Source: Pseudogemmobacter lacusdianii (GTDB lineage: Bacteria; Pseudomonadota; Alphaproteobacteria; Rhodobacterales; Rhodobacteraceae). Taken from it: 64,000 nt of DNA. A program made the translations under genes and the position numbers. Of the stretch, positions 1 through 64,000 are shown in pieces (position 1 is the stretch's first letter; each line of letters opens with the position of its first letter). The notes beneath the pieces are model-generated. The model had not been told where the DNA came from. It saw nothing but the letters and a program-made list of their open reading frames with translations, and made no database searches. The stretch covers positions 62,001 to 126,000 of the forward strand of contig NZ_JAVDBT010000003.1 of the NCBI RefSeq assembly GCF_030848395.1, in the 5' to 3' direction.

Positions 1-1311
1 CGCGCCGCCCCGGGTGATCGGATCTTGATCCGCATGGCCAATACGCCCGCCTATCCGGTGCTTTATCTCGGCGCGATCGCCGCTGGCATGGTCCCGGTGG
101 CGACCTCGCCCCTCCTCACCACGCCCGAGATCACCCGCATGGCCGCGCTGATCCGGCCCCGGCTGATCCTCACCGATCCCGGCATCGCTTTGCCCGAAAC
201 CCTGCCCCATTCCACCGCGCTCCCCGCCGATCTGGCCGCATGGGAGGCCAGCCGTCCCTGCCCCTATCACCTCGGTGATGCCGAGCGTGAGGCCTATATC
301 GTCTTCACCTCGGGCACCTCTGGCAGGCCCATGGCCGTGCGCCACGCCCATCGCGCCATCCTCGCGCGGCAAAAGATGCACCAAGGCTGGGAGGGGCTGA
401 CCCCGCAAGACCGCATGATGCATGCCGGGGCCTTCAACTGGACCTATACGATGGGCACCGGGCTTTTGGACCCTTGGACGCTGGGTGCCACCGCCCTCAT
501 CCCCGGCGCGCAGGTGCCGCAAGAGCATCTTGGCCTTCTCATTAAGCGCCATGATGCGACGATCTTCGCCGGCTCGCCTGCGCATTTCCGCCGCCTCTTG
601 CGTAATCCTCTGCCCCCGATGCCGCGCCTGCGCCATGCGCTCTCGGCCGGTGAAGCCCTGCCGCCTGCGGTTCGCCAAGCCTGGCGTGACACCACCGGGA
701 CCGAGATCCACGAGGCCTACGGCATGTCCGAGATCTCGACCTTCATCTCGGCCAGCCCCGACCGGCCTGCCCCGCCCAATGCCACCGGCTTCCCGCAGCA
801 GGGCCGCCGCATCGCGGTGCTGTCCCCCGAAGGCCAAGCCCTGCCGCCGGGTGAGATGGGCCAGCTTGCCATCTCGACCAAAGACCAAGGGCTGATGCTG
901 TCCTACCTCGATCAACCGCCGCCCGAGGGCGATTGGTTCGTCACCGGTGACCTTGTTCACCAAGGCTGGGACGGGGCGATCCATTACGCCGGGCGCGCCG
1001 ATGAGATGATGAACCCCGGTGGCATCCGCGTCTCCCCGCGTGAGGTGGAACTGGCGCTGTCCGACCTTCCCGGCGTCACCGAACTTGCCGTGACCGAGAT
1101 CGCAGCCGCCGATGGCGCAAGTTTCATTGCGTGCTTTTACGCAGGCGATACCTTGCCGGAATATGAAGCCGCTGCCTTTGCGGCCGAACGCTTGGCGCGT
1201 TACAAGCAGCCCCGCGCTTGGGTGCAGCTTGACGCCCTTCCTCGTACCGCCTCGGCCAAGATCAACCGCCGCGCCTTGGCGGCGCTTTATCCGAAAGACC
1301 CGCAACGATGA
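1..1311 (+). CDS. Acyl-CoA synthetase / AMP-dependent ligase (5' partial)
   Basis: Adenylate-forming enzyme that would activate a carboxylic acid with ATP and join it to CoA. The reading frame is open from base 1, and the first residues (GDRILIRMANT) match the interior of benzoate-CoA-ligase-like proteins, so the true start lies before the window. The core motifs are visible: the P-loop-like YIVFTSGTSGRP, the EAYGMSE motif, TGD, GRADEMMNPGG, and a C-terminal catalytic lysine in TASAKINRR. It ends in an ATGA overlap with the next gene, so it is co-translated with the DsbA-like protein and the exporter. Substrate cannot be read from sequence; an aromatic or short-chain acid is possible. Family assignment is firm. 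Confidence 0.88.
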   Translation, partial: RAAPGDRILIRMANTPAYPVLYLGAIAAGMVPVATSPLLTTPEITRMAALIRPRLILTDPGIALPETLPHSTALPADLAAWEASRPCPYHLGDAEREAYIVFTSGTSGRPMAVRHAHRAILARQKMHQGWEGLTPQDRMMHAGAFNWTYTMGTGLLDPWTLGATALIPGAQVPQEHLGLLIKRHDATIFAGSPAHFRRLLRNPLPPMPRLRHALSAGEALPPAVRQAWRDTTGTEIHEAYGMSEISTFISASPDRPAPPNATGFPQQGRRIAVLSPEGQALPPGEMGQLAISTKDQGLMLSYLDQPPPEGDWFVTGDLVHQGWDGAIHYAGRADEMMNPGGIRVSPREVELALSDLPGVTELAVTEIAAADGASFIACFYAGDTLPEYEAAAFAAERLARYKQPRAWVQLDALPRTASAKINRRALAALYPKDPQR

Positions 1312-1946
1312 CCCCCATCCGGCTTGATATCTTCGCCGATCCGATCTGCCCTTGGTGCTATGTCGGCAAAGCCAATCTTGAGCGCGCTTTGGAAGCCGCC
1401 GCCGATCACCCTTTCATCATCCAGTGGCATCCGTTCCAGCTGAACCCCGATATGCCGCCCGAAGGTGTCGCCAAACGCGCTTGGCTCGAAGAGAAATTCG
1501 GTGGTGCCGCCAAGGTCGATGCCGTGCATGACCGGCTGCGCGAAGTGGCCCGTGCCGCTGGCCTGCCACTGAACCCCGATGTGCCAAAACGCATCCCCAA
1601 CACGCTCAACGCCCATCGGCTGATCCATTGGGCCGGGGTTGAGGGCCGCCAAGCCGCTGTCGTCTCGGCGCTTTACCGCGCCTATTGGGCCGAAGGCCGT
1701 GACATTGGCAACACGGGCGTCCTTGCCGATATCGCCGGAGCCGCCGGTATGGACCGCGCCGCCACCGCACGACTTCTGGACAGTGACGCCGATTCCGACG
1801 ATATCGCAGCCCGGGATGCCGATGCCCGCGCGAAGGGCGTGTCCTCCGTGCCGACCTGGCTGATCGGCCAACATTATGTCGTCACCGGCGCCCAGCCCCC
1901 CGAACTTTGGGCCCAAGTGATCGACGACCTCAGGAAAGACCAATGA
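1308..1946 (+). CDS. DsbA family oxidoreductase (FrnE / HCCA-isomerase-like)
   Basis: Thioredoxin-fold protein of 212 residues in the DsbA/FrnE/2-hydroxychromene-2-carboxylate isomerase superfamily. A CPWC motif sits at residues 14-17, followed by the family's helical insertion, and the cis-proline region reads SSVPTWLIG near the C terminus. There is no signal peptide, so it should be cytosolic, unlike true DsbA. It overlaps the upstream ligase and the downstream transporter by four bases each (ATGA), which makes a tight three-gene operon. Members with CPWC are usually redox or disulfide-isomerase enzymes; the isomerase reaction is possible but not shown by sequence. Confidence 0.85.
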   Translation: MTPIRLDIFADPICPWCYVGKANLERALEAAADHPFIIQWHPFQLNPDMPPEGVAKRAWLEEKFGGAAKVDAVHDRLREVARAAGLPLNPDVPKRIPNTLNAHRLIHWAGVEGRQAAVVSALYRAYWAEGRDIGNTGVLADIAGAAGMDRAATARLLDSDADSDDIAARDADARAKGVSSVPTWLIGQHYVVTGAQPPELWAQVIDDLRKDQ

Positions 1947-3166
1947 CCGAGCATATACCGAGTACCGCCAAGCGCTTGTCGCAAGGCGAGTTCATTGCGC
2001 TCATCGCAATGCTCTTTGCCACGATCGCCTTTTCGATCGATGCCATGCTGCCCGCCGAGCCTGCGATTGCCGCAGCGCTCTCGCCCGAAGACCCCAACCG
2101 CGCCAAGCTGGTCGTCGGCGCCTTCTTCCTTGGCATGGGCATCGGCACCTTCGTCTCTGGCCCTCTGTCCGACGCCTTTGGCCGCAAGCCGGTGATGATC
2201 TGGGGCGGCGTGCTTTATTGCATCGCCTCGCTCGCCTGCATCTATGCCCAATCTTTGGACATGCTGCTTTTGGCCCGTGTGGTCCAAGGCATCGGCGGCT
2301 CCGCTCCGCGCGTGGTCTCGCTGGCTTTGGTGCGTGACCTTTACAAAGGCCGCGAGATGGCACGGATCATGTCCTTTGCCATGATGATCTTCATGCTCGC
2401 CCCCGCGGTTGCCCCGCTCCTTGGCCAGCAGATCATCTTCCTTGCCGGTTGGAAGGCCATCTTCGTTGCCTTCATCCTCTTCTCGGTGGTCTCGCTTCTC
2501 TGGCTTGGCTTGCGTCAGGGCGAAACCCTGCCGCCCGCCGCCCGCACCAAGCTGACCGTCGCAGGCCAGATCGCCTCGCTGAAAGAGCTGTTCTCGCATC
2601 GCGTGGTCGTGGTCTCGGTGATGATCCAAGCCCTGACCACCGCCGTTTTGGTGGCGATGATCTCCTCGGTCCAAGGCATCTATGCGCAAGAATTCGGCCG
2701 CGAGGCAGAATTCCCGATGTGGTTCGCTCTGGCCGCGGTGCTTTCGGCGGTGGCCTCCTTCCTCAACGCCAAATTGGTGATGCGGATGGGCATGCGCAGC
2801 GTGGCACGGTGGGCCTATATCGGCGGCGTCGCCCTGACGCTGCTGCATTTCGGGCTTTATGAGCTGGAAATGCTCACCGGCACCGCCGCATTCATCAGCT
2901 TCTTCCTCTGGCAGGTCACGCTTTTCGTGATGATGGGCCTGACCATGGGCAACCTCAACGCTCTGGCGATGGAGCCTGTGGGCCATATCGCAGGCTTTGC
3001 GGCTTCCTTGATGGCCGCTGTCTCGACCGTGCTCGCGGTGGTGATCTCCACCCCCATCGCACAGGCCTTTGACGGCACCCACCAGCCCTTGGTGGTCGGC
3101 GCCCTCGTCTGCCTGATCCCTTCGACACTTATGATGCGGCTTCTGGGCAAGCCCACGAAAAGCTGA
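1943..3166 (+). CDS. MFS transporter, Bcr/CflA drug-efflux family
   Basis: Inner-membrane proton-driven exporter of 407 residues with about twelve hydrophobic segments. The MFS motif A is visible as GPLSDAFGRKP at residues 73-83, and the RVVQGIGGSAPR stretch matches the Bcr/CflA group. The ATG at 1943 is chosen because it forms an ATGA overlap with the upstream stop; a longer frame begins at 1907 but would run far into that gene. Sharing an operon with an acyl-CoA ligase and a DsbA-like protein suggests export of a compound related to that chemistry (inference). It is followed directly by a strong terminator. Confidence 0.88.
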   Translation: MTEHIPSTAKRLSQGEFIALIAMLFATIAFSIDAMLPAEPAIAAALSPEDPNRAKLVVGAFFLGMGIGTFVSGPLSDAFGRKPVMIWGGVLYCIASLACIYAQSLDMLLLARVVQGIGGSAPRVVSLALVRDLYKGREMARIMSFAMMIFMLAPAVAPLLGQQIIFLAGWKAIFVAFILFSVVSLLWLGLRQGETLPPAARTKLTVAGQIASLKELFSHRVVVVSVMIQALTTAVLVAMISSVQGIYAQEFGREAEFPMWFALAAVLSAVASFLNAKLVMRMGMRSVARWAYIGGVALTLLHFGLYELEMLTGTAAFISFFLWQVTLFVMMGLTMGNLNALAMEPVGHIAGFAASLMAAVSTVLAVVISTPIAQAFDGTHQPLVVGALVCLIPSTLMMRLLGKPTKS

Positions 3167-3189
3167 ACCAGCCTAAGGCGTTGCACTAA

Positions 3190-3215
3190 AAAAGGGGCCC
3201 TCCGGGGCCCCTTTT
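3190..3215. terminator. Bidirectional rho-independent terminator
   Basis: An 11-bp stem (AAAAGGGGCCC paired with GGGCCCCTTTT) with a 4-base loop lies between the convergent exporter gene and mfd. T-tracts on both strands suit termination in both directions. Confidence 0.85.
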
Positions 3216-3216
3216 C

Positions 3217-6200
3217 TTATCTGCGGAACTTCGGCACCTGCCGCCCCGATTGCGGCACCCTCGGCGGCTTCGGTGCCGGAGGGGGGGGCGGCGGCGGTGG
3301 CGGCAAGCTCGTCCCACGCGGCGCGGCACCGGGCTTTTTTGCGCCCTGCAATTGCTCGGCCAGATCGCGGGCAATCGCAAAAGCGCCCTTGATCCGTTCA
3401 GATTCCAGCTTCATCTCGCCCGCGATCGAGATCTTGGTGCCCTGCACCTTGGCCGCCCCGCCTTGCGCTTTCAGGAACTCGACCAGACCTGCCGGATTGG
3501 CGAATTTGTCGTTGTGGAACTGGATCGTCGCGCCCTTCGGCCCCAGATCCATCCGAGAAATCCCAGCCCGCTTCGCCATCGCCTTGATCCGCACGATCAG
3601 CATCAGCGTGTTGACCTCTTTCGGCACCGGGCCAAAGCGGTCAATCAACTCAGCGGCAAAGCCCTCCAGCTCAACCTTGCTCTGCAAGCCCGAAAGCCGC
3701 CGATAAAGCCCGAGCCGGATATCCAGATCGGGGATGTAATCCTCGGGGATCATCACCGGCACGCCCAGATTAAGCTGCGGGCTCCAATCGTCCGAGATGG
3801 TGGAAAGCCCCTGCAACTCGCCCGATTTGATCTTGGCAATCGTCTCTTCCAGCATCTGCTGGTAAAGCTCGTAGCCGACTTCCTTGATATGCCCAGACTG
3901 CTCCTCACCGAGCAAATTGCCCGCCCCGCGCAGATCAAGGTCATGGCTGGCAAGGTTGAAGCCTGCCCCCAGAGAGTCAAAACTGGCCAACAATTTCAAC
4001 CGCTTCTGCGCCTGAGGCGTCAGCGGGCTGCGCGGCTTTGTCGTCAGATAGCAATAGGCCCGCGTCTTCGAGCGGCCCACGCGACCGCGGATCTGGTAAA
4101 GCTGGCTTAGGCCGAACATATCCGCCCGGTGCACGATCATCGTATTCGCGGTCGGGATGTCCAAGCCGCTTTCCACAATCGTCGTCGCCAAAAGCACATC
4201 GAATTTACCATCATAGAACTGGTTCATCCGATCATCGAGATCGCCCGCCGCCAACTGGCCATGCGCGATCATATAAGAGACCTCGGGCACATGGGTTTTC
4301 AGGAACTCTTCCACATCCGGCAGGTCCGAAATCCGCGGCACCACATAGAAGCTCTGCCCGCCCCGGAACCGCTCGCGCAGCAGCGCCTCGCGGATGGTGA
4401 TCGTGTCGAACTCCGAAACGTAAGTGCGGATCGCCAAACGGTCGACAGGCGGCGTTGCGATGATCGACAGATCGCGCACGCCCGTAAGCGACAGTTGCAA
4501 GGTGCGCGGGATCGGCGTTGCCGTCAGCGTCAGCACATGCACCTCGGATTTCATCGCCTTCAGCCGCTCTTTATGGCTCACGCCAAAATGCTGCTCTTCA
4601 TCGATGATCAACAACCCAAGGTTCTTAAACGTGATCCCCTTGGCCAAAAGCGCATGGGTGCCCACGACGATATCAACCTTACCCTCGGCCATTTCGGTCC
4701 GCGTGCGGCTGGCCTCAGACGCTGTAACAAAGCGAGACAAGGGTTTGACAATAATGGGAAAACCACGGAACCGCTCGGCAAAGCTGCGGTAATGCTGGCG
4801 CGCCAGCAGGGTCGTCGGGCAGATCACCGCAACCTGCATCCCGGCCAAAGCCGCGACAAAAGCCGCGCGCATTGCGACCTCGGTTTTGCCAAAGCCCACA
4901 TCGCCCACGACCAGCCGGTCCATCGGGCTGCCCTTTTCCAGATCCGTGATCACATCGGCAATGGCTGAGAGCTGATCATCGGTCTCCTGATAGGGGAACC
5001 TTGCCGCAAAAGCCTCCCAAAGCGAATGCGGCGCCTCCAAGATCGGCGCATGGCGCAAGGCGCGCTCGGCCGCGATCCGCATCAGACGGTCCGCAATCTC
5101 GCGGATCCGCTCTTTCAGCTTGGCCTTCTTCGCCTGCCAAGCCCCGCCGCCCAGACGGTCCAGAAGCCCCTCTTCATGGCCATAGCGGCTGAGCAGCTCG
5201 ATATTCTCTACCGGCAGGTAAAGCTTTGCATTATCTGCATATTCCAGCATGACGCAGGCATGCGGAGCGCCCAAGGCAGTGATGGTCTCCAGCCCCAGAT
5301 AGCGGCCCACGCCATGTTCGACATGCACGACGAGATCGCCCACGCTCAGCGTATCAACCTCCTTAAGGAAGTTCTCCACCTTGCGCTTGCGCCGGGGCTT
5401 GGCGACCAGCCGATCGCCCAAAACATCCTGCTCTGAGATCACCACCAGCCCCGGCGCGGTGAACCCCGCCTCCAGCGCCCAGACCACCAGATGCAAGCCA
5501 CCCTTGCCGGGCTTCAGATCCCGTAGATCAGCCAGTTCTTCACTCGCCAGACCTTGGTCGGTCAAAAGCCCCTTCAGCCGTTCGCGCGCGCCTTCGGACC
5601 AACTGGCAATCACCACCTGAGCCTCTTTGCGCATCACGCGAATATGATCCGCCAAGGCGCTGAAAAGGCTAACGCTTTCCTGCTGACGCTCGGGCGCAAA
5701 GCTGCGCCCCATGCGCCCGCCCGCATCCAAAACCCCCGGTCCCGGCGGCTGCGCCAAGGGCGAGAATTGCACCACCCGATGCCGCGCCACCGCCGCTTCC
5801 CAAGCGCCGTCATCCAGATACAAGAGCCCCGCCGCCACCGGTTTATAGACCGTGTCCAAACGCCCCTTGGCCGCCAAAGCATCGGCGCGGGCGTCATAGG
5901 CGTCGTCCACCGTCTCCCAGCGCGACAGCCGCGCCGGGGTGATCTGGTCATCCAGCATCACCGAGGCCTCGGGGAGATAGTCGAACAGGGTCTCTAGCCG
6001 GTCATGGAAGAACGGCAGCCAATGCTCCATCCCCTGATGCTTGCGCCCCGCCGAGACCGCTTCATACAACGGATCATCCGTGCCCGCCGCGCCGAACTCC
6101 ACCCGGTAGTTCTGGCGAAACCGGGTGATCGAGCCCTCATCCAGCATCACCTCGGAGACCGGGGCAAATTCGACATAAGTCAGCTTCTCGGTCGTCCGCT

Positions 6201-6768
6201 GCGTCGCAGGGTCAAACCGCCGCGCGCCATCCAAGACATCGCCGAAAAAGTCCAAACGCACCGGACCATCCGGGCCCGGCGGATAGATGTCCACAATCCC
6301 GCCGCGGATCGCATAATCGCCGGGTTCCGCCACCGTCGAGACCGGCGAAAACCCCATCCGCGCCAAGAACCCCTTCAGCCGCGCCTCATCCACCCGGTCC
6401 CCGACCGAGGCGCGGAACGACGAGGCCTGCACCAAATCCCGCGCCGGTATCCGCTGGGTCGCAGCATTCAGCGTGGTCAGCACCACATAAGCGCCCTTCA
6501 GCCCATCGGCCAACGTCGCCAAAGTCGCCATCCGCCGGCTGGAAATCTCGGGGTTGGGAGACACCCGATCATAGGGCAAGCAGTCCCATGCCGGGAAATC
6601 CAGCACCACCACCTCGGGGGCGTAAACCGCCAAAGCCGCCCGCATCGCCTCGGCCCGCTTGTCATCGCGCGCGACATGCAGAACCGGGTGGCCCTTCTCC
6701 AGCTCTCGCAAGAGCAGTTTGGCGTCAAAGCCTTCCGGGGCACCCCCGAGCAGAATACGGTCACTCAT
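3217..6768 (-). CDS. mfd: Transcription-repair coupling factor Mfd
   Basis: Cytosolic DNA translocase that removes stalled RNA polymerase and recruits UvrA to lesions. The 1183-residue protein shows the UvrB-like N-terminal module, the CarD-like RNA-polymerase interaction domain (VGDLVVHVEHGVGRYLGLE), a RecG-like helicase core with Walker A GDVGFGKTE near residue 620 and DEEQHFG near 722, and the C-terminal TRCF domain. The ATG at 6768 is preferred over a TTG two codons earlier because it clears the upstream stop by two bases. The C terminus carries a tail with a run of nine prolines before a basic end, beyond the usual Mfd fold. Confidence 0.97.
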   Translation of the reverse strand: MSDRILLGGAPEGFDAKLLLRELEKGHPVLHVARDDKRAEAMRAALAVYAPEVVVLDFPAWDCLPYDRVSPNPEISSRRMATLATLADGLKGAYVVLTTLNAATQRIPARDLVQASSFRASVGDRVDEARLKGFLARMGFSPVSTVAEPGDYAIRGGIVDIYPPGPDGPVRLDFFGDVLDGARRFDPATQRTTEKLTYVEFAPVSEVMLDEGSITRFRQNYRVEFGAAGTDDPLYEAVSAGRKHQGMEHWLPFFHDRLETLFDYLPEASVMLDDQITPARLSRWETVDDAYDARADALAAKGRLDTVYKPVAAGLLYLDDGAWEAAVARHRVVQFSPLAQPPGPGVLDAGGRMGRSFAPERQQESVSLFSALADHIRVMRKEAQVVIASWSEGARERLKGLLTDQGLASEELADLRDLKPGKGGLHLVVWALEAGFTAPGLVVISEQDVLGDRLVAKPRRKRKVENFLKEVDTLSVGDLVVHVEHGVGRYLGLETITALGAPHACVMLEYADNAKLYLPVENIELLSRYGHEEGLLDRLGGGAWQAKKAKLKERIREIADRLMRIAAERALRHAPILEAPHSLWEAFAARFPYQETDDQLSAIADVITDLEKGSPMDRLVVGDVGFGKTEVAMRAAFVAALAGMQVAVICPTTLLARQHYRSFAERFRGFPIIVKPLSRFVTASEASRTRTEMAEGKVDIVVGTHALLAKGITFKNLGLLIIDEEQHFGVSHKERLKAMKSEVHVLTLTATPIPRTLQLSLTGVRDLSIIATPPVDRLAIRTYVSEFDTITIREALLRERFRGGQSFYVVPRISDLPDVEEFLKTHVPEVSYMIAHGQLAAGDLDDRMNQFYDGKFDVLLATTIVESGLDIPTANTMIVHRADMFGLSQLYQIRGRVGRSKTRAYCYLTTKPRSPLTPQAQKRLKLLASFDSLGAGFNLASHDLDLRGAGNLLGEEQSGHIKEVGYELYQQMLEETIAKIKSGELQGLSTISDDWSPQLNLGVPVMIPEDYIPDLDIRLGLYRRLSGLQSKVELEGFAAELIDRFGPVPKEVNTLMLIVRIKAMAKRAGISRMDLGPKGATIQFHNDKFANPAGLVEFLKAQGGAAKVQGTKISIAGEMKLESERIKGAFAIARDLAEQLQGAKKPGAAPRGTSLPPPPPPPPPAPKPPRVPQSGRQVPKFRR

Positions 6769-6770
6769 AG

Positions 6771-7295
6771 TCAATTCAGAATGGAGAGGTTCATGTTTTG
6801 ATACATACCGAACATGGAGGTGATGAAGATAGAAACAAGTCCCACCACTTGGACCAAGCGGCGATGGATGAGCAACCGGCGATAAAGCGCGGGGCCGCTG
6901 GTCTCACCGCCCTCAATCTTCAAGGCACTCCGCAAGCTGAGCCAGCCGATGAAGATCATCGGCACCAGCAAGAACAAAACCGCCTGCGCAAATTCCATCC
7001 TATACCAGATCGCCAGCAGCAAAAGGCAGCTGAGCATAAACGACAGTACCACAAAGATCGGCACCGCTGCCGTGCGCGAGATGCCAAGGAAGCGGCGGGT
7101 GTTGATCGCGACCAGCGCCTCAAGATCCATCTCAGTCTGCCCCCCCAATCGGCGCGCGCGCTGGATCATATCGAAGGGGACGCCAAGCACCCAATGGCTG
7201 CTCGAGGACCACAGCACCGCCAGCGCGATCCAGTACCAAAGGTTCGAGAAGGATCGCATGTCGATCACTTCTGACAGGGTGCGGTAGAAATCCAC
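6771..7295 (-). CDS. Conserved integral membrane protein upstream of mfd
   Basis: Protein of about 174 residues with four hydrophobic segments (WYWIALAVLW; FVVLSFMLSCLLLLAIWY; AVLFLLVPMIFIGW; LVQVVGLVSIFITSMFG). The GTG at 7295 is favoured because AAAGGA lies six bases upstream; an ATG at 7355 would add twenty residues without a good ribosome site. I recall close relatives in Rhodobacteraceae carrying the label component of SufBCD complex, but nothing here shows an Fe-S assembly role and no suf gene is nearby. It ends two bases before mfd begins, so the two are probably co-transcribed. Function unknown. Confidence 0.7.
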   Translation of the reverse strand: MDFYRTLSEVIDMRSFSNLWYWIALAVLWSSSSHWVLGVPFDMIQRARRLGGQTEMDLEALVAINTRRFLGISRTAAVPIFVVLSFMLSCLLLLAIWYRMEFAQAVLFLLVPMIFIGWLSLRSALKIEGGETSGPALYRRLLIHRRLVQVVGLVSIFITSMFGMYQNMNLSILN

Positions 7296-7407
7296 GCGCC
7301 ATCCTTTCGCCAAAGCCTGCGTCGAAGCGCCAGCTTGAGGTGCGGGTCTTTCCATGGCAGGCAGAAAGCAAAGCCGCAAGCCCTCTTTGTCGCGTGGTCT
7401 TGCCTAA

Positions 7408-8484
<1,077 letters not shown>

Positions 8485-8516
8485 TTTTCGGTAAACCAGC
8501 ATCGGGGCAGCTCTTT

Positions 8517-8536
8517 CCCGGCGGGCAATCGCCGGG
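8517..8536 (+). terminator. Hairpin downstream of hemB
   Basis: A perfect 7-bp inverted repeat (CCCGGCG, six-base loop, CGCCGGG) 32 bp past the hemB stop. There is no clear T-tract after it, so termination is uncertain. Confidence 0.35.
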
Positions 8537-8644
8537 CAGAACGCCTCTCTGGCATCACCGGGTGACAGATGGGCGGATTACCGCTAGGCTGTTGTGTGAA
8601 CGGGACTTCAGATCCCGGTAATTGAGGCGCAAAGGGCTGATAAG

Positions 8645-9202
8645 ATGCAAAATTTCCCAACGCGGCGCAGCGTGATCCTTGGGCTTGGGGCGACCTCGCT
8701 TTTGGCGGCTTGCGGCAATGGAGTAGGCTCGAACGGCGCCGCGCAGATCGATGCGCGGGTGGATGCGACGCAAAATTATCTCTTTGGCCGTTACCCCGGC
8801 ACGCGGGACCTCGCCTCGCGCGCGGCGGGTGTGCTTTACATGCCGCTGATGACCGAAGCCGGGCTGATCTATGGTGGCGCGTTCGGCCGTGGCGCCCTGC
8901 GTATTCAAGGGGTTACGGTGGATTATTATTCCGCCGGCAAAGCCTCGATCGGTTTGCAAATTGGCGCGCAGCAATATGCCCATGCGCTTTTCTTCATGAC
9001 CCCGCAGGCACTGGAAGAATTCCGCCGGGCCCAAGGCTGGGCTGCGAGCGCCGACCTGCGCTATGCAACACCCGAGGAAGGCGCCACCATCGGCAAAGCC
9101 ACGACCGAGATTGACCCGGTGGTCCCCTTCGTCTTCGGCCAGCAAGGCCTGATCGCAGGCGCATCGCTCGCGGGCGTCAAATACACCCGGATCATCCCGT
9201 AA
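8645..9202 (+). CDS. SYLF-domain (YSC84-like) lipoprotein
   Basis: Secreted lipid-binding-type protein of 185 residues. The N terminus has twin arginines (TRRSVILGLG) and a lipobox LLAAC with the acylated Cys at residue 23, so a mature lipoprotein is expected; export by Tat or Sec is unresolved. The remainder matches the SYLF/YSC84 pattern: AGVLYMPLMTEAGLIYGGAFG, a VDYYSAGKASIGLQIGAQ segment and a closing GASLAGVKYTRI. It stands alone between hemB and a convergent gene, with a terminator just after the stop. SYLF proteins bind phosphoinositides in eukaryotes; the bacterial role is unclear. Confidence 0.85.
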   Translation: MQNFPTRRSVILGLGATSLLAACGNGVGSNGAAQIDARVDATQNYLFGRYPGTRDLASRAAGVLYMPLMTEAGLIYGGAFGRGALRIQGVTVDYYSAGKASIGLQIGAQQYAHALFFMTPQALEEFRRAQGWAASADLRYATPEEGATIGKATTEIDPVVPFVFGQQGLIAGASLAGVKYTRIIP

Positions 9203-9224
9203 GTATTTGGCAGAACGGAATAAA

Positions 9225-9250
9225 AAATGGGAGCCAATCGGCTCCCATTT
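9225..9250. terminator. Rho-independent terminator between convergent genes
   Basis: An 11-bp stem (AAATGGGAGCC with GGCTCCCATTT) and a 4-base loop, flanked by A and T runs. It abuts the stop of the minus-strand dehydrogenase gene and serves both directions. Confidence 0.8.
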
Positions 9251-9251
9251 C

Positions 9252-10115
9252 TCATTTCAACCGCCGGATCAGGCTGGAAGTATCGTTGCGCCCGCCGCCC
9301 ATCAGCTGCACATCCTTGTAGAATTGATCGACCAAAGCCGTCACCGGCAACCGCGCACCGATCTCATCCGCGGTGGCAAGGCAGATCGCCAGATCCTTGC
9401 GCATCCAATCGACCGCAAAGCCGAAATCAAACTGATCGGCCAGCATGGTCTTGTGGCGATTGGCCATTTGCCACGAGCCTGCCGCACCTTGGCTGATCAC
9501 CTCGACCACTTTCTCGCCATCCAACCCGGCCTTTTGGCCAAAAGCCATCGCCTCCGACAGCCCCTGCATCAGCCCGGCAATGCAGATCTGGTTCATCATC
9601 TTGGCCAATTGCCCGGCGCCACTTTCACCCAAAAGCCGGCAAACCCGCGCGAAAGCCGCCATCACCGGCTCTGCCGCCGCATAATCCGTGTCGGAGCCGC
9701 CGCACATGATGGAAAGCACGCCATTCTCGGCGCCCGCCTGCCCGCCCGAGACCGGAGCATCAACGAAACCAATGCCTTGGCCCGCCGCAATGCCATGCAG
9801 CTCGCGCGTGACGGCGGCCGAGACCGTGGTGTGATCGACAAAGATCGCACCCTTCGCCATGCCCGCAAAGGCCCCATCCGGGCCAAGGCAGACCTGCCGC
9901 AGGTCATCATCATTGCCCACGCAAGCCATCACAAAATCGGCACCCTCAGCCGCCTCCCGCGCTGTCGCAGCGGGCCTACCGCCATGCTTGGCCACCCAAG
10001 CCTCGGCCTTCGCCGCAGTGCGGTTCCAGACCACCACCTGATGGCCCTTGGCCGCCAGATGCCCCGCCATCGGGAACCCCATCACCCCCAACCCAAGGAA
10101 CGCCAATTTCGCCAT
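9252..10115 (-). CDS. NAD(P)-dependent oxidoreductase, 3-hydroxyisobutyrate dehydrogenase family
   Basis: Cytosolic beta-hydroxyacid dehydrogenase of 287 residues. The Rossmann motif GLGVMG is at residues 8-13, followed by WNRT, which resembles NADP-binding members. The substrate motif DAPVSGGQAGAENG is present, as is the catalytic lysine in GQLAKMMNQ near residue 170. The second of two adjacent ATG codons is chosen for its spacing from AGGGG. It is a single-gene unit. Substrate could be 3-hydroxyisobutyrate, tartronate semialdehyde or a succinic semialdehyde-type compound; the family does not settle this. Confidence 0.9.
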   Translation of the reverse strand: MAKLAFLGLGVMGFPMAGHLAAKGHQVVVWNRTAAKAEAWVAKHGGRPAATAREAAEGADFVMACVGNDDDLRQVCLGPDGAFAGMAKGAIFVDHTTVSAAVTRELHGIAAGQGIGFVDAPVSGGQAGAENGVLSIMCGGSDTDYAAAEPVMAAFARVCRLLGESGAGQLAKMMNQICIAGLMQGLSEAMAFGQKAGLDGEKVVEVISQGAAGSWQMANRHKTMLADQFDFGFAVDWMRKDLAICLATADEIGARLPVTALVDQFYKDVQLMGGGRNDTSSLIRRLK

Positions 10116-10148
10116 CATCAGACCCCTGCCCTAAACGTCATTCACCGC

Positions 10149-10168
10149 TCACGATTGTTCTGTCGTGA
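10149..10168. repeat. Inverted repeat in the divergent spacer
   Basis: TCACGA at 10149-10154 and TCGTGA at 10163-10168 flank eight bases, between the dehydrogenase gene and the penicillin-acylase-family gene. A possible operator for either; no regulator is identified. Confidence 0.35.
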
Positions 10169-10239
10169 TTGCTCTGTTTCGTCGTATGGACTAGGAACCG
10201 ATCGCGTTCCCATCGTCAAGCATGGCCCCGGAAGTCCCG

Positions 10240-12702
10240 ATGTTCACTCTGTTCCGCTGGCTCCTGCGCATCGTTATCGGCATTCTGGCCTTTGCGCTGC
10301 TTGCAGGGCTGTTGCTCTATTGGTTCCTGTCGCGGTCCTTGGTGGATTACGCCGAGGATTTCACGCTCAAAGGCCTCGACGGCCCGGTTGAGATCGTGCG
10401 CAACAATGACTCGGTGCCGCATATTTTTGGCCAGAGCGACCATGACGTCTATTTCGCGCTTGGTTTTGCCCATGCGCAGGATCGGCTTTGGCAGATGACC
10501 ATGCTGCGCCGCACCGCCCAAGGCCGTCTGTCCGAGCTTTTCGGTGAGCGCACCCTGCCGGTGGATGAGTTGATGCGACGCTTGGATCTTTACCCCTTGG
10601 CGCTGCAATCGGTGAAGGCGCAGGACGCGCAGACGCTGAATGCTTTGCAGGCCTATTCCGACGGGGTGAACGCTTGGATCGGTGAAGTGAATGCGGGCGC
10701 GCGCGGACGTGGCGCGCCGGAATTTTGGTTCTTTTCCAATGAGATCTCGGCTTGGGCTCCGGCGGATTCCATCGCTATCCTGAAGCTTATGGCTTTGCAG
10801 ATGACAAGCCACGCCAGCACCGAGGTTTTGCGGGGACAGCTCTCCTTGCTGCTGCCACCGGAGCGGTTGTTGGACGTGTTGCCCGAGGATAAAAATCCCG
10901 GCATCGCCGCCTTGCCGAAATACTCTGACCTCGTCCCCGGCATCCTGCCCGCGATGCCGGTGAAAACCGCCGCTTTGCCCTTTGATCCGGTGCCGCAGAT
11001 CGGCATGGCGGGAGCGTCCAACGCTTGGGCCGCCGAGGCGCGGCGCTCGGCCGCCGGTGGCGCGCTTTTGGCCAGCGATCCGCATTTGGGCTTCTCGGCC
11101 CCGACGATCTGGTATCTGGCGCGGTTGCAGCTGACCTCGGGCAGCATCATCGGCGGCACCATTCCGGGTGTGCCAGCGGTGCTTGTCGGGCGCTCGGATC
11201 TGATCGGCTGGGGGCTGACCACGGCCTATCTTGATGACCAAGATGTGGTGATCGAAAAGCTGAACCCCGCCAATCCGGAAGAATATGCTTTGCCGGACGG
11301 CAGTTGGGCTAAGTTTGAGGGCCGCCAGACCATCGTTCGGGTCAAAGACGCGCCGCCGATCAGCCTGACCCTGCGCTGGTCGCGCAACGGGCCGGTGCTG
11401 CCCGGCACGCATTTCAACCTTGCCGCCATCACGCCCCCCGGCCATGTCGCGGCGCTCAGCTGGACGGCGCTGTCCGGCGCCGACACTTCGATGACGGCGG
11501 CAATGCGGGTGATGGGCGCGCAAAGCGTGGCCGAAGCGATTGAGGGCGGCAAGCTGCATATCGCGCCTGCGCAAAACCTGATGTTGGCGGGGCCGGATGG
11601 CATCGCCCTGCAGGTGATCGGCGCCATGCCGATCCGCGATGCCGCACACCCCAGCCAAGGCCGCCTGCCTGCGCCGGGTTGGATGGAGGCGGTCGGGTTC
11701 AAAGGCGTCTATCCCTATGAAACCAATCCGCGTTTCGTGAACCCCGAGATGGGAATCTTGGGCAATACCAACAACAAGACCATCGACCGCGCCTTCCCCG
11801 AGCACCTCAGCTTCACTTGGGGCGACACCCAACGCATCCGCCGCTGGCTGACGCTGATGGAGACGCGAGCCGTCCACACCCGCGAGAGTTTTATCGAGGC
11901 GCAGCTCGACACCGTTGACCCCACCGCGCGTCTTTTGCTGCCGCTGATTGGGGCCGATCTGTGGTACACGGGCACGCCCGCGCCCGAGGGCACTCCGGAA
12001 AGCCTGCGCCAGCGCGCACTTAGCCTTTTGGCGGAATGGAACGGCGAGATGAATGAGCATCTGCCCGAGCCGCTGATCGCCACCGCTTGGATCCGCGCGG
12101 TGCAAGACCGGCTGATCCGTGATGAGCTGGGCCCGATGGCCGATAAATTCACCCATCCCGAGCCGGTTTTCATCGAGCGCGTCTATCGCAACACCGATGG
12201 TGCGGCGGCGTGGTGCGATGTGATCCAATCCGCGGCGGTCGAGACCTGCACCGATGTGGCCCGCGATGCTTTGGATGAGGCGCTCTTGCGACTGACCGAG
12301 ACCTATGGCCCCAATATCGAAAGCTGGCGCTGGGGCGATGCGCATCAGGCCACGCATGACCATGCCGTCTTGGGCGAGGTGCCGTTCCTCAAATGGTTCG
12401 TAAACATCCGCCAATCCACCAGTGGTGGCGATGACACGTTGATGCGCGGCAAAACCGCAGGATCGGGGGCCAACCCCTATCTCAATGTGCATGGCGCGGG
12501 CTATCGCGGAGTCTATGACTTCGCCGACCCCGACAGCTCGGTCTTCATCTCGGCAACCGGACAATCGGGCCATCCGCTCAGCCGGCATTATGATGATCTT
12601 GGGGAACTCTGGCGGCGCGGCGAATATATCCCGATGTCGCTGGATGATGAGCTGGCACGGGCGGCGGCGGTTGGGGTGATGCAGCTGACGCCTGCACCAT
12701 GA
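10240..12702 (+). CDS. Penicillin acylase family hydrolase (Ntn hydrolase)
   Basis: Large N-terminal-nucleophile hydrolase of 820 residues made as one chain for self-cleavage. An N-terminal membrane anchor or signal segment (LLRIVIGILAFALLAGLLLYW) comes first, then the alpha part, then GASNAWAAE with the nucleophile Ser near residue 260, followed by the family's LLASDPHL motif. It should act outside the cytoplasm on an amide bond. Relatives include beta-lactam acylases and acyl-homoserine-lactone acylases; the substrate cannot be read here. The ATG at 10240 has GGAAG five bases upstream; another in-frame ATG at 10222 adds six residues. A terminator follows. Confidence 0.9.
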   Translation: MFTLFRWLLRIVIGILAFALLAGLLLYWFLSRSLVDYAEDFTLKGLDGPVEIVRNNDSVPHIFGQSDHDVYFALGFAHAQDRLWQMTMLRRTAQGRLSELFGERTLPVDELMRRLDLYPLALQSVKAQDAQTLNALQAYSDGVNAWIGEVNAGARGRGAPEFWFFSNEISAWAPADSIAILKLMALQMTSHASTEVLRGQLSLLLPPERLLDVLPEDKNPGIAALPKYSDLVPGILPAMPVKTAALPFDPVPQIGMAGASNAWAAEARRSAAGGALLASDPHLGFSAPTIWYLARLQLTSGSIIGGTIPGVPAVLVGRSDLIGWGLTTAYLDDQDVVIEKLNPANPEEYALPDGSWAKFEGRQTIVRVKDAPPISLTLRWSRNGPVLPGTHFNLAAITPPGHVAALSWTALSGADTSMTAAMRVMGAQSVAEAIEGGKLHIAPAQNLMLAGPDGIALQVIGAMPIRDAAHPSQGRLPAPGWMEAVGFKGVYPYETNPRFVNPEMGILGNTNNKTIDRAFPEHLSFTWGDTQRIRRWLTLMETRAVHTRESFIEAQLDTVDPTARLLLPLIGADLWYTGTPAPEGTPESLRQRALSLLAEWNGEMNEHLPEPLIATAWIRAVQDRLIRDELGPMADKFTHPEPVFIERVYRNTDGAAAWCDVIQSAAVETCTDVARDALDEALLRLTETYGPNIESWRWGDAHQATHDHAVLGEVPFLKWFVNIRQSTSGGDDTLMRGKTAGSGANPYLNVHGAGYRGVYDFADPDSSVFISATGQSGHPLSRHYDDLGELWRRGEYIPMSLDDELARAAAVGVMQLTPAP

Positions 12703-12710
12703 GATAAAAA

Positions 12711-12737
12711 AGCGGGGCCGAATGGGCCCCGTTTTTC
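12711..12737. terminator. Terminator between acylase gene and hflX
   Basis: A CGGGGCC/GGCCCCG stem preceded by A-rich and followed by T-rich sequence lies between two convergent genes, consistent with a two-way terminator. Confidence 0.75.
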
Positions 12738-12753
12738 TTTTATTTTGAGCGGC

Positions 12754-14097
12754 TTACAAGGCGCGGTAGCGGGCTTCTTGTCTTGCGGTCCAGCGCACGG
12801 TGACGGACCAAGCCTCATCACCTTCGCGCTCTTCCGTGATCAGCCCCCGCTCATGCAACCAAGCGCGGCGACGGCCTTCGCTGAAGGGCAGCTGCAAGAC
12901 GGCCGTGCTGCGCTCTTCGTCCAAGGCCTTGCCCACAGCGGCTAGCAGCGTGTCCAAACCTTCACCGGTCAAAGCCGAAAGCGCATAGACGCCCCGGCGC
13001 TGTGCAGCTTGGGCAAGCAGTGCCTCACGCGCGGCGGGATCAACGAGATCAAGCTTGTTCCAGACCTCAAACTGCGGCGTCTCGGCCGCGACGCCCAGCG
13101 AGGACAGGATCTCGGCCACATCCGCCGCCTGCTCGCCCGTCTCAGGGTGCGAGATGTCGCGGACATGCAAGATGAGATCGGCGCTCAGCACTTCTTCCAG
13201 CGTCGCCCGGAAAGCCGCGACCAGCTGGGTCGGCAGATCCGAGATGAAACCCACGGTGTCCGAGAGAATGACCTTTTGTCCCGAGGGCAAAGTCACGCCG
13301 CGCATCGTGGGGTCCAATGTGGCAAAGAGCATGTCTTTGGCCAGCACATCCGCCCCGGTCAAGCGATTGAAAAGCGTAGATTTTCCAGCGTTGGTATAGC
13401 CAACCAAAGCCACAATCGGGAACGGCACCTTGGCGCGCGAGGCGCGGTGCAGCTCTCGCGTTTTGACCACTTGCTCGAGCTGACGCTTCAGCTTGACCAC
13501 TTGGTCATCAATGGCGCGGCGGTCGGATTCGATCTGGGTCTCACCCGGGCCGCCGACGAAACCAAAGCCACCGCGCTGCCGCTCAAGGTGGGTCCAAGCC
13601 CGCACCAGACGCGAGCGCTGGTAGCTCAAAGCCGCCAGTTCGACCTGCAAAACACCCTCACGGGTGCGGGCGCGATCGGCGAAAATCTCCAAAATCAGGC
13701 TGGTGCGGTCAAGCAGTTTGACCCCCCATTCCTTCTCCAGATTGCGCTGCTGCACAGGCGAGACGACACCGTCCACCAGCACCAGATCAATCTCATCGGC
13801 TTTGATCCGTGCGCTCATCTCGGCCAGTTTGCCTGAGCCGAAAAGCGTGCCGGGTTGGGCCTTTGGCAGTCGCACCACCTCGGCCCAGACAACATTCAGC
13901 CCCGGTAAGGCTCCCGCCAAGCTGACGGCTTCAGCCAAGCCATGCTCGGGCAAACGCCGGGTTTGCCGCGCCTTGGTGTCGGGGTGTAAGACGATGGCGC
14001 GCGTCAGCTGCTCTGCCGTGTCATGGCCGCCCACATGTCGCGCTTTGCCGCGCGGCAGATCGCCGGCGGGTTCGTCTTCATCCATGCCTGAACCCAT
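12754..14097 (-). CDS. hflX: GTPase HflX
   Basis: Ribosome-associated GTPase of 447 residues that splits stalled or heat-damaged ribosomes in characterised bacteria. The N-terminal HflX domain (LFGSGKLAEM, VVSPVQQRNLE) is followed by the glycine-rich GGPGETQIE segment, and the G domain has GYTNAGKS (G1), DTVGF (G3) and NKLD (G4). It lies eight bases after hfq on the same strand, the classic hfq-hflX order. A second ATG four codons in is a plausible alternative start. The first thirty residues are poorly conserved by eye. Confidence 0.95.
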   Translation of the reverse strand: MGSGMDEDEPAGDLPRGKARHVGGHDTAEQLTRAIVLHPDTKARQTRRLPEHGLAEAVSLAGALPGLNVVWAEVVRLPKAQPGTLFGSGKLAEMSARIKADEIDLVLVDGVVSPVQQRNLEKEWGVKLLDRTSLILEIFADRARTREGVLQVELAALSYQRSRLVRAWTHLERQRGGFGFVGGPGETQIESDRRAIDDQVVKLKRQLEQVVKTRELHRASRAKVPFPIVALVGYTNAGKSTLFNRLTGADVLAKDMLFATLDPTMRGVTLPSGQKVILSDTVGFISDLPTQLVAAFRATLEEVLSADLILHVRDISHPETGEQAADVAEILSSLGVAAETPQFEVWNKLDLVDPAAREALLAQAAQRRGVYALSALTGEGLDTLLAAVGKALDEERSTAVLQLPFSEGRRRAWLHERGLITEEREGDEAWSVTVRWTARQEARYRAL

Positions 14098-14105
14098 CGG
14101 TGAGA

Positions 14106-14339
14106 TCAGTCTTCGCCTTCGTAAAGGTTGATCGGTGCGCCCGGCATGATCGTCGAGATTGCATGCTTATAGACCAGTTGCGACTGGCCATCCCGACGCA
14201 GCAGGACGCAGAAATTGTCAAACCAAGTGATCACGCCCTGCAGCTTCACGCCATTGATCAGAAAGATCGTGACCGGGACTTTGGCTTTGCGCACATGGTT
14301 CAGAAATGCGTCTTGCAGGTTTTGCTTATCAGCAGCCAT
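14106..14339 (-). CDS. hfq: RNA chaperone Hfq
   Basis: Hexameric Sm-like RNA chaperone of 77 residues that helps small RNAs pair with mRNAs. The Sm1 region ([20 protein letters not shown]) and an Sm2 motif reading YKHAIST, the counterpart of YKHAIS in E. coli, are visible. It lacks the long flexible C-terminal tail of enterobacterial Hfq, as is usual in alphaproteobacteria. Upstream in its leader, CTCGCG and CGCGAG at 14362-14379 can form a small hairpin. It follows the ntr-trk cluster on the same strand after a 181-bp gap and probably has its own promoter there. Confidence 0.97.
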
Positions 14340-14520
14340 TCTTATTTTGCCTTGCCTTTGGCTCGCGTTTGTCCGCGAGTCTGTTCAACCATATGCATCC
14401 CCTACCACTCTGATCCACGTGGCACAGGCGGAAGCGAGTATGGTATGGGTGCGTGGGATATTCCAGATACAAAATCGGGCATTTTCGCAACAGCTTGCGG
14501 AGCGTTGCTTGGAAAGCGCA

Positions 14521-16038
14521 TCAGCGCCGCCAACCTTGCGGCGCGAAAAGCGCGATCAGAGCCAGCGTCTCAAGCCGCCCGATGATCATCGCGACACCCA
14601 AGATCAGCTTCACCGTCGGGGAAAGTGGGCCGTAGGCGATCGGTTGGATTTGCGCCACATCGGCCAATTGCCCCGTTGTCGTAAGTGCGGCAATCGCCAG
14701 AACCAGCCCCGACTGAAAGTCGATCCCAGCCATCGACAAGGCCAGCACCACGGCGGCGATCGACATGGCAAAAAGCATGAAGAAGACCCAAGCCATATAG
14801 GCGCCCTCACCGCGCAGCTTGCGCGCGGAAGGCCCGCTGCCGCCGATGGATGAAGGGTGGATGAGCCGCTCTAACTCGCGCTCACCGTGGCGCAAAAGCG
14901 CATAGACGCGCAACAGCTTGACGCCGCCGGCAGTGGTGGCGATGCCGCCGCCAAGGATTGACAGACCCAGAAGCATCATCCCCGGCGCTTGCAGCCCCGA
15001 CCAAGCCTGCGCTTGGCCCCAATGCGCGCTTTCATAACCCGTGGTGGTCAGGAACGAGACAGCGGTGAAAAGCGCGCCCCAGAACGTCGCAGCGATACCC
15101 GCGATCATGCTGATCTCATCCGGGGCTGCAGCTGCAACAAGCGCGTGATGCAGCAACAGCACCAGCGGCACTGCGCTGGTGAGCAAAAGCGCGGTGCGCA
15201 ACTCTGGATCGCGGTGCAGCGGTTGGCTGCGGTCGATGAGCCCGACGAAAGGCACGGCGCGGCGGGTTATGGCAAAGACCATGAAGCCCAAAATCAGCGC
15301 CTCATCCAACAGCAACGCCGGATTGCTCTCCGGCCCGCCTGCGGCTGAAATCCCCGAGGTGGAAAGCGTGCCCATCGCATGGACCAAAGCGGTCAGCGCC
15401 GTCTCTCCAGCCAGATAAAGGCCCAGCCAAAGTGCCAAAGTCAGCCCGGCATAAACCGGGAAGATCTGCCCAACATGGCGCGCAATCCGATCTGACGGAT
15501 CATAAATCCGGGTGTAAGGCGCGCCCGAGGTGCCACGGTCGGGCAAGCGGCCCGAAATCACCTCGGTGCCGCCAAGGTTGAGCGGCGCTAAGATGGCGTA
15601 GGCTGCAAGCAGGATGAAAAAACCACCCATCCAGCCCGCTATCGCCCGCCACAGATGCAGCGATTCGGGCAAACGATCGGGGGCATAGCCGGTGGCCCCG
15701 GTCGTGGTGAAGGAGGACAGCATCTCAAACCAAGCATTGGTGAAGCTGGTGTCGGGCAGGATTTGCAAAAACGGCAGCGCCATGACGACGGGCAGCACAA
15801 GATAGGCCCCGGCCAAGGTGGCCAAATGGCTGCGTGCCAGATTGCGTGGTTGCCAAGAGGCGGTGGCCAGACCGAGCATCACGCTCAGAACGAGCAGCAG
15901 CAAACCGGCGTAGAAAAACGCCTGCGCGGTCGGCGCATCCTTCAGCATCGCTGCATGTAAAGCCGGCACCCAATTGGCCAGCGCCGTGATCCCCAGCAAA
16001 AGGACAATCAGCGGCAGCTGCAGCAAGCGGCGCATCAT
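14521..16038 (-). CDS. trkH: TrkH family potassium uptake protein
   Basis: Membrane subunit of a Trk-type potassium transporter, 505 residues with about ten to twelve hydrophobic segments. The four selectivity-filter-like loops can be seen as TTTGATGY, STSGISAAGG, TTTGYESAHWG and TTTGQLADV, each with the conserved central glycine. It begins immediately after the trkA stop (TAG then ATG with no gap), so the channel and its regulatory subunit are translated together. Potassium uptake genes next to ntrYX are common in alphaproteobacteria. Confidence 0.94.
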   Translation of the reverse strand: MMRRLLQLPLIVLLLGITALANWVPALHAAMLKDAPTAQAFFYAGLLLLVLSVMLGLATASWQPRNLARSHLATLAGAYLVLPVVMALPFLQILPDTSFTNAWFEMLSSFTTTGATGYAPDRLPESLHLWRAIAGWMGGFFILLAAYAILAPLNLGGTEVISGRLPDRGTSGAPYTRIYDPSDRIARHVGQIFPVYAGLTLALWLGLYLAGETALTALVHAMGTLSTSGISAAGGPESNPALLLDEALILGFMVFAITRRAVPFVGLIDRSQPLHRDPELRTALLLTSAVPLVLLLHHALVAAAAPDEISMIAGIAATFWGALFTAVSFLTTTGYESAHWGQAQAWSGLQAPGMMLLGLSILGGGIATTAGGVKLLRVYALLRHGERELERLIHPSSIGGSGPSARKLRGEGAYMAWVFFMLFAMSIAAVVLALSMAGIDFQSGLVLAIAALTTTGQLADVAQIQPIAYGPLSPTVKLILGVAMIIGRLETLALIALFAPQGWRR

Positions 16039-17415
16039 CTAGAAGAAATCAATCGAGACCTGCAGGAGGCGTTCCACCTCGGGCACGTCTTTGGCCATGG
16101 CAAACAGCGCCACCACATCCCCCGCCTCGATCCGCAGATCTCCGGTCGGCTTCATAACCCGCTCGCCCTTCATCACCGCGCCCACGAGCACGCCTTCGGG
16201 GAAGTTGATCTCGCGCACGAGCCGCCCCGAGAGCGGCGAGGTCGACATCACCTGCGCCTCAATCAGCTCGGCCTCGGCATCCCCGATCGAATAGACATTG
16301 CGCACCCGGCCATGTCGGATGTGGCGCAGGATCGAAGACACCGTGGTGGCGCGCGGGTTGATATAGGCGTCAATGTCCAAGGGCGCCATCAAAGGCGCCA
16401 GCGTCGGGTCATTGACCAAGGCGATGGAAAGGCGGCAACCGGCCTGTTTGGCGCGCACCGCCACAAGCAGGTTGGTCTTATCATCATCGGTGACGGCCAA
16501 AACCGCATCGGCGCGGTCAATCGCCGCCTCCATCAGCAGGTCCATATCCATACCATCGCCGTATAGCACGATGGTGCGTTCCAGCGCATCCGCCGCGCGT
16601 TCAGCCACTTGGCGGTTCTTTTCGATGATCTTCGCGCGGCTACGCTCGGTCCTTGTTTCCAGCGCACGGGCCACCATCAGCCCGACATTGCCGCCGCCAA
16701 TGATCACAACACGCTCTTGTTTGTGGTTCTTCTTACCAAAGATCTCAAGACTGCGGCCCATATCCTCGGAATGGGTAAAGAGATAAATCTGGTCATCGGG
16801 CAAAAGCTGATCGCCGGGATCGGGGGCGAAAAGCCGCCCCTCGCGCCGGATACCCACCACGATGGCGCGCAGGCTGGGGAAGAGCTCATTGAGCTGACGC
16901 AAAGGCGTGTTCAACACCGGGCAATCTTCGGCAAGCTGAATGCCCAAAAGCTGCGCCCGGCCGTTCATGAAAATCTCGGTGTCAAAGGTCGAGGGCGCAG
17001 CAAGCCTTTGCAAAGCGGCCTCGGCCACCTCGCGCTCGGGGCTGATCACCACATCAATCGCCAGCCGGTCGAAGTTATAAACATCCGAATAAGCGGTCTC
17101 GAGGTATTCTTGCGCCCGGATCCGCGCGATTTTGCGGGTCACGTCAAAGGCGGCCGAGGCGATCTGGCAGCAGATCATATTCACTTCGTCGGAATAGGTC
17201 GCGGCGATGATCATATCTGCATCGCGCGCGCCGGCCCGTGCCAGCACGTCCGGATGTGAGGCGAAACCCACAACCCCTTGAACATCCAAAGATTCTGTCG
17301 CGCGGCGCACCAAGTCTGCATTGGTATCAACGATGGTGACATCGTTCTTCTCGCCGGCAAGATGGCGGGCAATTTGCCAGCCAACCTGCCCGGCGCCGCA
17401 GATGATGACTTTCAT
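16039..17415 (-). CDS. trkA: Trk system potassium transporter regulatory subunit TrkA
   Basis: Cytosolic nucleotide-binding subunit that gates TrkH. The 458-residue protein has two RCK-N Rossmann domains, with GAGQVGWQIARHLA at residues 7-20 and GGGNVGLMVARAL near residue 240, each followed by a TrkA-C domain (for example PLSGRLVREINFPEGVLVG). It starts 91 bp after ntrX on the same strand and abuts trkH. The domain number (two RCK-N, two TrkA-C) matches full-length TrkA rather than single-domain Ktr proteins. Confidence 0.95.
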   Translation of the reverse strand: MKVIICGAGQVGWQIARHLAGEKNDVTIVDTNADLVRRATESLDVQGVVGFASHPDVLARAGARDADMIIAATYSDEVNMICCQIASAAFDVTRKIARIRAQEYLETAYSDVYNFDRLAIDVVISPEREVAEAALQRLAAPSTFDTEIFMNGRAQLLGIQLAEDCPVLNTPLRQLNELFPSLRAIVVGIRREGRLFAPDPGDQLLPDDQIYLFTHSEDMGRSLEIFGKKNHKQERVVIIGGGNVGLMVARALETRTERSRAKIIEKNRQVAERAADALERTIVLYGDGMDMDLLMEAAIDRADAVLAVTDDDKTNLLVAVRAKQAGCRLSIALVNDPTLAPLMAPLDIDAYINPRATTVSSILRHIRHGRVRNVYSIGDAEAELIEAQVMSTSPLSGRLVREINFPEGVLVGAVMKGERVMKPTGDLRIEAGDVVALFAMAKDVPEVERLLQVSIDFF

Positions 17416-17506
17416 AACGCGCCTGTTCCTTGGGTCTCAAACTTGCACTTTGGCTTGGCAGAAGCCCCGCCTTGGGTCAAGCCGGCGCCCTTTGACTGGG
17501 CGCGTG

Positions 17507-18922
17507 TCAAGCTTCGCCCTCGCCCTCATCATCCTCATCTCCGCCCGCACGCAGGCCGGATTTTAGCCCCGTCACCACACCGAGAGATTTCAGTTTGCGA
17601 TGCAACGCCGAGCGCTCCATGCCGACGAAATTCGCGGTGCGGCTGATATTGCCGCCGAAGCGGTTGATCTGGGTCAGCAGATATTCACGCTCAAACATCT
17701 CGCGCGCTTCGCGCAGTGGCAAGGTGGCGATGGTGCCGCCCAAGAACATGCTTTCCGACCGGGCTTCACCGCCGCTTTCCATCCCCGGAAGCTCTTTCGC
17801 TTCGATCTGGCCGCCGCCCTCACCAAGGATCAGCACCCGTTCAATCACATTGCGCAATTGGCGGATGTTGCCGGGCCAGGGCATGGTTTGCAGCATCGCC
17901 TCGGCTTCTTGGCTGAGGCTGCGGGCCGGCAAACCCTGAGTGCGGTGGAACCATTCGATGAATGAGCGGGTGAGTTCAGGGATATCCTCGCGCCGCTCGG
18001 AAAGCGGCGGCACTTGGATCGGCACCACGTTCAGCCGGTCGTAGAGCTCTTGGCGGAAGCGCCCGGCGCGGATCTCGGCGGGCAGATCGCGGGTGGTTGA
18101 TGAGATCACGCGCAGATCAACGCGCACCTTATCGGTGCCGCCGGCGCGGGTAAATTGCTGCTCAGTCAGCACGCGCAGGATCTTCGATTGCGTGCCCGAA
18201 GGCATATCGCCGACCTCGTCGAAATAGATCACACCGCCATGCGCCTGCTCCAAAAGGCCTGGCTCAACGCCACGCTCGGGCGTCTCGCGGCCAAAAAGCA
18301 CCTCCTCCATCCGATCGGGTTCCACCGCAGCGCTGGAGACCGAGATGAAAGGCGCCGCAGCACGGGCCGAATTGGCATGGATGAAGCGCGCCGCAAGTTC
18401 TTTGCCCGAGCCGGGCGCGCCGGTCAGCATGACCCGGCCGTTGGACTTCGTGACCTTTTCAAGCTGTGATTTCAATGCCTTGAAGGCCGGACTTGAACCA
18501 ATCATTTCAGATGTGGTCACATCCTTGCGGCGCAGCTCTTGGTTCTCGCGCCGCAGGCGGCTCGTCTCCATCGCCCTGCTCACAACGACCATCAACTGAT
18601 CGATATTAAAGGGTTTTTCGATAAAGTCGTAAGCGCCCTGCTTGATCGCCGCGACGGCGATTTCGATATTGCCGTGACCCGAGATGATGATGATCGGGAT
18701 ATCGGGATTGTCCCGCTTCACCGTTTTGAGAATGTCGATCCCGTCCATCCGGCTGTCTTTCAGCCAGATATCAAGGATCATCAGATGCGGAGGCTCGGCG
18801 TTGATCTCGGCCATGCAATCATCGGAATTCCCTGCGAGACGAACGGGATAGCCTTCGTCCTTCAGAATGTCTCCGATCAGCTCACGAATGTCCTTCTCGT
18901 CGTCGACGATCAGAATGCTCAT
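17507..18922 (-). CDS. ntrX: Nitrogen/redox response regulator NtrX
   Basis: NtrC-like response regulator of 471 residues. It has a receiver domain with the phosphorylatable Asp51 (MILDIW), a AAA+ domain with Walker A GAPGSGKE, and a Fis-type helix-turn-helix (NISRTANFVGMERSALHRKL). The sigma-54-contacting GAFTGA loop is absent: after LFGRETPERG the sequence runs directly to VEPGLLEQAHGG. The C terminus ends in an acidic tail. ATGA overlap with ntrY shows translational coupling to its kinase. In related bacteria NtrYX affects nitrogen use, respiration and envelope genes. Confidence 0.95.
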   Translation of the reverse strand: MSILIVDDEKDIRELIGDILKDEGYPVRLAGNSDDCMAEINAEPPHLMILDIWLKDSRMDGIDILKTVKRDNPDIPIIIISGHGNIEIAVAAIKQGAYDFIEKPFNIDQLMVVVSRAMETSRLRRENQELRRKDVTTSEMIGSSPAFKALKSQLEKVTKSNGRVMLTGAPGSGKELAARFIHANSARAAAPFISVSSAAVEPDRMEEVLFGRETPERGVEPGLLEQAHGGVIYFDEVGDMPSGTQSKILRVLTEQQFTRAGGTDKVRVDLRVISSTTRDLPAEIRAGRFRQELYDRLNVVPIQVPPLSERREDIPELTRSFIEWFHRTQGLPARSLSQEAEAMLQTMPWPGNIRQLRNVIERVLILGEGGGQIEAKELPGMESGGEARSESMFLGGTIATLPLREAREMFEREYLLTQINRFGGNISRTANFVGMERSALHRKLKSLGVVTGLKSGLRAGGDEDDEGEGEA

Positions 18923-21201
18923 ATCTGCCCCTCCTGGCCGCTGCCTTGCGGCCCGATGTTTCTGCCCATTCGACGTTTGGCCAGCCGCGGCAGGCGCACC
19001 TCAGCCATCGCACCGGAATGGGAATTACCAGCAAAAACGGGGGCATCCAGCAGCGCCAGCTGCCCACCGTGGTCTTCAATGATCTTCTTAACAATGGGCA
19101 GGCCCAGGCCGGTGCCCTTTTCGCGTGTCGTCACATAGGGCTCAAAGAGCCGGCTGCGGTCCTCGGGCAGGCCGGTGCCATTGTCCATGATCCGGATCAC
19201 GCCATCGCCCTCTTCGATGGTTAGGCTGATCTGGATTTGCGCTTGGTAGCTCTCAGCCGGTCCCTTTTCTCTATAACTTTCGGTAGCTTCCCCGGCATTC
19301 TTAATGAGGTTTGTGAGCGCTTGGCTGATCATCCCTGCATCAAGATCCAAGAGCAAAGGCATCTCTGGAAGTTCGGTCGAAATCTGTACCTGCGGTTGGC
19401 CTGCAACTTGAAGCGTGACAGCGTCGCGCAAGATTTGCACCAGATCGGTCTCTTTGCGGTCGGGTTCGGGCATGCGTGCGAATTTAGAGAATTCATCAAC
19501 AATGCGGCGCAAGTCGTTGGTTTGACGGACAATAACGTCCGTGAGCTGCTCCAGCTCTTCGGGTTGTTGAACCTGCCCGCGGAACTTGCGCTTCAACCGT
19601 TCGGCCGAGAGTGCGATCGGGGTCAGTGGGTTCTTGATCTCATGCGCGATGCGCCGGGCCACATCGCCCCAAGCCGCCATACGTTGCGCGGTGACCAAAT
19701 CGGTCACGTCGTCGAAGGCCACCACATAGCCTTCAAGCCGCTGGCCTTCACTCCGCCGGATCGACATGCGGACCAACAGACTTTCCAATTTGCCCCGCCG
19801 TGTCAGGCGGACTTCTTCTTGCACTGCATTGACAGCTTCGTCGCGCAAGCGCTCGAACAGTAATGAAAATTCTGGAACAGCCTTATCAAGCGGCAGATCC
19901 TGTCCTTCGGGCAGATCCAAAATCCGCATCGCAGCGCGGTTTAGAAAATCGACGTTCCCTTCGGGGTCAAGGCCCATCACGCCCGCAGTGACGTTGCTCA
20001 GCACCGAGTCAAAAAGCCGCCGCCGTTGCTCGGTCTGCCGGTGGTTCTCCACCAATGCCTCGCGTTGACCCTTCAACTGATGCGTCATCTGATTGAAGAG
20101 ACGCCCCAGCATCGCAATCTCATCGTCGCCGTCCTCTTCTTGCACGCGCACGTTAAGATCGCCGCCACCCACCATTTGCGCAGCGCCAGCAAGCCGCCCG
20201 ACCGGTCGTGCCAACCGCTCGGCGAACCAAAGGCCCAGCCAGATCGCCGCTAAGATCAAGATCAGCGCAAAGCCCAGATAAATAAGGCCGAAATTGAACA
20301 AGATGCTGCCGCGGTCGGCCTCAAGTTGGTTGTAGACTTTCACCGTCTCTTGGGTCTCATCCAAGAGCGACAGGATCGAGCCATCGACCTCACGGCTGAC
20401 ATAGAGGTAGCGATCGGGGAATGAATCTAGATGAACAACGGCCCGGAACTCATTGTTCGACCAGTCTTCTATCAGCTGGGGGCCCTCTTCGCGGGCGTAG
20501 CGCAATGTGTTCAGCGGCACCGGCTCAAAACCGAAGAGGTAAGAGCGTTCGCCCCGCAACTGCAAAGCCCCGGTGCCATCGATCAGATAGGCTTCTTTCA
20601 GCCCGCGCTGGATCAGCTCTTGGCCCCGCGCCAGCATCGTGCGCAGCACGTCATCTGGCAAAGCGCGGCTCTTTTGCCGCTCAAGATTTAAGAAGGCTGC
20701 CAGCCGGACGGCGTCATTCTCAAGATCCTCCCGCTGCTCGCCCTCATAGGCCTGAGCCGCCGCCAGCGATGTCCCAACGACCGAGCGCACACGGTCCGAG
20801 AACCAGCCCTCAAGGCCCAGATTAACCGTGAGCATGGCAAAGACCGCGACAAGCACGGTTGGCACCAAGGCCATGCCAGCAAAAACGCCGGTGAGCCGAA
20901 GGTGCAGCCGTGATCCGGCCGAGCGGCTGCGCCGATCCGCGATCATCCGCGCGATCCGCGACAGCACCAAGGCGGCCACGACCAGCACATAAACGAAATC
21001 GGTGAGCAAGATCAGCCGCAGGGTCGGTGAGCTGCTGCTTTGATTAAGCGGACCCAAGGTCAGGAAAGTCAGTACGACCAAGACTGGCCCAAGGAAGACC
21101 AAGCCAAGCGTCATCGCGGTCTGCACGCGGCGGATCCGGCGCAGGCGCGTCAGTCTGGTCCAAGTGTCCCGGCGCAGAGCGCGATTGAACGGCGTCATCA
21201 C
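18919..21201 (-). CDS. ntrY: Sensor histidine kinase NtrY
   Basis: Membrane sensor kinase of 760 residues that should phosphorylate NtrX. The N terminus has several transmembrane segments (TLGLVFLGPVLVVLTFLTLG and others) and an extracytoplasmic region, then a HAMP domain (RLAGAAQMVGGGDLNV), a PAS domain, the HisKA motif RIAHEIKNPLTPIALSAERL near residue 520, and a HATPase domain with NLIKNAGEA and GTGLGLPIVKKI. The order matches NtrY of alphaproteobacteria. The signal sensed is not clear from sequence. Confidence 0.95.
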   Translation of the reverse strand: MMTPFNRALRRDTWTRLTRLRRIRRVQTAMTLGLVFLGPVLVVLTFLTLGPLNQSSSSPTLRLILLTDFVYVLVVAALVLSRIARMIADRRSRSAGSRLHLRLTGVFAGMALVPTVLVAVFAMLTVNLGLEGWFSDRVRSVVGTSLAAAQAYEGEQREDLENDAVRLAAFLNLERQKSRALPDDVLRTMLARGQELIQRGLKEAYLIDGTGALQLRGERSYLFGFEPVPLNTLRYAREEGPQLIEDWSNNEFRAVVHLDSFPDRYLYVSREVDGSILSLLDETQETVKVYNQLEADRGSILFNFGLIYLGFALILILAAIWLGLWFAERLARPVGRLAGAAQMVGGGDLNVRVQEEDGDDEIAMLGRLFNQMTHQLKGQREALVENHRQTEQRRRLFDSVLSNVTAGVMGLDPEGNVDFLNRAAMRILDLPEGQDLPLDKAVPEFSLLFERLRDEAVNAVQEEVRLTRRGKLESLLVRMSIRRSEGQRLEGYVVAFDDVTDLVTAQRMAAWGDVARRIAHEIKNPLTPIALSAERLKRKFRGQVQQPEELEQLTDVIVRQTNDLRRIVDEFSKFARMPEPDRKETDLVQILRDAVTLQVAGQPQVQISTELPEMPLLLDLDAGMISQALTNLIKNAGEATESYREKGPAESYQAQIQISLTIEEGDGVIRIMDNGTGLPEDRSRLFEPYVTTREKGTGLGLPIVKKIIEDHGGQLALLDAPVFAGNSHSGAMAEVRLPRLAKRRMGRNIGPQGSGQEGQI

Positions 21202-21245
21202 TCACAACATCTGGTGGCGCGGCCGGCTAGGCTCCGGCGCAACGC

Positions 21246-21268
21246 TTGATGTTGCAGTTTTACATCAA
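21246..21268. repeat. Inverted repeat at the ntrC-ntrY junction
   Basis: TTGATGT at 21246-21252 and ACATCAA at 21262-21268 flank nine bases and straddle the ntrC stop codon, just before ntrY. It could be an operator for ntrYX or an RNA hairpin for processing. The half-site spacing is too wide for an FNR box. Confidence 0.45.
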
Positions 21269-22624
21269 CTTGCGGCGCCGTGTCACCCGGATATCGAGGT
21301 CGGTGATCTTCTTGCGCAAGGTATTGCGGTTGATCCCCAAAAGATCGGCACATTTGGCCTGATTTCCGGCAGTCGCATCCAGCGCAATTTCGATCAATGG
21401 CATCTCAACTTCGCGCAAAATCCGCTGGTAAACCCCTGCGGGCGGCAGCTGCCCGTTGTGTAGATCGAAATAGCGCTTCATGTGGCGCATCACGGAAGAC
21501 GAGAGCTTTTCATGATCGCCACCGCCCTTCAAAGGCTCACCCACCGGTTGTGAGCCTAGGGCTTGCTCCAACTCGGCACGCGAAATCTCTGATTCGGAGC
21601 TGGTGACCAAAAGGCGGCGCAGGGTGTTTTCAAGTTGGCGCACATTGCCGGGCCAGGGATGGGTGCGAATATAGTCGGCAGCCGGCTCGGACAGACGCCG
21701 CAGCGTGCCCAGATCCCGCCCGCCGCGTCCCAGGAAATGCTCGGCCAAGAGCGGGATGTCGTCCACCCGCTCGCGCAAGGCGGGCACATGCAGTGCCACG
21801 CCACTGAGCCGGTAATAAAGATCCTGCCGGAACTGGCCGCTTTGCAGCCGCGCCGTCAGATCGATCTGGCTCGTGGCCATGATGCGCGGCGCGTGGTCCA
21901 GTTGCAGGTCCAAGAGCCGCACCACGCGGGCTTGGGTGTCCTCGTCGAAATCTGAGACCTCGTCGAAGACGATCGAGCCACCGCGCGCTTTGGCCAAAAG
22001 CGAAGACGGACCGTCAACCCCAGCGAGATCAGAGGCCTGCGCGATCGCGAAAGGCAAAGTTCTGCGGTCAGAGAAATCATGGATCGCGCGGGCGATCAGG
22101 CTTTTGCCGGTGCCGGATTCGCCAGTGATCAGCACCGGAAGATCGGCGTTCATCACCCGTGCCACCAGCCGGTAAAGCGCCTGCATCGCCGGGGTGCGAC
22201 CGACCAAAGGCAGCTCCTCGGTCGGGGCACGCACGGGCGGCTCAACCTTGGGCTGGCGGCGCTTTTGCTCTAGCGCGCGGGCCGAGCGTTTCATCAGATC
22301 GGGCAGATCGAAGGGTTTCGGCAGATAGTCAAAGGCCTCGGCCTCGGCCGCCTGAATGGCGGTCATGATGGTGTTTTGCGCCGAGATCACGATCACCGGC
22401 AGGCCCGGCCGCATCCGCGCAATCCGCGGCAAAGCATCCAGACCATTGCCGTCTGGCATGATCACATCCGAGATCACCAGATCGCCTTTGCCCTCTTCCA
22501 CCCAACGCATCAGGGTCATCAGGCTTGAGGTGGCATGCACCTTGCAGCCCGCCCGGGTCAGCGCTTGGGTCAGCACGGTGCGGATGGTGCGGTCGTCATC
22601 TGCGACAAGAACGGTTCCGTCCAT
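21260..22624 (-). CDS. ntrC: Nitrogen regulation response regulator NtrC
   Basis: Transcription activator of 454 residues with a receiver domain (Asp53 in ISDVIMPD), an AAA+ domain (Walker A GESGTGKS) and a C-terminal Fis-type helix-turn-helix ([20 protein letters not shown]). The stretch that should carry GAFTGA is deleted: [17 protein letters not shown] replaces it. In Rhodobacter capsulatus, NtrC of this kind activates sigma-70 polymerase and not sigma-54; by homology the same is expected here. It follows ntrB after three bases and precedes ntrY by 58 bp. Confidence 0.96.
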
Positions 22625-22627
22625 GGT

Positions 22628-23725
22628 CTAGAGATCCTTGCGTTTTTCCTTGGGTGCCATAGGCAGGGAGAGGCGAAAGACCGTGCGGCCGGGGACGGAA
22701 TCCACCGTGATCCAACCGTCATGGTCCGAGATGATTTTCGACACCAGCGCGAGGCCGAGCCCGGTGCCATTCTCGCGCCCCGAAACGAAGGGTTCGAAAA
22801 TCTCGCCCGCGATATCGGGCGGAATGCCGGGGCCGTCATCGATGATTTCCACGTTCAGCGGCAAAGCAGCTTGTTTGCCGTCCTTGCCCCGCACCCGCAG
22901 GCTCAGGTCGTAAAAGGTGCGCAGCCGGATGGTGCCGCCGCCCCTGCCCGCCGCTTCTGCGGCATTCTTGATGAGGTTCAAGAACACCTGCATCAACTGA
23001 TCCGGATCGACCCAAGTCGGCGGCAATGACGGGTCATAGCTTTCGATGATGGTCATTTGCGAGGCGAACCCCACCTGCGCCGATTTACGGGCGCGGTCCA
23101 AGGCGTCGTGGATATTAACCGCGCGCCGCTCGGGCGGGCGCAGATTGCCGAATTGCTCAACCTGCTCCAGCAGTTTGACGATGCGGCGGGTCTCTTCCAC
23201 GATCAGATCGGTCAGCTCTTGATCTTCAGGCGTCAGACCCATCGACAAAAGCTGTGCCGCACCCGAGATGCCCGCGAGCGGGTTTTTGATCTCATGTGCC
23301 AGCATCTCGGCCATGCCGATCGCCGATTTCGCCGCCGATTTGACGCCCATCGAGCGGCCCAGCCGGTCGGCCAGCTCGCGCGGCGACAGGATCAGCAAGA
23401 TCACCTCGGGGTTGTCTTGCAAGGGCGCCACATGGATGTTGCATTGCACGGGGGGGCGGTCGCCCCCCGTCACATCCACATCATTGATATTCAGGCCAGA
23501 TTGATTGGCCCGCGCCCGTGCCAGCACCTCTTGCATCGGCGCGTCTATGGAAAGCCGATCAAAGGCCGGATGCCCCGCCAGACTGCGGCTTGAGGCGTTG
23601 AGAAAGGTCTCGGCCTCGGGGTTGACCTCAAGGATCGCGTCATCCGGCCCAATCAGCAGCGAGGGCAGCGGCAGCGAGGCCCAGATCACCCCGGGCACCG
23701 GATAGGGCGCGCGGTAGCCGCTCAT
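22628..23725 (-). CDS. ntrB: Nitrogen regulation sensor kinase NtrB
   Basis: Soluble two-component histidine kinase/phosphatase of 365 residues that controls NtrC under PII direction. An N-terminal PAS-like domain is followed by the H-box LAHEIKNPLAGISGAAQLL with His144, then the N-box NLIKNAAEA and G boxes DDGPGIP and GTGLGLALVSKI. There are no transmembrane segments, as expected for NtrB. ATGA overlap with dusB indicates coupling, the same order as nifR3-ntrB-ntrC in Rhodobacter. Confidence 0.96.
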   Translation of the reverse strand: MSGYRAPYPVPGVIWASLPLPSLLIGPDDAILEVNPEAETFLNASSRSLAGHPAFDRLSIDAPMQEVLARARANQSGLNINDVDVTGGDRPPVQCNIHVAPLQDNPEVILLILSPRELADRLGRSMGVKSAAKSAIGMAEMLAHEIKNPLAGISGAAQLLSMGLTPEDQELTDLIVEETRRIVKLLEQVEQFGNLRPPERRAVNIHDALDRARKSAQVGFASQMTIIESYDPSLPPTWVDPDQLMQVFLNLIKNAAEAAGRGGGTIRLRTFYDLSLRVRGKDGKQAALPLNVEIIDDGPGIPPDIAGEIFEPFVSGRENGTGLGLALVSKIISDHDGWITVDSVPGRTVFRLSLPMAPKEKRKDL

Positions 23726-24699
23726 GCAGCAGACTCCATCTCGTCGAAGGCGCGGTTCAGCAGGCGGATCACCTCATCAGGGTCGGTCGAGGTCAGGATC
23801 GCGTCGCGGGCCTGCGGCAGTCCGGCCTCTTCCAGATGCCAGCCAAGGTGCTTGCGCGCGCAGCGCAGGCCCAGATCGCGGCCGTAAAAGCCAAGGATGG
23901 CCTCATAATGCTCAACGATCATCTCGGCTCGCGCCCGGCCTTCGGGGATCCGTGGCGCAGGCGCGCCGTGCAGTGCATGGGCGATCTCGGCCAACCGCCA
24001 AGGCGCGCCCTGCGCCCCGCGCCCGACCATCACCCCATCGGCGCCGGAATGGTCCAAAGCCGCGCGGGCCGAGCCTCCATCGGTGATATCGCCATTGGCG
24101 ATCACCGGAATGCGCACCGCCTCTTTCACCGCGCGGATCGCGCGCCAATCGGCATGGCCCTTGTAGAACTGGCAACGGGTGCGGCCATGGATCACCACCA
24201 TTTGCACCCCCGCCCCTTCGGCGCGGCGCGCAAGTTCGGGCGCGTTGTGCAAGCTGTCATCCCAGCCCAGCCGGGTCTTCAGCGTGACGGGAACTTTGAC
24301 CGCCCCGACCACGGCCTCAATCAGCTCCAGCGCCAGATCGAGATCGCGCAACAGGGCTGAGCCGCAAAGCCCGGTTGTCACCCGTTTCGACGGGCAGCCC
24401 ATATTGATATCAATCAGCTGCGCGCCCTGGCCTTCGCACCATTTGGCGGCCTCGGCCATCAATGCCGGATCCCGGCCCGCAAGTTGCACCGAGGTGGCTT
24501 GGTCTTCAAACCCCAGCTCTGCCCGCGCGCGGGCCTCGGGCTTGGCGCGCAAAACCTCATCCGAGGCGACCATCTCACTGACCACCAGCCCGGCGCCGAA
24601 ACGCCCCACCAAGCGGCGGTAGGGAAGATCGGTGATTCCCGCCAGTGGAGCGAGAAAGACGGGAGGGCTTGCGGTGAGGGGGCCAATCGTAAAGGACAA
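23722..24699 (-). CDS. dusB: tRNA-dihydrouridine synthase DusB (NifR3)
   Basis: FMN-dependent enzyme of 325 residues that reduces specific uridines in tRNA. The N terminus reads LAPLAGITDLPYRRL, the NMGCPSKRV motif binds flavin and substrate, the catalytic cysteine is in GLCGSALLRD, and IHGRTRCQFYKG and NGDI are present. In Rhodobacter the same gene was named nifR3 because it leads the ntrBC operon. It is the first gene of the long minus-strand regulatory cluster; its promoter should lie in the 199-bp spacer shared with ispDF. Confidence 0.96.
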   Translation of the reverse strand: MSFTIGPLTASPPVFLAPLAGITDLPYRRLVGRFGAGLVVSEMVASDEVLRAKPEARARAELGFEDQATSVQLAGRDPALMAEAAKWCEGQGAQLIDINMGCPSKRVTTGLCGSALLRDLDLALELIEAVVGAVKVPVTLKTRLGWDDSLHNAPELARRAEGAGVQMVVIHGRTRCQFYKGHADWRAIRAVKEAVRIPVIANGDITDGGSARAALDHSGADGVMVGRGAQGAPWRLAEIAHALHGAPAPRIPEGRARAEMIVEHYEAILGFYGRDLGLRCARKHLGWHLEEAGLPQARDAILTSTDPDEVIRLLNRAFDEMESAA

Positions 24700-24844
24700 A
24701 TGCCGTTTCCTTGTGCGTTACCAAATCGAATAGCGCGGGCTTAGATTTAGATGAAAGCGGCCCGGCGCTTGCCGTAGGGTCGGTTATGCGCGATTTGCGG
24801 CAGATGCACAAATATTAGGCGATGGCGCTGAAATAAGCGGCGCG

Positions 24845-24873
24845 TTGAAAGCGGGCACGGCTTGGCCTAGGAA
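24845..24873 (+). promoter_or_regulatory. Candidate promoter of ispDF
   Basis: TTGAAA at 24845-24850 and TAGGAA at 24868-24873 are separated by 17 bp and sit about 25 bp before the ispDF start codon. The -10 is a weak match to the sigma-70 consensus, so this is a candidate only. Confidence 0.4.
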
Positions 24874-24898
24874 GGCAACACCGATCAAAGGAGGCGCC

Positions 24899-26023
24899 AT
24901 GAGCACGGCCGTCATCATCGTCGCCGCCGGACGCGGCAGCCGCGCCGGGGGCGATTTGCCCAAGCAATGGCAAAGCCTTGCCGGAAAATCTGTGCTGGAA
25001 CATACGGTTGCGCAGTTTGGCGCCATGCAGATCGTGCTGGTGATCCACCCCGAGGACCGCGTGCGTGCCGCAGCGCTTTTCCCCGAGCTAACCTTGGTCC
25101 ATGGCGGCGAGACGCGGGCGCAAAGCGTGCTCAACGCCTTGGCCGCGCTGGAAGGCTCACAAGTGGACCGCGTCCTCATCCATGACGGCGCCCGCCCCTT
25201 CGTGTCGCAAGCGGTGATCACCCGTGTGATCGCGGCACTCGATCATCACCCTGCCGCCGCCCCTGCCTTGGTGGTCTCGGACGCACTGTGGCGCGGCGAG
25301 GCTGGACTTGTGCAGGGCACCCAAGACCGCGCCGGGCTTTACCGCGCGCAAACCCCGCAAGGCTTCCGCTTCCCCGAGATCTTGGCCGCGCATCGCGCCC
25401 ATCCCGGTGGCGCCTTGGACGATGTCGAGGTTGCCCGCGCCGCAGGGCTTGACGTTGCCATTGTCGAGGGCGACGAGGAGAATATGAAACTCACCTACCC
25501 CGGCGATTTCGCCAAGGGAGAGGCTTTGCTGAAGGGTCGCAAGATGGATCTGCGCGTGGGGAATGGCTATGATGTGCATGCCTTTTGTGAGGGCGATCAC
25601 CTCTGGCTTTGCGGGGTAAAGATCCCTCATTCGAAAGGCTTGCTGGGACATTCCGATGCTGATGTTGGCATGCACGCTTTGACCGACGCGATTTATGGCG
25701 CGCTGGCCGAAGGCGATATCGGCCGCCATTTCCCCCCCTCGGACCCGCAATGGAAAGGCGCTGCGAGCCATATCTTCTTGGCCCATGCGATCGCCTTGGC
25801 GCGGGAGAAGGGCTATCAGCTGGCCAATTGCGATGTGACCTTGGTTTGCGAATATCCCAAGATCGGCCCGCATGCGCTGAATATGGCGGCCGAGCTTGCC
25901 CGGATCATGGGGGTCGAGACCAGCCGTGTCAGCGTTAAGGCCACCACCTCCGAGCGTCTGGGCTTCACGGGCCGCGAAGAGGGCATCGCCAGCATCGCCA
26001 CCTGCGCTTTGGTGAAAGCATGA
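24899..26023 (+). CDS. ispDF: Bifunctional IspDF (MEP cytidylyltransferase / MEcPP synthase)
   Basis: Fusion of two non-consecutive enzymes of the methylerythritol phosphate isoprenoid pathway, 374 residues. The IspD half starts [20 protein letters not shown] and includes HDGARPFV. The IspF half begins near residue 218 with [11 protein letters not shown] and includes [18 protein letters not shown], with the metal-binding Asp and His residues, and ends [19 protein letters not shown]. Start at 24899 is set by AAAGGAGG just upstream. The fusion is common in alphaproteobacteria. It overlaps pgpA by ATGA. Confidence 0.97.
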
Positions 26024-26520
26024 ACCGGGCCATCGCGACCTTTTTCTACATCGGCCATCTGCGCCCGGCCCCCGGCACTTGGGGCTCGCTCGCCGCCGCC
26101 GTCTTGGGCGTTTTGGCCTATCAATGCGGCGCGGGCTGGCTGGTGCCTCTGGGCGCGGTGCTTGCGACGATTTTGGGCTTCTGGGCGGTGCCGCTTTACT
26201 TGCAAAGCAGCGCCTCGTCGGACCCCTCCGAGGTGGTGATCGATGAGGTCGCGGGGCTGTGGCTGGCGATGAGCTTCCCCGTGATCCCACTGATGATGCG
26301 CGGCGTGGAGATGGGCTTTTTCTCCGGCGCTTGGCCGGGTTGGGTGGCGCCCTTCCTGCTGTTCCGGCTTTTCGACATCTGGAAACCTTGGCTCGTCGGC
26401 CGGGCAGATCGGCGCGGCGATGCGGCGGGGGTGATGCTTGATGACCTTTGGGCTGGGCTTTTCGCGGGGATCGGCTCGATCCTTCTCGCAGCACTCTACC
26501 ATGTGGTGCTTTTCGCATGA
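26020..26520 (+). CDS. pgpA: Phosphatidylglycerophosphatase A
   Basis: Membrane phosphatase of 166 residues that removes the phosphate from phosphatidylglycerophosphate to make phosphatidylglycerol. The family motifs [15 protein letters not shown] near the N terminus and [14 protein letters not shown] are present, with hydrophobic segments between and after them. It overlaps ispDF upstream and cinA downstream, each by four bases, forming a three-gene operon. Confidence 0.93.
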
Positions 26521-26996
26521 TCGCCGAGGCGCTGGCCCGTGAGGTGCTCGCCTTGGCCCGCGCGCGCGGTCTGCGGATTGCCACGGCGGAAAGCTGCACC
26601 GGCGGGATGGTCGCGGCGGCGCTGACGGATGTGGCAGGCTCATCGGATGTGTTCGATCGCGGCTTTGTCACCTATTCCAACGCCGCCAAAGAGGCTGTGC
26701 TGGGCGTCCTACCCGCCACCCTCGCCGCCCATGGCGCGGTCTCTGAAGCTGTTGCGGCTGAGATGGCGTCCGGCGCGCAGCGCAATTCGCTTGCTGAACT
26801 CACGGTCGCCACCACCGGCATCGCCGGCCCCGGCGGAAGTGAATATAAACCCGAAGGCCGGGTCTGCTTTGGCCTCAGCCTTGGAGGCCAGACTCAGGTC
26901 GAAACGATCGACTTCGGCCCGCTTGGCCGCGCGGAGGTGCGCCTTGCGGCCACGCAACACGCTTTGCAGCTTTTGCAGCGCGCCCTGACCGCCTGA
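26517..26996 (+). CDS. CinA family protein (nicotinamide-nucleotide amidohydrolase domain)
   Basis: Single-domain CinA C-terminal family protein of 159 residues. Such proteins (PncC type) hydrolyse nicotinamide mononucleotide to nicotinate mononucleotide in pyridine nucleotide recycling. Visible motifs are TAESCTGGMVAAALTDVAGS, the VTYSNAAKEAVLGV segment and TTGIAGPGGSEYKPEGRV. The N-terminal MoaB-like domain of long CinA is missing, as in many proteobacteria. Start at 26517 follows from the ATGA overlap with pgpA. Confidence 0.92.
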   Translation: MIAEALAREVLALARARGLRIATAESCTGGMVAAALTDVAGSSDVFDRGFVTYSNAAKEAVLGVLPATLAAHGAVSEAVAAEMASGAQRNSLAELTVATTGIAGPGGSEYKPEGRVCFGLSLGGQTQVETIDFGPLGRAEVRLAATQHALQLLQRALTA

Positions 26997-27020
26997 GCCA
27001 CCTTGAACTTCGGTCGGATG

Positions 27021-27128
27021 CCTCCGGCGGGGATATTTTTATTCTGAAAGAAATCCCCTCTTTCAGAACTTAAATATCCTCGGGGGGAGGCCCTGCATAG
27101 CAGGGCCGTGGGGGGCGAAGCGCCCCCG
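27021..27128. repeat. Intergenic long inverted repeat with two further hairpins
   Basis: Arms at about 27031-27050 and 27060-27079 (GGATATTT...TTCTGAAAG and its complement) form a long imperfect hairpin, extendable by CCTCC/GGAGG to 27021-27090. Two short perfect stems follow: GGCCCTGC/GCAGGGCC at 27089-27107 and GGGGGCG/CGCCCCC at 27111-27127. It lies between convergent genes and probably ends transcription; the base pattern resembles dispersed intergenic repeats of this family. Confidence 0.6.
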
Positions 27129-27143
27129 CTTCTTCAAAATAAC

Positions 27144-27605
27144 CTATTTCGCGCCGTAAAGCGTGGCGGCGCGGGTCTCAAAGGCGCGCACGATGCGCTG
27201 CATCGCCTCGTTGAAGACAAGGCCGATGATGCCTTGCAGGATCGCATTGCGGAATTCGAAATCGACGAAGAACTCGACCTCAGAGCCGCCGCCCTCTGTC
27301 TCGGGCAAATCCCGGAAGCTCCAGGTCGAGCGCATGTATTTGAACGGGCCATCCAAATACTCGGTGAGGATTTTCCCCTCGCCCGGCAAAAGCGTCACTC
27401 GGCTGGCAAAGCGCTCGCGGAAGACCTTGAAGCTGATCACCAGATCAGCCTCCATCACCTCACCGCCCTCAACCGGCAGGCGCGAACGGATGCGCGCGGC
27501 CGAGTTCCAAGGCAGAAACTCGGGGTAGCGGGCGACATCGGCGACCAGATCATAGATCTGGGCAGCGGTGTAAGGCAGACGGCGTTTTTCGTGATGGGTG
27601 GGCAT
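27144..27605 (-). CDS. COQ10/RatA-like START-fold protein
   Basis: Polyketide-cyclase/START-domain protein of 153 residues. The start [20 protein letters not shown] and the [10 protein letters not shown] segment are characteristic of the COQ10/RatA group, as is [19 protein letters not shown] near the C terminus. Relatives bind ubiquinone in mitochondria (COQ10) or have been called RatA ribosome-association toxins in E. coli; the ubiquinone-linked role is the likelier one here. The ATG at 27605 is preceded by GGAAAG. It is divergent from hpt and convergent with cinA. Confidence 0.9.
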
Positions 27606-27743
27606 TTTGGTCTTTCCGGCTTCCCTGCTGATTTGGCCTGCGTGACTGCGAAGTTCAAGCGCCTGTGCCGGATAACGCTGCGCGAGGCTTGCATTGTGGC
27701 GCTGATGGCGCAAGGAAGGAGCGCGAACCAATTGAGGTGCAGG

Positions 27744-28298
27744 ATGACCGATACCCCGCCGCGTTATGTGATCGACCAGATGATCAGCGCCAAATCCATC
27801 GCGGCCCGGGTCGAGGCCTTGGCGCGCGAGATCACGGCGCATTACCAAGATTCCGAGAAACTGGTGGTGGTCGGGCTCTTGCGCGGCTCTTTCGTCTTCA
27901 TCGCCGATCTGGTGCGCGAGATCGATCTGCCGGTCGAGGTCGACTTCCTTGAGGCCAGCTCCTACGGCGACGGCATGCAATCGAGCCGCGAGGTCCGCAT
28001 CCTGAAGGATTTGCGCGGCGAGATCGCGGGCCGCGATGTGCTGGTGGTGGAAGACATCGTCGACACCGGCTTCACCTTGCACCATGTGAAAAACCTTCTC
28101 CTCTCGCGTGAGCCGCGGCGTTTGGAGATCTGCGCTTTGCTTGACAAACCCTCGCGCCGCGAGGTGCCGATCAAGGCGACATGGACCGGCTTTGACATCC
28201 CCGATGAATTCGTCGTCGGCTATGGCATTGATTACGCACAGCGCAATCGCAACCTGCCCTTTATCGGCAAGGTGCGCTTCCCCGACGCCGAGGCATGA
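27744..28298 (+). CDS. hpt: Hypoxanthine phosphoribosyltransferase
   Basis: Purine-salvage enzyme of 184 residues that makes IMP or GMP from a base and PRPP. The PRPP-binding motif VVEDIVDTG is at residues 101-109, the LLRGSFVF loop is near residue 45, and [14 protein letters not shown] near the C terminus contacts the purine. Start at 27744 is supported by a GAGG upstream. It overlaps the following small membrane protein gene by four bases. Confidence 0.94.
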
Positions 28299-28462
28299 AC
28301 CCGCGCTGGCTGATGAAGGCCAAGCGTTGGGCACAGAATCCGCCCTCGGCGCGACAGGTTGTATTTTACGGGGCAATCTTGGCGCTTTGTCTGGCGGTGG
28401 CGGGCTTTGAATGGTTCTTCGGCTGGCCCGAGGCGCTGACGCCCGCGCGGTTGCGTCCCTAA
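28295..28462 (+). CDS. Small single-pass membrane protein downstream of hpt
   Basis: A 55-residue frame begins in an ATGA overlap with the hpt stop and ends with TAA. It encodes a basic N terminus ([11 protein letters not shown]), one hydrophobic segment ([20 protein letters not shown]) and a short tail ending TPARLRP, giving an N-in membrane protein by charge. I recall similar short proteins after hpt in related genomes, starting MNPRWLM. Function unknown. Confidence comes from the start overlap and the membrane-protein composition. Confidence 0.7.
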
Positions 28463-28558
28463 AACCGTCGCGCCGCCCAATCGCCGCGCATGAGGTGAGC
28501 TTGGCGCAGACAGCAGCGGAGCGATCCGCTATCCTAAGCGCAGCGAAAGGGAGCCACC

Positions 28559-29455
28559 ATGCGATTGCTACGTAACTTTATGATTCTCTGCGGTATTTCT
28601 GCGGCGGGCCTTTACTGGTGGACCTTGCCCGCCCCCTTAGACGCCTCGGCGATGGCCGGGCTGACAGGCGATGCGACCCGTGGTGAGGCGGTGTTCCACG
28701 CAACGGGCTGCGCCTCTTGCCATACCGCGCCCGGCGCCTCGGACAGTGATGAGCTGGTGTTGGCGGGTGGGCAGCGTTTTGCCTCGCCCTTTGGCACTTT
28801 CCTTGCGCCCAACATCAGCCAAGACAAAGCGCATGGCATTGGCGATTGGAGCGCGTTGGATCTGGCCAATGCGCTGACACGCGGTGTGTCGCGCGGGGGC
28901 GAGCATCTTTATCCGGCCCTGCCCTATGCCTCATATGCCAAGTTGGCCTTGCAAGATGTGGCGGATTTGCATGTCTATCTGCAAAGCCTGCCCGCCGATC
29001 CCACCCCCAGCCAGCCACATGAGATTGGCTTTCCCTTCAACATCCGCATGGCGCTTGGCGGATGGAAGCTGCTGTTCTTGAGTAACGACTGGGCGGTTGC
29101 GGGCAATCTGACCCCGACCGAGGATCGCGGCCGCTATCTTGTTGAGGCAATGGGGCATTGCGGTGAATGCCACACCCCCCGCAATGCGCTTGGTGGAATG
29201 GACCGCAGCCGTTGGTTGGCGGGGGCCGAGGACGCTTCAGACCCGACTGGCGTGGCGCGGGTGCCGAATATCACCCCAGCCAAGCTGAGCTGGTCCGAAG
29301 ATGAAATTGCCTATTACATGCAAAGCGGCTTTACGCCGGATTACGACTCGGTTGGCGGCCATATGGCACATGTGGTGGCGAACTTTGCACGCCTGCCGGT
29401 TGAGGATTCCAAAGCCGTAGCGGCCTATCTTAAGCGGGTGCCGGCGGTCGAATAA
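28559..29455 (+). CDS. Diheme c-type cytochrome
   Basis: Periplasmic electron carrier of 298 residues, anchored or exported by an N-terminal hydrophobic segment (FMILCGISAAGLYWW). Two CXXCH haem sites are seen: CASCH near residue 52 and CGECH near residue 200. Each half has the NISQDKAHGIGDW or NITPAKLSWSEDE pattern typical of the cytochrome subunits of membrane alcohol and sugar dehydrogenases. No dehydrogenase gene lies beside it, so its redox partner is unknown. The start has AAGGGAG upstream, and a strong terminator follows. Confidence 0.9.
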   Translation: MRLLRNFMILCGISAAGLYWWTLPAPLDASAMAGLTGDATRGEAVFHATGCASCHTAPGASDSDELVLAGGQRFASPFGTFLAPNISQDKAHGIGDWSALDLANALTRGVSRGGEHLYPALPYASYAKLALQDVADLHVYLQSLPADPTPSQPHEIGFPFNIRMALGGWKLLFLSNDWAVAGNLTPTEDRGRYLVEAMGHCGECHTPRNALGGMDRSRWLAGAEDASDPTGVARVPNITPAKLSWSEDEIAYYMQSGFTPDYDSVGGHMAHVVANFARLPVEDSKAVAAYLKRVPAVE

Positions 29456-29487
29456 AGCCGCAGCTTTCTGCTGCGTGAACCCCTGAT

Positions 29488-29515
29488 AAGGCGGCCTTTC
29501 ATGGCCGCCTTTTCT
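29488..29515 (+). terminator. Rho-independent terminator of cytochrome gene
   Basis: AAGGCGGCC and GGCCGCCTT pair around a six-base loop, followed by TTTTC; 33 bp past the stop. Confidence 0.8.
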
Positions 29516-29640
29516 TCGGCGAAAGCAGCTGTGTTAGATATATCAAAGAGTTGCCTTTAATTGCTGTTGGCACGTTCTTGTCTATCCCGTTGCAGAGCTT
29601 TGAGGGTACAACTGACGTCATCACACGCAGGAGTTGAACC

Positions 29641-30642
29641 TTGTCTTTGACGTGCCTTCCCCGCCTCACAGGTCTTGCCTTGGGCCTTAGCTTTTCGATG
29701 CTCCCGTTTTCTGCCAGCGCAGAAGGTCTGGAACTCGCCCCCGGATTGACGCTCACCGGCGATGTGATGCTGCAACACAGCGTTGACGCCTATTACGAAT
29801 ATACCGATATCATCGCCGATCTGCGTCTGTTCTGGCGTCCGGTCACCGACACGTCCTTTAGCTTTGGCATCGAGGCCAGCACCGATAGCTTCATCGGTCT
29901 GCATGAGGATTGGAGCGATAACGGTCTTTATGCAGCTGCAGTCTTCGGGTTTGAGGGCTATGATTTGCGCATCGGCGCACCGCGCCCGGTCAGCGATACG
30001 ATGGCCTTGCTGCCGCCCCTTGGCGCCTATCGCTATGTCAGCTTGGGTGTGGAAACGCTGCATGGATCGGTTGTGCGGGGGAACGCCCGTTGGGATGACC
30101 GTTTCACTCCGGGCCTATCGCTGCAAAGCAACACGGACGGTGCTTTCGCTTGGGGACTCTCGGCGCATAAATCCAGCTACGCGGACCAAGGCTACCGCGT
30201 TGATGTGCCAGTGGTCGAAGCGGTCGCGCAATATAGCTTTGGCGATCTGACGCTGGGCGCGCAGATTGTGCATACGCGCATGGACGATGGTGAGGCTGAT
30301 CAGGAATATCCCTTTGCAGTGGGGGTATCGGGAACCTCAGCCATGATCGGGATGCGTTATGCCAAGAATGGCTGGCTCCTTGGCTTGGCGCATGGCAAAG
30401 CCGACACTGGCGACGCCGAGCAAAATTTCTCGCGCGTGCATGGATCTTATGATTTTGGCAACGGCCTGACGCTTTATGCTGATCTGACCAAAGCTGACCG
30501 GCTCTATGAGGACGATCCGTCGGGATACCAAGTGCTGGGCGCCCAATACCGCTTTGCAAACGGCTTCTATCTGGAAGCGGGCGTGACGCATGATCGTGGT
30601 GAATACACCCATAAGACCATTGCCGCAGGTTATAAGTTCTGA
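29641..30642 (+). CDS. Outer-membrane beta-barrel (porin-like) protein
   Basis: Exported protein of 333 residues. It starts with TTG, placed by AGGAG seven bases upstream. A Sec signal peptide (LTGLALGLSFSMLPFSASA) is followed by alternating polar and aromatic strands such as LADLRLFWRP-like, YDLRIGAPRP and LTLYADLTKA, and the chain ends in YKF, the terminal aromatic signature of outer-membrane barrels. Repeat spacing is consistent with a porin of about sixteen strands. Substrate unknown. The upstream region holds a TGACGTCA palindrome near 29610. A terminator follows. Confidence 0.8.
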   Translation: MSLTCLPRLTGLALGLSFSMLPFSASAEGLELAPGLTLTGDVMLQHSVDAYYEYTDIIADLRLFWRPVTDTSFSFGIEASTDSFIGLHEDWSDNGLYAAAVFGFEGYDLRIGAPRPVSDTMALLPPLGAYRYVSLGVETLHGSVVRGNARWDDRFTPGLSLQSNTDGAFAWGLSAHKSSYADQGYRVDVPVVEAVAQYSFGDLTLGAQIVHTRMDDGEADQEYPFAVGVSGTSAMIGMRYAKNGWLLGLAHGKADTGDAEQNFSRVHGSYDFGNGLTLYADLTKADRLYEDDPSGYQVLGAQYRFANGFYLEAGVTHDRGEYTHKTIAAGYKF

Positions 30643-30665
30643 CACGCAACGCTTAGGTTTTGAAT

Positions 30666-30696
30666 AAAAAAAGGCGCCAGAGTGGCGCCTTTTTTC
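30666..30696. terminator. Two-way terminator between porin gene and lipA
   Basis: A-rich arm plus GGCGCC, a five-base loop AGAGT, then GGCGCC and a long T run, between convergent genes. Confidence 0.85.
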
Positions 30697-30719
30697 GATC
30701 ACATGAGAAGCGATGCCGC

Positions 30720-31670
30720 TTATGCGCGCCCCAGCTTTTGCAGACGTGCCTCGCGCAACCGGGCGAAATCGTCGCCTGCGTGGTAGCTGGACCGCGTCAA
30801 AGGTGTCGCCGAGACCATCAAGAAGCCTTTGCCATAAGCGGCTTTTTCATAGGCTTTGAACTCATCCGGTGTAACAAAACGGTCGACCCGGTGGTGTTTG
30901 GGCGTCGGCTGCAGATATTGTCCGATGGTCAGGAAATCGACATCCGCCGCGCGCATGTCATCCATCACCTGCAAGACGCCGGCGCGATCTTCGCCCAAGC
31001 CGACCATGATGCCGGATTTGGTGAACATCGTCGGGTCAAGCTCTTTGACCTTTTGCAAAAGCCGCAGCGAGTGGAAATAGCGCGCGCCGGGGCGCACCTC
31101 GAGGTAAAGCCCGGGCACGGTTTCCAAATTGTGGTTCAGCACATCGGGCCGCGCTTCAACCACCGTCTCCAAAGCGCCGGGGGCGGCTTTTAGGAAATCG
31201 GGGATCAGCACCTCAATCGTGGTGCCGGGGCTGCGGTGGCGGATGGCGCGGATCGTCTGAGCGAAATGCTCGGCACCACCATCGGTCAGGTCATCGCGGT
31301 CGACAGAGGTCACCACAACGTGGTTCAGCGACAGCTCCGAGACCGCATGTGCCACGCGGCCCGGCTCGAAGAGATCCAGCGCATTGGGCTTGCCGGTGGC
31401 GACGTTGCAGAAGGTGCAGCCACGGGTGCAGATCTCGCCCATGATCATCATGGTGGCATGGCCTTGCGACCAGCATTCGCCAACGTTGGGGCAACCCGCC
31501 TCTTCGCAGACCGTGACCAGCTTTTTCTCTTTGAGAATAGCGCGGGTCTGCTTGTAGCCCTCGGAGTTGGGCGCGCGCACGCGAATCCAATCGGGCTTCT
31601 TGGGCTGCGCCTGATCGGCCCGATGGGCCTTTTCGGGATGGCGTTGTTCCGGAAGGCTGAGGTCTCGCAC
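30720..31670 (-). CDS. lipA: Lipoyl synthase
   Basis: Radical-SAM enzyme of 316 residues that inserts two sulfurs into octanoyl groups on lipoyl domains. The auxiliary cluster cysteines are at about residues 55, 60 and 66 ([12 protein letters not shown]) and the radical-SAM cysteines at 81, 85 and 88 (CTRGCTFC). The GTG at 31670 is chosen because relatives begin [14 protein letters not shown] and AGGGGG lies upstream; an ATG at 31706 adds twelve unsupported residues. The RSSYHA motif near the C terminus is present. Single-gene unit. Confidence 0.96.
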
Positions 31671-31796
31671 AGAATTTTCCCCCTGCAATGCTCTCTTTAT
31701 GCTCATACTGCTGGGAAAGGATCAAGGCCATGCCCGACCTGCCTGCTGCAAAGGCGCGTCAGGGGGCGGCAGATGGCGACAACGAGGGGTCTTAAC

Positions 31797-32480
31797 ATGA
31801 AGAAATTTATTGCAGAGACGATGGGCACAGCCATTTTGGTGCTCTTTGGGTGCGGGGCTGCGGTGATCGCAGGTGCCGATGGTACCACCGGGATCGGGCT
31901 TGCGGGGATCAGTCTGGCCTTTGGCCTGGCGATCGTCGCTGCGGCCTACGGTTTGGGCGCGATCTCGGGCGCGCATTTGAACCCTGCGGTCTCGCTCGGC
32001 GCACTGATGGCCGGTCGGATGCCTGCGGCCGAGTTCGTCAGCTATGTGATCGCACAGATCCTTGGCGCGGTGATCGGCGCATTGCTGCTTTACCTCATTG
32101 CTTCGGGTTCTGCGGGCTGGACCGGCGGGCTGGGGCAGAACGGCTATGGGGCGGGTTATATGGGCGAATACAGCCTGACTTCGGCGCTGGTGTTTGAGTT
32201 CGTGATGACCTTCATCTTCGTCACCGTCATCCTGGGCGCCACCCAGCCGGGCGCTGCAACCGCTTTTGCAGGTCTTGCAATTGGTCTGACGCTGGCAGCA
32301 ATCCACCTTGTCGGCATCAAGGTGACGGGCGTTTCGGTGAACCCTGCCCGCTCGATCGGTCCGGCGCTCTTTGCTGGCGGCGCGGCTTTGTCGCAGCTTT
32401 GGGTCTTCATCGCAGCCCCGCTTTTGGGCGGCGCTTTGGCAGGGATCGTGCATAAAGCGGGCCTGACCCGCGCCGATTAA
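31797..32480 (+). CDS. aqpZ: Aquaporin Z
   Basis: Six-helix water channel of 227 residues. Both NPA motifs are present: HLNPAV at residues 60-65 and SVNPARSIGP near residue 182, the second carrying the filter arginine. The protein lacks the glycerol-facilitator insertions, so a water-specific role is likely. The ATG at 31797 follows GAGGGG. It is divergent from lipA with about 126 bp between them and ends in a strong terminator. Confidence 0.95.
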   Translation: MKKFIAETMGTAILVLFGCGAAVIAGADGTTGIGLAGISLAFGLAIVAAAYGLGAISGAHLNPAVSLGALMAGRMPAAEFVSYVIAQILGAVIGALLLYLIASGSAGWTGGLGQNGYGAGYMGEYSLTSALVFEFVMTFIFVTVILGATQPGAATAFAGLAIGLTLAAIHLVGIKVTGVSVNPARSIGPALFAGGAALSQLWVFIAAPLLGGALAGIVHKAGLTRAD

Positions 32481-32503
32481 ATCGGGCTGATCCGCAAGGC
32501 AAA

Positions 32504-32528
32504 AGGGGCGCAGCATTCTGCGCCCCTC
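32504..32528. terminator. Terminator between aqpZ and DUF6456 gene
   Basis: AGGGGCGCAG and CTGCGCCCCT form a 10-bp stem with a 4-base loop between convergent genes. Confidence 0.8.
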
Positions 32529-32543
32529 TTCCATTTGGCCCCT

Positions 32544-33773
32544 TCAACCAATCAGCGGGCCTGCGCGGCCATAGCGCGCATCGTAATGCCGCCGCAGCCG
32601 CATCAGCGCGATGCGTAAGACGATCTTGCCCGAGCGCGCCGCCCAGCCCATGCGCTTTTCGGCCATCTCGATGCCTTCCAAAAAGCAGCAAACCCGCAAA
32701 GCGACATCCCCCAACCCGGGGCCAAGGTCGTGCAACGCCTCGGCGACACGCTCACGGGCACGGGCCGAGCCGCCACCCGCCCCATCACTGCGAAAGCTGC
32801 CGCGCTCGCCTCCTGTCAAGAATCGCTCCCAATTTTGCGCCACGCGCGGGCCCATTTGGGCCAGCTCAAAATCTTCGCGCAACCGTTCGGCCGCTTCGAC
32901 CAAGGCGCTGTCGAGAAAAGGTTTGCCGTCTTTGTCGCGCCGCCGGCCCAAGATAGAGACCGGGCTTTCGGCAAGGTTGGAGCGGATACGCCGCGCCCCG
33001 CCCGGCTCACTCACTTGCCGTTCGCCCCAGATCCGATGCTGGTCGGCAAAGTTCGCCTGCGCTTCGGCCATACCTAGCGGAGCCGATTGCCGGCGCAGGT
33101 CCTCCTCATCAATCATCCGCTTCAACGCCATGCGCCCGGCTTGGGTGATCTCATAGGTCGAGATCCGCCCCGCCTTGCGGCATTGGATCCAGTCCTTCAG
33201 CGCAAAGGCCTGCGCCACCGCCCGGTCCACGATGGCCGTGCGCGAGGACCGACCGTCCGCCAATTCGCGCATCACCACCGCCTTCTCCATGTCGGCGGCA
33301 ATCGCCATCACCGCCCCGGGTTCGACCAACCGGCGCAGCACACGTCGCCCCTCACGCATCAAGGTGTCCTCATCGGTGAGCGGCTCGGTTTCGGGCGCCA
33401 TGAGCGGGTGCCGCGTCTGGTGGTGGGGGGCCGGTGTGATGGTCATCTTGGCAACGTCCTTCTGCACAGGGCTTTGAGAGGGAAGCAGGCCACGACCGAG
33501 CCGCGTTAAAGCTTCATCCATCAAAGGGTCGTCCCGGCGCAGTTCAAACCGCCGCACTTGCCGCATCACGGTCGAGGCATTCAGCCCTGCCGCGCGCGCC
33601 AGCGCCCGGATCGAGACCCCATCCTCGGTATGGCTAAGATAGTGTTTCACCCGTTCGGGAAGCCATTCAGGAAGGCGGTCTCTCAGCGGATGTGCTGCGC
33701 GATGGGCCAAGTCGGTCACCTGTCTTGCATCGAGGCCTAAGGAAGCGGATGCGTCCGACGAGAACGGACGCAA
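32544..33773 (-). CDS. DUF6456 helix-turn-helix protein
   Basis: Protein of up to 409 residues with a helix-turn-helix near the N terminus (SIRALARAAGLNASTVMRQVRR) and a C-terminal DUF6456 region (GIEMAEKRMGW then KIVLRIALMRLRRHY). A second winged-helix-like block (ISTYEITQAGRMALKRM) lies in the middle. No good Shine-Dalgarno supports the TTG start at 33773; a GTG at 33719, just before the conserved LPEWLPERVKHYLSHTE, is an equally good start. It is probably a DNA-binding regulator. It diverges from the DUF6477 gene across a 163-bp AT-richer spacer with a palindrome. Confidence 0.75.
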   Translation of the reverse strand: MRPFSSDASASLGLDARQVTDLAHRAAHPLRDRLPEWLPERVKHYLSHTEDGVSIRALARAAGLNASTVMRQVRRFELRRDDPLMDEALTRLGRGLLPSQSPVQKDVAKMTITPAPHHQTRHPLMAPETEPLTDEDTLMREGRRVLRRLVEPGAVMAIAADMEKAVVMRELADGRSSRTAIVDRAVAQAFALKDWIQCRKAGRISTYEITQAGRMALKRMIDEEDLRRQSAPLGMAEAQANFADQHRIWGERQVSEPGGARRIRSNLAESPVSILGRRRDKDGKPFLDSALVEAAERLREDFELAQMGPRVAQNWERFLTGGERGSFRSDGAGGGSARARERVAEALHDLGPGLGDVALRVCCFLEGIEMAEKRMGWAARSGKIVLRIALMRLRRHYDARYGRAGPLIG

Positions 33774-33833
33774 CCCATGGATGAAATCGTTACATCTTGG
33801 TTAATCGTGGCGATAATGCAGATAATTCTAGCG

Positions 33834-33855
33834 GTTTCTTAAAGGTTTGAGAAAC
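33834..33855. promoter_or_regulatory. 22-bp palindrome in the DUF6456/DUF6477 spacer
   Basis: GTTTCTTAAAG and GTTTGAGAAAC form a near-perfect inverted repeat (9 of 11 positions) with no gap. A second small one, GCAAC/GTTGC, lies at 33882-33896. Position between divergent genes suggests an operator, possibly for the adjacent helix-turn-helix protein (inference). Confidence 0.5.
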
Positions 33856-33936
33856 TTCCGCGCGCTCGAAAGGCGCAAAATGCAACGTTAGGTTGCGCTC
33901 TGTCAGACTGGTCGGCCTGCAATCGGAGGCCTGATC

Positions 33937-34221
33937 ATGCGCGACAGTGAACGTCTTCTCACAACACTACGCCGCCCTGCCCTTTTGATGCGCGCAGCAC
34001 GGCTTGGGCTGCAAAGCTATCAACGCAGCCGCTGGCTTCGGCGTCTCGCAGCGGAAGAACCCTGCCACGAGCGTATGTTAGAGCATTTGATGCGCAGCGA
34101 GGCGGCTTGGGAGGAAACCAGGAGACGCGGTGACGCGGGCTATTCCGTGGCGCGGCATCTGGAAGTGTTGATCGCCCTTTTGGCCGAAACGCGGGCTTTG
34201 CGCGCAGCCCTGCCCGGCTGA
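33937..34221 (+). CDS. DUF6477 family protein
   Basis: Small basic protein of 94 residues. The pattern LRRPALLMRAARLGLQSYQR at the start and RRRGDAGYSVARHLEVLIAL near the end match what I recall of DUF6477, a family seen mainly in Rhodobacteraceae. No membrane segment or catalytic motif is visible; it is probably helical. The ATG has GGAGG upstream (ATCGGAGGCCTGATC). It sits divergent from the DUF6456 gene and is followed by a strong terminator. Function unknown. Confidence 0.8.
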   Translation: MRDSERLLTTLRRPALLMRAARLGLQSYQRSRWLRRLAAEEPCHERMLEHLMRSEAAWEETRRRGDAGYSVARHLEVLIALLAETRALRAALPG

Positions 34222-34227
34222 AACGCA

Positions 34228-34259
34228 AAACGCCCGCGCCAGTCAGGGCGCGGGCGTTT
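34228..34259. terminator. Strong terminator after DUF6477 gene
   Basis: AAACGCCCGCGCC and GGCGCGGGCGTTT form a perfect 13-bp stem with a six-base loop between convergent genes. Confidence 0.85.
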
Positions 34260-34309
34260 GCTACGTCTGGGAACCCGGCCCAAAGGCCAGTGCCCCAAAA
34301 ACCTTAAGA

Positions 34310-35872
34310 TCACATGAAAGCGTCAGGCATCGAGGCTTTGCGCTGCGTCACATAGGCCTCAAGCTCTTCTTTCTTGCCAGCGTCGATGTCAGGCGCTTGA
34401 TAATCGGCCAGAAGCTTCTTCACGCGGGCAGATGCCAGCGCTTGGGTATCGCGTGCGCCTTCATCTTCCCAAGTCTCATAGGGCTTGTAGTCCAGAACTT
34501 CGCTGCGCCAGAAAGCGGTTTTGAAGTTGGCTTGGGTGTGCTCGCAGCCAAGGTAGTGGCCGCCCGGACCGACCTCACGGATCGCATCCATTGCTTGGCC
34601 ATTGGTATCGATCGCCACGCCCTGGGCCAGATGGTGCAAGGTGCCCAGCTGATCGGCATCCATCACGAATTTCTCGTAAGACGAGACCAGACCGCCTTCG
34701 AGCCAGCCGCAAGCGTGCAGCATGAAGTTCACGCCCGACATCAGACCCATGTTGAGGCTGTTGGCCGATTCGTAACCCGCCTGCGCATCAGGCAGTTTCG
34801 AGCCGCAGAAGCCACCCGCCGAGCGATAAGGCAGCCCCAGACGGCGCACCAGTTGACCGGTGCCATAGGTGATATGGCTGGCTTCCGGGGTGCCAAAGGT
34901 CGGCGCGCCCGAATTCATGTCGATCGAGGTCACAAAGGCGCCCGCGATCACCGGTGAGCCTGCGCGCACCAGCTGGCTATAGGCGACACCGGCCAGAATC
35001 TCGGCCAGAACTTGCGTCAAAGTGCCCGCAACCGTCACCGGCGCCATCGCACCGCCGACGATGAAGGGCGAGACGATGGAGGCTTGGTTGTTCGAGGCAT
35101 AGACCTCCAAAGCGCCCATCATGATCCCGTCGAAAGTCATCGGCGAGTTGATGTTGATGAGCGAGGTCATTACCGTGTTTTGGTCAACGAAATCATTGCC
35201 AAACAGGATCTTCGACATATCGACCGAATCCTGCGCCCGGCTCGGCTCGGTCACAGAGCCCATGTAGGGCTTATCCGACAAAGTCATATGCGCCAGCAGC
35301 ATGTCGAGGTGGCGCTTGTTCACCGGAATATCGGTCGGCTCGCACACCGTGCCGCCCGAATGGTGCAGCCATTTCGACATATAGCCGAGCTTCACGAAAT
35401 TGCGGAAATCCTCGATCGTGGCATAGCGGCGGCCACCTTCGGCATCGCGCACGAAGGGCGGGCCGTAGACCGGTGCCAGCACCAGACCATTGCCGCCGAT
35501 ATCGACATTGCGGGCCGCATTGCGGGCGTGTTGGGTGAACTTCGACGGCGCGGTCGAGCAAAGCTTGCGCGCAAGGCCACGCGGGATATGCACCCGCTCG
35601 CCGCGCACATCGGCGCCGGCATCGCGCCAACGCCGCAAAGCGGCTTCGTTTTCCACGAAGTTGACGCCGATCTCTTCCAGCACCGTCTCGGCATTATATT
35701 CGATGATCTGAAGCGCTTCTTCGTTCAGAATCTCGAAATTGGGGATGTTCCGCTCGATAAAGCGGGCGGTCTCGAAGCTGACAGCCGTGCGCTCGGCGCG
35801 GCGCGCCCCGCCGCCACCACCCCGTGCCCGGCGTCCACTCGTCTGTTCCGCTGCCACATCTAAATCGCCCAT
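34310..35872 (-). CDS. Trimethylamine methyltransferase (MttB) family protein, non-pyrrolysine
   Basis: Predicted corrinoid-dependent methyltransferase-fold protein of about 520 residues. Family features include [13 protein letters not shown]-like N-terminal sequence ([15 protein letters not shown]), [10 protein letters not shown], and a C-terminal [19 protein letters not shown]. No in-frame amber codon occurs, so this is a non-pyrrolysine member such as those acting on glycine betaine or related quaternary amines. The N terminus has a Gly-rich basic stretch. The ATG at 35872 has GGAGG five bases upstream; a GTG at 35902 is the outer limit. No corrinoid-protein or methyltransferase partner gene is adjacent. 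Confidence 0.85.
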
Positions 35873-36051
35873 CATCGCCTCCAGCGCTGAAACCTTTGGC
35901 ACCTTATGAACCCAAAGCTTTTCCGCCCGCCCCTCGTTTCCGTCGCATGCCCGCCAAAACCGACACGGCTCAACACCGAAAACGACGCCAAGACCCGCCG
36001 CGCTCTGCCTTGCCCTCTTGCGATTTGGCCCCTTGCGCGCTACGCGAGCGC

Positions 36052-37611
36052 ATGACCCAGTCCCATGAACGCCTCCTGATCATCGACTTTGGTTCCCAGG
36101 TGACGCAGCTGATCGCGCGCCGCCTGCGTGAGCTGAACGTCTATTGCGAAATCCACCCCTATAACCGGGTGAATGATGCCTTCCTGCGCGACTTCGCGCC
36201 GAAGGCGGTCATCCTCTCGGGCGGGCCTGACAGCGTGACCCGCGAAGGATCGCCGCGCGCGCCGGAAGCTTTGTGGAGCTTTGGTGTCCCGGTCCTTGGG
36301 ATCTGCTATGGTCAGCAGACCATGATGCAGCAACTGGGCGGGATGGTCGAAAGCGGCCATGGCACCGCCGAGTTTGGCCGCGCCTTCGTGACCCCTGCCA
36401 ATGGCGATCTGTCGATCCTTGCGGGCTGGTTCGAAGAGGGCCGCGAGCAGGTCTGGATGAGCCACGGCGACCATGTCTCGCAGATCGCGCCGGGCTTTGA
36501 GGTCTATGGCACCTCGCCCAATGCGCCCTTTGCGGTGACGGCGGATGTGTCGCGCAACTTCTATGCCGTGCAGTTCCACCCCGAGGTGCACCACACCCCC
36601 AAAGGTGCGAAACTCTACGAGAACTTCATCAAACTCGCCGGTTTCAGCGGCGATTGGACCATGGCGGGCTACCGCGAGCAAGCCATTGCCGCGATCCGGG
36701 AACAGGTCGGTTCGGACCATGTGATCTGCGGGCTTTCGGGCGGCGTGGACAGCTCGGTCACCGCGATCTTGCTGCATGAGGCGATTGGCGACCAGCTGAC
36801 CTGCGTCTTCGTGGACCACGGTCTTTTGCGCAAAAACGAAGCCGCCGATGTCGTGAAAATGTTCCGCGACAACTACAAGATCAAACTGATCGCGGCGGAT
36901 GAGTCTGACCTCTTCCTCGGCGCGCTTGAGGGCGTCTCGGACCCCGAGGTGAAGCGCAAGACCATCGGCAAGCTCTTCATCGATGTGTTCCAGAAATACG
37001 CCAATGAGATCGAGGGCGCGAAGTTCCTTGCTCAAGGCACGCTTTATCCTGACGTGATCGAGTCGGTCTCCTTCTCGGGCGGGCCTTCGGTCACGATCAA
37101 ATCGCACCACAATGTGGGCGGTCTGCCGGAGAAGATGGGCCTGAAGCTGGTCGAACCCCTGCGTGAGCTTTTCAAGGACGAGGTCCGCGCCTTGGGCCGC
37201 GAGCTTGGCCTGCCCGCTTCCTTCATCGGCCGCCACCCCTTCCCCGGTCCGGGTCTGGCGATCCGCTGCCCGGGTGAGATCACCCGCGAGAAGCTGGCGA
37301 TCTTGCAAGAGGCCGATGCCGTCTACATCGACCAAATCCGCAAACACGGGCTTTATGACGAGATCTGGCAGGCTTTCGCCGCGATCTTGCCAATGAAAAC
37401 CGTGGGCGTGATGGGCGACGGGCGCACCTATGACTATGCGGTGGCGATCCGTGCGGTGACCTCGGTCGATGGGATGACCGCCGACACCTACCCGTTCAGC
37501 CATGAATTCCTTGGCGAGACGATGACGCGAATCATCAATGAGGTGAAAGGCGTCAATCGGGTGTTCTACGATCTGACCTCGAAGCCGCCGGGCACGATTG
37601 AGCTCGAATAA
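36052..37611 (+). CDS. guaA: GMP synthase (glutamine-hydrolysing)
   Basis: Converts XMP to GMP with glutamine and ATP; 519 residues. The class I amidotransferase domain has the catalytic Cys85 in GICYGQQ and the His-Glu pair in QFHPEVHHT. The ATP-pyrophosphatase domain has the loop SGGVDSS, and the dimerisation domain ends KPPGTIELE. The start at 36052 gives the usual family N terminus ([18 protein letters not shown]). A small monooxygenase-fold gene follows after 22 bases. Confidence 0.97.
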
Positions 37612-37633
37612 CGCGGGCAAAGGATTTCAGGCG

Positions 37634-37906
37634 ATGATCACGCTGACGGGGTTGTTAATCTGTGCGAATGCAGAAGAGGCAGCTTTGGTGCGCGATCATC
37701 TGCCCGAGCATCGGCGTCTGACGCAGGATGAGATCGGCTGTTTGGCCTTTTCCGTCCAGCCGACCGAGGATCCGCTGATCTGGCAGGTCGATGAGGTTTT
37801 CACCGATAAAGCGGCCTTTGCCGCGCATCAGGCCCGCACGCGCGGGTCTGATTGGTTTAAAGCCACCGGCCATATTCGGCGCGATTATCAAATCACCGGG
37901 CTCTGA
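37634..37906 (+). CDS. Antibiotic-biosynthesis-monooxygenase-fold small protein
   Basis: Protein of 90 residues resembling the ABM/quinol monooxygenase dimeric alpha-beta barrel: N-terminal strand ITLTGLLICANAEEAALVRDHL, centre WQVDEVFTDKAAFAAHQ, and end HIRRDYQITGL. These small enzymes oxidise quinol-like compounds without cofactors or act as simple binding proteins. The ATG at 37634 is preferred over 37598, which would overlap guaA; AAAGGA lies upstream. Likely read through from guaA. Specific function unknown. Confidence 0.75.
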   Translation: MITLTGLLICANAEEAALVRDHLPEHRRLTQDEIGCLAFSVQPTEDPLIWQVDEVFTDKAAFAAHQARTRGSDWFKATGHIRRDYQITGL

Positions 37907-37927
37907 GCCTTTCGGCCCCAATAAGTT

Positions 37928-37958
37928 TGCGGCTCGGCCCTAAAGGAGCCGAGCCGCA
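37928..37958. terminator. Terminator-like hairpin between convergent genes
   Basis: TGCGGCTCGGC and GCCGAGCCGCA form an 11-bp stem with a nine-base loop, followed by a short T-containing stretch. Confidence 0.6.
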
Positions 37959-37964
37959 GGCATT

Positions 37965-38558
37965 TTAGAAGCTGCCGTGGAAGGCGATTTCCGCCATCTC
38001 CAAGCGGTCGCTCGGCACTTCGCGCTCGCGCAGGCCTTCGGGCAGCGACTCGGGCGCGCCGATATAGCCGACAGCGGCAACCGCATGGATCGTGTGGCCG
38101 GCGGGCAAGTTCAGCGCCTCGGCCAGTGCTTTGGGATCAAAGCCGCCCATGCCATGCGCGTAAAGACCCACTTTGGCCGCTTGCAGGGCCAGGCTCATCC
38201 AAGCCGCCCCAGTGTCAAACCCAGCCCAGACGTTGGTCTTGGTCTCGCCGTCCATGCCGGTCATCTCATCTTTCGACGCAAAGACCACCAACGCCGAAGC
38301 CTTCTCGGCCCAGCCGCGGTTGAACGGCACCAGACCCGACAAGATGGCGTCAAAACCGGTCTCGCCGCGCAAGGCCCAAGCCATACGCCAAGGCTGCAGG
38401 TTCATGGCCGAAGGCGCCCAGCGGGCGGCCTCAAGCAAAACCGTCATCTGCTCGGCGGTCATCGTGGCATCGGTATAGGCGCGGGGTGACCAACGGGCCG
38501 GGAACACCGGATCAACGGGCAAAGCGGATTGCCGCGCAACGGGGGACTGAACTGTCAT
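37965..38558 (-). CDS. Nitroreductase family protein
   Basis: FMN-dependent reductase of 197 residues. The family start RWSPRAYTDATMTAEQMTVL and the flavin-binding ARWAPSAMNLQPWRM are clear, as is the later GAAWMSLALQAAKVGLYAHGMGG segment. The short length places it with small dimeric nitroreductases. Substrate cannot be inferred; quinones, nitroaromatics and enals are all used by relatives. Single-gene unit between hairpins. Confidence 0.88.
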   Translation of the reverse strand: MTVQSPVARQSALPVDPVFPARWSPRAYTDATMTAEQMTVLLEAARWAPSAMNLQPWRMAWALRGETGFDAILSGLVPFNRGWAEKASALVVFASKDEMTGMDGETKTNVWAGFDTGAAWMSLALQAAKVGLYAHGMGGFDPKALAEALNLPAGHTIHAVAAVGYIGAPESLPEGLREREVPSDRLEMAEIAFHGSF

Positions 38559-38745
38559 CGGGGGAACCTGTCGTTTTAGTGTAAAGGCAAATGCACGGGC
38601 GGTGATCTGCGCTTGGTGCGCAAATTTTGCAACACCCCCAATCGCAGGGCGATATGTTCACTGACGCACAGCGGGACGGAAGTCATGGACTTTTCGTCAG
38701 GCCGCCGTCACTGATCTTGGCATGAAACCCCTGTATGAGGCCGAC

Positions 38746-39648
38746 ATGACCATCCCAGACCGCGCCAATCCCCAGCCTTTGCGGGCAGCGGCTTGGATGA
38801 TGGGCTCGATCGCGGCTTTTACGGGCATGGCGATTGCTGCGCGATCTATTCAAAGCGCGCATGACACATTCGAGATCTTGGGGTTTCGGTCCCTGCTCGG
38901 GGTGGGTCTCGTGCTCCTTCTGGCCACGGCCAGCGGCAGAACCGGCAGGATCGCCACGCGCCGCCTGCCAAGCCATGCCCTGCGCAGCGTTGTGCATTTT
39001 ACCGGACAGGCCTTGTGGTTCTGGGCGCTGACCCAAATCCCCTTGGCACAGGTCTTCGCGCTGGAATTCACCTCACCGCTTTGGGTGATCTTGCTCGCGC
39101 CCTTGTTTTTAGGCGAGCGCCAAACCCGCAGCCGCCTGGTCGCGGCGGGCATCGGTTTTTGCGGCATCCTTCTCGTCGCCAACCCCGACTTCAGCCGCCT
39201 TGAACTGGGCGTCTTGGCCGCGGCTTTGTCGGCCGTGTTCTTTGCCAGCTCCGTCATGCTGACCAAAGCACTGACGCGGGGCGAGGATCTTTTCGCGATT
39301 CTTTTTTGGATGTGCCTGTTGCAAAGCGGGCTTGGCCTCGGGCTTGCGCTTTGGGATGGCGAGATCCGTTGGCCCACCTCTGCCAGCCTGCCTTGGCTGG
39401 CGTTGATCGGGCTGGCTGGGGTTGGGGCACATCTGTGTCTGACGCGGGCGCTGCAACTTGCCCCTGCATCTTTCGTCGGCCCGATCGACTTCGTCCGCTT
39501 GCCGCTCATCGCGCTGATCGGCGTTGGATTTTATGATGAGCGCCTGCCTTGGACGCTGGCGCTGGGGGCTGGGCTTATTCTTGCAGCCAATCTGCTCTCT
39601 ATTCGGGCCGAGGCATTGCGGGCCAAAGAGACGCCCGCGCAGAATTGA
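38746..39648 (+). CDS. DMT superfamily transporter (EamA domains)
   Basis: Inner-membrane protein of about 300 residues with ten predicted transmembrane segments in two EamA repeats. Typical signs are GFRSLLGVGLVLLL in the first half and AGVGAHLCLTRALQLAPASFVGPIDFVRLP in the second. Members export amino acids, nucleosides or other metabolites; the cargo is not evident. The ATG at 38746 has GAGG at good spacing, unlike the ATG at 38722. Confidence 0.85.
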   Translation: MTIPDRANPQPLRAAAWMMGSIAAFTGMAIAARSIQSAHDTFEILGFRSLLGVGLVLLLATASGRTGRIATRRLPSHALRSVVHFTGQALWFWALTQIPLAQVFALEFTSPLWVILLAPLFLGERQTRSRLVAAGIGFCGILLVANPDFSRLELGVLAAALSAVFFASSVMLTKALTRGEDLFAILFWMCLLQSGLGLGLALWDGEIRWPTSASLPWLALIGLAGVGAHLCLTRALQLAPASFVGPIDFVRLPLIALIGVGFYDERLPWTLALGAGLILAANLLSIRAEALRAKETPAQN

Positions 39649-39705
39649 CAAATGGTGCCACAGCCGACAACTGCCCCTCACAAAGTGGTGACGTGGCGTC
39701 ATTGA

Positions 39706-39734
39706 TTGACCCAAAATGTCGCACCTCCTAGCCT
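39706..39734 (+). promoter_or_regulatory. Candidate promoter of fadL-like gene
   Basis: TTGACC at 39706-39711 and TAGCCT at 39729-39734 are 17 bp apart. A CCTAG/CTAGG inverted repeat at 39727-39743 overlaps the -10. The predicted transcript would start about 20 bp before the gene. Confidence 0.45.
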
Positions 39735-39761
39735 GAATCTAGGGGAAATCCTTTGAGGGGG

Positions 39762-40865
39762 ATGAGGACAGTGAAACGTATCTTAACGAATACGGTGGCC
39801 TTTGGCCTTGCGGCCGGTGCGGCCCATGCTGGGGGGATTGAACGCTCTCATTCCCCCTATGCGATCCTGTGGGAGAGCGGCAATTACGCCGAGCTTTCCT
39901 TCGCTTATGTAAAGCCCAAAGTCTCGGGGACGGTCGGGGGTGGCGCAGTGAGCTCGGGTGATATGGCGGGGGATTACAGCCAGATCGGCCTTGGCGTGAA
40001 ATATGCCATCAATGACCAACTCGATCTGGCAGTGGTGATCGATCAACCGATGGGAGCCGATATCGCTTATTCGGCGCCGGTCGGAGGGCTTTACCCGCTG
40101 GCGGGCTCGACCGGCAACATCGACTCTGTCGCGGTGACCGCTTTGGCGCGCTACAAATTCGATGGTGGCTTCTCGGTCCATGGCGGGATCAAGGCGCAGC
40201 GTTCCAACGGGGATGTTAGTCTGCCTTTCGTCGGCGCCGGCTATACGATGCAGACGTCAAAAGAGACTGATCTCGGCTATATCATCGGTGCAGCTTACGA
40301 AAAGCCCGAGATCGCATTGCGGGTAGCCCTGACCTATCAATCTTCGATCACGCATAACTTCACCTCGGTCGAGACTGGACTCGGCGGCCTGAGCGGGACC
40401 GGAAGCTTCGAGACCGAGGTGCCACAGGCTCTGACCTTGGACTTCCAGTCCGGCGTGGCGGCCGATACTTTGGTGTTCGGCTCGATCCGTTGGCGCGAAT
40501 GGACGGCCTTTGACATCAGCCCGCCCGGCTATGGCAACCCCTTGGCGGTGGGCGAAGCTCTGGTCGAATACAATGATGACGTGGTGACCTACACCTTGGG
40601 TGTGGGGCGTCGTTTCAACGAGAACTGGGCTGGTGCGATCTCGATTGGCTATGAAGGCTCGGGCAGTTCGACCGTTGGCAACCTTGGTCCGCATGATGGG
40701 ATGCGCAGCATCACGTTGGGCGGCACCTACACCCAAGACAATATGAAGATCACCGCTGGTGTCAGCTATATCGACATTGGCGATGCGGTGACCAACACCA
40801 TTAACGGCGTCTTCACCGACAATTCTGGCGTCGGTTTTGGGATGAAAGTCGGCTACAGCTTCTGA
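39762..40865 (+). CDS. FadL/OMPP1-type outer-membrane transport protein
   Basis: Outer-membrane barrel of 367 residues for long-chain fatty acids or other hydrophobic compounds. The signal peptide RILTNTVAFGLAAGAAHAGG is followed by GIERSHSPYAILWESGNYAE, the usual N-terminal plug-like start of the family, then many beta strands, and it ends GVGFGMKVGYSF with terminal Phe. An ATG at 39762 and a GTG at 39771 are both possible starts. A terminator follows about 26 bp after the stop. Confidence 0.85.
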   Translation: MRTVKRILTNTVAFGLAAGAAHAGGIERSHSPYAILWESGNYAELSFAYVKPKVSGTVGGGAVSSGDMAGDYSQIGLGVKYAINDQLDLAVVIDQPMGADIAYSAPVGGLYPLAGSTGNIDSVAVTALARYKFDGGFSVHGGIKAQRSNGDVSLPFVGAGYTMQTSKETDLGYIIGAAYEKPEIALRVALTYQSSITHNFTSVETGLGGLSGTGSFETEVPQALTLDFQSGVAADTLVFGSIRWREWTAFDISPPGYGNPLAVGEALVEYNDDVVTYTLGVGRRFNENWAGAISIGYEGSGSSTVGNLGPHDGMRSITLGGTYTQDNMKITAGVSYIDIGDAVTNTINGVFTDNSGVGFGMKVGYSF

Positions 40866-40890
40866 TCGCTCCGGAAGCTGTGCGCCAGAG

Positions 40891-40915
40891 CCCCGCCCCT
40901 CACCGGGCGGGGTTT
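40891..40915 (+). terminator. Terminator of fadL-like gene
   Basis: CCCCGCCC and GGGCGGGG pair around a six-base loop, followed by TTTG. Confidence 0.65.
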
Positions 40916-40976
40916 GTCATTGCCCCTGCCCGCTGCCAGCGTTAACAAAAGCGCTGCCAGACCAGAGGGCCCGACG

Positions 40977-41855
40977 ATGATCTATCCCACCGCTGACGCT
41001 TATCGGCAGGCCAGCCACCGGCGCGTGATGCTGTTTGGCATGTCGGGCCTTGGTAAGACGCATCTGTCGAACATGCTGCGCGATGCGCCGCGCGAGAAGG
41101 GCGGCGGCTGGTTCCATTATTCGGTCGATTACCGGATTGGCACCCATTACATGGGCGGCTTCATCGCCGATATGTTCAAGCGCGAGGCGATAAAGAACCC
41201 GCTTCTGCGTGAGTTGTTGCTCTCGGATTCGGTCTATATCGCCTCGAACATCACCTTCGACAATCTGGCGCCGCTCTCGACCTATCTAGGCAAGCCCGGT
41301 GATCCGGCGAAGGGCGGCCTGCCCTTTGAGGAGTATCTCAAGCGCCAAGAGCAGCATCGCGAGGCCGAGATCGCCGCAACCTTGGATGCCGCGCGCTTTA
41401 TCGAGCGGGCCGAGGAGATCTATGGCTACCGCGATTTCATCTGCGACACCTCGGGCTCGATCTGCGAGGTGGTTGAGGCCACGGATGCCCATGATAGCGT
41501 CATGGAGCAATTGTCGCAGACCCTGTTGCTGGTCTGGATCAAAGGGACCGAAGATCACCGCGAAGAGCTGATCCGCCGCTTTGACCGCGCGCCTAAGCCG
41601 ATTTATTACCAACCCGACTTCCTGCGCGGGCTTTGGGCGGAATATCTTGCGCAGGAAAGCAAGCCCGAGGATCAGGTCGATCCCGATGCCTTCCTGCGCT
41701 TTGGCTACGCCCGCTTGCTCAGCCATCGCCAACCACGCTACGAGGCGATGGCGCGCTGGGGCGTCACCGTCACCGCCGAAGAGGTGGCCGATGTACGCAC
41801 CCCCGAAGATTTCGACCGCCTGATCGCGCGCGCGATCGACCGGCGGGCGATTTGA
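40977..41855 (+). CDS. P-loop ATPase of unknown function
   Basis: Cytosolic NTP-binding protein of 292 residues. A clear Walker A, GMSGLGKT, is at residues 21-28. The rest reads as a nucleoside-kinase-like fold: [32 protein letters not shown] in the middle, and [20 protein letters not shown]. It has no signal or membrane segment. GAGGG lies seven bases before the ATG. Its stop is 40 bp before metA, so the two may be co-transcribed with ppk2 and the TetR gene. I do not recognise a specific function. Confidence 0.75.
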
Positions 41856-41895
41856 ACGCCTTACCATCCATGTTTATCATCAGGAGCTGAGAGTT

Positions 41896-42834
41896 ATGCC
41901 CATTACCCTGCCCGAAACCCTGCCCGCCTTTGACGTGCTGCGGTCCGAGGGCGTTATGGTCATGTCTCCCGATCGTGCGGCCCAGCAAGACATCCGGCCG
42001 CTGAAGATCGCGCTTTTGAATTTAATGCCAAAGAAGATCCAGACCGAGAACCAGTTCGCGCGTCTGATCGGTGCCACGCCCTTGCAGATCGACCTGCATC
42101 TGGTGCGGATGTCCGACCACCAATCGCGCAACACCGCCGCCGAGCATATGGAGACCTTCTACCGCCCCTTCCAAGATGTGGCGGCCTCGGGTGAAAAGTT
42201 CGATGGTATGATCATCACCGGCGCTCCGATTGAACATCTCGACTTTGCCGAGGTGGATTATTGGGAGGAGCTGCGGGAGGTGATGGATTGGACGCAGAGC
42301 CATGTGCACTCCACCTTCGGCGTCTGCTGGGGCGGCATGGCCATGATCAACCATTTCCACGGCGTGCAGAAATATCCCTTGCAGGCCAAGGCCTTTGGCT
42401 GTTTCCGTCACCAGAATGTCTCGCCCACCGCGCCCTTGCTGCGCGGTTTCTCGGATGATTTCGTGATCCCGGTCAGCCGCTGGACCGAAGTGCGCCAATC
42501 TGAAATTGACGCCGCCCCCGGGCTGCGCACCCTTTTGGGCAGTGATGAGGTTGGTCCCTGTCTGGTGGAAGATCCGGCGCACCGGGCCTTCTACATCTTC
42601 AACCATTTCGAATATGACAGCGATACGTTGAAACAAGAATATGACCGCGACGTGGCGCAAGGCACGCCGATCAACGTGCCGCAGAATTACTACCCCGAGA
42701 ATGATCCTGCGCGCCCGCCGACCAACCGTTGGCGCAGCCATGCGCATTTGCTTTATGGCAATTGGATCAATGAGATCTACCAGACCACCCCCTTCGACCT
42801 TACCAAGATCGGCACCACAGCCATCGACGAGTGA
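41896..42834 (+). CDS. metA: Homoserine O-acyltransferase (probably acetyl-specific)
   Basis: Activates homoserine for methionine synthesis; 312 residues, MetA family (glutamine-amidotransferase-like fold). The catalytic Cys144 is in FGVCWGG, and the His-Glu pair is in NHFEYD. Position 113 is Glu (GAPIEHL), equivalent to Glu111 that favours acetyl-CoA in characterised MetA enzymes, whereas succinyl-specific E. coli MetA has Gly there; the catalytic Cys shows the same two-residue numbering offset. So homoserine O-acetyltransferase is the better call. GGAGC precedes the ATG. Confidence 0.93.
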
Positions 42835-42851
42835 CCCTATAGGAGTGCGCC

Positions 42852-43727
42852 ATGGACCTGCCCTTTGACGGAGCGATCAGCCGGTATTTCCGCGAAGAGG
42901 CGCCGAAAGCGGTGCGCAAGGCGATTGAAAAGGATGACGGCAACGACATCCTCACCGCCTCTTATCCCTATCGGGAGGATATGAAGGGCAAGGATTACGA
43001 CGCCCATATGGCGGCGTTGCAGATCGAACTGGTGAAGATGCAGGCCGATGTGAAGGCCACCGGCAAAAGGCTGGTGGTGCTTTTTGAGGGCCGCGATGCG
43101 GCGGGCAAAGGCGGCACCATCGATCGGCTGCGCGAGAACCTGAACCCGCGGCAGGCCTATGTCGTCGCTTTGCCCAAACCCACCGAGCGGGAAGCCAGCC
43201 AATGGTATTTCCAGCGCTATATCGACTGGCTGCCGGCGGCCGGAGAGATCGCTCTTTTTGATCGCAGCTGGTACAATCGAGCGATTGTTGAGCATGTCTT
43301 TGGTTTCTGCACCGAAGAAGATCGCGCGAAGTTCTTCCGCCAACTGCCTGAATTTGAACAGATGATCGTGGATGAGGGCATCACCTTCGTCAAAATCTGG
43401 CTTGAGGTCGGTCAGGCAGAGCAACTCCAACGCTTCCTTGACCGCGAGAGCGATCCTTTAAAGCAGTGGAAGCTCTCGGCCATCGACGTGCAGGGCTTGG
43501 CGAAATGGGACGCTTACTGCGCCGCCATCGATGAGACGATGGAGCGCAGCCATTTCAAACATGCGCGCTGGACGGTGATCTTGTCGGATGACAAGAAACG
43601 CGCCCGGATCGCGGCGGTTCAGTCGGTGCTCTCGGCGCTGGATTATAAGGGCAAGGACAAAGAGGTGATCGGCAAGATCGATGCCAAGATCTGCGGCGGT
43701 CCTAGATTGCGGCCCTCCAAGCCATGA
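42852..43727 (+). CDS. ppk2: Polyphosphate kinase 2
   Basis: Transfers phosphate between polyphosphate and nucleotides; 291 residues. Walker [10 protein letters not shown] is at residues 80-88 and the Walker B/lid start LFDRSWYNR near residue 136, with the lid and [10 protein letters not shown] segment following. It is a single-domain PPK2 of the class known from Rhodobacter. The gene follows metA by 17 bases with an AGGAG ribosome site and overlaps the TetR gene by ATGA. Confidence 0.95.
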
Positions 43728-44335
43728 AACGCGGCTACCACCACGGCAACCTGCGCCAAGCCTTGGTCGAGGCCGCATTGGCTCTGATTGCCGAGAAAGG
43801 CCCGCAGGGCTTCACCCTCTCTGAGGCCGCCAAAACGGCCGAGGTGACCCCCGCCGCCGTCTACCGCCATTTCGCCGGACGCGACGACCTTTTGGCCGAG
43901 GTGGCACGGCAAGGCTTTGATATCTTTGCGGCTTTGATGGAATACGCTTGGGCCGAGGGCCAGCCGAGCCCGATTGCGGCCTTTGAGGCCACGGGGCGCG
44001 CCTATCTCGCCTTCGCGCGCCGTTATCCCGGTCATTATCAAGCGATGTTTGAAAGCGGCTTGCAGCCCGCCGATCACCGCGATCTTGCCGCTGTGGCGGC
44101 CAAGGCGCGGGATGTGATGGACCGCGCGGCGCAGGCCATCACCGCGACCCTGCCCGAGACGCACCGCCCGCCCGCGACGATGATCTCGGCCCATATCCGG
44201 GCGCTGTCGCATGGTGTGGTGGAGCTTTATCTGCGCGGCAATGGCGGCGGTGCGCCCTTCCCGCCCGAGGATCTTTTGGAAAGCGCCACTGGCATCTATC
44301 TGCGGGGATTGGGGCTTTTGCCACCCGATCGGTGA
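43724..44335 (+). CDS. TetR/AcrR family transcriptional regulator
   Basis: Regulator of 203 residues. The N-terminal helix-turn-helix is [20 protein letters not shown] then [20 protein letters not shown]. The C-terminal part, with [18 protein letters not shown], matches the WHG/TetR_C_33 ligand domain. It overlaps ppk2 by four bases, which suggests it is part of the metA-ppk2 unit; its targets and ligand are unknown. A GC-rich hairpin follows. Confidence 0.9.
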
Positions 44336-44354
44336 GCCGGGAGGCGTTCGGCAG

Positions 44355-44424
44355 GCGGGGGCATTCTGCCCCCGCACCCCCTGAGAGTATTTTAGTCAAG
44401 ATGAAAGGCGAGAAGGCTCGCCTT
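44355..44424. terminator. Two hairpins between convergent TetR and ABC transporter genes
   Basis: GCGGGGGCA/TGCCCCCGC (44355-44375) and AAGGCGAG/CTCGCCTT (44405-44424) flank the stretch GAGAGTATTTTAGTCAAGATG, which resembles the AT-rich core of the 27021-27090 element. They likely end transcription from each side. Confidence 0.6.
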
Positions 44425-44432
44425 CCAATAGT

Positions 44433-45533
44433 TTAGCGGAAGAGCACCAAAGCTTCAGGGCTCCACGCCACTTGCACTTTTGAGCCCACATCCATGATCG
44501 GTCGTCCCGGCACGTTGCGCATCGAGAGCCGCACTTCGACATCGGTGCCGCCCAGATAGACGTCGTAATAGGTCATATCGCCGAAGTAGATCACCTCGTC
44601 GATCACCCCATCGACCACTTGGTCATTCGGCACTTGGCCGGGGTAGAGCAGCGTCAACGTTTCGGGGCGCAGGCCGATGACTGGCGCTTCGCCGCGCGCG
44701 GGCGGGGCTTGGCTGGCGTCGAGGGTCACGCGGCCAAGGCCCTTGGCTTCCACCTCGATCTTGCCGCTCTCATCCGACAAGATCTCGGCCGGCACAAAGT
44801 TCATCGTGCCGATGAAATCCGCAACCTTCTTCGAGTTCGGGCGGCGATACAGAGTCTCTGGATCAGCCAACTGCGCGATCTCGCCCTCAAACATCACCGC
44901 GATCCGGTCGGACATGACCAAAGCCTCTTCTTGGTCATGGGTGACCAAGACGAAGGTGATGCCGACCTGACGTTGCAGACGGATAAGTTCGACCTGCATA
45001 TGCTCGCGCATTTTCTTGTCCAAGGCCGAGAGCGGCTCGTCCAAGAGAAGCACTTTCGGCTTCAAGATCAGCGCCCGAGCCAAGGCGACGCGCTGACGCT
45101 GGCCGCCCGACAAGGCATGTGCGGCGCGGTTGCCGTAGCCTTTCAGCCCGACCATCTCCAAAGCCTCTTCCACCGCTGCGGCTTTCTCGGCCTTCGAGCG
45201 CGGATCGCGGCGCAGGCCAAAGCCCACATTCTCGGCCACCGACATATGCGGGAAGATGGCGTAGCTTTGGAACACCATATTCGTTGGCCGCACGTTGGCG
45301 GGCACGTCTTGCATCGATTTGCCGTCGATCATCACCACGCCCGAGGACAGATCCTCAAACCCCGCGATGGTGCGCAAAAGCGTGGTCTTACCGCAACCCG
45401 AAGGGCCCAGAAGCGAGAAGAACTCACCGGCTTTGATGGTGCCGTTGATCCCGCGCAAGGCGTGATAATCGCCGTAATATTTATGGACGTCCCGGAATTC
45501 GATCATCACGGGCTTTTCATCGGATGTTGTCAC
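44433..45533 (-). CDS. ABC transporter ATP-binding protein, spermidine/putrescine type
   Basis: ATPase of a PotABCD-like importer, 366 residues. The Walker A LLGPSGCGKTT, signature LSGGQRQR and Walker B LLLDEPLSALD are clear, and a C-terminal TOBE regulatory domain follows. The GTG start overlaps the upstream permease stop (GTGA) and has GGAGG six bases upstream. It is the last gene of a three-gene minus-strand operon. Confidence 0.92.
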   Translation of the reverse strand: MTTSDEKPVMIEFRDVHKYYGDYHALRGINGTIKAGEFFSLLGPSGCGKTTLLRTIAGFEDLSSGVVMIDGKSMQDVPANVRPTNMVFQSYAIFPHMSVAENVGFGLRRDPRSKAEKAAAVEEALEMVGLKGYGNRAAHALSGGQRQRVALARALILKPKVLLLDEPLSALDKKMREHMQVELIRLQRQVGITFVLVTHDQEEALVMSDRIAVMFEGEIAQLADPETLYRRPNSKKVADFIGTMNFVPAEILSDESGKIEVEAKGLGRVTLDASQAPPARGEAPVIGLRPETLTLLYPGQVPNDQVVDGVIDEVIYFGDMTYYDVYLGGTDVEVRLSMRNVPGRPIMDVGSKVQVAWSPEALVLFR

Positions 45534-46339
45534 AGGAAGCCTCCGCTATCCTTCCCGCCCGCCTTGGCCACGCCGCGGCGACGGAAATATTCGGCAATTG
45601 TCAGCAAGATGATCGAGAAAGCGACCAGCATCGTCCCCAAGGCCAGAACCGGAGGCACTGTTGCGGGGAAACGGAAGGCCGTGAAGATGAAGACCGAAAG
45701 CACCGGCTCACCGCCGCCAAGGAAGTTGGCGATGATGAATTCATCGATCGAGATGGTGAAAGTGATCAGGAAGCTTGCCATGATGCCCGGCATCACCAAG
45801 GGCAGCACGATCAGCCGGAATGTGCTCCAAGCGTTCTCGCCCAGGTCAAGTGCCGCCTCTTCCAGGGATTTGTCCAGCGTCTGGAAGGCAGAGGTCAGGA
45901 TCGCCACCGCAAAGGGCATGCACATCAGCACATGGCCCAAGATGATGGTGAAGAGCGAAAGCTTGATCCCCATCGCCAAGAGAAGCACGAGAAGCGACAT
46001 CGCCACGATCATCTCGGGCAATACCAGCGGCACCATGATCGAGCCCATCACCAGCCCCTTACCGGGCCAAGAATAGCGAACGGCCGAACGGGCGGCGAGG
46101 ATGCCAAGCACGGTCGCCAGCGTTGCCGAGGAGAGCGAGACGATCAGGCTGTTCACCAGGGCCTTACGCAGGTTGGTGTTGGCCAGCATCTCGCTGAACC
46201 ATTGGGTGGTGAAGCCTTGCAGCGGGAAGGCCACGGTGGTCGCATTGTTAAAGGCGAACATCGGCAGAATGATGATCGGCGCGTAAAGCACGATCAGGTA
46301 GAAGATCGTGTAAGAGCGCAGCCCCAACCCCTTTTTCAT
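45530..46339 (-). CDS. ABC transporter permease (PotC/PotI-like)
   Basis: Inner-membrane permease of 269 residues with six hydrophobic segments. The EAA loop reads LEEAALDLGENAWSTFRLIVLP. The ATG at 46339 overlaps the stop of the other permease gene (ATGA). The family imports polyamines or related cations; no binding protein is adjacent. Confidence 0.92.
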   Translation of the reverse strand: MKKGLGLRSYTIFYLIVLYAPIIILPMFAFNNATTVAFPLQGFTTQWFSEMLANTNLRKALVNSLIVSLSSATLATVLGILAARSAVRYSWPGKGLVMGSIMVPLVLPEMIVAMSLLVLLLAMGIKLSLFTIILGHVLMCMPFAVAILTSAFQTLDKSLEEAALDLGENAWSTFRLIVLPLVMPGIMASFLITFTISIDEFIIANFLGGGEPVLSVFIFTAFRFPATVPPVLALGTMLVAFSIILLTIAEYFRRRGVAKAGGKDSGGFL

Positions 46340-47274
46340 TTGCGCACCCCCAGGAAGCGACGGTTGGCCAGCACGAAGATCAGCGCCAAGATCCCTACGA
46401 TCAGCATCGAGCTGACCGCCAGCGCCGCGCCCATCGACTGGTTGCGCAACTTCCACATTTGGGTCTCGATGAAATTGGCGATCATTGGCACCTTGCCACC
46501 ACCGATAAGCTCGGGCGTGACATAGTCTCCCACGGTCGGGATGAAGACGATCAGCACCGCCGCCACAACGCCTGCCATCGACAAAGGCAAGGTCACGCGC
46601 AGGAACGTGGTCCAGCGGCTTTCACCAAGGTCCTGACCAGCTTCCAGAAGGCTGTGGTCCACCTTCTCAAGGCTCACAAAGATCGGCAGCACTGCGAAGG
46701 GCGCATAGGCATGGCTGAGCGTGATGATGATCGAGGCGGTGCCATATTGCAGCAGGTTAAGCGGTTGATCGATGATCCCGACCGCCCCCAAAGTCGCATC
46801 TACCGCGCCGTCATATCCAAGGATCGTGCGCCACAAAGCCACGCGGATCACATAGCTCGTCCAGAAAGGAATGGTGATCAGAAAGAGCCACAACGCCTTT
46901 TTCGAAGGCGCCACGTGGAAGCTGACGTAATAGGCGACCGGATAGGCCAAGACCACGGTCGTCAGCGTCACCAAAGCCGCCACGAAAAGCGAGCGCAGCA
47001 TCGCCGTGGTGGTGGCTTGCGCCATCCGCACGTCCGTAGAGCTGCAGCTCTCGCTGGCGGAGAGGCAGAAGAGCTTGGCATAGTTCGACAAAGTGAACTG
47101 AAGGTCCTGCCCCTCTTGCAGCGGCAGCGCGACTTTGGCGCCGCCTTGCAACCCGACAAAGGACAGACCAAACACCAGCAGTAAAGGCGCGGCCAGCATC
47201 AGCAGCACATAGACTGCGGGCACCGAAACCAAACTCCAACCGGCTCTTGTCTCGGCTGTTGGTGTATTCGCCAT
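46336..47274 (-). CDS. ABC transporter permease (PotB/PotH-like)
   Basis: First gene of the transporter operon, a 312-residue permease with six membrane segments and EAA loop LLEAGQDLGESRWTTFLRV. A larger periplasmic insertion with CLSASESCSS sits between the first and second segments, which may form a disulfide. AGGGGGAG precedes the ATG. The upstream 240 bp hold an inverted repeat, but no substrate-binding protein gene. Confidence 0.9.
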   Translation of the reverse strand: MANTPTAETRAGWSLVSVPAVYVLLMLAAPLLLVFGLSFVGLQGGAKVALPLQEGQDLQFTLSNYAKLFCLSASESCSSTDVRMAQATTTAMLRSLFVAALVTLTTVVLAYPVAYYVSFHVAPSKKALWLFLITIPFWTSYVIRVALWRTILGYDGAVDATLGAVGIIDQPLNLLQYGTASIIITLSHAYAPFAVLPIFVSLEKVDHSLLEAGQDLGESRWTTFLRVTLPLSMAGVVAAVLIVFIPTVGDYVTPELIGGGKVPMIANFIETQMWKLRNQSMGAALAVSSMLIVGILALIFVLANRRFLGVRK

Positions 47275-47396
47275 TGCTCCCCCTGAATGCCTGTTAAGGC
47301 CTTAAGCGACGCCAGCCTTCGGGTGGTCTTTTGAGCCCGCCGGTTTGATCAAATCCTGACCTCGGATTCGAAGAAATTCAATTCATCATTTCTGTT

Positions 47397-47419
47397 CTGA
47401 TTGTTCAATGTGCAATCAG
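47397..47419. promoter_or_regulatory. Inverted repeat upstream of the ABC transporter operon
   Basis: CTGATTG at 47397-47403 and CAATCAG at 47413-47419 are perfect arms around nine bases, about 123 bp before the first permease gene. A candidate regulator site; the regulator is unknown. Confidence 0.45.
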
Positions 47420-47517
47420 CGCGCATGGGGCGGCGCAGGGCGAAGGTCTGTAACCTCTGCGCTCTCACGCTTGCAAAGCTGTGACCGCCCTGCCCGGCAC
47501 TAATGGCGTTGCAAAGC

Positions 47518-47790
47518 CTAACCTTGAATGCGTTCGATGGAAATTGCGCGCTTTTTCAGCTCATCATAAAGTGTCGGTAGAATCCGATCTGCGCCCACGG
47601 CCACCCGCAGCGCGTCAGAAAGCCGCGCCTCCGCGCCGCGCGCCGCGGCCACGCGCCAGATCATCCGACGCGTCACACCATCATCATAAACGATCTCAGT
47701 CTCGCCAGCGCGCACGCGCCAGCCAAGGAAATCCGCGCCACCATGTGGCGCGTGAAAGCTGGCCTGATGTCCCATTTTGGGCTCTTTCAT
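47518..47790 (-). CDS. Hypothetical protein
   Basis: A possible small protein of 90 residues between the ABC operon and the MocR gene. It starts KEPKMGHQASFHAPHGGADF and includes FLGWRVRAGETEIVYDDG and TLYDELKKRAISIERIQG. The charge pattern looks protein-like rather than a random frame, but I recognise no family. The ribosome site is weak and the start is uncertain; an ATG a few codons further in is possible. Treat as provisional. Confidence 0.45.
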   Translation of the reverse strand: MKEPKMGHQASFHAPHGGADFLGWRVRAGETEIVYDDGVTRRMIWRVAAARGAEARLSDALRVAVGADRILPTLYDELKKRAISIERIQG

Positions 47791-47916
47791 TGTGTTATCT
47801 GCTCGGCTGCCAGCCTGAGGGGGTGCTGCCGTTACCGTCAACGCAACTCACCGTGTTCGCGCAGATAAGTCCATTGGATGAGTCAATTTCGCCACAAAAT
47901 CCCTAAGGTTTGGGGC

Positions 47917-49320
47917 TTAGGCCGCAAGATCCGACGGTGGGTTGCGCAAGAGCCGGGCCAAGGTCTCAAGCCCAGCCTCGAACTCGGGCCGTGGGATCGC
48001 CCCTGCCACCGCGAGCCGCACGGCATTGGGGGCCTTGCCGCCGATCAGCGCATATTCATCGGCCGGGCGTACCAGCACCCCCTCGGCCTCGGCGTAGCGG
48101 GTGAAGGCCGAGGCGCGCCAGCCCATCGGCATGCGAAGCCAAACGAATGGGACGCCGGGTTGCCAGCTGAGATCGAAAGTGCCCAAGTGATTGACCATTA
48201 GCTGCAATCGCTCGGCAAATTCGGCCTGCACCCGCGCCTTGATCGCCGCCGCCTCACCGCTGGCGAAAAGCCGCAGACACATCTCGGATACCGGGCGCGG
48301 CAGCGCGTAGGAGGCATGTTGCGCCGCCAAGCGCCCCGCCTCGCCCATGCCCGTGGGGCAAACGATATAGCCAAAGCGCAGAGCGGCAGAGATGGTTTTA
48401 GAGACCGAACCGACCATCCAGACCCGCTCGGGCGCCAAAGCGCGCAGCGAAGGAATGTCGCTTTCGGCCACGGAATAGCAATCATCTTCAATGATTTGCA
48501 GATCAAAGGCCCGGGCGATATTGGCGATTTCAACACGCCGATCCAAGGGCATACGGCCAGTGGTTGGGTTCTGCGCTTCGGTGGTCAGGCATAGAACTTG
48601 CGCCGAGTGGCGCCGGCAAGCAGCCTCAAGCGACGCCGGGATGACGCCGTGTTCGTCGATCTCAATCCCCACCACATCTGCGCGCGCGGCGCGGGCAGAG
48701 TATCGAAAGCCGGGATAGGCCAGCTCTTCGATCAGCACTGCAGGACGATCGCCGCGCAGGCAGCAGTCCAAGATCAAACCAAGCGCATTCTGCCCGCCTG
48801 CCGAAAGCGCGATATCCTCGGCCGAGAATGGGCCCAGGCTGCGATCACCGAGCCATTTCACCACCTCATTCCGCAAGGGCGCCTCGGCGCGCTGGCTGGT
48901 GTAATCAAGCCATGAGGCATCCATCTCGTTTGCCATGGCGGACAAGGTGTTGCGAAAGGCCTCGGCCTGCCCAACGTCGGGCACTTGCGGCGGGCGCAGA
49001 TCAATAAGGTTCGGGGTGCCCGGCACAATCCGCTCATTATAAAGAGATTGTGTCGGTCCGAGTCGGGGCATTTGTGCTGCGACAAAGGTGCCGCGCCCGA
49101 CAGTGGCTGCCAAAAGCCCCTCTTGTGTGGCCAGCTGATAGGCCCGCGCCACCGTTCCGGGCGTCAGGTGTAGCCGCCACGCCAGGTCGCGTACCGTTGG
49201 CAACTGACTTCCCGCCGGAAGCTCGCCAGACCGGATGGCATCGCGCAAGGCGCGGCTTAAGCCAAGGTACTTTGTACCAGGATATTGACTCAGATCTGGC
49301 TGCCAACTTGTATCAGTCAC
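47917..49320 (-). CDS. MocR-type transcriptional regulator (GntR HTH + aminotransferase fold)
   Basis: Regulator of 467 residues. The N-terminal GntR-type winged helix (LPTVRDLAWRLHLTPGTVARAY) is joined to a PLP-dependent aminotransferase-like domain with the cofactor lysine in SVSKTISAALRFGY and the EDDCY motif. Such proteins sense PLP or an amino compound. The GTG start at 49320 has AGAGG six bases upstream and overlaps a TTGTATCA/CACAAAG motif, suggesting autoregulation. It diverges from a DUF1127 gene, which could be its target. Confidence 0.9.
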   Translation of the reverse strand: MTDTSWQPDLSQYPGTKYLGLSRALRDAIRSGELPAGSQLPTVRDLAWRLHLTPGTVARAYQLATQEGLLAATVGRGTFVAAQMPRLGPTQSLYNERIVPGTPNLIDLRPPQVPDVGQAEAFRNTLSAMANEMDASWLDYTSQRAEAPLRNEVVKWLGDRSLGPFSAEDIALSAGGQNALGLILDCCLRGDRPAVLIEELAYPGFRYSARAARADVVGIEIDEHGVIPASLEAACRRHSAQVLCLTTEAQNPTTGRMPLDRRVEIANIARAFDLQIIEDDCYSVAESDIPSLRALAPERVWMVGSVSKTISAALRFGYIVCPTGMGEAGRLAAQHASYALPRPVSEMCLRLFASGEAAAIKARVQAEFAERLQLMVNHLGTFDLSWQPGVPFVWLRMPMGWRASAFTRYAEAEGVLVRPADEYALIGGKAPNAVRLAVAGAIPRPEFEAGLETLARLLRNPPSDLAA

Positions 49321-49397
49321 AAAGTACCTCTGGCGCGGATGCTGGTAGGATTGCTATGATACATTTACACAGTTTTCGATTTTGTATCAACACAAAG
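49308..49397. promoter_or_regulatory. Repeated TTGTATCA-CACAAAG motifs between mocR-type gene and DUF1127 gene
   Basis: TTGTATCA followed after two bases by CACAAAG at 49308-49324 recurs with one base at 49382-49397, 74 bp apart. An inverted core TGATACA lies between at 49357-49363. One copy covers the regulator's start codon and the other lies just before the DUF1127 ribosome site, fitting a MocR operator array (inference). Confidence 0.55.
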
Positions 49398-49406
49398 GAG
49401 AGGTCC

Positions 49407-49628
49407 ATGTCGCGCACAGCCTCGCATAGCCTTGCCCTGCATCCGGTGACCAAGCTGCCGCCGCTGTCGCGCCTGCTGGTCACCGCCGGTCTTACGCTTG
49501 CCAACTGGGAGGAGCGTCGCCGCTCACGCCAGGCGCTGGCGCGGCTGACTGAGCAGCAATTGCAGGATATTGGCATGGCTCCCGCTGTCGCAGCGCTTGA
49601 GATCGCCAAGCCCTTTTGGGTCGCCTGA
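49407..49628 (+). CDS. DUF1127 domain-containing small protein
   Basis: Protein of 73 residues with the DUF1127 (YjiS-like) signature WEERRRSRQALARLTEQQLQDIG. An AAAGGAGAGG ribosome site precedes the ATG. In alphaproteobacteria such arginine-rich small proteins have been linked to RNA binding and to stress or phosphate responses. The promoter region is shared with the divergent MocR-type gene, and a terminator follows. Confidence 0.85.
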   Translation: MSRTASHSLALHPVTKLPPLSRLLVTAGLTLANWEERRRSRQALARLTEQQLQDIGMAPAVAALEIAKPFWVA

Positions 49629-49668
49629 GCCGAGGTTCAGCCCCATCCCGAGGTTACCCCGAGACCCT

Positions 49669-49697
49669 GGGGGCCGGAGATCCGGTCCCCTTTTTTG
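49669..49697 (+). terminator. Terminator of DUF1127 gene
   Basis: GGGGGCCGGA and TCCGGTCCCC form a stem with one G-T pair and a very short loop, followed by six T. Confidence 0.75.
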
Positions 49698-49730
49698 TTT
49701 CAGTAATCTGAGGTCAGCCCCGGCTCACCG

Positions 49731-50021
49731 TCAAAGATTGCCCGCAAAGATCACAAGATCCCGGCTCGAGGCTTTATGTGTGAGGGCCGCCGCCGCCTTG
49801 TAGTCCGAATCATTGAAGCAAGCCTGCGCCGTCGCGAGATCGGCGAATTCCACCAAGAGCATACGCGTCGTGTCTTGCCGCGCCTCGGCCAATTGCGGGC
49901 CGCCTTCGCGGATCACCTTTGCGCCATAGCGCGCGGCAATCGGTGCCCAAAGCCGCCCATATTCGGCCTGCGCCTCGGCATCCGTCACCGCGGTGCCAAG
50001 GATCATCCAATAACCCTTCAT
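49731..50021 (-). CDS. DUF1330 family protein
   Basis: Small protein of 96 residues with the ferredoxin-like dimeric alpha-beta barrel pattern of DUF1330: KGYWMILGTAVTDAEAQAEY at the start, IAARYGAKVIREGG in the middle and MLLVEFADLATAQACFND later. The second ATG is chosen since AGGAGG is seven bases upstream of it. Biochemical role unknown; no partner gene. Confidence 0.85.
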   Translation of the reverse strand: MKGYWMILGTAVTDAEAQAEYGRLWAPIAARYGAKVIREGGPQLAEARQDTTRMLLVEFADLATAQACFNDSDYKAAAALTHKASSRDLVIFAGNL

Positions 50022-50070
50022 CTGCATTCCTCCTGAAGTTGCGGCAGGCTAACCCTTGATGTGCAAAAGA

Positions 50071-50096
50071 AAAAGGCCCGCAGAAGCGGGCCTTTT
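50071..50096. terminator. Terminator after rplM-rpsI
   Basis: AAAAGGCCCGC and GCGGGCCTTTT pair around AGAA, just past the minus-strand rpsI stop. It also lies upstream of the DUF1330 gene. Confidence 0.8.
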
Positions 50097-50115
50097 CCAA
50101 AGAAGATCGTACAGA

Positions 50116-50616
50116 TCAGCGCTTCGAGAACTGGAAGCTACGACGGGCTTTCGCCTTACCGTATTTCTTACGCTCGACGACGCGGCTGTCGCGGGTCAGG
50201 AAGCCAGCGGCTTTCAGAGCGCCACGCAGAGCGGGTTCATAAAGCTGCAGAGCTTTCGAGATGCCGTGCTTCACAGCGCCAGCTTGGCCCGAGAGACCGC
50301 CGCCAGCCACGGTTGCGTAAACGTCGAATTGACCTTCAACGTTTGCAACTTGGAACGGCTGACGCAGGATCATCTGCAGAACCGGACGTGCGAAGTAGAG
50401 CGTGTAGTCGACGTACTCGCCCTTGTTGTTGCGGATCAGGAACTTGCCCGAACCCGGCTTCACCCAAACGCGGGCGACAGCGTCTTTACGCTTGCCGGTT
50501 GCATAGGCGCGGCCCAGTTTGTCGCGCATCGGCTCACGCGGAGCAGCCACGGCAGCAGCCGGGGTGGCGGAGCCGACGGCGGATTTCAGGTCGTCGAGAG
50601 ACTTGATATCGGACAT
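50116..50616 (-). CDS. rpsI: 30S ribosomal protein S9
   Basis: Small-subunit protein of 166 residues. The S9 core is clear from [19 protein letters not shown] to the conserved C-terminal end RRSFQFSKR, whose last residues reach the P-site tRNA. An alanine-rich N-terminal extension of about 35 residues is present, as in related alphaproteobacteria. It follows rplM after two bases. Confidence 0.97.
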
Positions 50617-50618
50617 GA

Positions 50619-51083
50619 TCACGCGCTCCGGGTGTTTTTCGGGTTCAGGACTTTGACATCCAGAACGGTCGGCTGCTGCGCTTCATGCGGATGCTCGGCG
50701 CCTGCGTAAACGCGCAGGTTGGTCATCTGCTGACGACCCAGGCTGTGACGGGTGATCATACGCTCAACAGCTTTGGTCACGACACGCTCGGGGAACTTGC
50801 CTTCCAGCACTTGACGTGCGGTGCGCTGCTTGATGCCACCCGGGTGGCCGGTGTGCCAGTAGTACACCTTCTCATCACGCTTTTTACCAGTCATCTGGAT
50901 TTTGTCAGCGTTGATGATGATGACGTTATCACCCATGTCCATGTGGGGGGTGAAGGTCGGCTTGTTTTTGCCGCGCAGGATATTGGCGACGATCGTAGCG
51001 AGGCGGCCCAGAACGACGCCTTCAGCGTCGATCAGGATCCACTTCTTCTCGATGTCCGCCGGAGTAGCGGTGAAGGTTTTCAT
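50619..51083 (-). CDS. rplM: 50S ribosomal protein L13
   Basis: Large-subunit assembly protein of 154 residues. Motifs include [41 protein letters not shown] and the end-region [16 protein letters not shown]. The ATG at 51083 is preferred over a frame start four codons earlier because GGGA lies just upstream and the family begins MKTF. First gene of the rplM-rpsI operon, with a candidate promoter upstream. Confidence 0.97.
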
Positions 51084-51136
51084 CGTGAGTCCCAACGAAA
51101 AAGAGGCAACATGCCCCCGTGAATTCGGATGGGGGG

Positions 51137-51165
51137 CTTATCGCTGATGGATAGGATCAGGTCAA
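51137..51165 (-). promoter_or_regulatory. Candidate promoter of rplM-rpsI
   Basis: Read on the minus strand, TTGACC at 51165-51160 and GATAAG at 51142-51137 are separated by 17 bp, giving a good -35 and a moderate -10 about 55 bp before the rplM start codon. Confidence 0.55.
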
Positions 51166-51213
51166 GCGTGGCACAAAAGAATAAATCAAGTAAAAACAAT
51201 GACTTATAATTGC

Positions 51214-51227
51214 GGTATCATGATACC
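51214..51227. repeat. Perfect 14-bp palindrome upstream of rplM
   Basis: GGTATCA joined directly to TGATACC lies in an AT-rich stretch about 50 bp upstream of the candidate rplM promoter. A possible protein site; no regulator is assigned. Confidence 0.4.
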
Positions 51228-51271
51228 CCAAGTTTTTATGCGCCGCGCAGCGGAATGCGGCCGCCTTTGGC

Positions 51272-52078
51272 CTAACGTAGCTTCGGCGGCTTGGCGGGAT
51301 CAGAGCCGGGCGCGGCGCGGGGCGGTTTGACCTCATGGCTTTCCGGACGGGTCAGATCAAAGCGCAAACCGATCTTGCCCATCGCCGCAGCGGCGGGCTC
51401 ATCTGAGGCAAGGAACACCACGTCCAACTCACCCAGCTCGACGCCCGAAAAGACCAAGGCTTCGCGGACCGCGCGGGCCAAAGCCGGTTCAGCCCCTTCG
51501 GCGGCATCTAGAAAAGCCAGCACATGGCCATGCCGTGCTGCCGCGCCCTCCGCTGCCCCATAGACGACGCCGCAAAGCACGGCTGCCGTCGCCAGACCCT
51601 CAGCCCGCGCGAGTTTGGCATCGAGCCCGGTCAGCACATTTTCCGGCACCGAAGGCGCCATGAAACGCTCCGGCATGGCTTCGGCCTCTTCCGGCCCGCC
51701 TTCCAAGGTTTCAGCCAGCCAATCCAAAGCCTCGGGCGGCAAGAGCATGGCCGAGGGCGCCACATCGAGGTTCACCCCCATGCCGATGTCTTGCCCTTTC
51801 AGCATACCCGCCAAGACCCGGCCCGGCAAAGCAGCATAAGGCGCGACCCCGCCGGAAAACTCGGCCAGCCGCTCTTCGCGGTCAAAGACCAGAACCATCC
51901 GGCCGCTTTCCACCTCAAAGATACGCGGCTCTAGCGTGTCGCCCTCGGCCTCACGCTCAAGCAGGATGAACAACTCACCATCCGCCAGCCTTTCGTAAAA
52001 GCGCAGGCGGGCGGTCTCATCCTCGGGATTGGCCGAGACGGCGGCATGGGCGGCATCAAGCAAGGTTACAACGGTCAT
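51272..52078 (-). CDS. SseB family protein
   Basis: Cytosolic protein of 268 residues. The N-terminal SseB domain shows LADGELFILL and the VLVFDREERLAEFSGG pattern, and the C-terminal SseB-like region with an acidic centre follows. The tail is rich in proline and alanine. GGAGG precedes the ATG. Function is not well defined; in E. coli SseB affects serine sensitivity and rhodanese-related activity. It is convergent with nothing and lies upstream of the ribosomal operon. Confidence 0.85.
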   Translation of the reverse strand: MTVVTLLDAAHAAVSANPEDETARLRFYERLADGELFILLEREAEGDTLEPRIFEVESGRMVLVFDREERLAEFSGGVAPYAALPGRVLAGMLKGQDIGMGVNLDVAPSAMLLPPEALDWLAETLEGGPEEAEAMPERFMAPSVPENVLTGLDAKLARAEGLATAAVLCGVVYGAAEGAAARHGHVLAFLDAAEGAEPALARAVREALVFSGVELGELDVVFLASDEPAAAAMGKIGLRFDLTRPESHEVKPPRAAPGSDPAKPPKLR

Positions 52079-52334
52079 GGGGCCTCCATCAAAGGGCGCA
52101 AGCTTTGGCCTGTGGCGGGTCTAAAGATCCGGGCGCGGCGGACATGCCCTCGCCCTATTGCGGCGCGCGGGCTGCGGCAAGGGGAAGATGCCCCGTCGCC
52201 GCGTAACCAAGGGGGTAAGGAAGAGATAAGGCTTGGTCCTTGGTTGCAACACCTGACCAGCCATTGCAGGCCACCGGCTTGTCGCGCCCCCCCGTGGCGC
52301 GCTACCCAAGGCCAAAGAAGCATCGGCAGGTATC

Positions 52335-53576
52335 ATGTATCGGATCTCGCGCTTTGTTGGCCTTTTGGGGCTGGCCCTGCTTATGGGCATTTTGGTGGCC
52401 ACGACTTGGGTGAACCTGCACCCGGCCAGCTATTATGATTTCATCGAATGGCATCTGGCCCAGTTCGCTTTGCCGCAATGGATTTGGCGCGGCACGGTGT
52501 CGATCACCCCGTTTATGGTGGTGGCCGATATGCTGATGGCTTTTTTCTTTTTCTTTATCGCCAAAGAGTTGTGGGAATCCTTGGTGCTGGAGCGCGGCGC
52601 TTTGGCCGGGCGCGGGGCGGTGTTTCCCTTGGGCCTTAGCCTTGGCGGCATGATCGGCGCGGGAACCGTTTGGCTTGTGCTGCAAGCCGCGATTGAGACC
52701 GCCGAGGAGGCGAGTTTCGGCCAAGGCTGGACGGTGCCTTTGGGCAGCGATCTGGTGCTGGCCTATCTGGTCGGGCGGCGGCTTTTTGCGCCCGGTGATC
52801 CGGCCTTGCAGCTTTTGCTGCTGCTTGGGATCACCACCGATATTCTGGCGCTTTTGGTGCTGGGTCTGAGCAATCCCAACCTCTCGCTGCGGCTTTTGTG
52901 GCTTGCCCTGCCGCTGCTTGCCAGCCTGACCGTCTGGGCGCTTTACGGCCGTGCCGCAGGTCCCAAAGCGAGCGAGCGGCAAAAGCGCGCCGGCCAAGCG
53001 CTTTGGCCCTATCTGATTGCCGGGGCGCTGTCGTGGTTTGGCACGGCGGCCTCGGGGATGCCGGCGGCTTTGGGGCTGTTGCCAGTGATCCCGGCCATCG
53101 CCCATGCCAATCGCAGCTTTGGCCTTTTCGCCGAGGCCGAGGATCTGCTGCATGATCCTTTGAACCGGCTGGTGCAGCTTTTGGCTTGGCCCTTGGTGGC
53201 GGTTCTGTTCCTCTTTGGTCTGATCCGCGGCGGCATTGACCTGCAAGCCTTTGCGCCCACCACTTGGGTCACGCTGGGGGCAATGTGGATCGGGCGGCCC
53301 TTGGGGATGCTGCTCGCAGGGCTTGTGTTGATCCGTGCTTTCGGCCTGCGTCTGCCCGAGACGATCACTCTGGGCGATCTGGGGCGCATCGCATTGGTGC
53401 TGGCGATGGGCTTCACAGTGCCAGCGATCGCGATCTCCTCATCGCTGCCCGGAGGCGCGATGCAAGAGGCGGCGCGGTTGGGGCTGGCGCTCTCGCTTTT
53501 GGCGGGTGCGCTGGCCGCCGCCCTACCCCGCGCAGCACCGCCGCCGCCCGGTCCTGCAAACCACTGGCGGGGATAA
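52335..53576 (+). CDS. NhaA-like Na+/H+ antiporter with altered active-site residues
   Basis: Inner-membrane protein of 413 residues with about twelve hydrophobic segments. NhaA landmarks are MLMAFFFFFIAKELW, VPLGSDLVLAYLVGRRL and ITTDILALLVLGL. By eye alignment the first of the two neighbouring essential aspartates of E. coli NhaA (Asp163) is Thr while Asp164 is kept, the Asp133 equivalent is kept, and Lys300 of IGKPLG is Arg (WIGRPLGM). So a salt bridge is changed on both sides. It probably still moves cations but with altered stoichiometry or specificity (inference). Confidence 0.8.
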   Translation: MYRISRFVGLLGLALLMGILVATTWVNLHPASYYDFIEWHLAQFALPQWIWRGTVSITPFMVVADMLMAFFFFFIAKELWESLVLERGALAGRGAVFPLGLSLGGMIGAGTVWLVLQAAIETAEEASFGQGWTVPLGSDLVLAYLVGRRLFAPGDPALQLLLLLGITTDILALLVLGLSNPNLSLRLLWLALPLLASLTVWALYGRAAGPKASERQKRAGQALWPYLIAGALSWFGTAASGMPAALGLLPVIPAIAHANRSFGLFAEAEDLLHDPLNRLVQLLAWPLVAVLFLFGLIRGGIDLQAFAPTTWVTLGAMWIGRPLGMLLAGLVLIRAFGLRLPETITLGDLGRIALVLAMGFTVPAIAISSSLPGGAMQEAARLGLALSLLAGALAAALPRAAPPPPGPANHWRG

Positions 53577-53844
53577 GCAGCCTCACCCGTTACCCCGCTG
53601 ACATCACGCAATAAGCTTTTCATTGTCGTGCCCGTTGAAGGCAGACATAATGCGGCCCCAAAGGCAGCCTAGATCTTTATAAGCCAACCCTAGAGGCCCT
53701 CTGCATCACAAGGCTTTGGGGAGGGCTGGCTCTGCGGCGCAGTGTAACGGTGATTGAGGCAGTAAGGTTGCGCATCTGGATGCGGCATCGGGCAGGAAAG
53801 AGGCGGGCCGCGCAAGGGAAAGCGCATCGCCCGCAATCACAGAC

Positions 53845-54498
53845 ATGATTGAATTTAGAAATGTCTCCAAATCGTTCTGGACCGGCACCCGCAGGAAGGT
53901 GATCCTCAACAATGCCTCGTTCCGGGTAGAGCTGGGGCGCTCTTTGGGGATTTTGGCGCCGAATGGCACCGGCAAGACCACGATCATCCAGATGATGGCA
54001 GGCTTGGAACAGCCCGATGAGGGAGCGATCACCCGCACCAGCCGGGTGTCTTTCCCCTTGGGGTTCATGGGCGGCATTGCGGGCAAGCAATCGGCTCTGG
54101 AGAATTCTCGCTATATTGCCAAGCTCTATGGGCTAGACCCCGATTACATCGAAAGCTTCTGCCGCTGGCTGTGCAATCTTGGCGAATATTTCGAAATGCC
54201 GGTCAGCACCTATTCGTCTGGCATGAAATCGCGCTTCACTTTCGCGCTGATGCTGGCCTTGGATTTCGACATCTATCTGATCGACGAAGGCATGCCCTCG
54301 ACCGGCGATGTTGAGTTCAACCGCAAGGCCGGCGGCTTGCTGCGCGAGCGACTGAAACATGCCACCGTTGTCATCGTCTCGCATCAAGCGCAGACGCTTG
54401 AGAAATTCTGTCGGCAGGCGGCGGTCTTGAAAGATGGCCAGCTTTATATGTTCGACACCCTCGAAGAAGCGAAACGCCTCTATGACTACTCAGCTTAA
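53845..54498 (+). CDS. kpsT: Capsule polysaccharide ABC transporter ATPase KpsT
   Basis: ATPase of a group 2 capsule-type exporter, 217 residues. Walker A GILAPNGTGKTT at residues 35-46, signature TYSSGMKSR and Walker B IYLIDEGMPSTGD match KpsT/ABC-2 polysaccharide ATPases, including the GD ending of Walker B. It overlaps kpsE by 17 bases. The membrane subunit KpsM is not in this window. Ribosome site upstream is weak. Confidence 0.88.
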   Translation: MIEFRNVSKSFWTGTRRKVILNNASFRVELGRSLGILAPNGTGKTTIIQMMAGLEQPDEGAITRTSRVSFPLGFMGGIAGKQSALENSRYIAKLYGLDPDYIESFCRWLCNLGEYFEMPVSTYSSGMKSRFTFALMLALDFDIYLIDEGMPSTGDVEFNRKAGGLLRERLKHATVVIVSHQAQTLEKFCRQAAVLKDGQLYMFDTLEEAKRLYDYSA

Positions 54499-56206
54499 GG
54501 CAGCCCGGTACAACATCCGCCGCCCCGAGCCCGCCGCGCGCGCGCCATCGGCACCTGTGAAGCGCCCGGTCGCGGAGGCTTTGGCGGCAGCGGCGCGCGG
54601 CGATGATATGCCCTTTGCCACCCATGATGATGGGTTTGGCGATCAGGTCTTCCCGGGTGCTGCGGCCGCAGCACCCAGCGCCCGCACATCGCCCGCCCGC
54701 ACATCGCTCGTCCGCCCGATGAACGGTGCCGAAGCTGAAGGCCAGCTGGATGCGATCCGTAAAGAGGGCCTTACCGGGCGGCAGCTTCGCATGGCGCGGC
54801 GGCTGGCGCAGCGCCACAATCTGCCCGCAACATCAGACTTTGATGCCGTGCGGCTTTTGCGGCAAGCCGGGGTTGATCCTTTCCAACGCACCTCGATGCT
54901 GGACATGGTGTCGGCTGAGCCCGATGAACCGGCAACTGCGGCTGACACAGCTGCCGCCCCCAGCCGTGCGCTGACGGCCCTGCCGGGAGACGGCGTGCGC
55001 CTGCCCCAGACGATCAGGCCAATGCAACTGCCCTCAAACGAGCAGCGCGCCGAGGTGAATCACGCTGCCGAAATCCTGAAGATGCAGGAGCAGATCGCCC
55101 GGCGTCGCAAAAAGAAACTCACGCTTCTGGCCGCGCGGATGTTTGTCTTCATCGGCCTGCCGACGCTGATTGCCGCTTGGTATTTCGCCGTGGTGGCGAC
55201 CCCGCTTTACGCCACTAAGACCGAATTCATCATCCAGACCGCCGAACCTGCGGCGGCTGCGGGTCTTGGTGGGCTGCTCACCGGCACTCCTGCCGCGAAT
55301 ATGCAAGATTCGATCACGGTGCAGAGCTACCTGATGTCCAAAGGTGCGATGCAGAGGCTTGAGCAGGATGTCGGATTCCGCGCCGCCTTCGAAGCCGATA
55401 CGATCGACCCCGTACAGCGCCTTGCCACCGACGCGAGCGAGGACGCCGCTTATAAGCTTTACGGCAAGCATATGGTGATCTCTTACGACCAGAGCGAAGG
55501 CCTGGTGAAGATGGAGGTCATCGCCCCAGATCCGGCGCTTGCGGTGGAATGGTCGAAAAAGCTGGTCAGCTACGCCGAAGAGCAAGTTGACCATATGTCC
55601 AAGCGCCAGCGCGACAACACCATGCTGGATGCGCAAAACACCTATGAGGCCGCGCAAGCCGAGGTTTTGGCCGCGCAACGGCGCGTGATCGATCTGCAAG
55701 AGAAGTTCAAAGTCCTCTCCTCAGAGGTTGAGGTCACGCTTTTGACCCAGCAGATCGCTGCCTTGGAGACGCAGTTGACACAAGAGCGGCTGAGCCTTGC
55801 CCAAATGGAGTCGAACACCACCCCCAACCAAGCCCGGATGGAGCCGGTGAAGCGTCGCATCGCCACTTTGGAAGAGCAGATCGCCATTCTGCGCGCGAAA
55901 TTGACCGATGGTGGTGTGGATGGCCAGTCTCTCGCCCATATCCAAGGTGAGCTTTTGATCGCGCAGGCCGATGTGCAAACCCGGCAGATGATGCTGGCGC
56001 AAAGCCTGCAAGCAATGGAGAATTCGCGCATCGAAGCCAGCCGCCAAGTGCGCTATCTTGCGGTTTCGGTGGAGCCCATCGCCTCGGACACCCCTGCCTA
56101 TCCGCGCGCCTTTGAGAATACGCTCGTGACCATGCTTATTCTTCTGGGCATATATCTGATGATCTCGATGACGGCATCGATCCTGCGCGAACAGGTCTCG
56201 GCTTAA
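54482..56206 (+). CDS. kpsE: Capsule polysaccharide export inner-membrane protein KpsE (long form)
   Basis: Polysaccharide co-polymerase/adapter protein of 574 residues linking the inner-membrane exporter to the outer-membrane channel. After an N-terminal cytoplasmic region of about 210 residues there is a membrane segment (LLAARMFVFIGLPTLIAAWY), a large coiled-coil periplasmic region, and a second membrane segment near the C terminus (TLVTMLILLGIYLMISMTA). The family is usually near 380 residues, so the N-terminal region, including GLTGRQLRMARRLAQRHNLP, is an added domain. It precedes kdsA. Confidence 0.85.
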   Translation: MTTQLKAARYNIRRPEPAARAPSAPVKRPVAEALAAAARGDDMPFATHDDGFGDQVFPGAAAAAPSARTSPARTSLVRPMNGAEAEGQLDAIRKEGLTGRQLRMARRLAQRHNLPATSDFDAVRLLRQAGVDPFQRTSMLDMVSAEPDEPATAADTAAAPSRALTALPGDGVRLPQTIRPMQLPSNEQRAEVNHAAEILKMQEQIARRRKKKLTLLAARMFVFIGLPTLIAAWYFAVVATPLYATKTEFIIQTAEPAAAAGLGGLLTGTPAANMQDSITVQSYLMSKGAMQRLEQDVGFRAAFEADTIDPVQRLATDASEDAAYKLYGKHMVISYDQSEGLVKMEVIAPDPALAVEWSKKLVSYAEEQVDHMSKRQRDNTMLDAQNTYEAAQAEVLAAQRRVIDLQEKFKVLSSEVEVTLLTQQIAALETQLTQERLSLAQMESNTTPNQARMEPVKRRIATLEEQIAILRAKLTDGGVDGQSLAHIQGELLIAQADVQTRQMMLAQSLQAMENSRIEASRQVRYLAVSVEPIASDTPAYPRAFENTLVTMLILLGIYLMISMTASILREQVSA

Positions 56207-56216
56207 GGAAATGATG

Positions 56217-57047
56217 ATGAAGACGGTAAAGATTGGGCCCTTGGCCTGCGGCAATGATTTGCCTTTGACGGTGATTGCGGGGCCTTGCCAGTTGGAAAGC
56301 CTTGACCATGCGCAGATGATCGCAGGCCGCATGGCCGAGGCCTGCGCGGCGGCTGGGGCCTCTTATGTGTTCAAAGCGAGCTATGACAAAGCCAATCGGA
56401 CTTCGCTTTCCGGGCGGCGCGGCATGGGGATGGAAGCCGGGCTCAAGGTGCTTGAGACGATCCGCGCCACCGGCATTCCGGTGCTGACCGACATCCATGA
56501 TGAGGCGCAAGCGCGTGAGGCGGCTACGGTGGTGGATGTGATCCAGATCCCGGCCTTCCTCTGCCGCCAGACCGATCTTTTGCTGACCGCCGGCAAGACC
56601 GGCGCGGTGGTGAACATCAAAAAGGGCCAGTTCCTCGCCCCTTGGGACATGCCCAATGTTGCCGACAAAGTCGCCAGCACCGGCAATGATAAGATCCTGC
56701 TGACCGAGCGTGGCGCGAGTTTTGGCTATAACACACTTGTCGCCGATATGCGCAGCCTGCCCACCATGGCGCGCACCGGCTATCCGGTGATTATGGATGC
56801 CACCCATTCGGTGCAGCAACCCGGCGGCATGGGCGGCAGCTCGGGCGGGCAGCGCGAATTTGCGCCGCTGATGGCGCGCTGCGCGGTGTCGATCGGCATT
56901 GCGGGCGTGTTCATCGAGACCCATGAAGACCCCGACCGCGCGCCCTCGGACGGGCCGAATATGGTGCGGCTGGATGAGATGGCGGCTTTGGTCGAGACGC
57001 TGATGGCGTTTGACCGGCTGGCGAAGGCCAATCCTTTGCGGGTCTAA
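56217..57047 (+). CDS. kdsA: 3-deoxy-8-phosphooctulonate synthase
   Basis: Makes Kdo-8-phosphate from arabinose-5-phosphate and phosphoenolpyruvate, feeding lipopolysaccharide and capsule linker synthesis; 276 residues. IAGPCQLES near the N terminus, SFGYNTLVADMRS and DATHSVQQPGG near the middle are characteristic. Three consecutive ATG codons occur; the third has the best spacing from AAGGA. It is placed after kpsT-kpsE, where Kdo supply for a capsule linker would make sense. Confidence 0.96.
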   Translation: MKTVKIGPLACGNDLPLTVIAGPCQLESLDHAQMIAGRMAEACAAAGASYVFKASYDKANRTSLSGRRGMGMEAGLKVLETIRATGIPVLTDIHDEAQAREAATVVDVIQIPAFLCRQTDLLLTAGKTGAVVNIKKGQFLAPWDMPNVADKVASTGNDKILLTERGASFGYNTLVADMRSLPTMARTGYPVIMDATHSVQQPGGMGGSSGGQREFAPLMARCAVSIGIAGVFIETHEDPDRAPSDGPNMVRLDEMAALVETLMAFDRLAKANPLRV

Positions 57048-57068
57048 GCCCTTGCGAATCATGAAGTT

Positions 57069-57098
57069 AAAAGGGCCGGGCATTCCCCGGCCCTTTTT
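57069..57098. terminator. Terminator after kdsA
   Basis: AAAAGGGCCGGG and CCCGGCCCTTTT form a 12-bp stem around a five-base loop, between convergent genes. Confidence 0.85.
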
Positions 57099-57105
57099 CT
57101 TAACG

Positions 57106-58278
57106 TCAGGCCACCTGCCCTGCGGCCCAACCGCTCGACCAAGCCCATTGGAAGTTATAGCCGCCAAGCCAGCCGGTGATATCCACCACCTCACCGATGA
57201 AATAGAGCCCCGGCACCGATTTGGCCTGCATGGTCCGCGCATCCAGTGCATCGGTATCCACGCCGCCCAGAGTGACCTCAGCCGTGCGATAACCCTCTGA
57301 GCCGACCGGCATCAGCCGCCAATCGCGCAAGCCAGCCGCAATGGCATCAAGCCGCGCGCCGGAAAGCTCGGCCATTGGACCGCGCTCTTGGAAAACTTCG
57401 GCGAGGTGCTTGGCCAGCCGCTCCGGCACGATTTGCGCCAAAGCCGTGCCCAGCTGGCTGCGCCCCGCCGTCCGCTTAGCCTCACGCAGAAGCGCTGCCG
57501 GATCGGTGCCGGGGCAAAGATCAAGACTGATCGGCTCGCCCTCGCGCCAGTAGCTGGAGATCTGGAGAATCGCCGGGCCCGAAATCCCGCGATGGGTGAA
57601 AAGCACCGCCTCGGGGAAGGTCTTGCCGCCCGCTGTCGCCCGGCCCTGCACCGCGACGCCCGCCAAAGGCTTGATCCATTCCAGCTCTTGCTCGGCAAAG
57701 GTCAAAGGCACCAGGCCCGGCCGCGTCTCGGTCAGCGGCAGGCCAAAGCTTTCGGCGATCTTATAACCATAGCCCGTCGCTCCCATCTTCGGGATCGACT
57801 TGCCGCCAGTGGCCACGATCACCGCCCGCGCCTCTTGCACGCCGCGCTTGGTCTCGACCCGGAAGATGTCACCGTCCTTGGTGACCGCGCCCAACTCGCA
57901 TCCAGTCCAAAGCGTCACGCCAGAATCGGCCATGTCGCGCAGGAGCATGTCGATAACCTGAGTCGAAGGCCCGTCACAGAAGAGCTGTCCGAGGGTTTTT
58001 TCGTGCCAAGTGATTCCTGCCGAATCGATTCGCGCGATAAAGTCCCACTGCGTGAACCTTTTCAGCGCAGAAATCGCAAACCTTGGATTTCGCCCAAGAA
58101 ATTTCTCAGCCGAGACCCCGAGGTTGGTGAAGTTGCACCGCCCCCCACCCGAGATTCGGATCTTTTCCCCGACTTTTGCAGCATGATCCACCACCAGAAC
58201 CCTGCGCCCACGCCGTCCGGCCTCGACTGCGGCGGCCATTCCAGCGGCCCCTGCACCCAACACCATAACATCCCACAT
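57106..58278 (-). CDS. BaiN/HI0933 family FAD flavoprotein
   Basis: Flavin-dependent oxidoreductase of 390 residues. FAD-binding GAGAAGMAAAVEAGRRGRRV at the N terminus is followed by KIRISGGGRCNFTN, typical of the BaiN/RdsA (HI0933) family, and the closing GEVVDITGWLGGYNFQWA. The ATG at 58278 is chosen for its GAGGAAAA site; an ATG at 58290 is also possible. Members include bile-acid dehydrogenases in gut bacteria, but the substrate here is unknown. Confidence 0.9.
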   Translation of the reverse strand: MWDVMVLGAGAAGMAAAVEAGRRGRRVLVVDHAAKVGEKIRISGGGRCNFTNLGVSAEKFLGRNPRFAISALKRFTQWDFIARIDSAGITWHEKTLGQLFCDGPSTQVIDMLLRDMADSGVTLWTGCELGAVTKDGDIFRVETKRGVQEARAVIVATGGKSIPKMGATGYGYKIAESFGLPLTETRPGLVPLTFAEQELEWIKPLAGVAVQGRATAGGKTFPEAVLFTHRGISGPAILQISSYWREGEPISLDLCPGTDPAALLREAKRTAGRSQLGTALAQIVPERLAKHLAEVFQERGPMAELSGARLDAIAAGLRDWRLMPVGSEGYRTAEVTLGGVDTDALDARTMQAKSVPGLYFIGEVVDITGWLGGYNFQWAWSSGWAAGQVA

Positions 58279-58349
58279 ACTTTTCCTCATTTTTTCCCAG
58301 ACACCCCCTTGCAGTCCCCAGACCACTTAGCTAGATACCGCCTCACGGT

Positions 58350-58424
58350 TGGGGCGTCGCCAAGCGGTAAGGCAGCGGTTTTTGGTACCGCCATACCCAG
58401 GTTCGAATCCTGGCGCCCCAGCCA
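58350..58424 (+). tRNA. tRNA-Gln (TTG anticodon)
   Basis: Complete cloverleaf: acceptor TGGGGCG pairs CGCCCCA, D arm GCC/GGC, anticodon stem GCGGT/ACCGC with loop TTTTGGT (anticodon TTG), T arm CCAGG/CCTGG with loop TTCGAAT, then G and an encoded CCA at 58422-58424. Decodes CAA and, by wobble, CAG. Confidence 0.95.
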
Positions 58425-58498
58425 ACCACTTCCTGCGAAGGAAGCAAATCTTCCCAAAGACTTACCGGAAAGACGGCGGCTGAAAGGCCCCAAAGATT

Positions 58499-58521
58499 GC
58501 CCCGCGTCTAACGGGGCTTTT
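58499..58521 (+). terminator. Terminator downstream of tRNA-Gln
   Basis: GCCCCG and CGGGGC pair around seven bases, followed by four T, about 75 bp past the tRNA. Confidence 0.7.
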
Positions 58522-59053
58522 GCGCTTTGTCGATGCGGAATGGTGCAGGTTCCCATCATGCCTAATCCTCTGAAATCCCCCCGAGAACCTGCGCCCCTAC
58601 TGCCGCCGGGCGTATCAACATGTTCGCGTACGGGATCGGCCTCATCCTCTGACTTGATCTGTGTGAGATGGCAGCTTCGATGAAGCCGGGTTTAATGGGC
58701 GCGAAATCACCTGCGCTGACCTAGTAACGGTGGCACACTTATTCGAATCGAACGCTTCCGGAACACGAGCAAAGCTTAGGCCGCCCCGAAGCACGGATTC
58801 CTTGCCGCGGAAGTTGATTCCTTCAAAGTGATGGCAGTTTTCGCGACTGGGTCGGACCAGCCCCCGGCTGCGCGGGATGCCTTTGGCAATCGAGGGCTTG
58901 CAGAGCTGACATCGGAACTTTTTCGCGGTCTCCGCGTTATCCCTCACTGGGGTCGCCATCTCAAGCGTTCCGCTAAGGTTACGCCCTGATTCACGACCTC
59001 TGTTGAGCCAATTGTTTTAAGCCAGACGCGCCTTTCAGAACAGGGATGTAAAA
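58522..59053. other. Gene-poor stretch after tRNA-Gln
   Basis: About 530 bp without a recognisable gene, and visibly less GC-rich (roughly half to 55% by eye in several lines) than the flanking coding DNA. A minus-strand frame at 58642-58959 of 105 codons has low-complexity composition and matches no family I know. The stretch separates the tRNA from the amine-oxidase module and may be decayed mobile DNA. Confidence 0.5.
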
Positions 59054-60640
59054 ATGGTAGATCACATAAGCGGGATGACACGCAGGGGCGTGCTAACGAT
59101 GATCGGCCTCGCGGCGGGGGCATCGGCCATGTACACGGCGATGGCCGGTATGGGCCTTGCGGGGACCTCTAATTACAAGGGCCCGATCAAGCTTGAGGGT
59201 GATCCGAAGGGAACCTCTGTCCTGATCCTCGGTGCGGGGCTTGCCGGCCTGACGGCGGCGCTGGAGCTGCACAATGCGGGCTATAAGGTGCAAGTGCTGG
59301 AATACCGCGAGAAAGCCGGTGGCCGTTGCTGGACGCTGCGCGGGGGCGAAACCTACACCGAGCTTGGTGGTTTCAAGCAAGAGGTCAAGTTCACCGAAGG
59401 TAACTATCTGAACGCGGGCCCTTGGCGGATCCCCTCTGACCATTATGCCGTGCTTGATTATTGCCGCCGCTTTGGCGTGAAGCTTGAGCCCTTCATCCAG
59501 CAAAACTACAATGCCTATCTGCACAACAGCCAAGCCTTTGGCGGCAAGCCGCAGCGCTTCAAAGAGATCCAAGCCGATTACCGCGGTCAGATTTCGGAGC
59601 TTTTGGCCAAAGCGGTCGACCAAAAGAAGCTCGACGGCCCGCTGACCGATGATGACGCGGCCTTGTTGGTGGAATCCCTCAAGCGCTACGGCGTTTTGGA
59701 CGAGAACCTGGCTTATGTGAAATCTGACGCCACCTCGATCTATCGCGGCTGGGCGAAAGAGCCTGGCGGTGGTGTGGATGCAAAAGGCGAGCCGTCGGAC
59801 ATCATTTCACTGTCAGATATCCTGCAAGGCCGGCTCTGGCAGGATTTGATCACCGGCGAATCTATTGACCACCAAGCGGGAATTTTCCAGCCCGTCGGCG
59901 GTATGGATATGATCGCGCAAGGCTTTGAGCGCGAAGTCAAAGATCTGATCACTTACAACGCAAAGGTCATCAAGATCGAAGGTAGCGAGACAGGGGTCAG
60001 CGCGACTTATGTCGACAGCAATGGGGGCACGGCAGAGAAAACTGTCTCGGCGGATTATTGCATCTGCACCATCCCCTTCTCGGTGCTGAGCCAGATCGAG
60101 CACAACTTCAGCGGTGAAATGACGGAGGCGATCGACAGCGTCCCCTATGCATCCTCGATCAAAGTCGGGCTCGAGTTTAAGCGTCGGTTCTGGGAAGAGG
60201 ATGAGCATATCTATGGCGGCATCAGCTATACCGACACGCCGATCACGCTGATTTCCTATCCTTCGAATGATTATCTCAGCAAAGGGCCCGGCGTTTTGCT
60301 TGGCGCTTATTCATGGGGCGCGGCCTCTTACCAGTTCAACGCCATCCCTGCGGAAGAGCGGATCGAGATTGCCCTGAAATATGGTGAGATGATCCACAAG
60401 CAATATCGCGATGAGTATTCGAACGGCGTGACCGTCGCGTGGCACAGGGTTCCGTGGACGTTGGGCTGCTATGGCGAATGGCGTGACCAAGAGGCGCATT
60501 ACGACAATGCCTGCAAGATGGACCAACGCACGCTGATGGCGGGCGAGCATATCTCATATCTGCCGGCCTGGCAGGAGGGCGCCATTCTCTCGGCGTTGAA
60601 CGCGATTGAGCGGCTGCACAAAATCGTCACTGCGGCTTGA
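59054..60640 (+). CDS. Flavin amine oxidase with Tat signal
   Basis: FAD-dependent amine oxidase/dehydrogenase of 528 residues. A twin-arginine signal (MTRRGVLTMIGLAAGASAMY) has Arg10-Arg11, so the folded flavoprotein should be exported. FAD-binding GAGLAG is at residues 60-65, then GGRCWTLRGG, and the C-terminal AGEHISYLPAWQEGAI matches the family's second flavin motif. Related Tat-exported enzymes pass electrons to a cytochrome c (NicA2 with CycN, established). Here a cytochrome c gene follows 22 bases later. Substrate unknown. AGGGA lies seven bases before the ATG. Confidence 0.9.
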   Translation: MVDHISGMTRRGVLTMIGLAAGASAMYTAMAGMGLAGTSNYKGPIKLEGDPKGTSVLILGAGLAGLTAALELHNAGYKVQVLEYREKAGGRCWTLRGGETYTELGGFKQEVKFTEGNYLNAGPWRIPSDHYAVLDYCRRFGVKLEPFIQQNYNAYLHNSQAFGGKPQRFKEIQADYRGQISELLAKAVDQKKLDGPLTDDDAALLVESLKRYGVLDENLAYVKSDATSIYRGWAKEPGGGVDAKGEPSDIISLSDILQGRLWQDLITGESIDHQAGIFQPVGGMDMIAQGFEREVKDLITYNAKVIKIEGSETGVSATYVDSNGGTAEKTVSADYCICTIPFSVLSQIEHNFSGEMTEAIDSVPYASSIKVGLEFKRRFWEEDEHIYGGISYTDTPITLISYPSNDYLSKGPGVLLGAYSWGAASYQFNAIPAEERIEIALKYGEMIHKQYRDEYSNGVTVAWHRVPWTLGCYGEWRDQEAHYDNACKMDQRTLMAGEHISYLPAWQEGAILSALNAIERLHKIVTAA

Positions 60641-60662
60641 TGTGAAGAAAGGGAAGAACACC

Positions 60663-61064
60663 ATGAAACTCAAATTCTTCACCGTCGTCTTAACCGTTGG
60701 CCTCATGTCGCAAAGCGCCGCTTTCGGGCAAGACTTTGTGCAAAGCGGCACCGCGCCCACGCTTCCGCAGCGCGAAGGCAAAGAGATCTACAATGCGATT
60801 TGCTCGGGCTGCCATATGCCGGATGGTGTGGGTGCGGTCGGTGCGGCGGCCTATCCGCCGCTTGCAAAAAGCGACTTTGTGGGCAGCAAGGAAGCAACCG
60901 CGCAATGGGTGATCAAAGGCTATAAGGCGATGCCCCCCTTGGGCGATGTTATGGATGACGAGCAGATCGCCGCAGTGGTGAACTATGTGCGGACCAATCT
61001 CGGCAATGCCTACGACGACGAAGAGCTGACAGCGGCAGAAGTCGCTGACATCCGCACTTGGTAA
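60663..61064 (+). CDS. Class I c-type cytochrome
   Basis: Periplasmic monohaem cytochrome of 133 residues. A Sec signal peptide (FFTVVLTVGLMSQSAAFGQ) comes before the haem site CSGCH at residues 47-51, and the distal methionine is probably Met90 in YKAMPP. The C-terminal IAAVVNYVRTNLGN helix is typical of class I. AGGGAAG precedes the ATG. It is the likely electron acceptor of the amine oxidase encoded just upstream (inference from context). Confidence 0.9.
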   Translation: MKLKFFTVVLTVGLMSQSAAFGQDFVQSGTAPTLPQREGKEIYNAICSGCHMPDGVGAVGAAAYPPLAKSDFVGSKEATAQWVIKGYKAMPPLGDVMDDEQIAAVVNYVRTNLGNAYDDEELTAAEVADIRTW

Positions 61065-61104
61065 CCTGTCGTCCCTGATACGAGGCTTCACCGAGGCTTC
61101 AAAG

Positions 61105-61127
61105 CGCGCGCAGCGTCACTGCGCGCG
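61105..61127. repeat. Hairpin between cytochrome c gene and ridA-like gene
   Basis: CGCGCGCAG and CTGCGCGCG form a perfect 9-bp stem with loop CGTCA. Without a T-tract it may act as an mRNA stabiliser or attenuator. TATAGT at 61148-61153 could be the -10 of a separate promoter for the next gene. Confidence 0.4.
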
Positions 61128-61174
61128 TCCCCTCTCTCGGCTCTGTTATAGTATAGTTGATAAGGACAAGATCC

Positions 61175-61711
61175 ATGCGGAAAACTCTGGCACTGGCAGC
61201 GATGGTCGCTTCCCTCCCCGTCCTGGCTTTCCCGGCTTTGGCCGAAGGCGTCGTGCGGCACAAAACGCCGGGCTCGGATTTCCCGATTGCCCGTGCGGTG
61301 GAGGTTCCCGGTGGCAGCACCACGGTCTACCTCAGCGGGGTTGTGCCCGCGGTTGCCAAAGCGGATGCCGATCCCGCCACAGCCGAGGCTTGGGGCGACA
61401 CCAAAACCCAGACCATTTCTGTGCTCACCACCATTGAGGCCACTTTGAAGGACCTCGACCTTACGATGGGGGATGTGGTGAAGATGCAGGTCTTTTTGGT
61501 CGCCCCCGATGGTCAACCGGCAGATTTCTCGGGCTTCATGGAGGGATATACCCAGTTCTTCGGCACCGAAGCTCAACCCAACCTGCCCTCTCGCTCTGCC
61601 ATGATCGTGGATGCCTTGGTCCATCCGCAATGGCTGGTGGAGATTGAGGTGACCGCCGTGCGTCCGAGTGTGACACCTGCCGCCGAGGCTGAGAGCCCTG
61701 CGCAAAACTAA
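61175..61711 (+). CDS. Exported RidA family protein
   Basis: RidA/YjgF-fold protein of 178 residues with a Sec signal peptide (LALAAMVASLPVLAFPALA, likely cut after residue 23). RidA proteins hydrolyse reactive imines and enamines. The anion-binding arginine is kept (PSRSAMIVDAL, Arg140) and an acidic residue occurs in VEIEVTAV, so deaminase activity is plausible. Most RidA proteins are cytosolic; the signal peptide fits a periplasmic role beside the exported amine oxidase. AAGGA lies upstream. Confidence 0.85.
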   Translation: MRKTLALAAMVASLPVLAFPALAEGVVRHKTPGSDFPIARAVEVPGGSTTVYLSGVVPAVAKADADPATAEAWGDTKTQTISVLTTIEATLKDLDLTMGDVVKMQVFLVAPDGQPADFSGFMEGYTQFFGTEAQPNLPSRSAMIVDALVHPQWLVEIEVTAVRPSVTPAAEAESPAQN

Positions 61712-61793
61712 AGCGCGGCTCGGGGTGAATTGGCCCCAAAGATTGCCTCGCTGCGGCTGGGTGACACAGGCTTAAGCGCGACTGTAATCAAAT

Positions 61794-61833
61794 ATCCGCA
61801 GCTCGCCCCGCGCGCGCTGCGGATTGTCTTTTG
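61794..61833 (+). terminator. Probable terminator of the amine-oxidase module
   Basis: ATCCGCAGC at 61794-61802 and GCTGCGGAT at 61816-61824 pair perfectly around a 13-base GC-rich loop, followed by TGTCTTTTG. Confidence 0.6.
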
Positions 61834-62208
61834 TAGCCCCCTTGGGTGCGTTTGCCGGAGCAAAGTGCCACCTGTGTAAACTGGCAGTGGCATCATTGGG
61901 GCCTTTAGCACGCGGGCCGCGAGGCATAGGGGCAAGGCTTCGGCGACGCCTTGTAAGAGCCTCCAGCGCTATTGGGTCGCCTTGCTCAGGCCAAAAGGAG
62001 GCCGCGCACAATCGCTATGAGGCGCGTATGTTCCCAGACGGATGCCAGGGATTGCCCGGCTGCGCATGGTTTCGCTGATGCAAATGCCGTCAATCGGCAA
62101 GAACTTTCCGCCATAGCCAAGGACGCAACTCACAGCGGAACGATCGCCACGCCGTCGGGTTTGCTTTCCACGAAGGGTAACTCAGTTGCTCATTATGTGG
62201 AGTTGAAC
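61834..62208. other. Non-coding stretch before PRC-barrel gene
   Basis: About 375 bp with no convincing coding frame. It holds one small inverted repeat (CAAGGC/GCCTTG at 61933-61953) and presumably the promoter of the next gene. Nothing else is recognised. Confidence 0.4.
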
Positions 62209-62703
62209 ATGCGTAAGTATACCGTTTCCGCGATCGCACTGACTGGTGTCATGGCCCTGGGTCTGCCGGCCTTTGCCCAAGAGGCAACCCCTGCCCCTGC
62301 GGCGCCCGCCGTCGAAGCAACCGAGGCGCCGGTAACCACCGAGGCTCCTGCCACCACGGCTCCTGCCGCGACCGCAGGTGATCCCGCTGTCACCATCGTC
62401 GCCCCCGAGGGCTACAGCATGGCTGATTTCGCCACCGTGACCGCCGATCAGCTGAAAGGCGTGAATCTCTATGACGCCGAGGGCAATGATGTCGCTGAGA
62501 TCGCCGATGTGGTGATTGGCGCCGACAATAAGGTGACTGGCATCATCACCGATGTGGGTGGCTTCCTTGGGATGGGCGAACACCGCGTCTCGCTGAACCC
62601 CGATCAGGTCCATATCTACAAAAACACCGATGGTGACATGCGCGCCTATGTGCCGATGACCAAAGACGCGTTGAAGGCCCTCCCGGCCTATGTGGCGCCG
62701 TAA
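62209..62703 (+). CDS. PRC-barrel domain-containing exported protein
   Basis: Exported protein of 164 residues. A Sec signal (SAIALTGVMALGLPAFAQ) is followed by a linker of about fifty residues rich in alanine, proline, threonine and glutamate, then a PRC-barrel domain: LKGVNLYDAEGNDVAEIADV and HRVSLNPDQVHIYKN. GGAG lies upstream of the ATG. Periplasmic PRC-barrel proteins of this kind are common in Rhodobacteraceae; function unknown. A perfect terminator follows. Confidence 0.85.
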   Translation: MRKYTVSAIALTGVMALGLPAFAQEATPAPAAPAVEATEAPVTTEAPATTAPAATAGDPAVTIVAPEGYSMADFATVTADQLKGVNLYDAEGNDVAEIADVVIGADNKVTGIITDVGGFLGMGEHRVSLNPDQVHIYKNTDGDMRAYVPMTKDALKALPAYVAP

Positions 62704-62760
62704 CGGCTTGCCCGCCGCTAAAGCGATGGCCCTTTCATGGCCGCCCCTTTAGCGCAGAAC

Positions 62761-62787
62761 GCCCCCGGATACTCCGGGGGCGTTTTT
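62761..62787. terminator. Strong terminator between PRC-barrel gene and aroB
   Basis: GCCCCCGGA and TCCGGGGGC pair around three bases, followed by five T. Confidence 0.8.
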
Positions 62788-62812
62788 GCATGTTGTCGTG
62801 GGGGATCTGGCC

Positions 62813-63919
62813 TTAGGCCATCGCGTCTTGCAAAAGCCGCAAGACTTGGTCGCGCGGCACATCTTCGGCCACAAAGGCTTGACCGATCCCGCGCGCCAAG
62901 ATGAAGCGCAACTGGCCGTCGATGACCTTTTTGTCTTGCCCCATCAGCTCGAGCAAAGCCTCTGGGCCCGGCAGATCTCCGGGGATGTCGCGGATATCCA
63001 CCTTGGTGCCCATAGCACGCAGATGCGCGCGCAGCCGGCTTGGGTCTTCTTGCGAGCAAAGCCCAAGACGGGCCGAAAGCTCAAAGGCCAAAGCACAGCC
63101 GATCGCCACGCCCTCACCATGTAAGAGCCGATCAGAGTAACCGGTGGCCTTCTCCAGCGCATGGCAGAAGGTATGGCCAAGGTTCAAAAGCGCGCGCTCG
63201 CCCTCTTCCGTCTCATCCCGTGCGACGATCCCGGCCTTCATCTCAACCGAGCGGGTGACAGCGCGCAGCCGTGCCGCCGCATCGCCTGCGGCCAAGGCCG
63301 GGCCTTCCGCTTCAAGCCAGTCGAAGAAGGCGGCATCGCCCAGAAGCCCGTATTTCATCACCTCGCCATAACCGGCCAGAAAATCGCGCGGTGGCAAGGT
63401 TTGCAGCACGTCAATATCTGCCAGCACAAGGCTTGGTTGATGGAAGGCGCCGACAAGGTTCTTGCCCTGCGCGGTGTTGATGCCGGTCTTGCCACCGACG
63501 GAGCTGTCGACTTGCGCCAGCAGCGAGGTAGGGATTTGAACAAAGCGCACCCCACGCCGCAAAACGGCGGCGGCAAAGCCCACGAGATCGCCAATCACCC
63601 CGCCGCCAAGCGCCACCACCACATCGCGCCGCTCGACCTTTTGCTCCAAGAGCCATTCGACACATTGCGAGAAATATTGCCAGCTTTTCGTCGCTTCACC
63701 GGGCGGCAAGCTCAGCGCCGACACCGCGATGCCTTGGGCCTCCAAAGCCGCCGTCAGCGCTGGCAGATGCAAAGCCGCGACGGTCGCATCGCTGACCACA
63801 ACCACGCGCTTGCGGCGCAGCAAGGGCGCGATCTCGGCTCCGGCGCGCGCGATCAGCCCCGACCCAATGCGCACGTCATAGGCACGCGCGCCAAGTTCCA
63901 CCCGTACCCTATTGGTCAT
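62813..63919 (-). CDS. aroB: 3-dehydroquinate synthase
   Basis: Second step of the shikimate pathway, making 3-dehydroquinate from DAHP with NAD and a divalent metal; 368 residues. The NAD-binding GGGVIGDLVGFAAA, the QIPTSLLAQVDSSVGGKTGIN motif and the metal-binding His in LNLGHTFCHALE are present. The ATG at 63919 has GAGG seven bases upstream and is preferred to a GTG two codons earlier. It begins two bases after the stop of the upstream aroK-like gene. Confidence 0.97.
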   Translation of the reverse strand: MTNRVRVELGARAYDVRIGSGLIARAGAEIAPLLRRKRVVVVSDATVAALHLPALTAALEAQGIAVSALSLPPGEATKSWQYFSQCVEWLLEQKVERRDVVVALGGGVIGDLVGFAAAVLRRGVRFVQIPTSLLAQVDSSVGGKTGINTAQGKNLVGAFHQPSLVLADIDVLQTLPPRDFLAGYGEVMKYGLLGDAAFFDWLEAEGPALAAGDAAARLRAVTRSVEMKAGIVARDETEEGERALLNLGHTFCHALEKATGYSDRLLHGEGVAIGCALAFELSARLGLCSQEDPSRLRAHLRAMGTKVDIRDIPGDLPGPEALLELMGQDKKVIDGQLRFILARGIGQAFVAEDVPRDQVLRLLQDAMA

Positions 63920-63921
63920 CG

Positions 63922-64000
63922 TCACGCCTCTTCCATCACGTCTGAGCGGCTGCGCAGGGCCTGCGCCACGCGTTCTGCCATCTCCTCGACCGAGTATTCC
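63922..64000 (-). CDS. aroK: Shikimate kinase, C-terminal end (partial)
   Basis: The last 25 codons of a minus-strand gene running in from beyond the window end. They read EYSVEEMAERVAQALRSR and end DVMEEA before TGA. The position directly upstream of aroB, the usual aroK-aroB order, identifies it; the fragment alone would not. Confidence 0.65.
   Translation of the reverse strand, partial: EYSVEEMAERVAQALRSRSDVMEEA

Follow-up and report, generated by a model that had tools for sequence, protein, structure and literature searches.

The L-amino-acid oxidases (LAAOs) characterized so far are mostly O2 oxidases, and Rid proteins are usually explained as guards of cytoplasmic PLP enzymes. The gene trio analyzed here is already known from another bacterium, Gluconacetobacter diazotrophicus, as lao-cccA-ridA (Rodrigues et al. 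2016, PMC5053998). According to the accessible text of this paper, Tn5 in lao abolishes IAA formation from tryptophan, lao insertions also lower the lao, cccA, and ridA transcripts, the LAAO is predicted to be Tat-exported, and cytochrome-maturation mutants, as cited there, make 5% of IAA. In the accessible text of Akram et al. 2025 (PMC12224317), Tat-exported flavin amine oxidases (FAOs) encoded next to a cytochrome c prove in many cases to be dehydrogenases that use it, and this arrangement is a good predictor of such enzymes; clade 1 enzymes react only slowly with their own cytochrome, and Tat FAOs without a cytochrome are mostly fast with O2. The Rid literature, also seen in part, describes a clustering of RidA genes, and in some cases of Rid3 genes, with genes of the amine oxidase family (Niehaus et al. 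2015, PMC4433059), and reports that the proteins PSPTO3006 and PFL1385, named Rid3, deaminate imines made by LAAO (PMC5619798).

The window analyzed here, a stretch of 64,000 nucleotides from Pseudogemmobacter lacusdianii, carries a trio of head-to-tail genes on the plus strand, with gaps of 22 bases (FAO to cytochrome) and 110 bases (cytochrome to Rid). The three open reading frames and their families, as proposed by a sequence-only reading, were borne out by an ORF check and by Pfam, which assigned Amino_oxidase to the FAO (E 2.9e-57), Cytochrome_CBB3 to the cytochrome (E 2.3e-15, with CXXCH), and Ribonuc_L-PSP to the Rid protein (E 1.3e-15). The features of the locus are as follows.

59054..60640, + strand: FAO/LAAO flavoprotein of the L-amino-acid oxidase type, Tat-exported by motif (528 aa; start possibly ATG 59075)
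59075..59164, + strand: twin-arginine signal region of the FAO (TRRGVL.., uncharged core), with RR in 79 of 84 aligned rows and KR in 5
59426..59428, + strand: Arg125, predicted carboxylate-binding Arg (svLAAO Arg90), mapped via the 2jae alignment and invariant in 84/84 and 28/28 rows
60161..60163, + strand: Lys370, which aligns with the lysine conserved in FAOs close to flavin N5, invariant in 84/84 rows
60308..60310, + strand: Tyr419, substrate-site Tyr (svLAAO Tyr372), invariant in 84/84 and 28/28 rows
60663..61064, + strand: small c-type cytochrome with a Sec signal (133 aa; PF13442, E 2.3e-15)
60801..60815, + strand: CSGCH haem-binding motif of the cytochrome
61175..61711, + strand: RidA-family protein of the Rid3 type, exported by motif (178 aa; PF01042; best PDB matches 9bka and 9bkc)
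61175..61243, + strand: Sec signal peptide of the Rid protein, predicted cleavage after ALA, kept across relatives
61592..61594, + strand: Arg140, counterpart of the catalytic Arg in imine-hydrolyzing Rid proteins, in 55/55 Rid rows and aligned with the PARS Arg of HI0719
58450..62816, no strand: extra segment between tRNA-Gln and aroB, which three genomes of the genus do not have, through either a gain of the trio here or its loss in those genomes

The hairpin between the cytochrome and Rid genes is unremarkable by energy (15 of 200 shuffles fold equally well or better, z -1.7), and it is absent from the list of terminator-like sites in the window. The trio probably encodes exported proteins for the extracytoplasmic oxidation of L-amino acids, with the electrons going to respiration and the reactive imine being hydrolyzed. 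Family membership, export signals, conserved residues, gene linkage, and co-occurrence were assessed by sequence comparison, and from these we consider it likely that the trio is a periplasmic L-amino-acid dehydrogenase module, in which an LAAO-type FAO would deliver electrons to cytochrome c and thence to respiration, and an exported Rid3 would hydrolyze the imino acid.

The export signals claimed for all three proteins by the sequence-only reading were recovered by motif: the FAO N-terminus MTRRGVLTMIGLAAGASAMYTAMAG is of the Tat type, with M8 possible as the translation start instead of M1, and the cytochrome (MKLKFFTVVLTVGLMSQSAAFGQ) and the Rid protein (MRKTLALAAMVASLPVLAFPALA; start ATG 61175, not TTG 61157) begin with Sec signals. 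By motif, the window shows the combination of a Tat signal on the FAO and an adjacent Sec cytochrome c that is typical of cytochrome c-using FAO dehydrogenases. A simple signal rule (positive n-region, uncharged hydrophobic core, AxA or lipobox) detected a signal in 56 of the 57 trio-type Rid frames, the exception (L106) being the latter part of a Rid frame broken by a frameshift. A stricter rule, which considered only the region upstream of the conserved Rid core, with the window kept separate and L106 counted once, was passed by 54 of 55 Rid loci; the N-terminus of the exception, L072 (MIRRPAVHKAIHAAALATLLVSFASSAQ), is an obvious signal by eye. Among 30 control genes (other PF01042 genes of this genome and its relatives, 30 of 101 listed places), none had a signal. 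A misannotated start as the source of the Rid signal is ruled out by the conservation of signal peptides across relatives. Under the simple rule, a lipobox occurs in 10 Rid frames (L049, L050, L075, L078, L083, L085, L089, L093, L095, and L097), five of which are from Alteromonadaceae, and L075 groups with Alteromonadaceae on the FAO tree; because of this lipobox, the Rid protein of the Alteromonadaceae group should be a lipoprotein. The stricter rule gives a lipobox in 11 of the 54 passing loci. The lipobox of L085 and that of L097 are doubtful.

A profile scan of genome contigs with a six-sequence alignment yielded at least 522 FAO relatives, of which the best 80 were kept (53-81% identity); these are the closest relatives, so their counts are not prevalences. 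They represent Alpha-, Beta-, and Gammaproteobacteria, two Campylobacteraceae, and one record labelled Eremiobacteraeota. Among these best 80 of at least 522, the cytochrome adjoins the FAO in 79, both cytochrome and Rid are adjacent in 51, an adjacent cytochrome is accompanied by a Rid elsewhere in the stretch in two (L049 and L066), a cytochrome occurs without Rid in the stretch covered in 26, and neither partner is found in one (L091). A chance neighborhood is ruled out by the adjacency in 79 and 51 of these 80 and by the genome-level co-occurrence described below. The proviso of the sequence-only reading that the trio might not be conserved elsewhere is likewise refuted by the 51 loci, together with those of the even sample. 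The same-genus genome L002 has the trio in identical order, and the more distant genome L003 has the order Rid-FAO-cytochrome. For three other FAO relatives (L004, L005, and L006), neither partner was found within the 1.5-kb flanks; in the L005 genome, a trio-type Rid lies 3.4 kb further on. Conserved extra genes beside the trio were not found in the best 80 loci: the largest neighbor cluster, TonB receptors, covers 10 of 80, M20 peptidases are present in 6 of 80, all Bradyrhizobium (both clusters named from Pfam of one member each), and each remaining cluster listed covers at most 7 of 80. Distances between the FAOs correlate with those between the Rid proteins (Mantel r 0.72, 0 of 999 permutations, 55 rows; shared ancestry ignored). 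On a quick FAO tree, Rid adjacency changes 13 to 17 times, and thus the FAO-Rid pair was often rearranged or lost.

An even sample of 398 Pseudomonadota genomes was searched with the Rid model (E up to 1e-15) and for FAO (E up to 1e-60). Rid matches were found at 26 places in 25 genomes and FAO matches at 31 places in 27 genomes; 24 genomes have both, three FAO only, one Rid only, and 370 neither (Fisher p 3.7e-34, relatedness not corrected). An FAO accompanies 25 of these 26 Rid places, as read from the window and from the regions surrounding the others; the sole exception (L230) is a remnant in a 110-aa frame. The FAO lies about 3 kb from Rid in L225 and L227, and in L228 the Rid is the second one of its locus. 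A signal peptide is present on 23 of the 26 Rid proteins and missing from L224, L226, and L230; the suspicion that Rid homologues would lack signals is therefore refuted for nearly all and applies to two PSPTO_3006-like proteins and one remnant. The loci L224 and L226 belong to a single genus (genomes G401 and G343), and their Rid starts close to the core, like PSPTO_3006. The L226 protein is 45% identical to the window Rid and, unlike it, has no signal. The FAO of both loci has a charged region at the position of the Tat core, and no cytochrome was found beside it. At these two loci, of one genus only, the absence of the Rid signal thus coincides with that of the Tat core and the cytochrome, which would be expected if Rid has to share the compartment of the enzyme.

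In this even sample, the cytochrome adjoins the FAO in 23 of the 30 readable places (of 31) and is absent from 7, and Rid lies within 1.5 kb of the FAO in 22 and not in 8. Since 7 of 30 FAOs lack the cytochrome and 26 of the best 80 lack Rid, neither partner is strictly needed next door. Five of the seven cytochrome-less FAOs keep a Tat-like N-terminus, and these five may be O2 oxidases. The same seven places favor a reading in which the window enzyme is a true periplasmic O2-using LAAO making H2O2, with the cytochrome otherwise employed (e.g., in peroxide removal) or co-inherited and Rid clearing the imine; the structural neighbors of the FAO model, which are oxidases, and the mostly fast reaction of cytochrome-less Tat FAOs with O2 (PMC12224317) point the same way. 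The adjacency of the cytochrome in 79 of the best 80 relatives, the successful prediction of dehydrogenases from a Tat signal and an adjacent cytochrome (PMC12224317), and the 5% of IAA kept by G. diazotrophicus cytochrome-maturation mutants, as cited in PMC5053998, argue against it, and we regard an O2-using enzyme as unlikely. The cytochrome-linked dehydrogenase is the reading that we prefer.

The structure model of the FAO is by far nearest to an LAAO, and the LAAO-family traits tested, the fold and the active-site Arg and Tyr of the substrate site, were all found. For R. opacus LAAO, we take the residue names to be Arg84 and Tyr371; none were found in the open-licence literature. The role of Arg90 in svLAAO is described in the accessible text of PMC7052187. 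Because the enzyme is LAAO-like and has the residues for an amino-acid carboxylate, the substrate class is changed from amine to L-amino acid. The "amine dehydrogenase system" of the sequence-only reading is thereby kept, by comparison, as an exported trio of the dehydrogenase type and revised in its substrate class. A plain amine (polyamine, aromatic amine, or alkaloid) was proposed by that reading and agrees with the annotation "flavin monoamine oxidase", with the Pfam family common to amine oxidases, and with the use of amines by NicA2 and Pnao, the best studied Tat/cytochrome pairs (PMC12224317). It was rejected as the first-choice substrate, and we hold it to be very improbable, given the invariance of Arg125 and Tyr419 in all 84 rows, the closeness of the model to an LAAO, and the Trp-dependent phenotype of the same cluster (PMC5053998). 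NicA2 is unnamed among the 60 PDB sequences and 50 structural-match rows listed, an absence that excludes nothing. For an L-amino-acid dehydrogenase, our best guess, by analogy with G. diazotrophicus, would be aromatic amino acids such as Trp.

The best PDB matches of the window Rid are 9bka (PSPTO3006, E 1.8e-29) and 9bkc (PFL1385, E 1.6e-21), and the next solved structure is HI0719 (E 2.9e-7); among solved structures, Rid3 proteins are therefore its nearest characterized relatives. The protein belongs to PF01042 and has the essential Arg, and imine deaminase activity is predicted from these. To our knowledge, the periplasm has no PLP enzymes for Rid to protect, which leaves room for a reading in which the exported Rid serves the enzyme mainly as a structural subunit or as a protective protein and is not an imine hydrolase, like Mbeta of the Chlamydomonas LAAO as first described. 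The accessible text of PMC5053998 cites this periplasmic LAAO/RidA complex of Chlamydomonas, in which RidA is the non-catalytic subunit Mbeta; the retention of the catalytic Arg140 in 55/55 and of Glu158 in 54/55 Rid rows and the activity of the Rid3 relatives as deaminases (PMC5619798) make such a mainly structural or protective role distinctly unlikely.

For the preferred L-amino-acid dehydrogenase module, the following steps are proposed: (i) the Tat-exported FAO would bind the L-amino acid by its carboxylate through Arg125 and Tyr419, (ii) a hydride would pass onto FAD to give the 2-imino acid and FADH2, as family and residues suggest, (iii) the reduced flavin would be re-oxidized by two cytochrome c molecules, following the NicA2/Pnao precedent, (iv) the neighboring cytochrome c would feed terminal oxidases, and (v) in the periplasm, Rid would hydrolyze the imino acid, releasing 2-oxo acid and ammonium, judging from Arg140, export, and Rid3 activity. 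Here the electron transfer, periplasmic imine hydrolysis, and amino-acid identity are what we infer. Rid hydrolysis would pull the reversible flavin step forward and would keep the imine from re-entering or reacting; we suggest that fast product removal would benefit a dehydrogenase whose acceptor is reversible. Thus, the module proposed by the sequence-only reading is partly supported: export, a trio conserved in gene order, an Arg-containing Rid, and a Tat FAO with its cytochrome stand, and the amine substrate is revised to an L-amino acid; the trio itself was already described genetically as lao-cccA-ridA (PMC5053998).

The distance from tRNA-Gln to aroB is only 59-93 bases in 3 of the 13 same-genus genomes (the 13 include the window's), and the window has about 4.4 kb more, trio included; in the other nine genomes, aroB was not seen within the flank covered. 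Strong FAO matches are present in 2 of the 13 same-genus genomes and in 6 of 60 relatives. In genome G008, the trio is on contig C8 and the tRNA-Gln region on C3, so the trio is at another place. FAO relatives were found on plasmids in 38 records, and both annotated plasmid regions read, of Sulfitobacter indolifex and Paracoccus marcusii, have the full trio. The absence of the segment, the differing location, and the plasmid copies indicate that the trio appears to move horizontally. As no repeat of the tRNA-Gln end occurs at the far side of the segment (exact matches of 10-20 bases; a single 10-base one at 60888), integrase-type insertion is not shown.

More broadly, we see about even chances that the branch of exported Rid3 proteins serves respiratory L-amino-acid dehydrogenases as their dedicated imino-acid deaminase outside the cytoplasm and follows the enzyme between compartments. 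In most of the lineages seen it would be a soluble periplasmic protein, and in several, Alteromonadaceae among them, a lipoprotein; it would have returned to the cytoplasm with an enzyme that had lost export signal and cytochrome, and the unrelated L-amino-acid deaminase (LAAD) of Proteus would have recruited it a second time. If so, imine damage control would be needed outside the cytoplasm, with no PLP enzyme there to protect; one possible reason is that hydrolysis commits a dehydrogenase step that could otherwise run in reverse. An exported Rid branch almost always beside one enzyme would make imine hydrolysis part of an extracytoplasmic pathway and would give Rid3 a concrete job. This suggests that many Proteobacteria genes named "flavin monoamine oxidase" encode respiratory L-amino-acid dehydrogenases, a route to external amino acids as electron donors; with tryptophan, auxin precursors would be made outside the cell membrane.

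Comparison with known systems revealed both shared and distinct features. The Rid3 proteins PSPTO_3006 and PFL_1385 provide the nearest solved structures and have imine deaminase activity (PMC4433059, PMC5619798); the window Rid differs in being exported, and the words "periplasm" and "signal" are absent from the accessible text of both papers. No statement on the export of bacterial Rid3 was found in the open-licence papers searched. The NicA2-CycN-Pnao group and other FAO dehydrogenases (PMC9396064, PMC12224317, both in part) share the Tat FAO and adjacent Sec cytochrome c with the window, whose enzyme differs by its LAAO-like character and its Rid partner; the terms "Rid" and "L-amino acid" have no occurrences in the accessible text of PMC12224317. 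The Chlamydomonas LAO1 and LAO2-RIDA system (PMC10805672) also combines an extracytoplasmic, periplasmic LAAO with a RidA partner and converts Trp to indole-3-pyruvate, but it is eukaryotic and makes H2O2, and no cytochrome partner is named in the accessible text.

The Proteus-type LAAD (PDB 5fjm), a membrane protein, is Tat-borne and respiratory and deaminates L-amino acids outside the cytoplasm, as proposed for the window enzyme; such LAADs feed the respiratory chain without H2O2 (PMC9561763, in part). In P. mirabilis (L158), 40 bases separate the LAAD gene (matching 5fjm with 960 bits) from a downstream gene for an exported Rid that shares 48% identity with the window protein, and this pair supports amino acids as the imine source. 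It represents one species (two P. mirabilis records with adjacent match coordinates, of which L158 was read); for an LAAD relative on an Erwinia plasmid, no Rid is annotated within the stretch read, and the 398 genomes of the even sample contain no LAAD relative above 38% identity. LAAD belongs to the unrelated flavoprotein family PF01266, in which only the FAD motif matches the window FAO, and its electrons go to the membrane chain, with no cytochrome c gene between or beside LAAD and Rid in L158.

The lao-cccA-ridA cluster of G. diazotrophicus PAL5 (GDI2456-2454) has the same three genes in the same order, with a Tat LAAO as in the window; its role is IAA formation from Trp, and the accessible text of PMC5053998 does not mention Rid export. 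The proteins agree as far as published primer peptides and their positions show: for all three, the peptide encoded by the primer falls at matching residues of the window protein, with a shift of at most two positions (YPSHGYF at codon 404 versus YPSNDYL at 402, AIYQHV at 41 versus EIYNAI at 41, and ASTIYL at 48 versus STTVYL at 48). Since the Rid primer peptide has the same number, 48, in both, GDI2454 should have about the same N-terminal length as the window Rid.

In three genomes of the same genus aroB directly follows tRNA-Gln, but the window carries about 4.4 kb more at this position (58350-62816). This extra segment, which includes the trio of oxidase, cytochrome c and exported Rid genes, also contains a gene for an exported-looking PRC-barrel protein, and the latter is missing from the tRNA-Gln to aroB interval of the three relatives. 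Three features are considered here:

58350-58424, tRNA-Gln, at the start of the region 58350-62816
61104-61128, GC-rich hairpin of 10 pairs, between the cytochrome and Rid genes
62068-62703, PRC-barrel protein, exported-looking, in the extra segment that also carries the trio

A search for exact matches of 10 to 20 bases found no repeat copy of the tRNA-Gln end at the far side of the segment. In G008, a same-genus genome with the trio elsewhere, the site bordering the trio in the window holds two neighboring tRNA-Gln-like copies (L150, C3:260201-260430), the second matching at 95%.

After the hairpin comes the AT-rich stretch TATAGTATAG. Together they may form an attenuator or the Rid gene's own promoter; the folding energy of the hairpin is not significant.

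Related genes were also observed on plasmids. The Komagataeibacter xylinus conjugative plasmid pGX5 (L159:3776-4459) has annotated short cytochrome c and Rid genes, preceded by an integrase-type gene and an IstB gene, and no oxidase gene is among the annotations of this stretch. A Sphingomonas parapaucimobilis plasmid (L165) encodes a RidA-family protein of the trio's Rid type; nearby are genes for a TonB receptor and an FAD-dependent oxidoreductase, as well as one of the tryptophan halogenase family.

In Bradyrhizobium, an M20-family peptidase gene (the Pfam check covers L061) is found near the oxidase gene in L059, L061, L071, L085, L088, and L099, and this peptidase possibly supplies free amino acids.

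The Rid adjoining the oxidase carries a lipobox in ten loci (L075, L078, L083, L089, L093, L095, L208, L210, L213, and L214) and is there predicted from sequence to be a lipoprotein. In Proteus mirabilis (L158:2476-4435), an exported Rid gene directly follows the gene for the L-amino-acid deaminase, a flavoprotein of a family unrelated to the oxidase.
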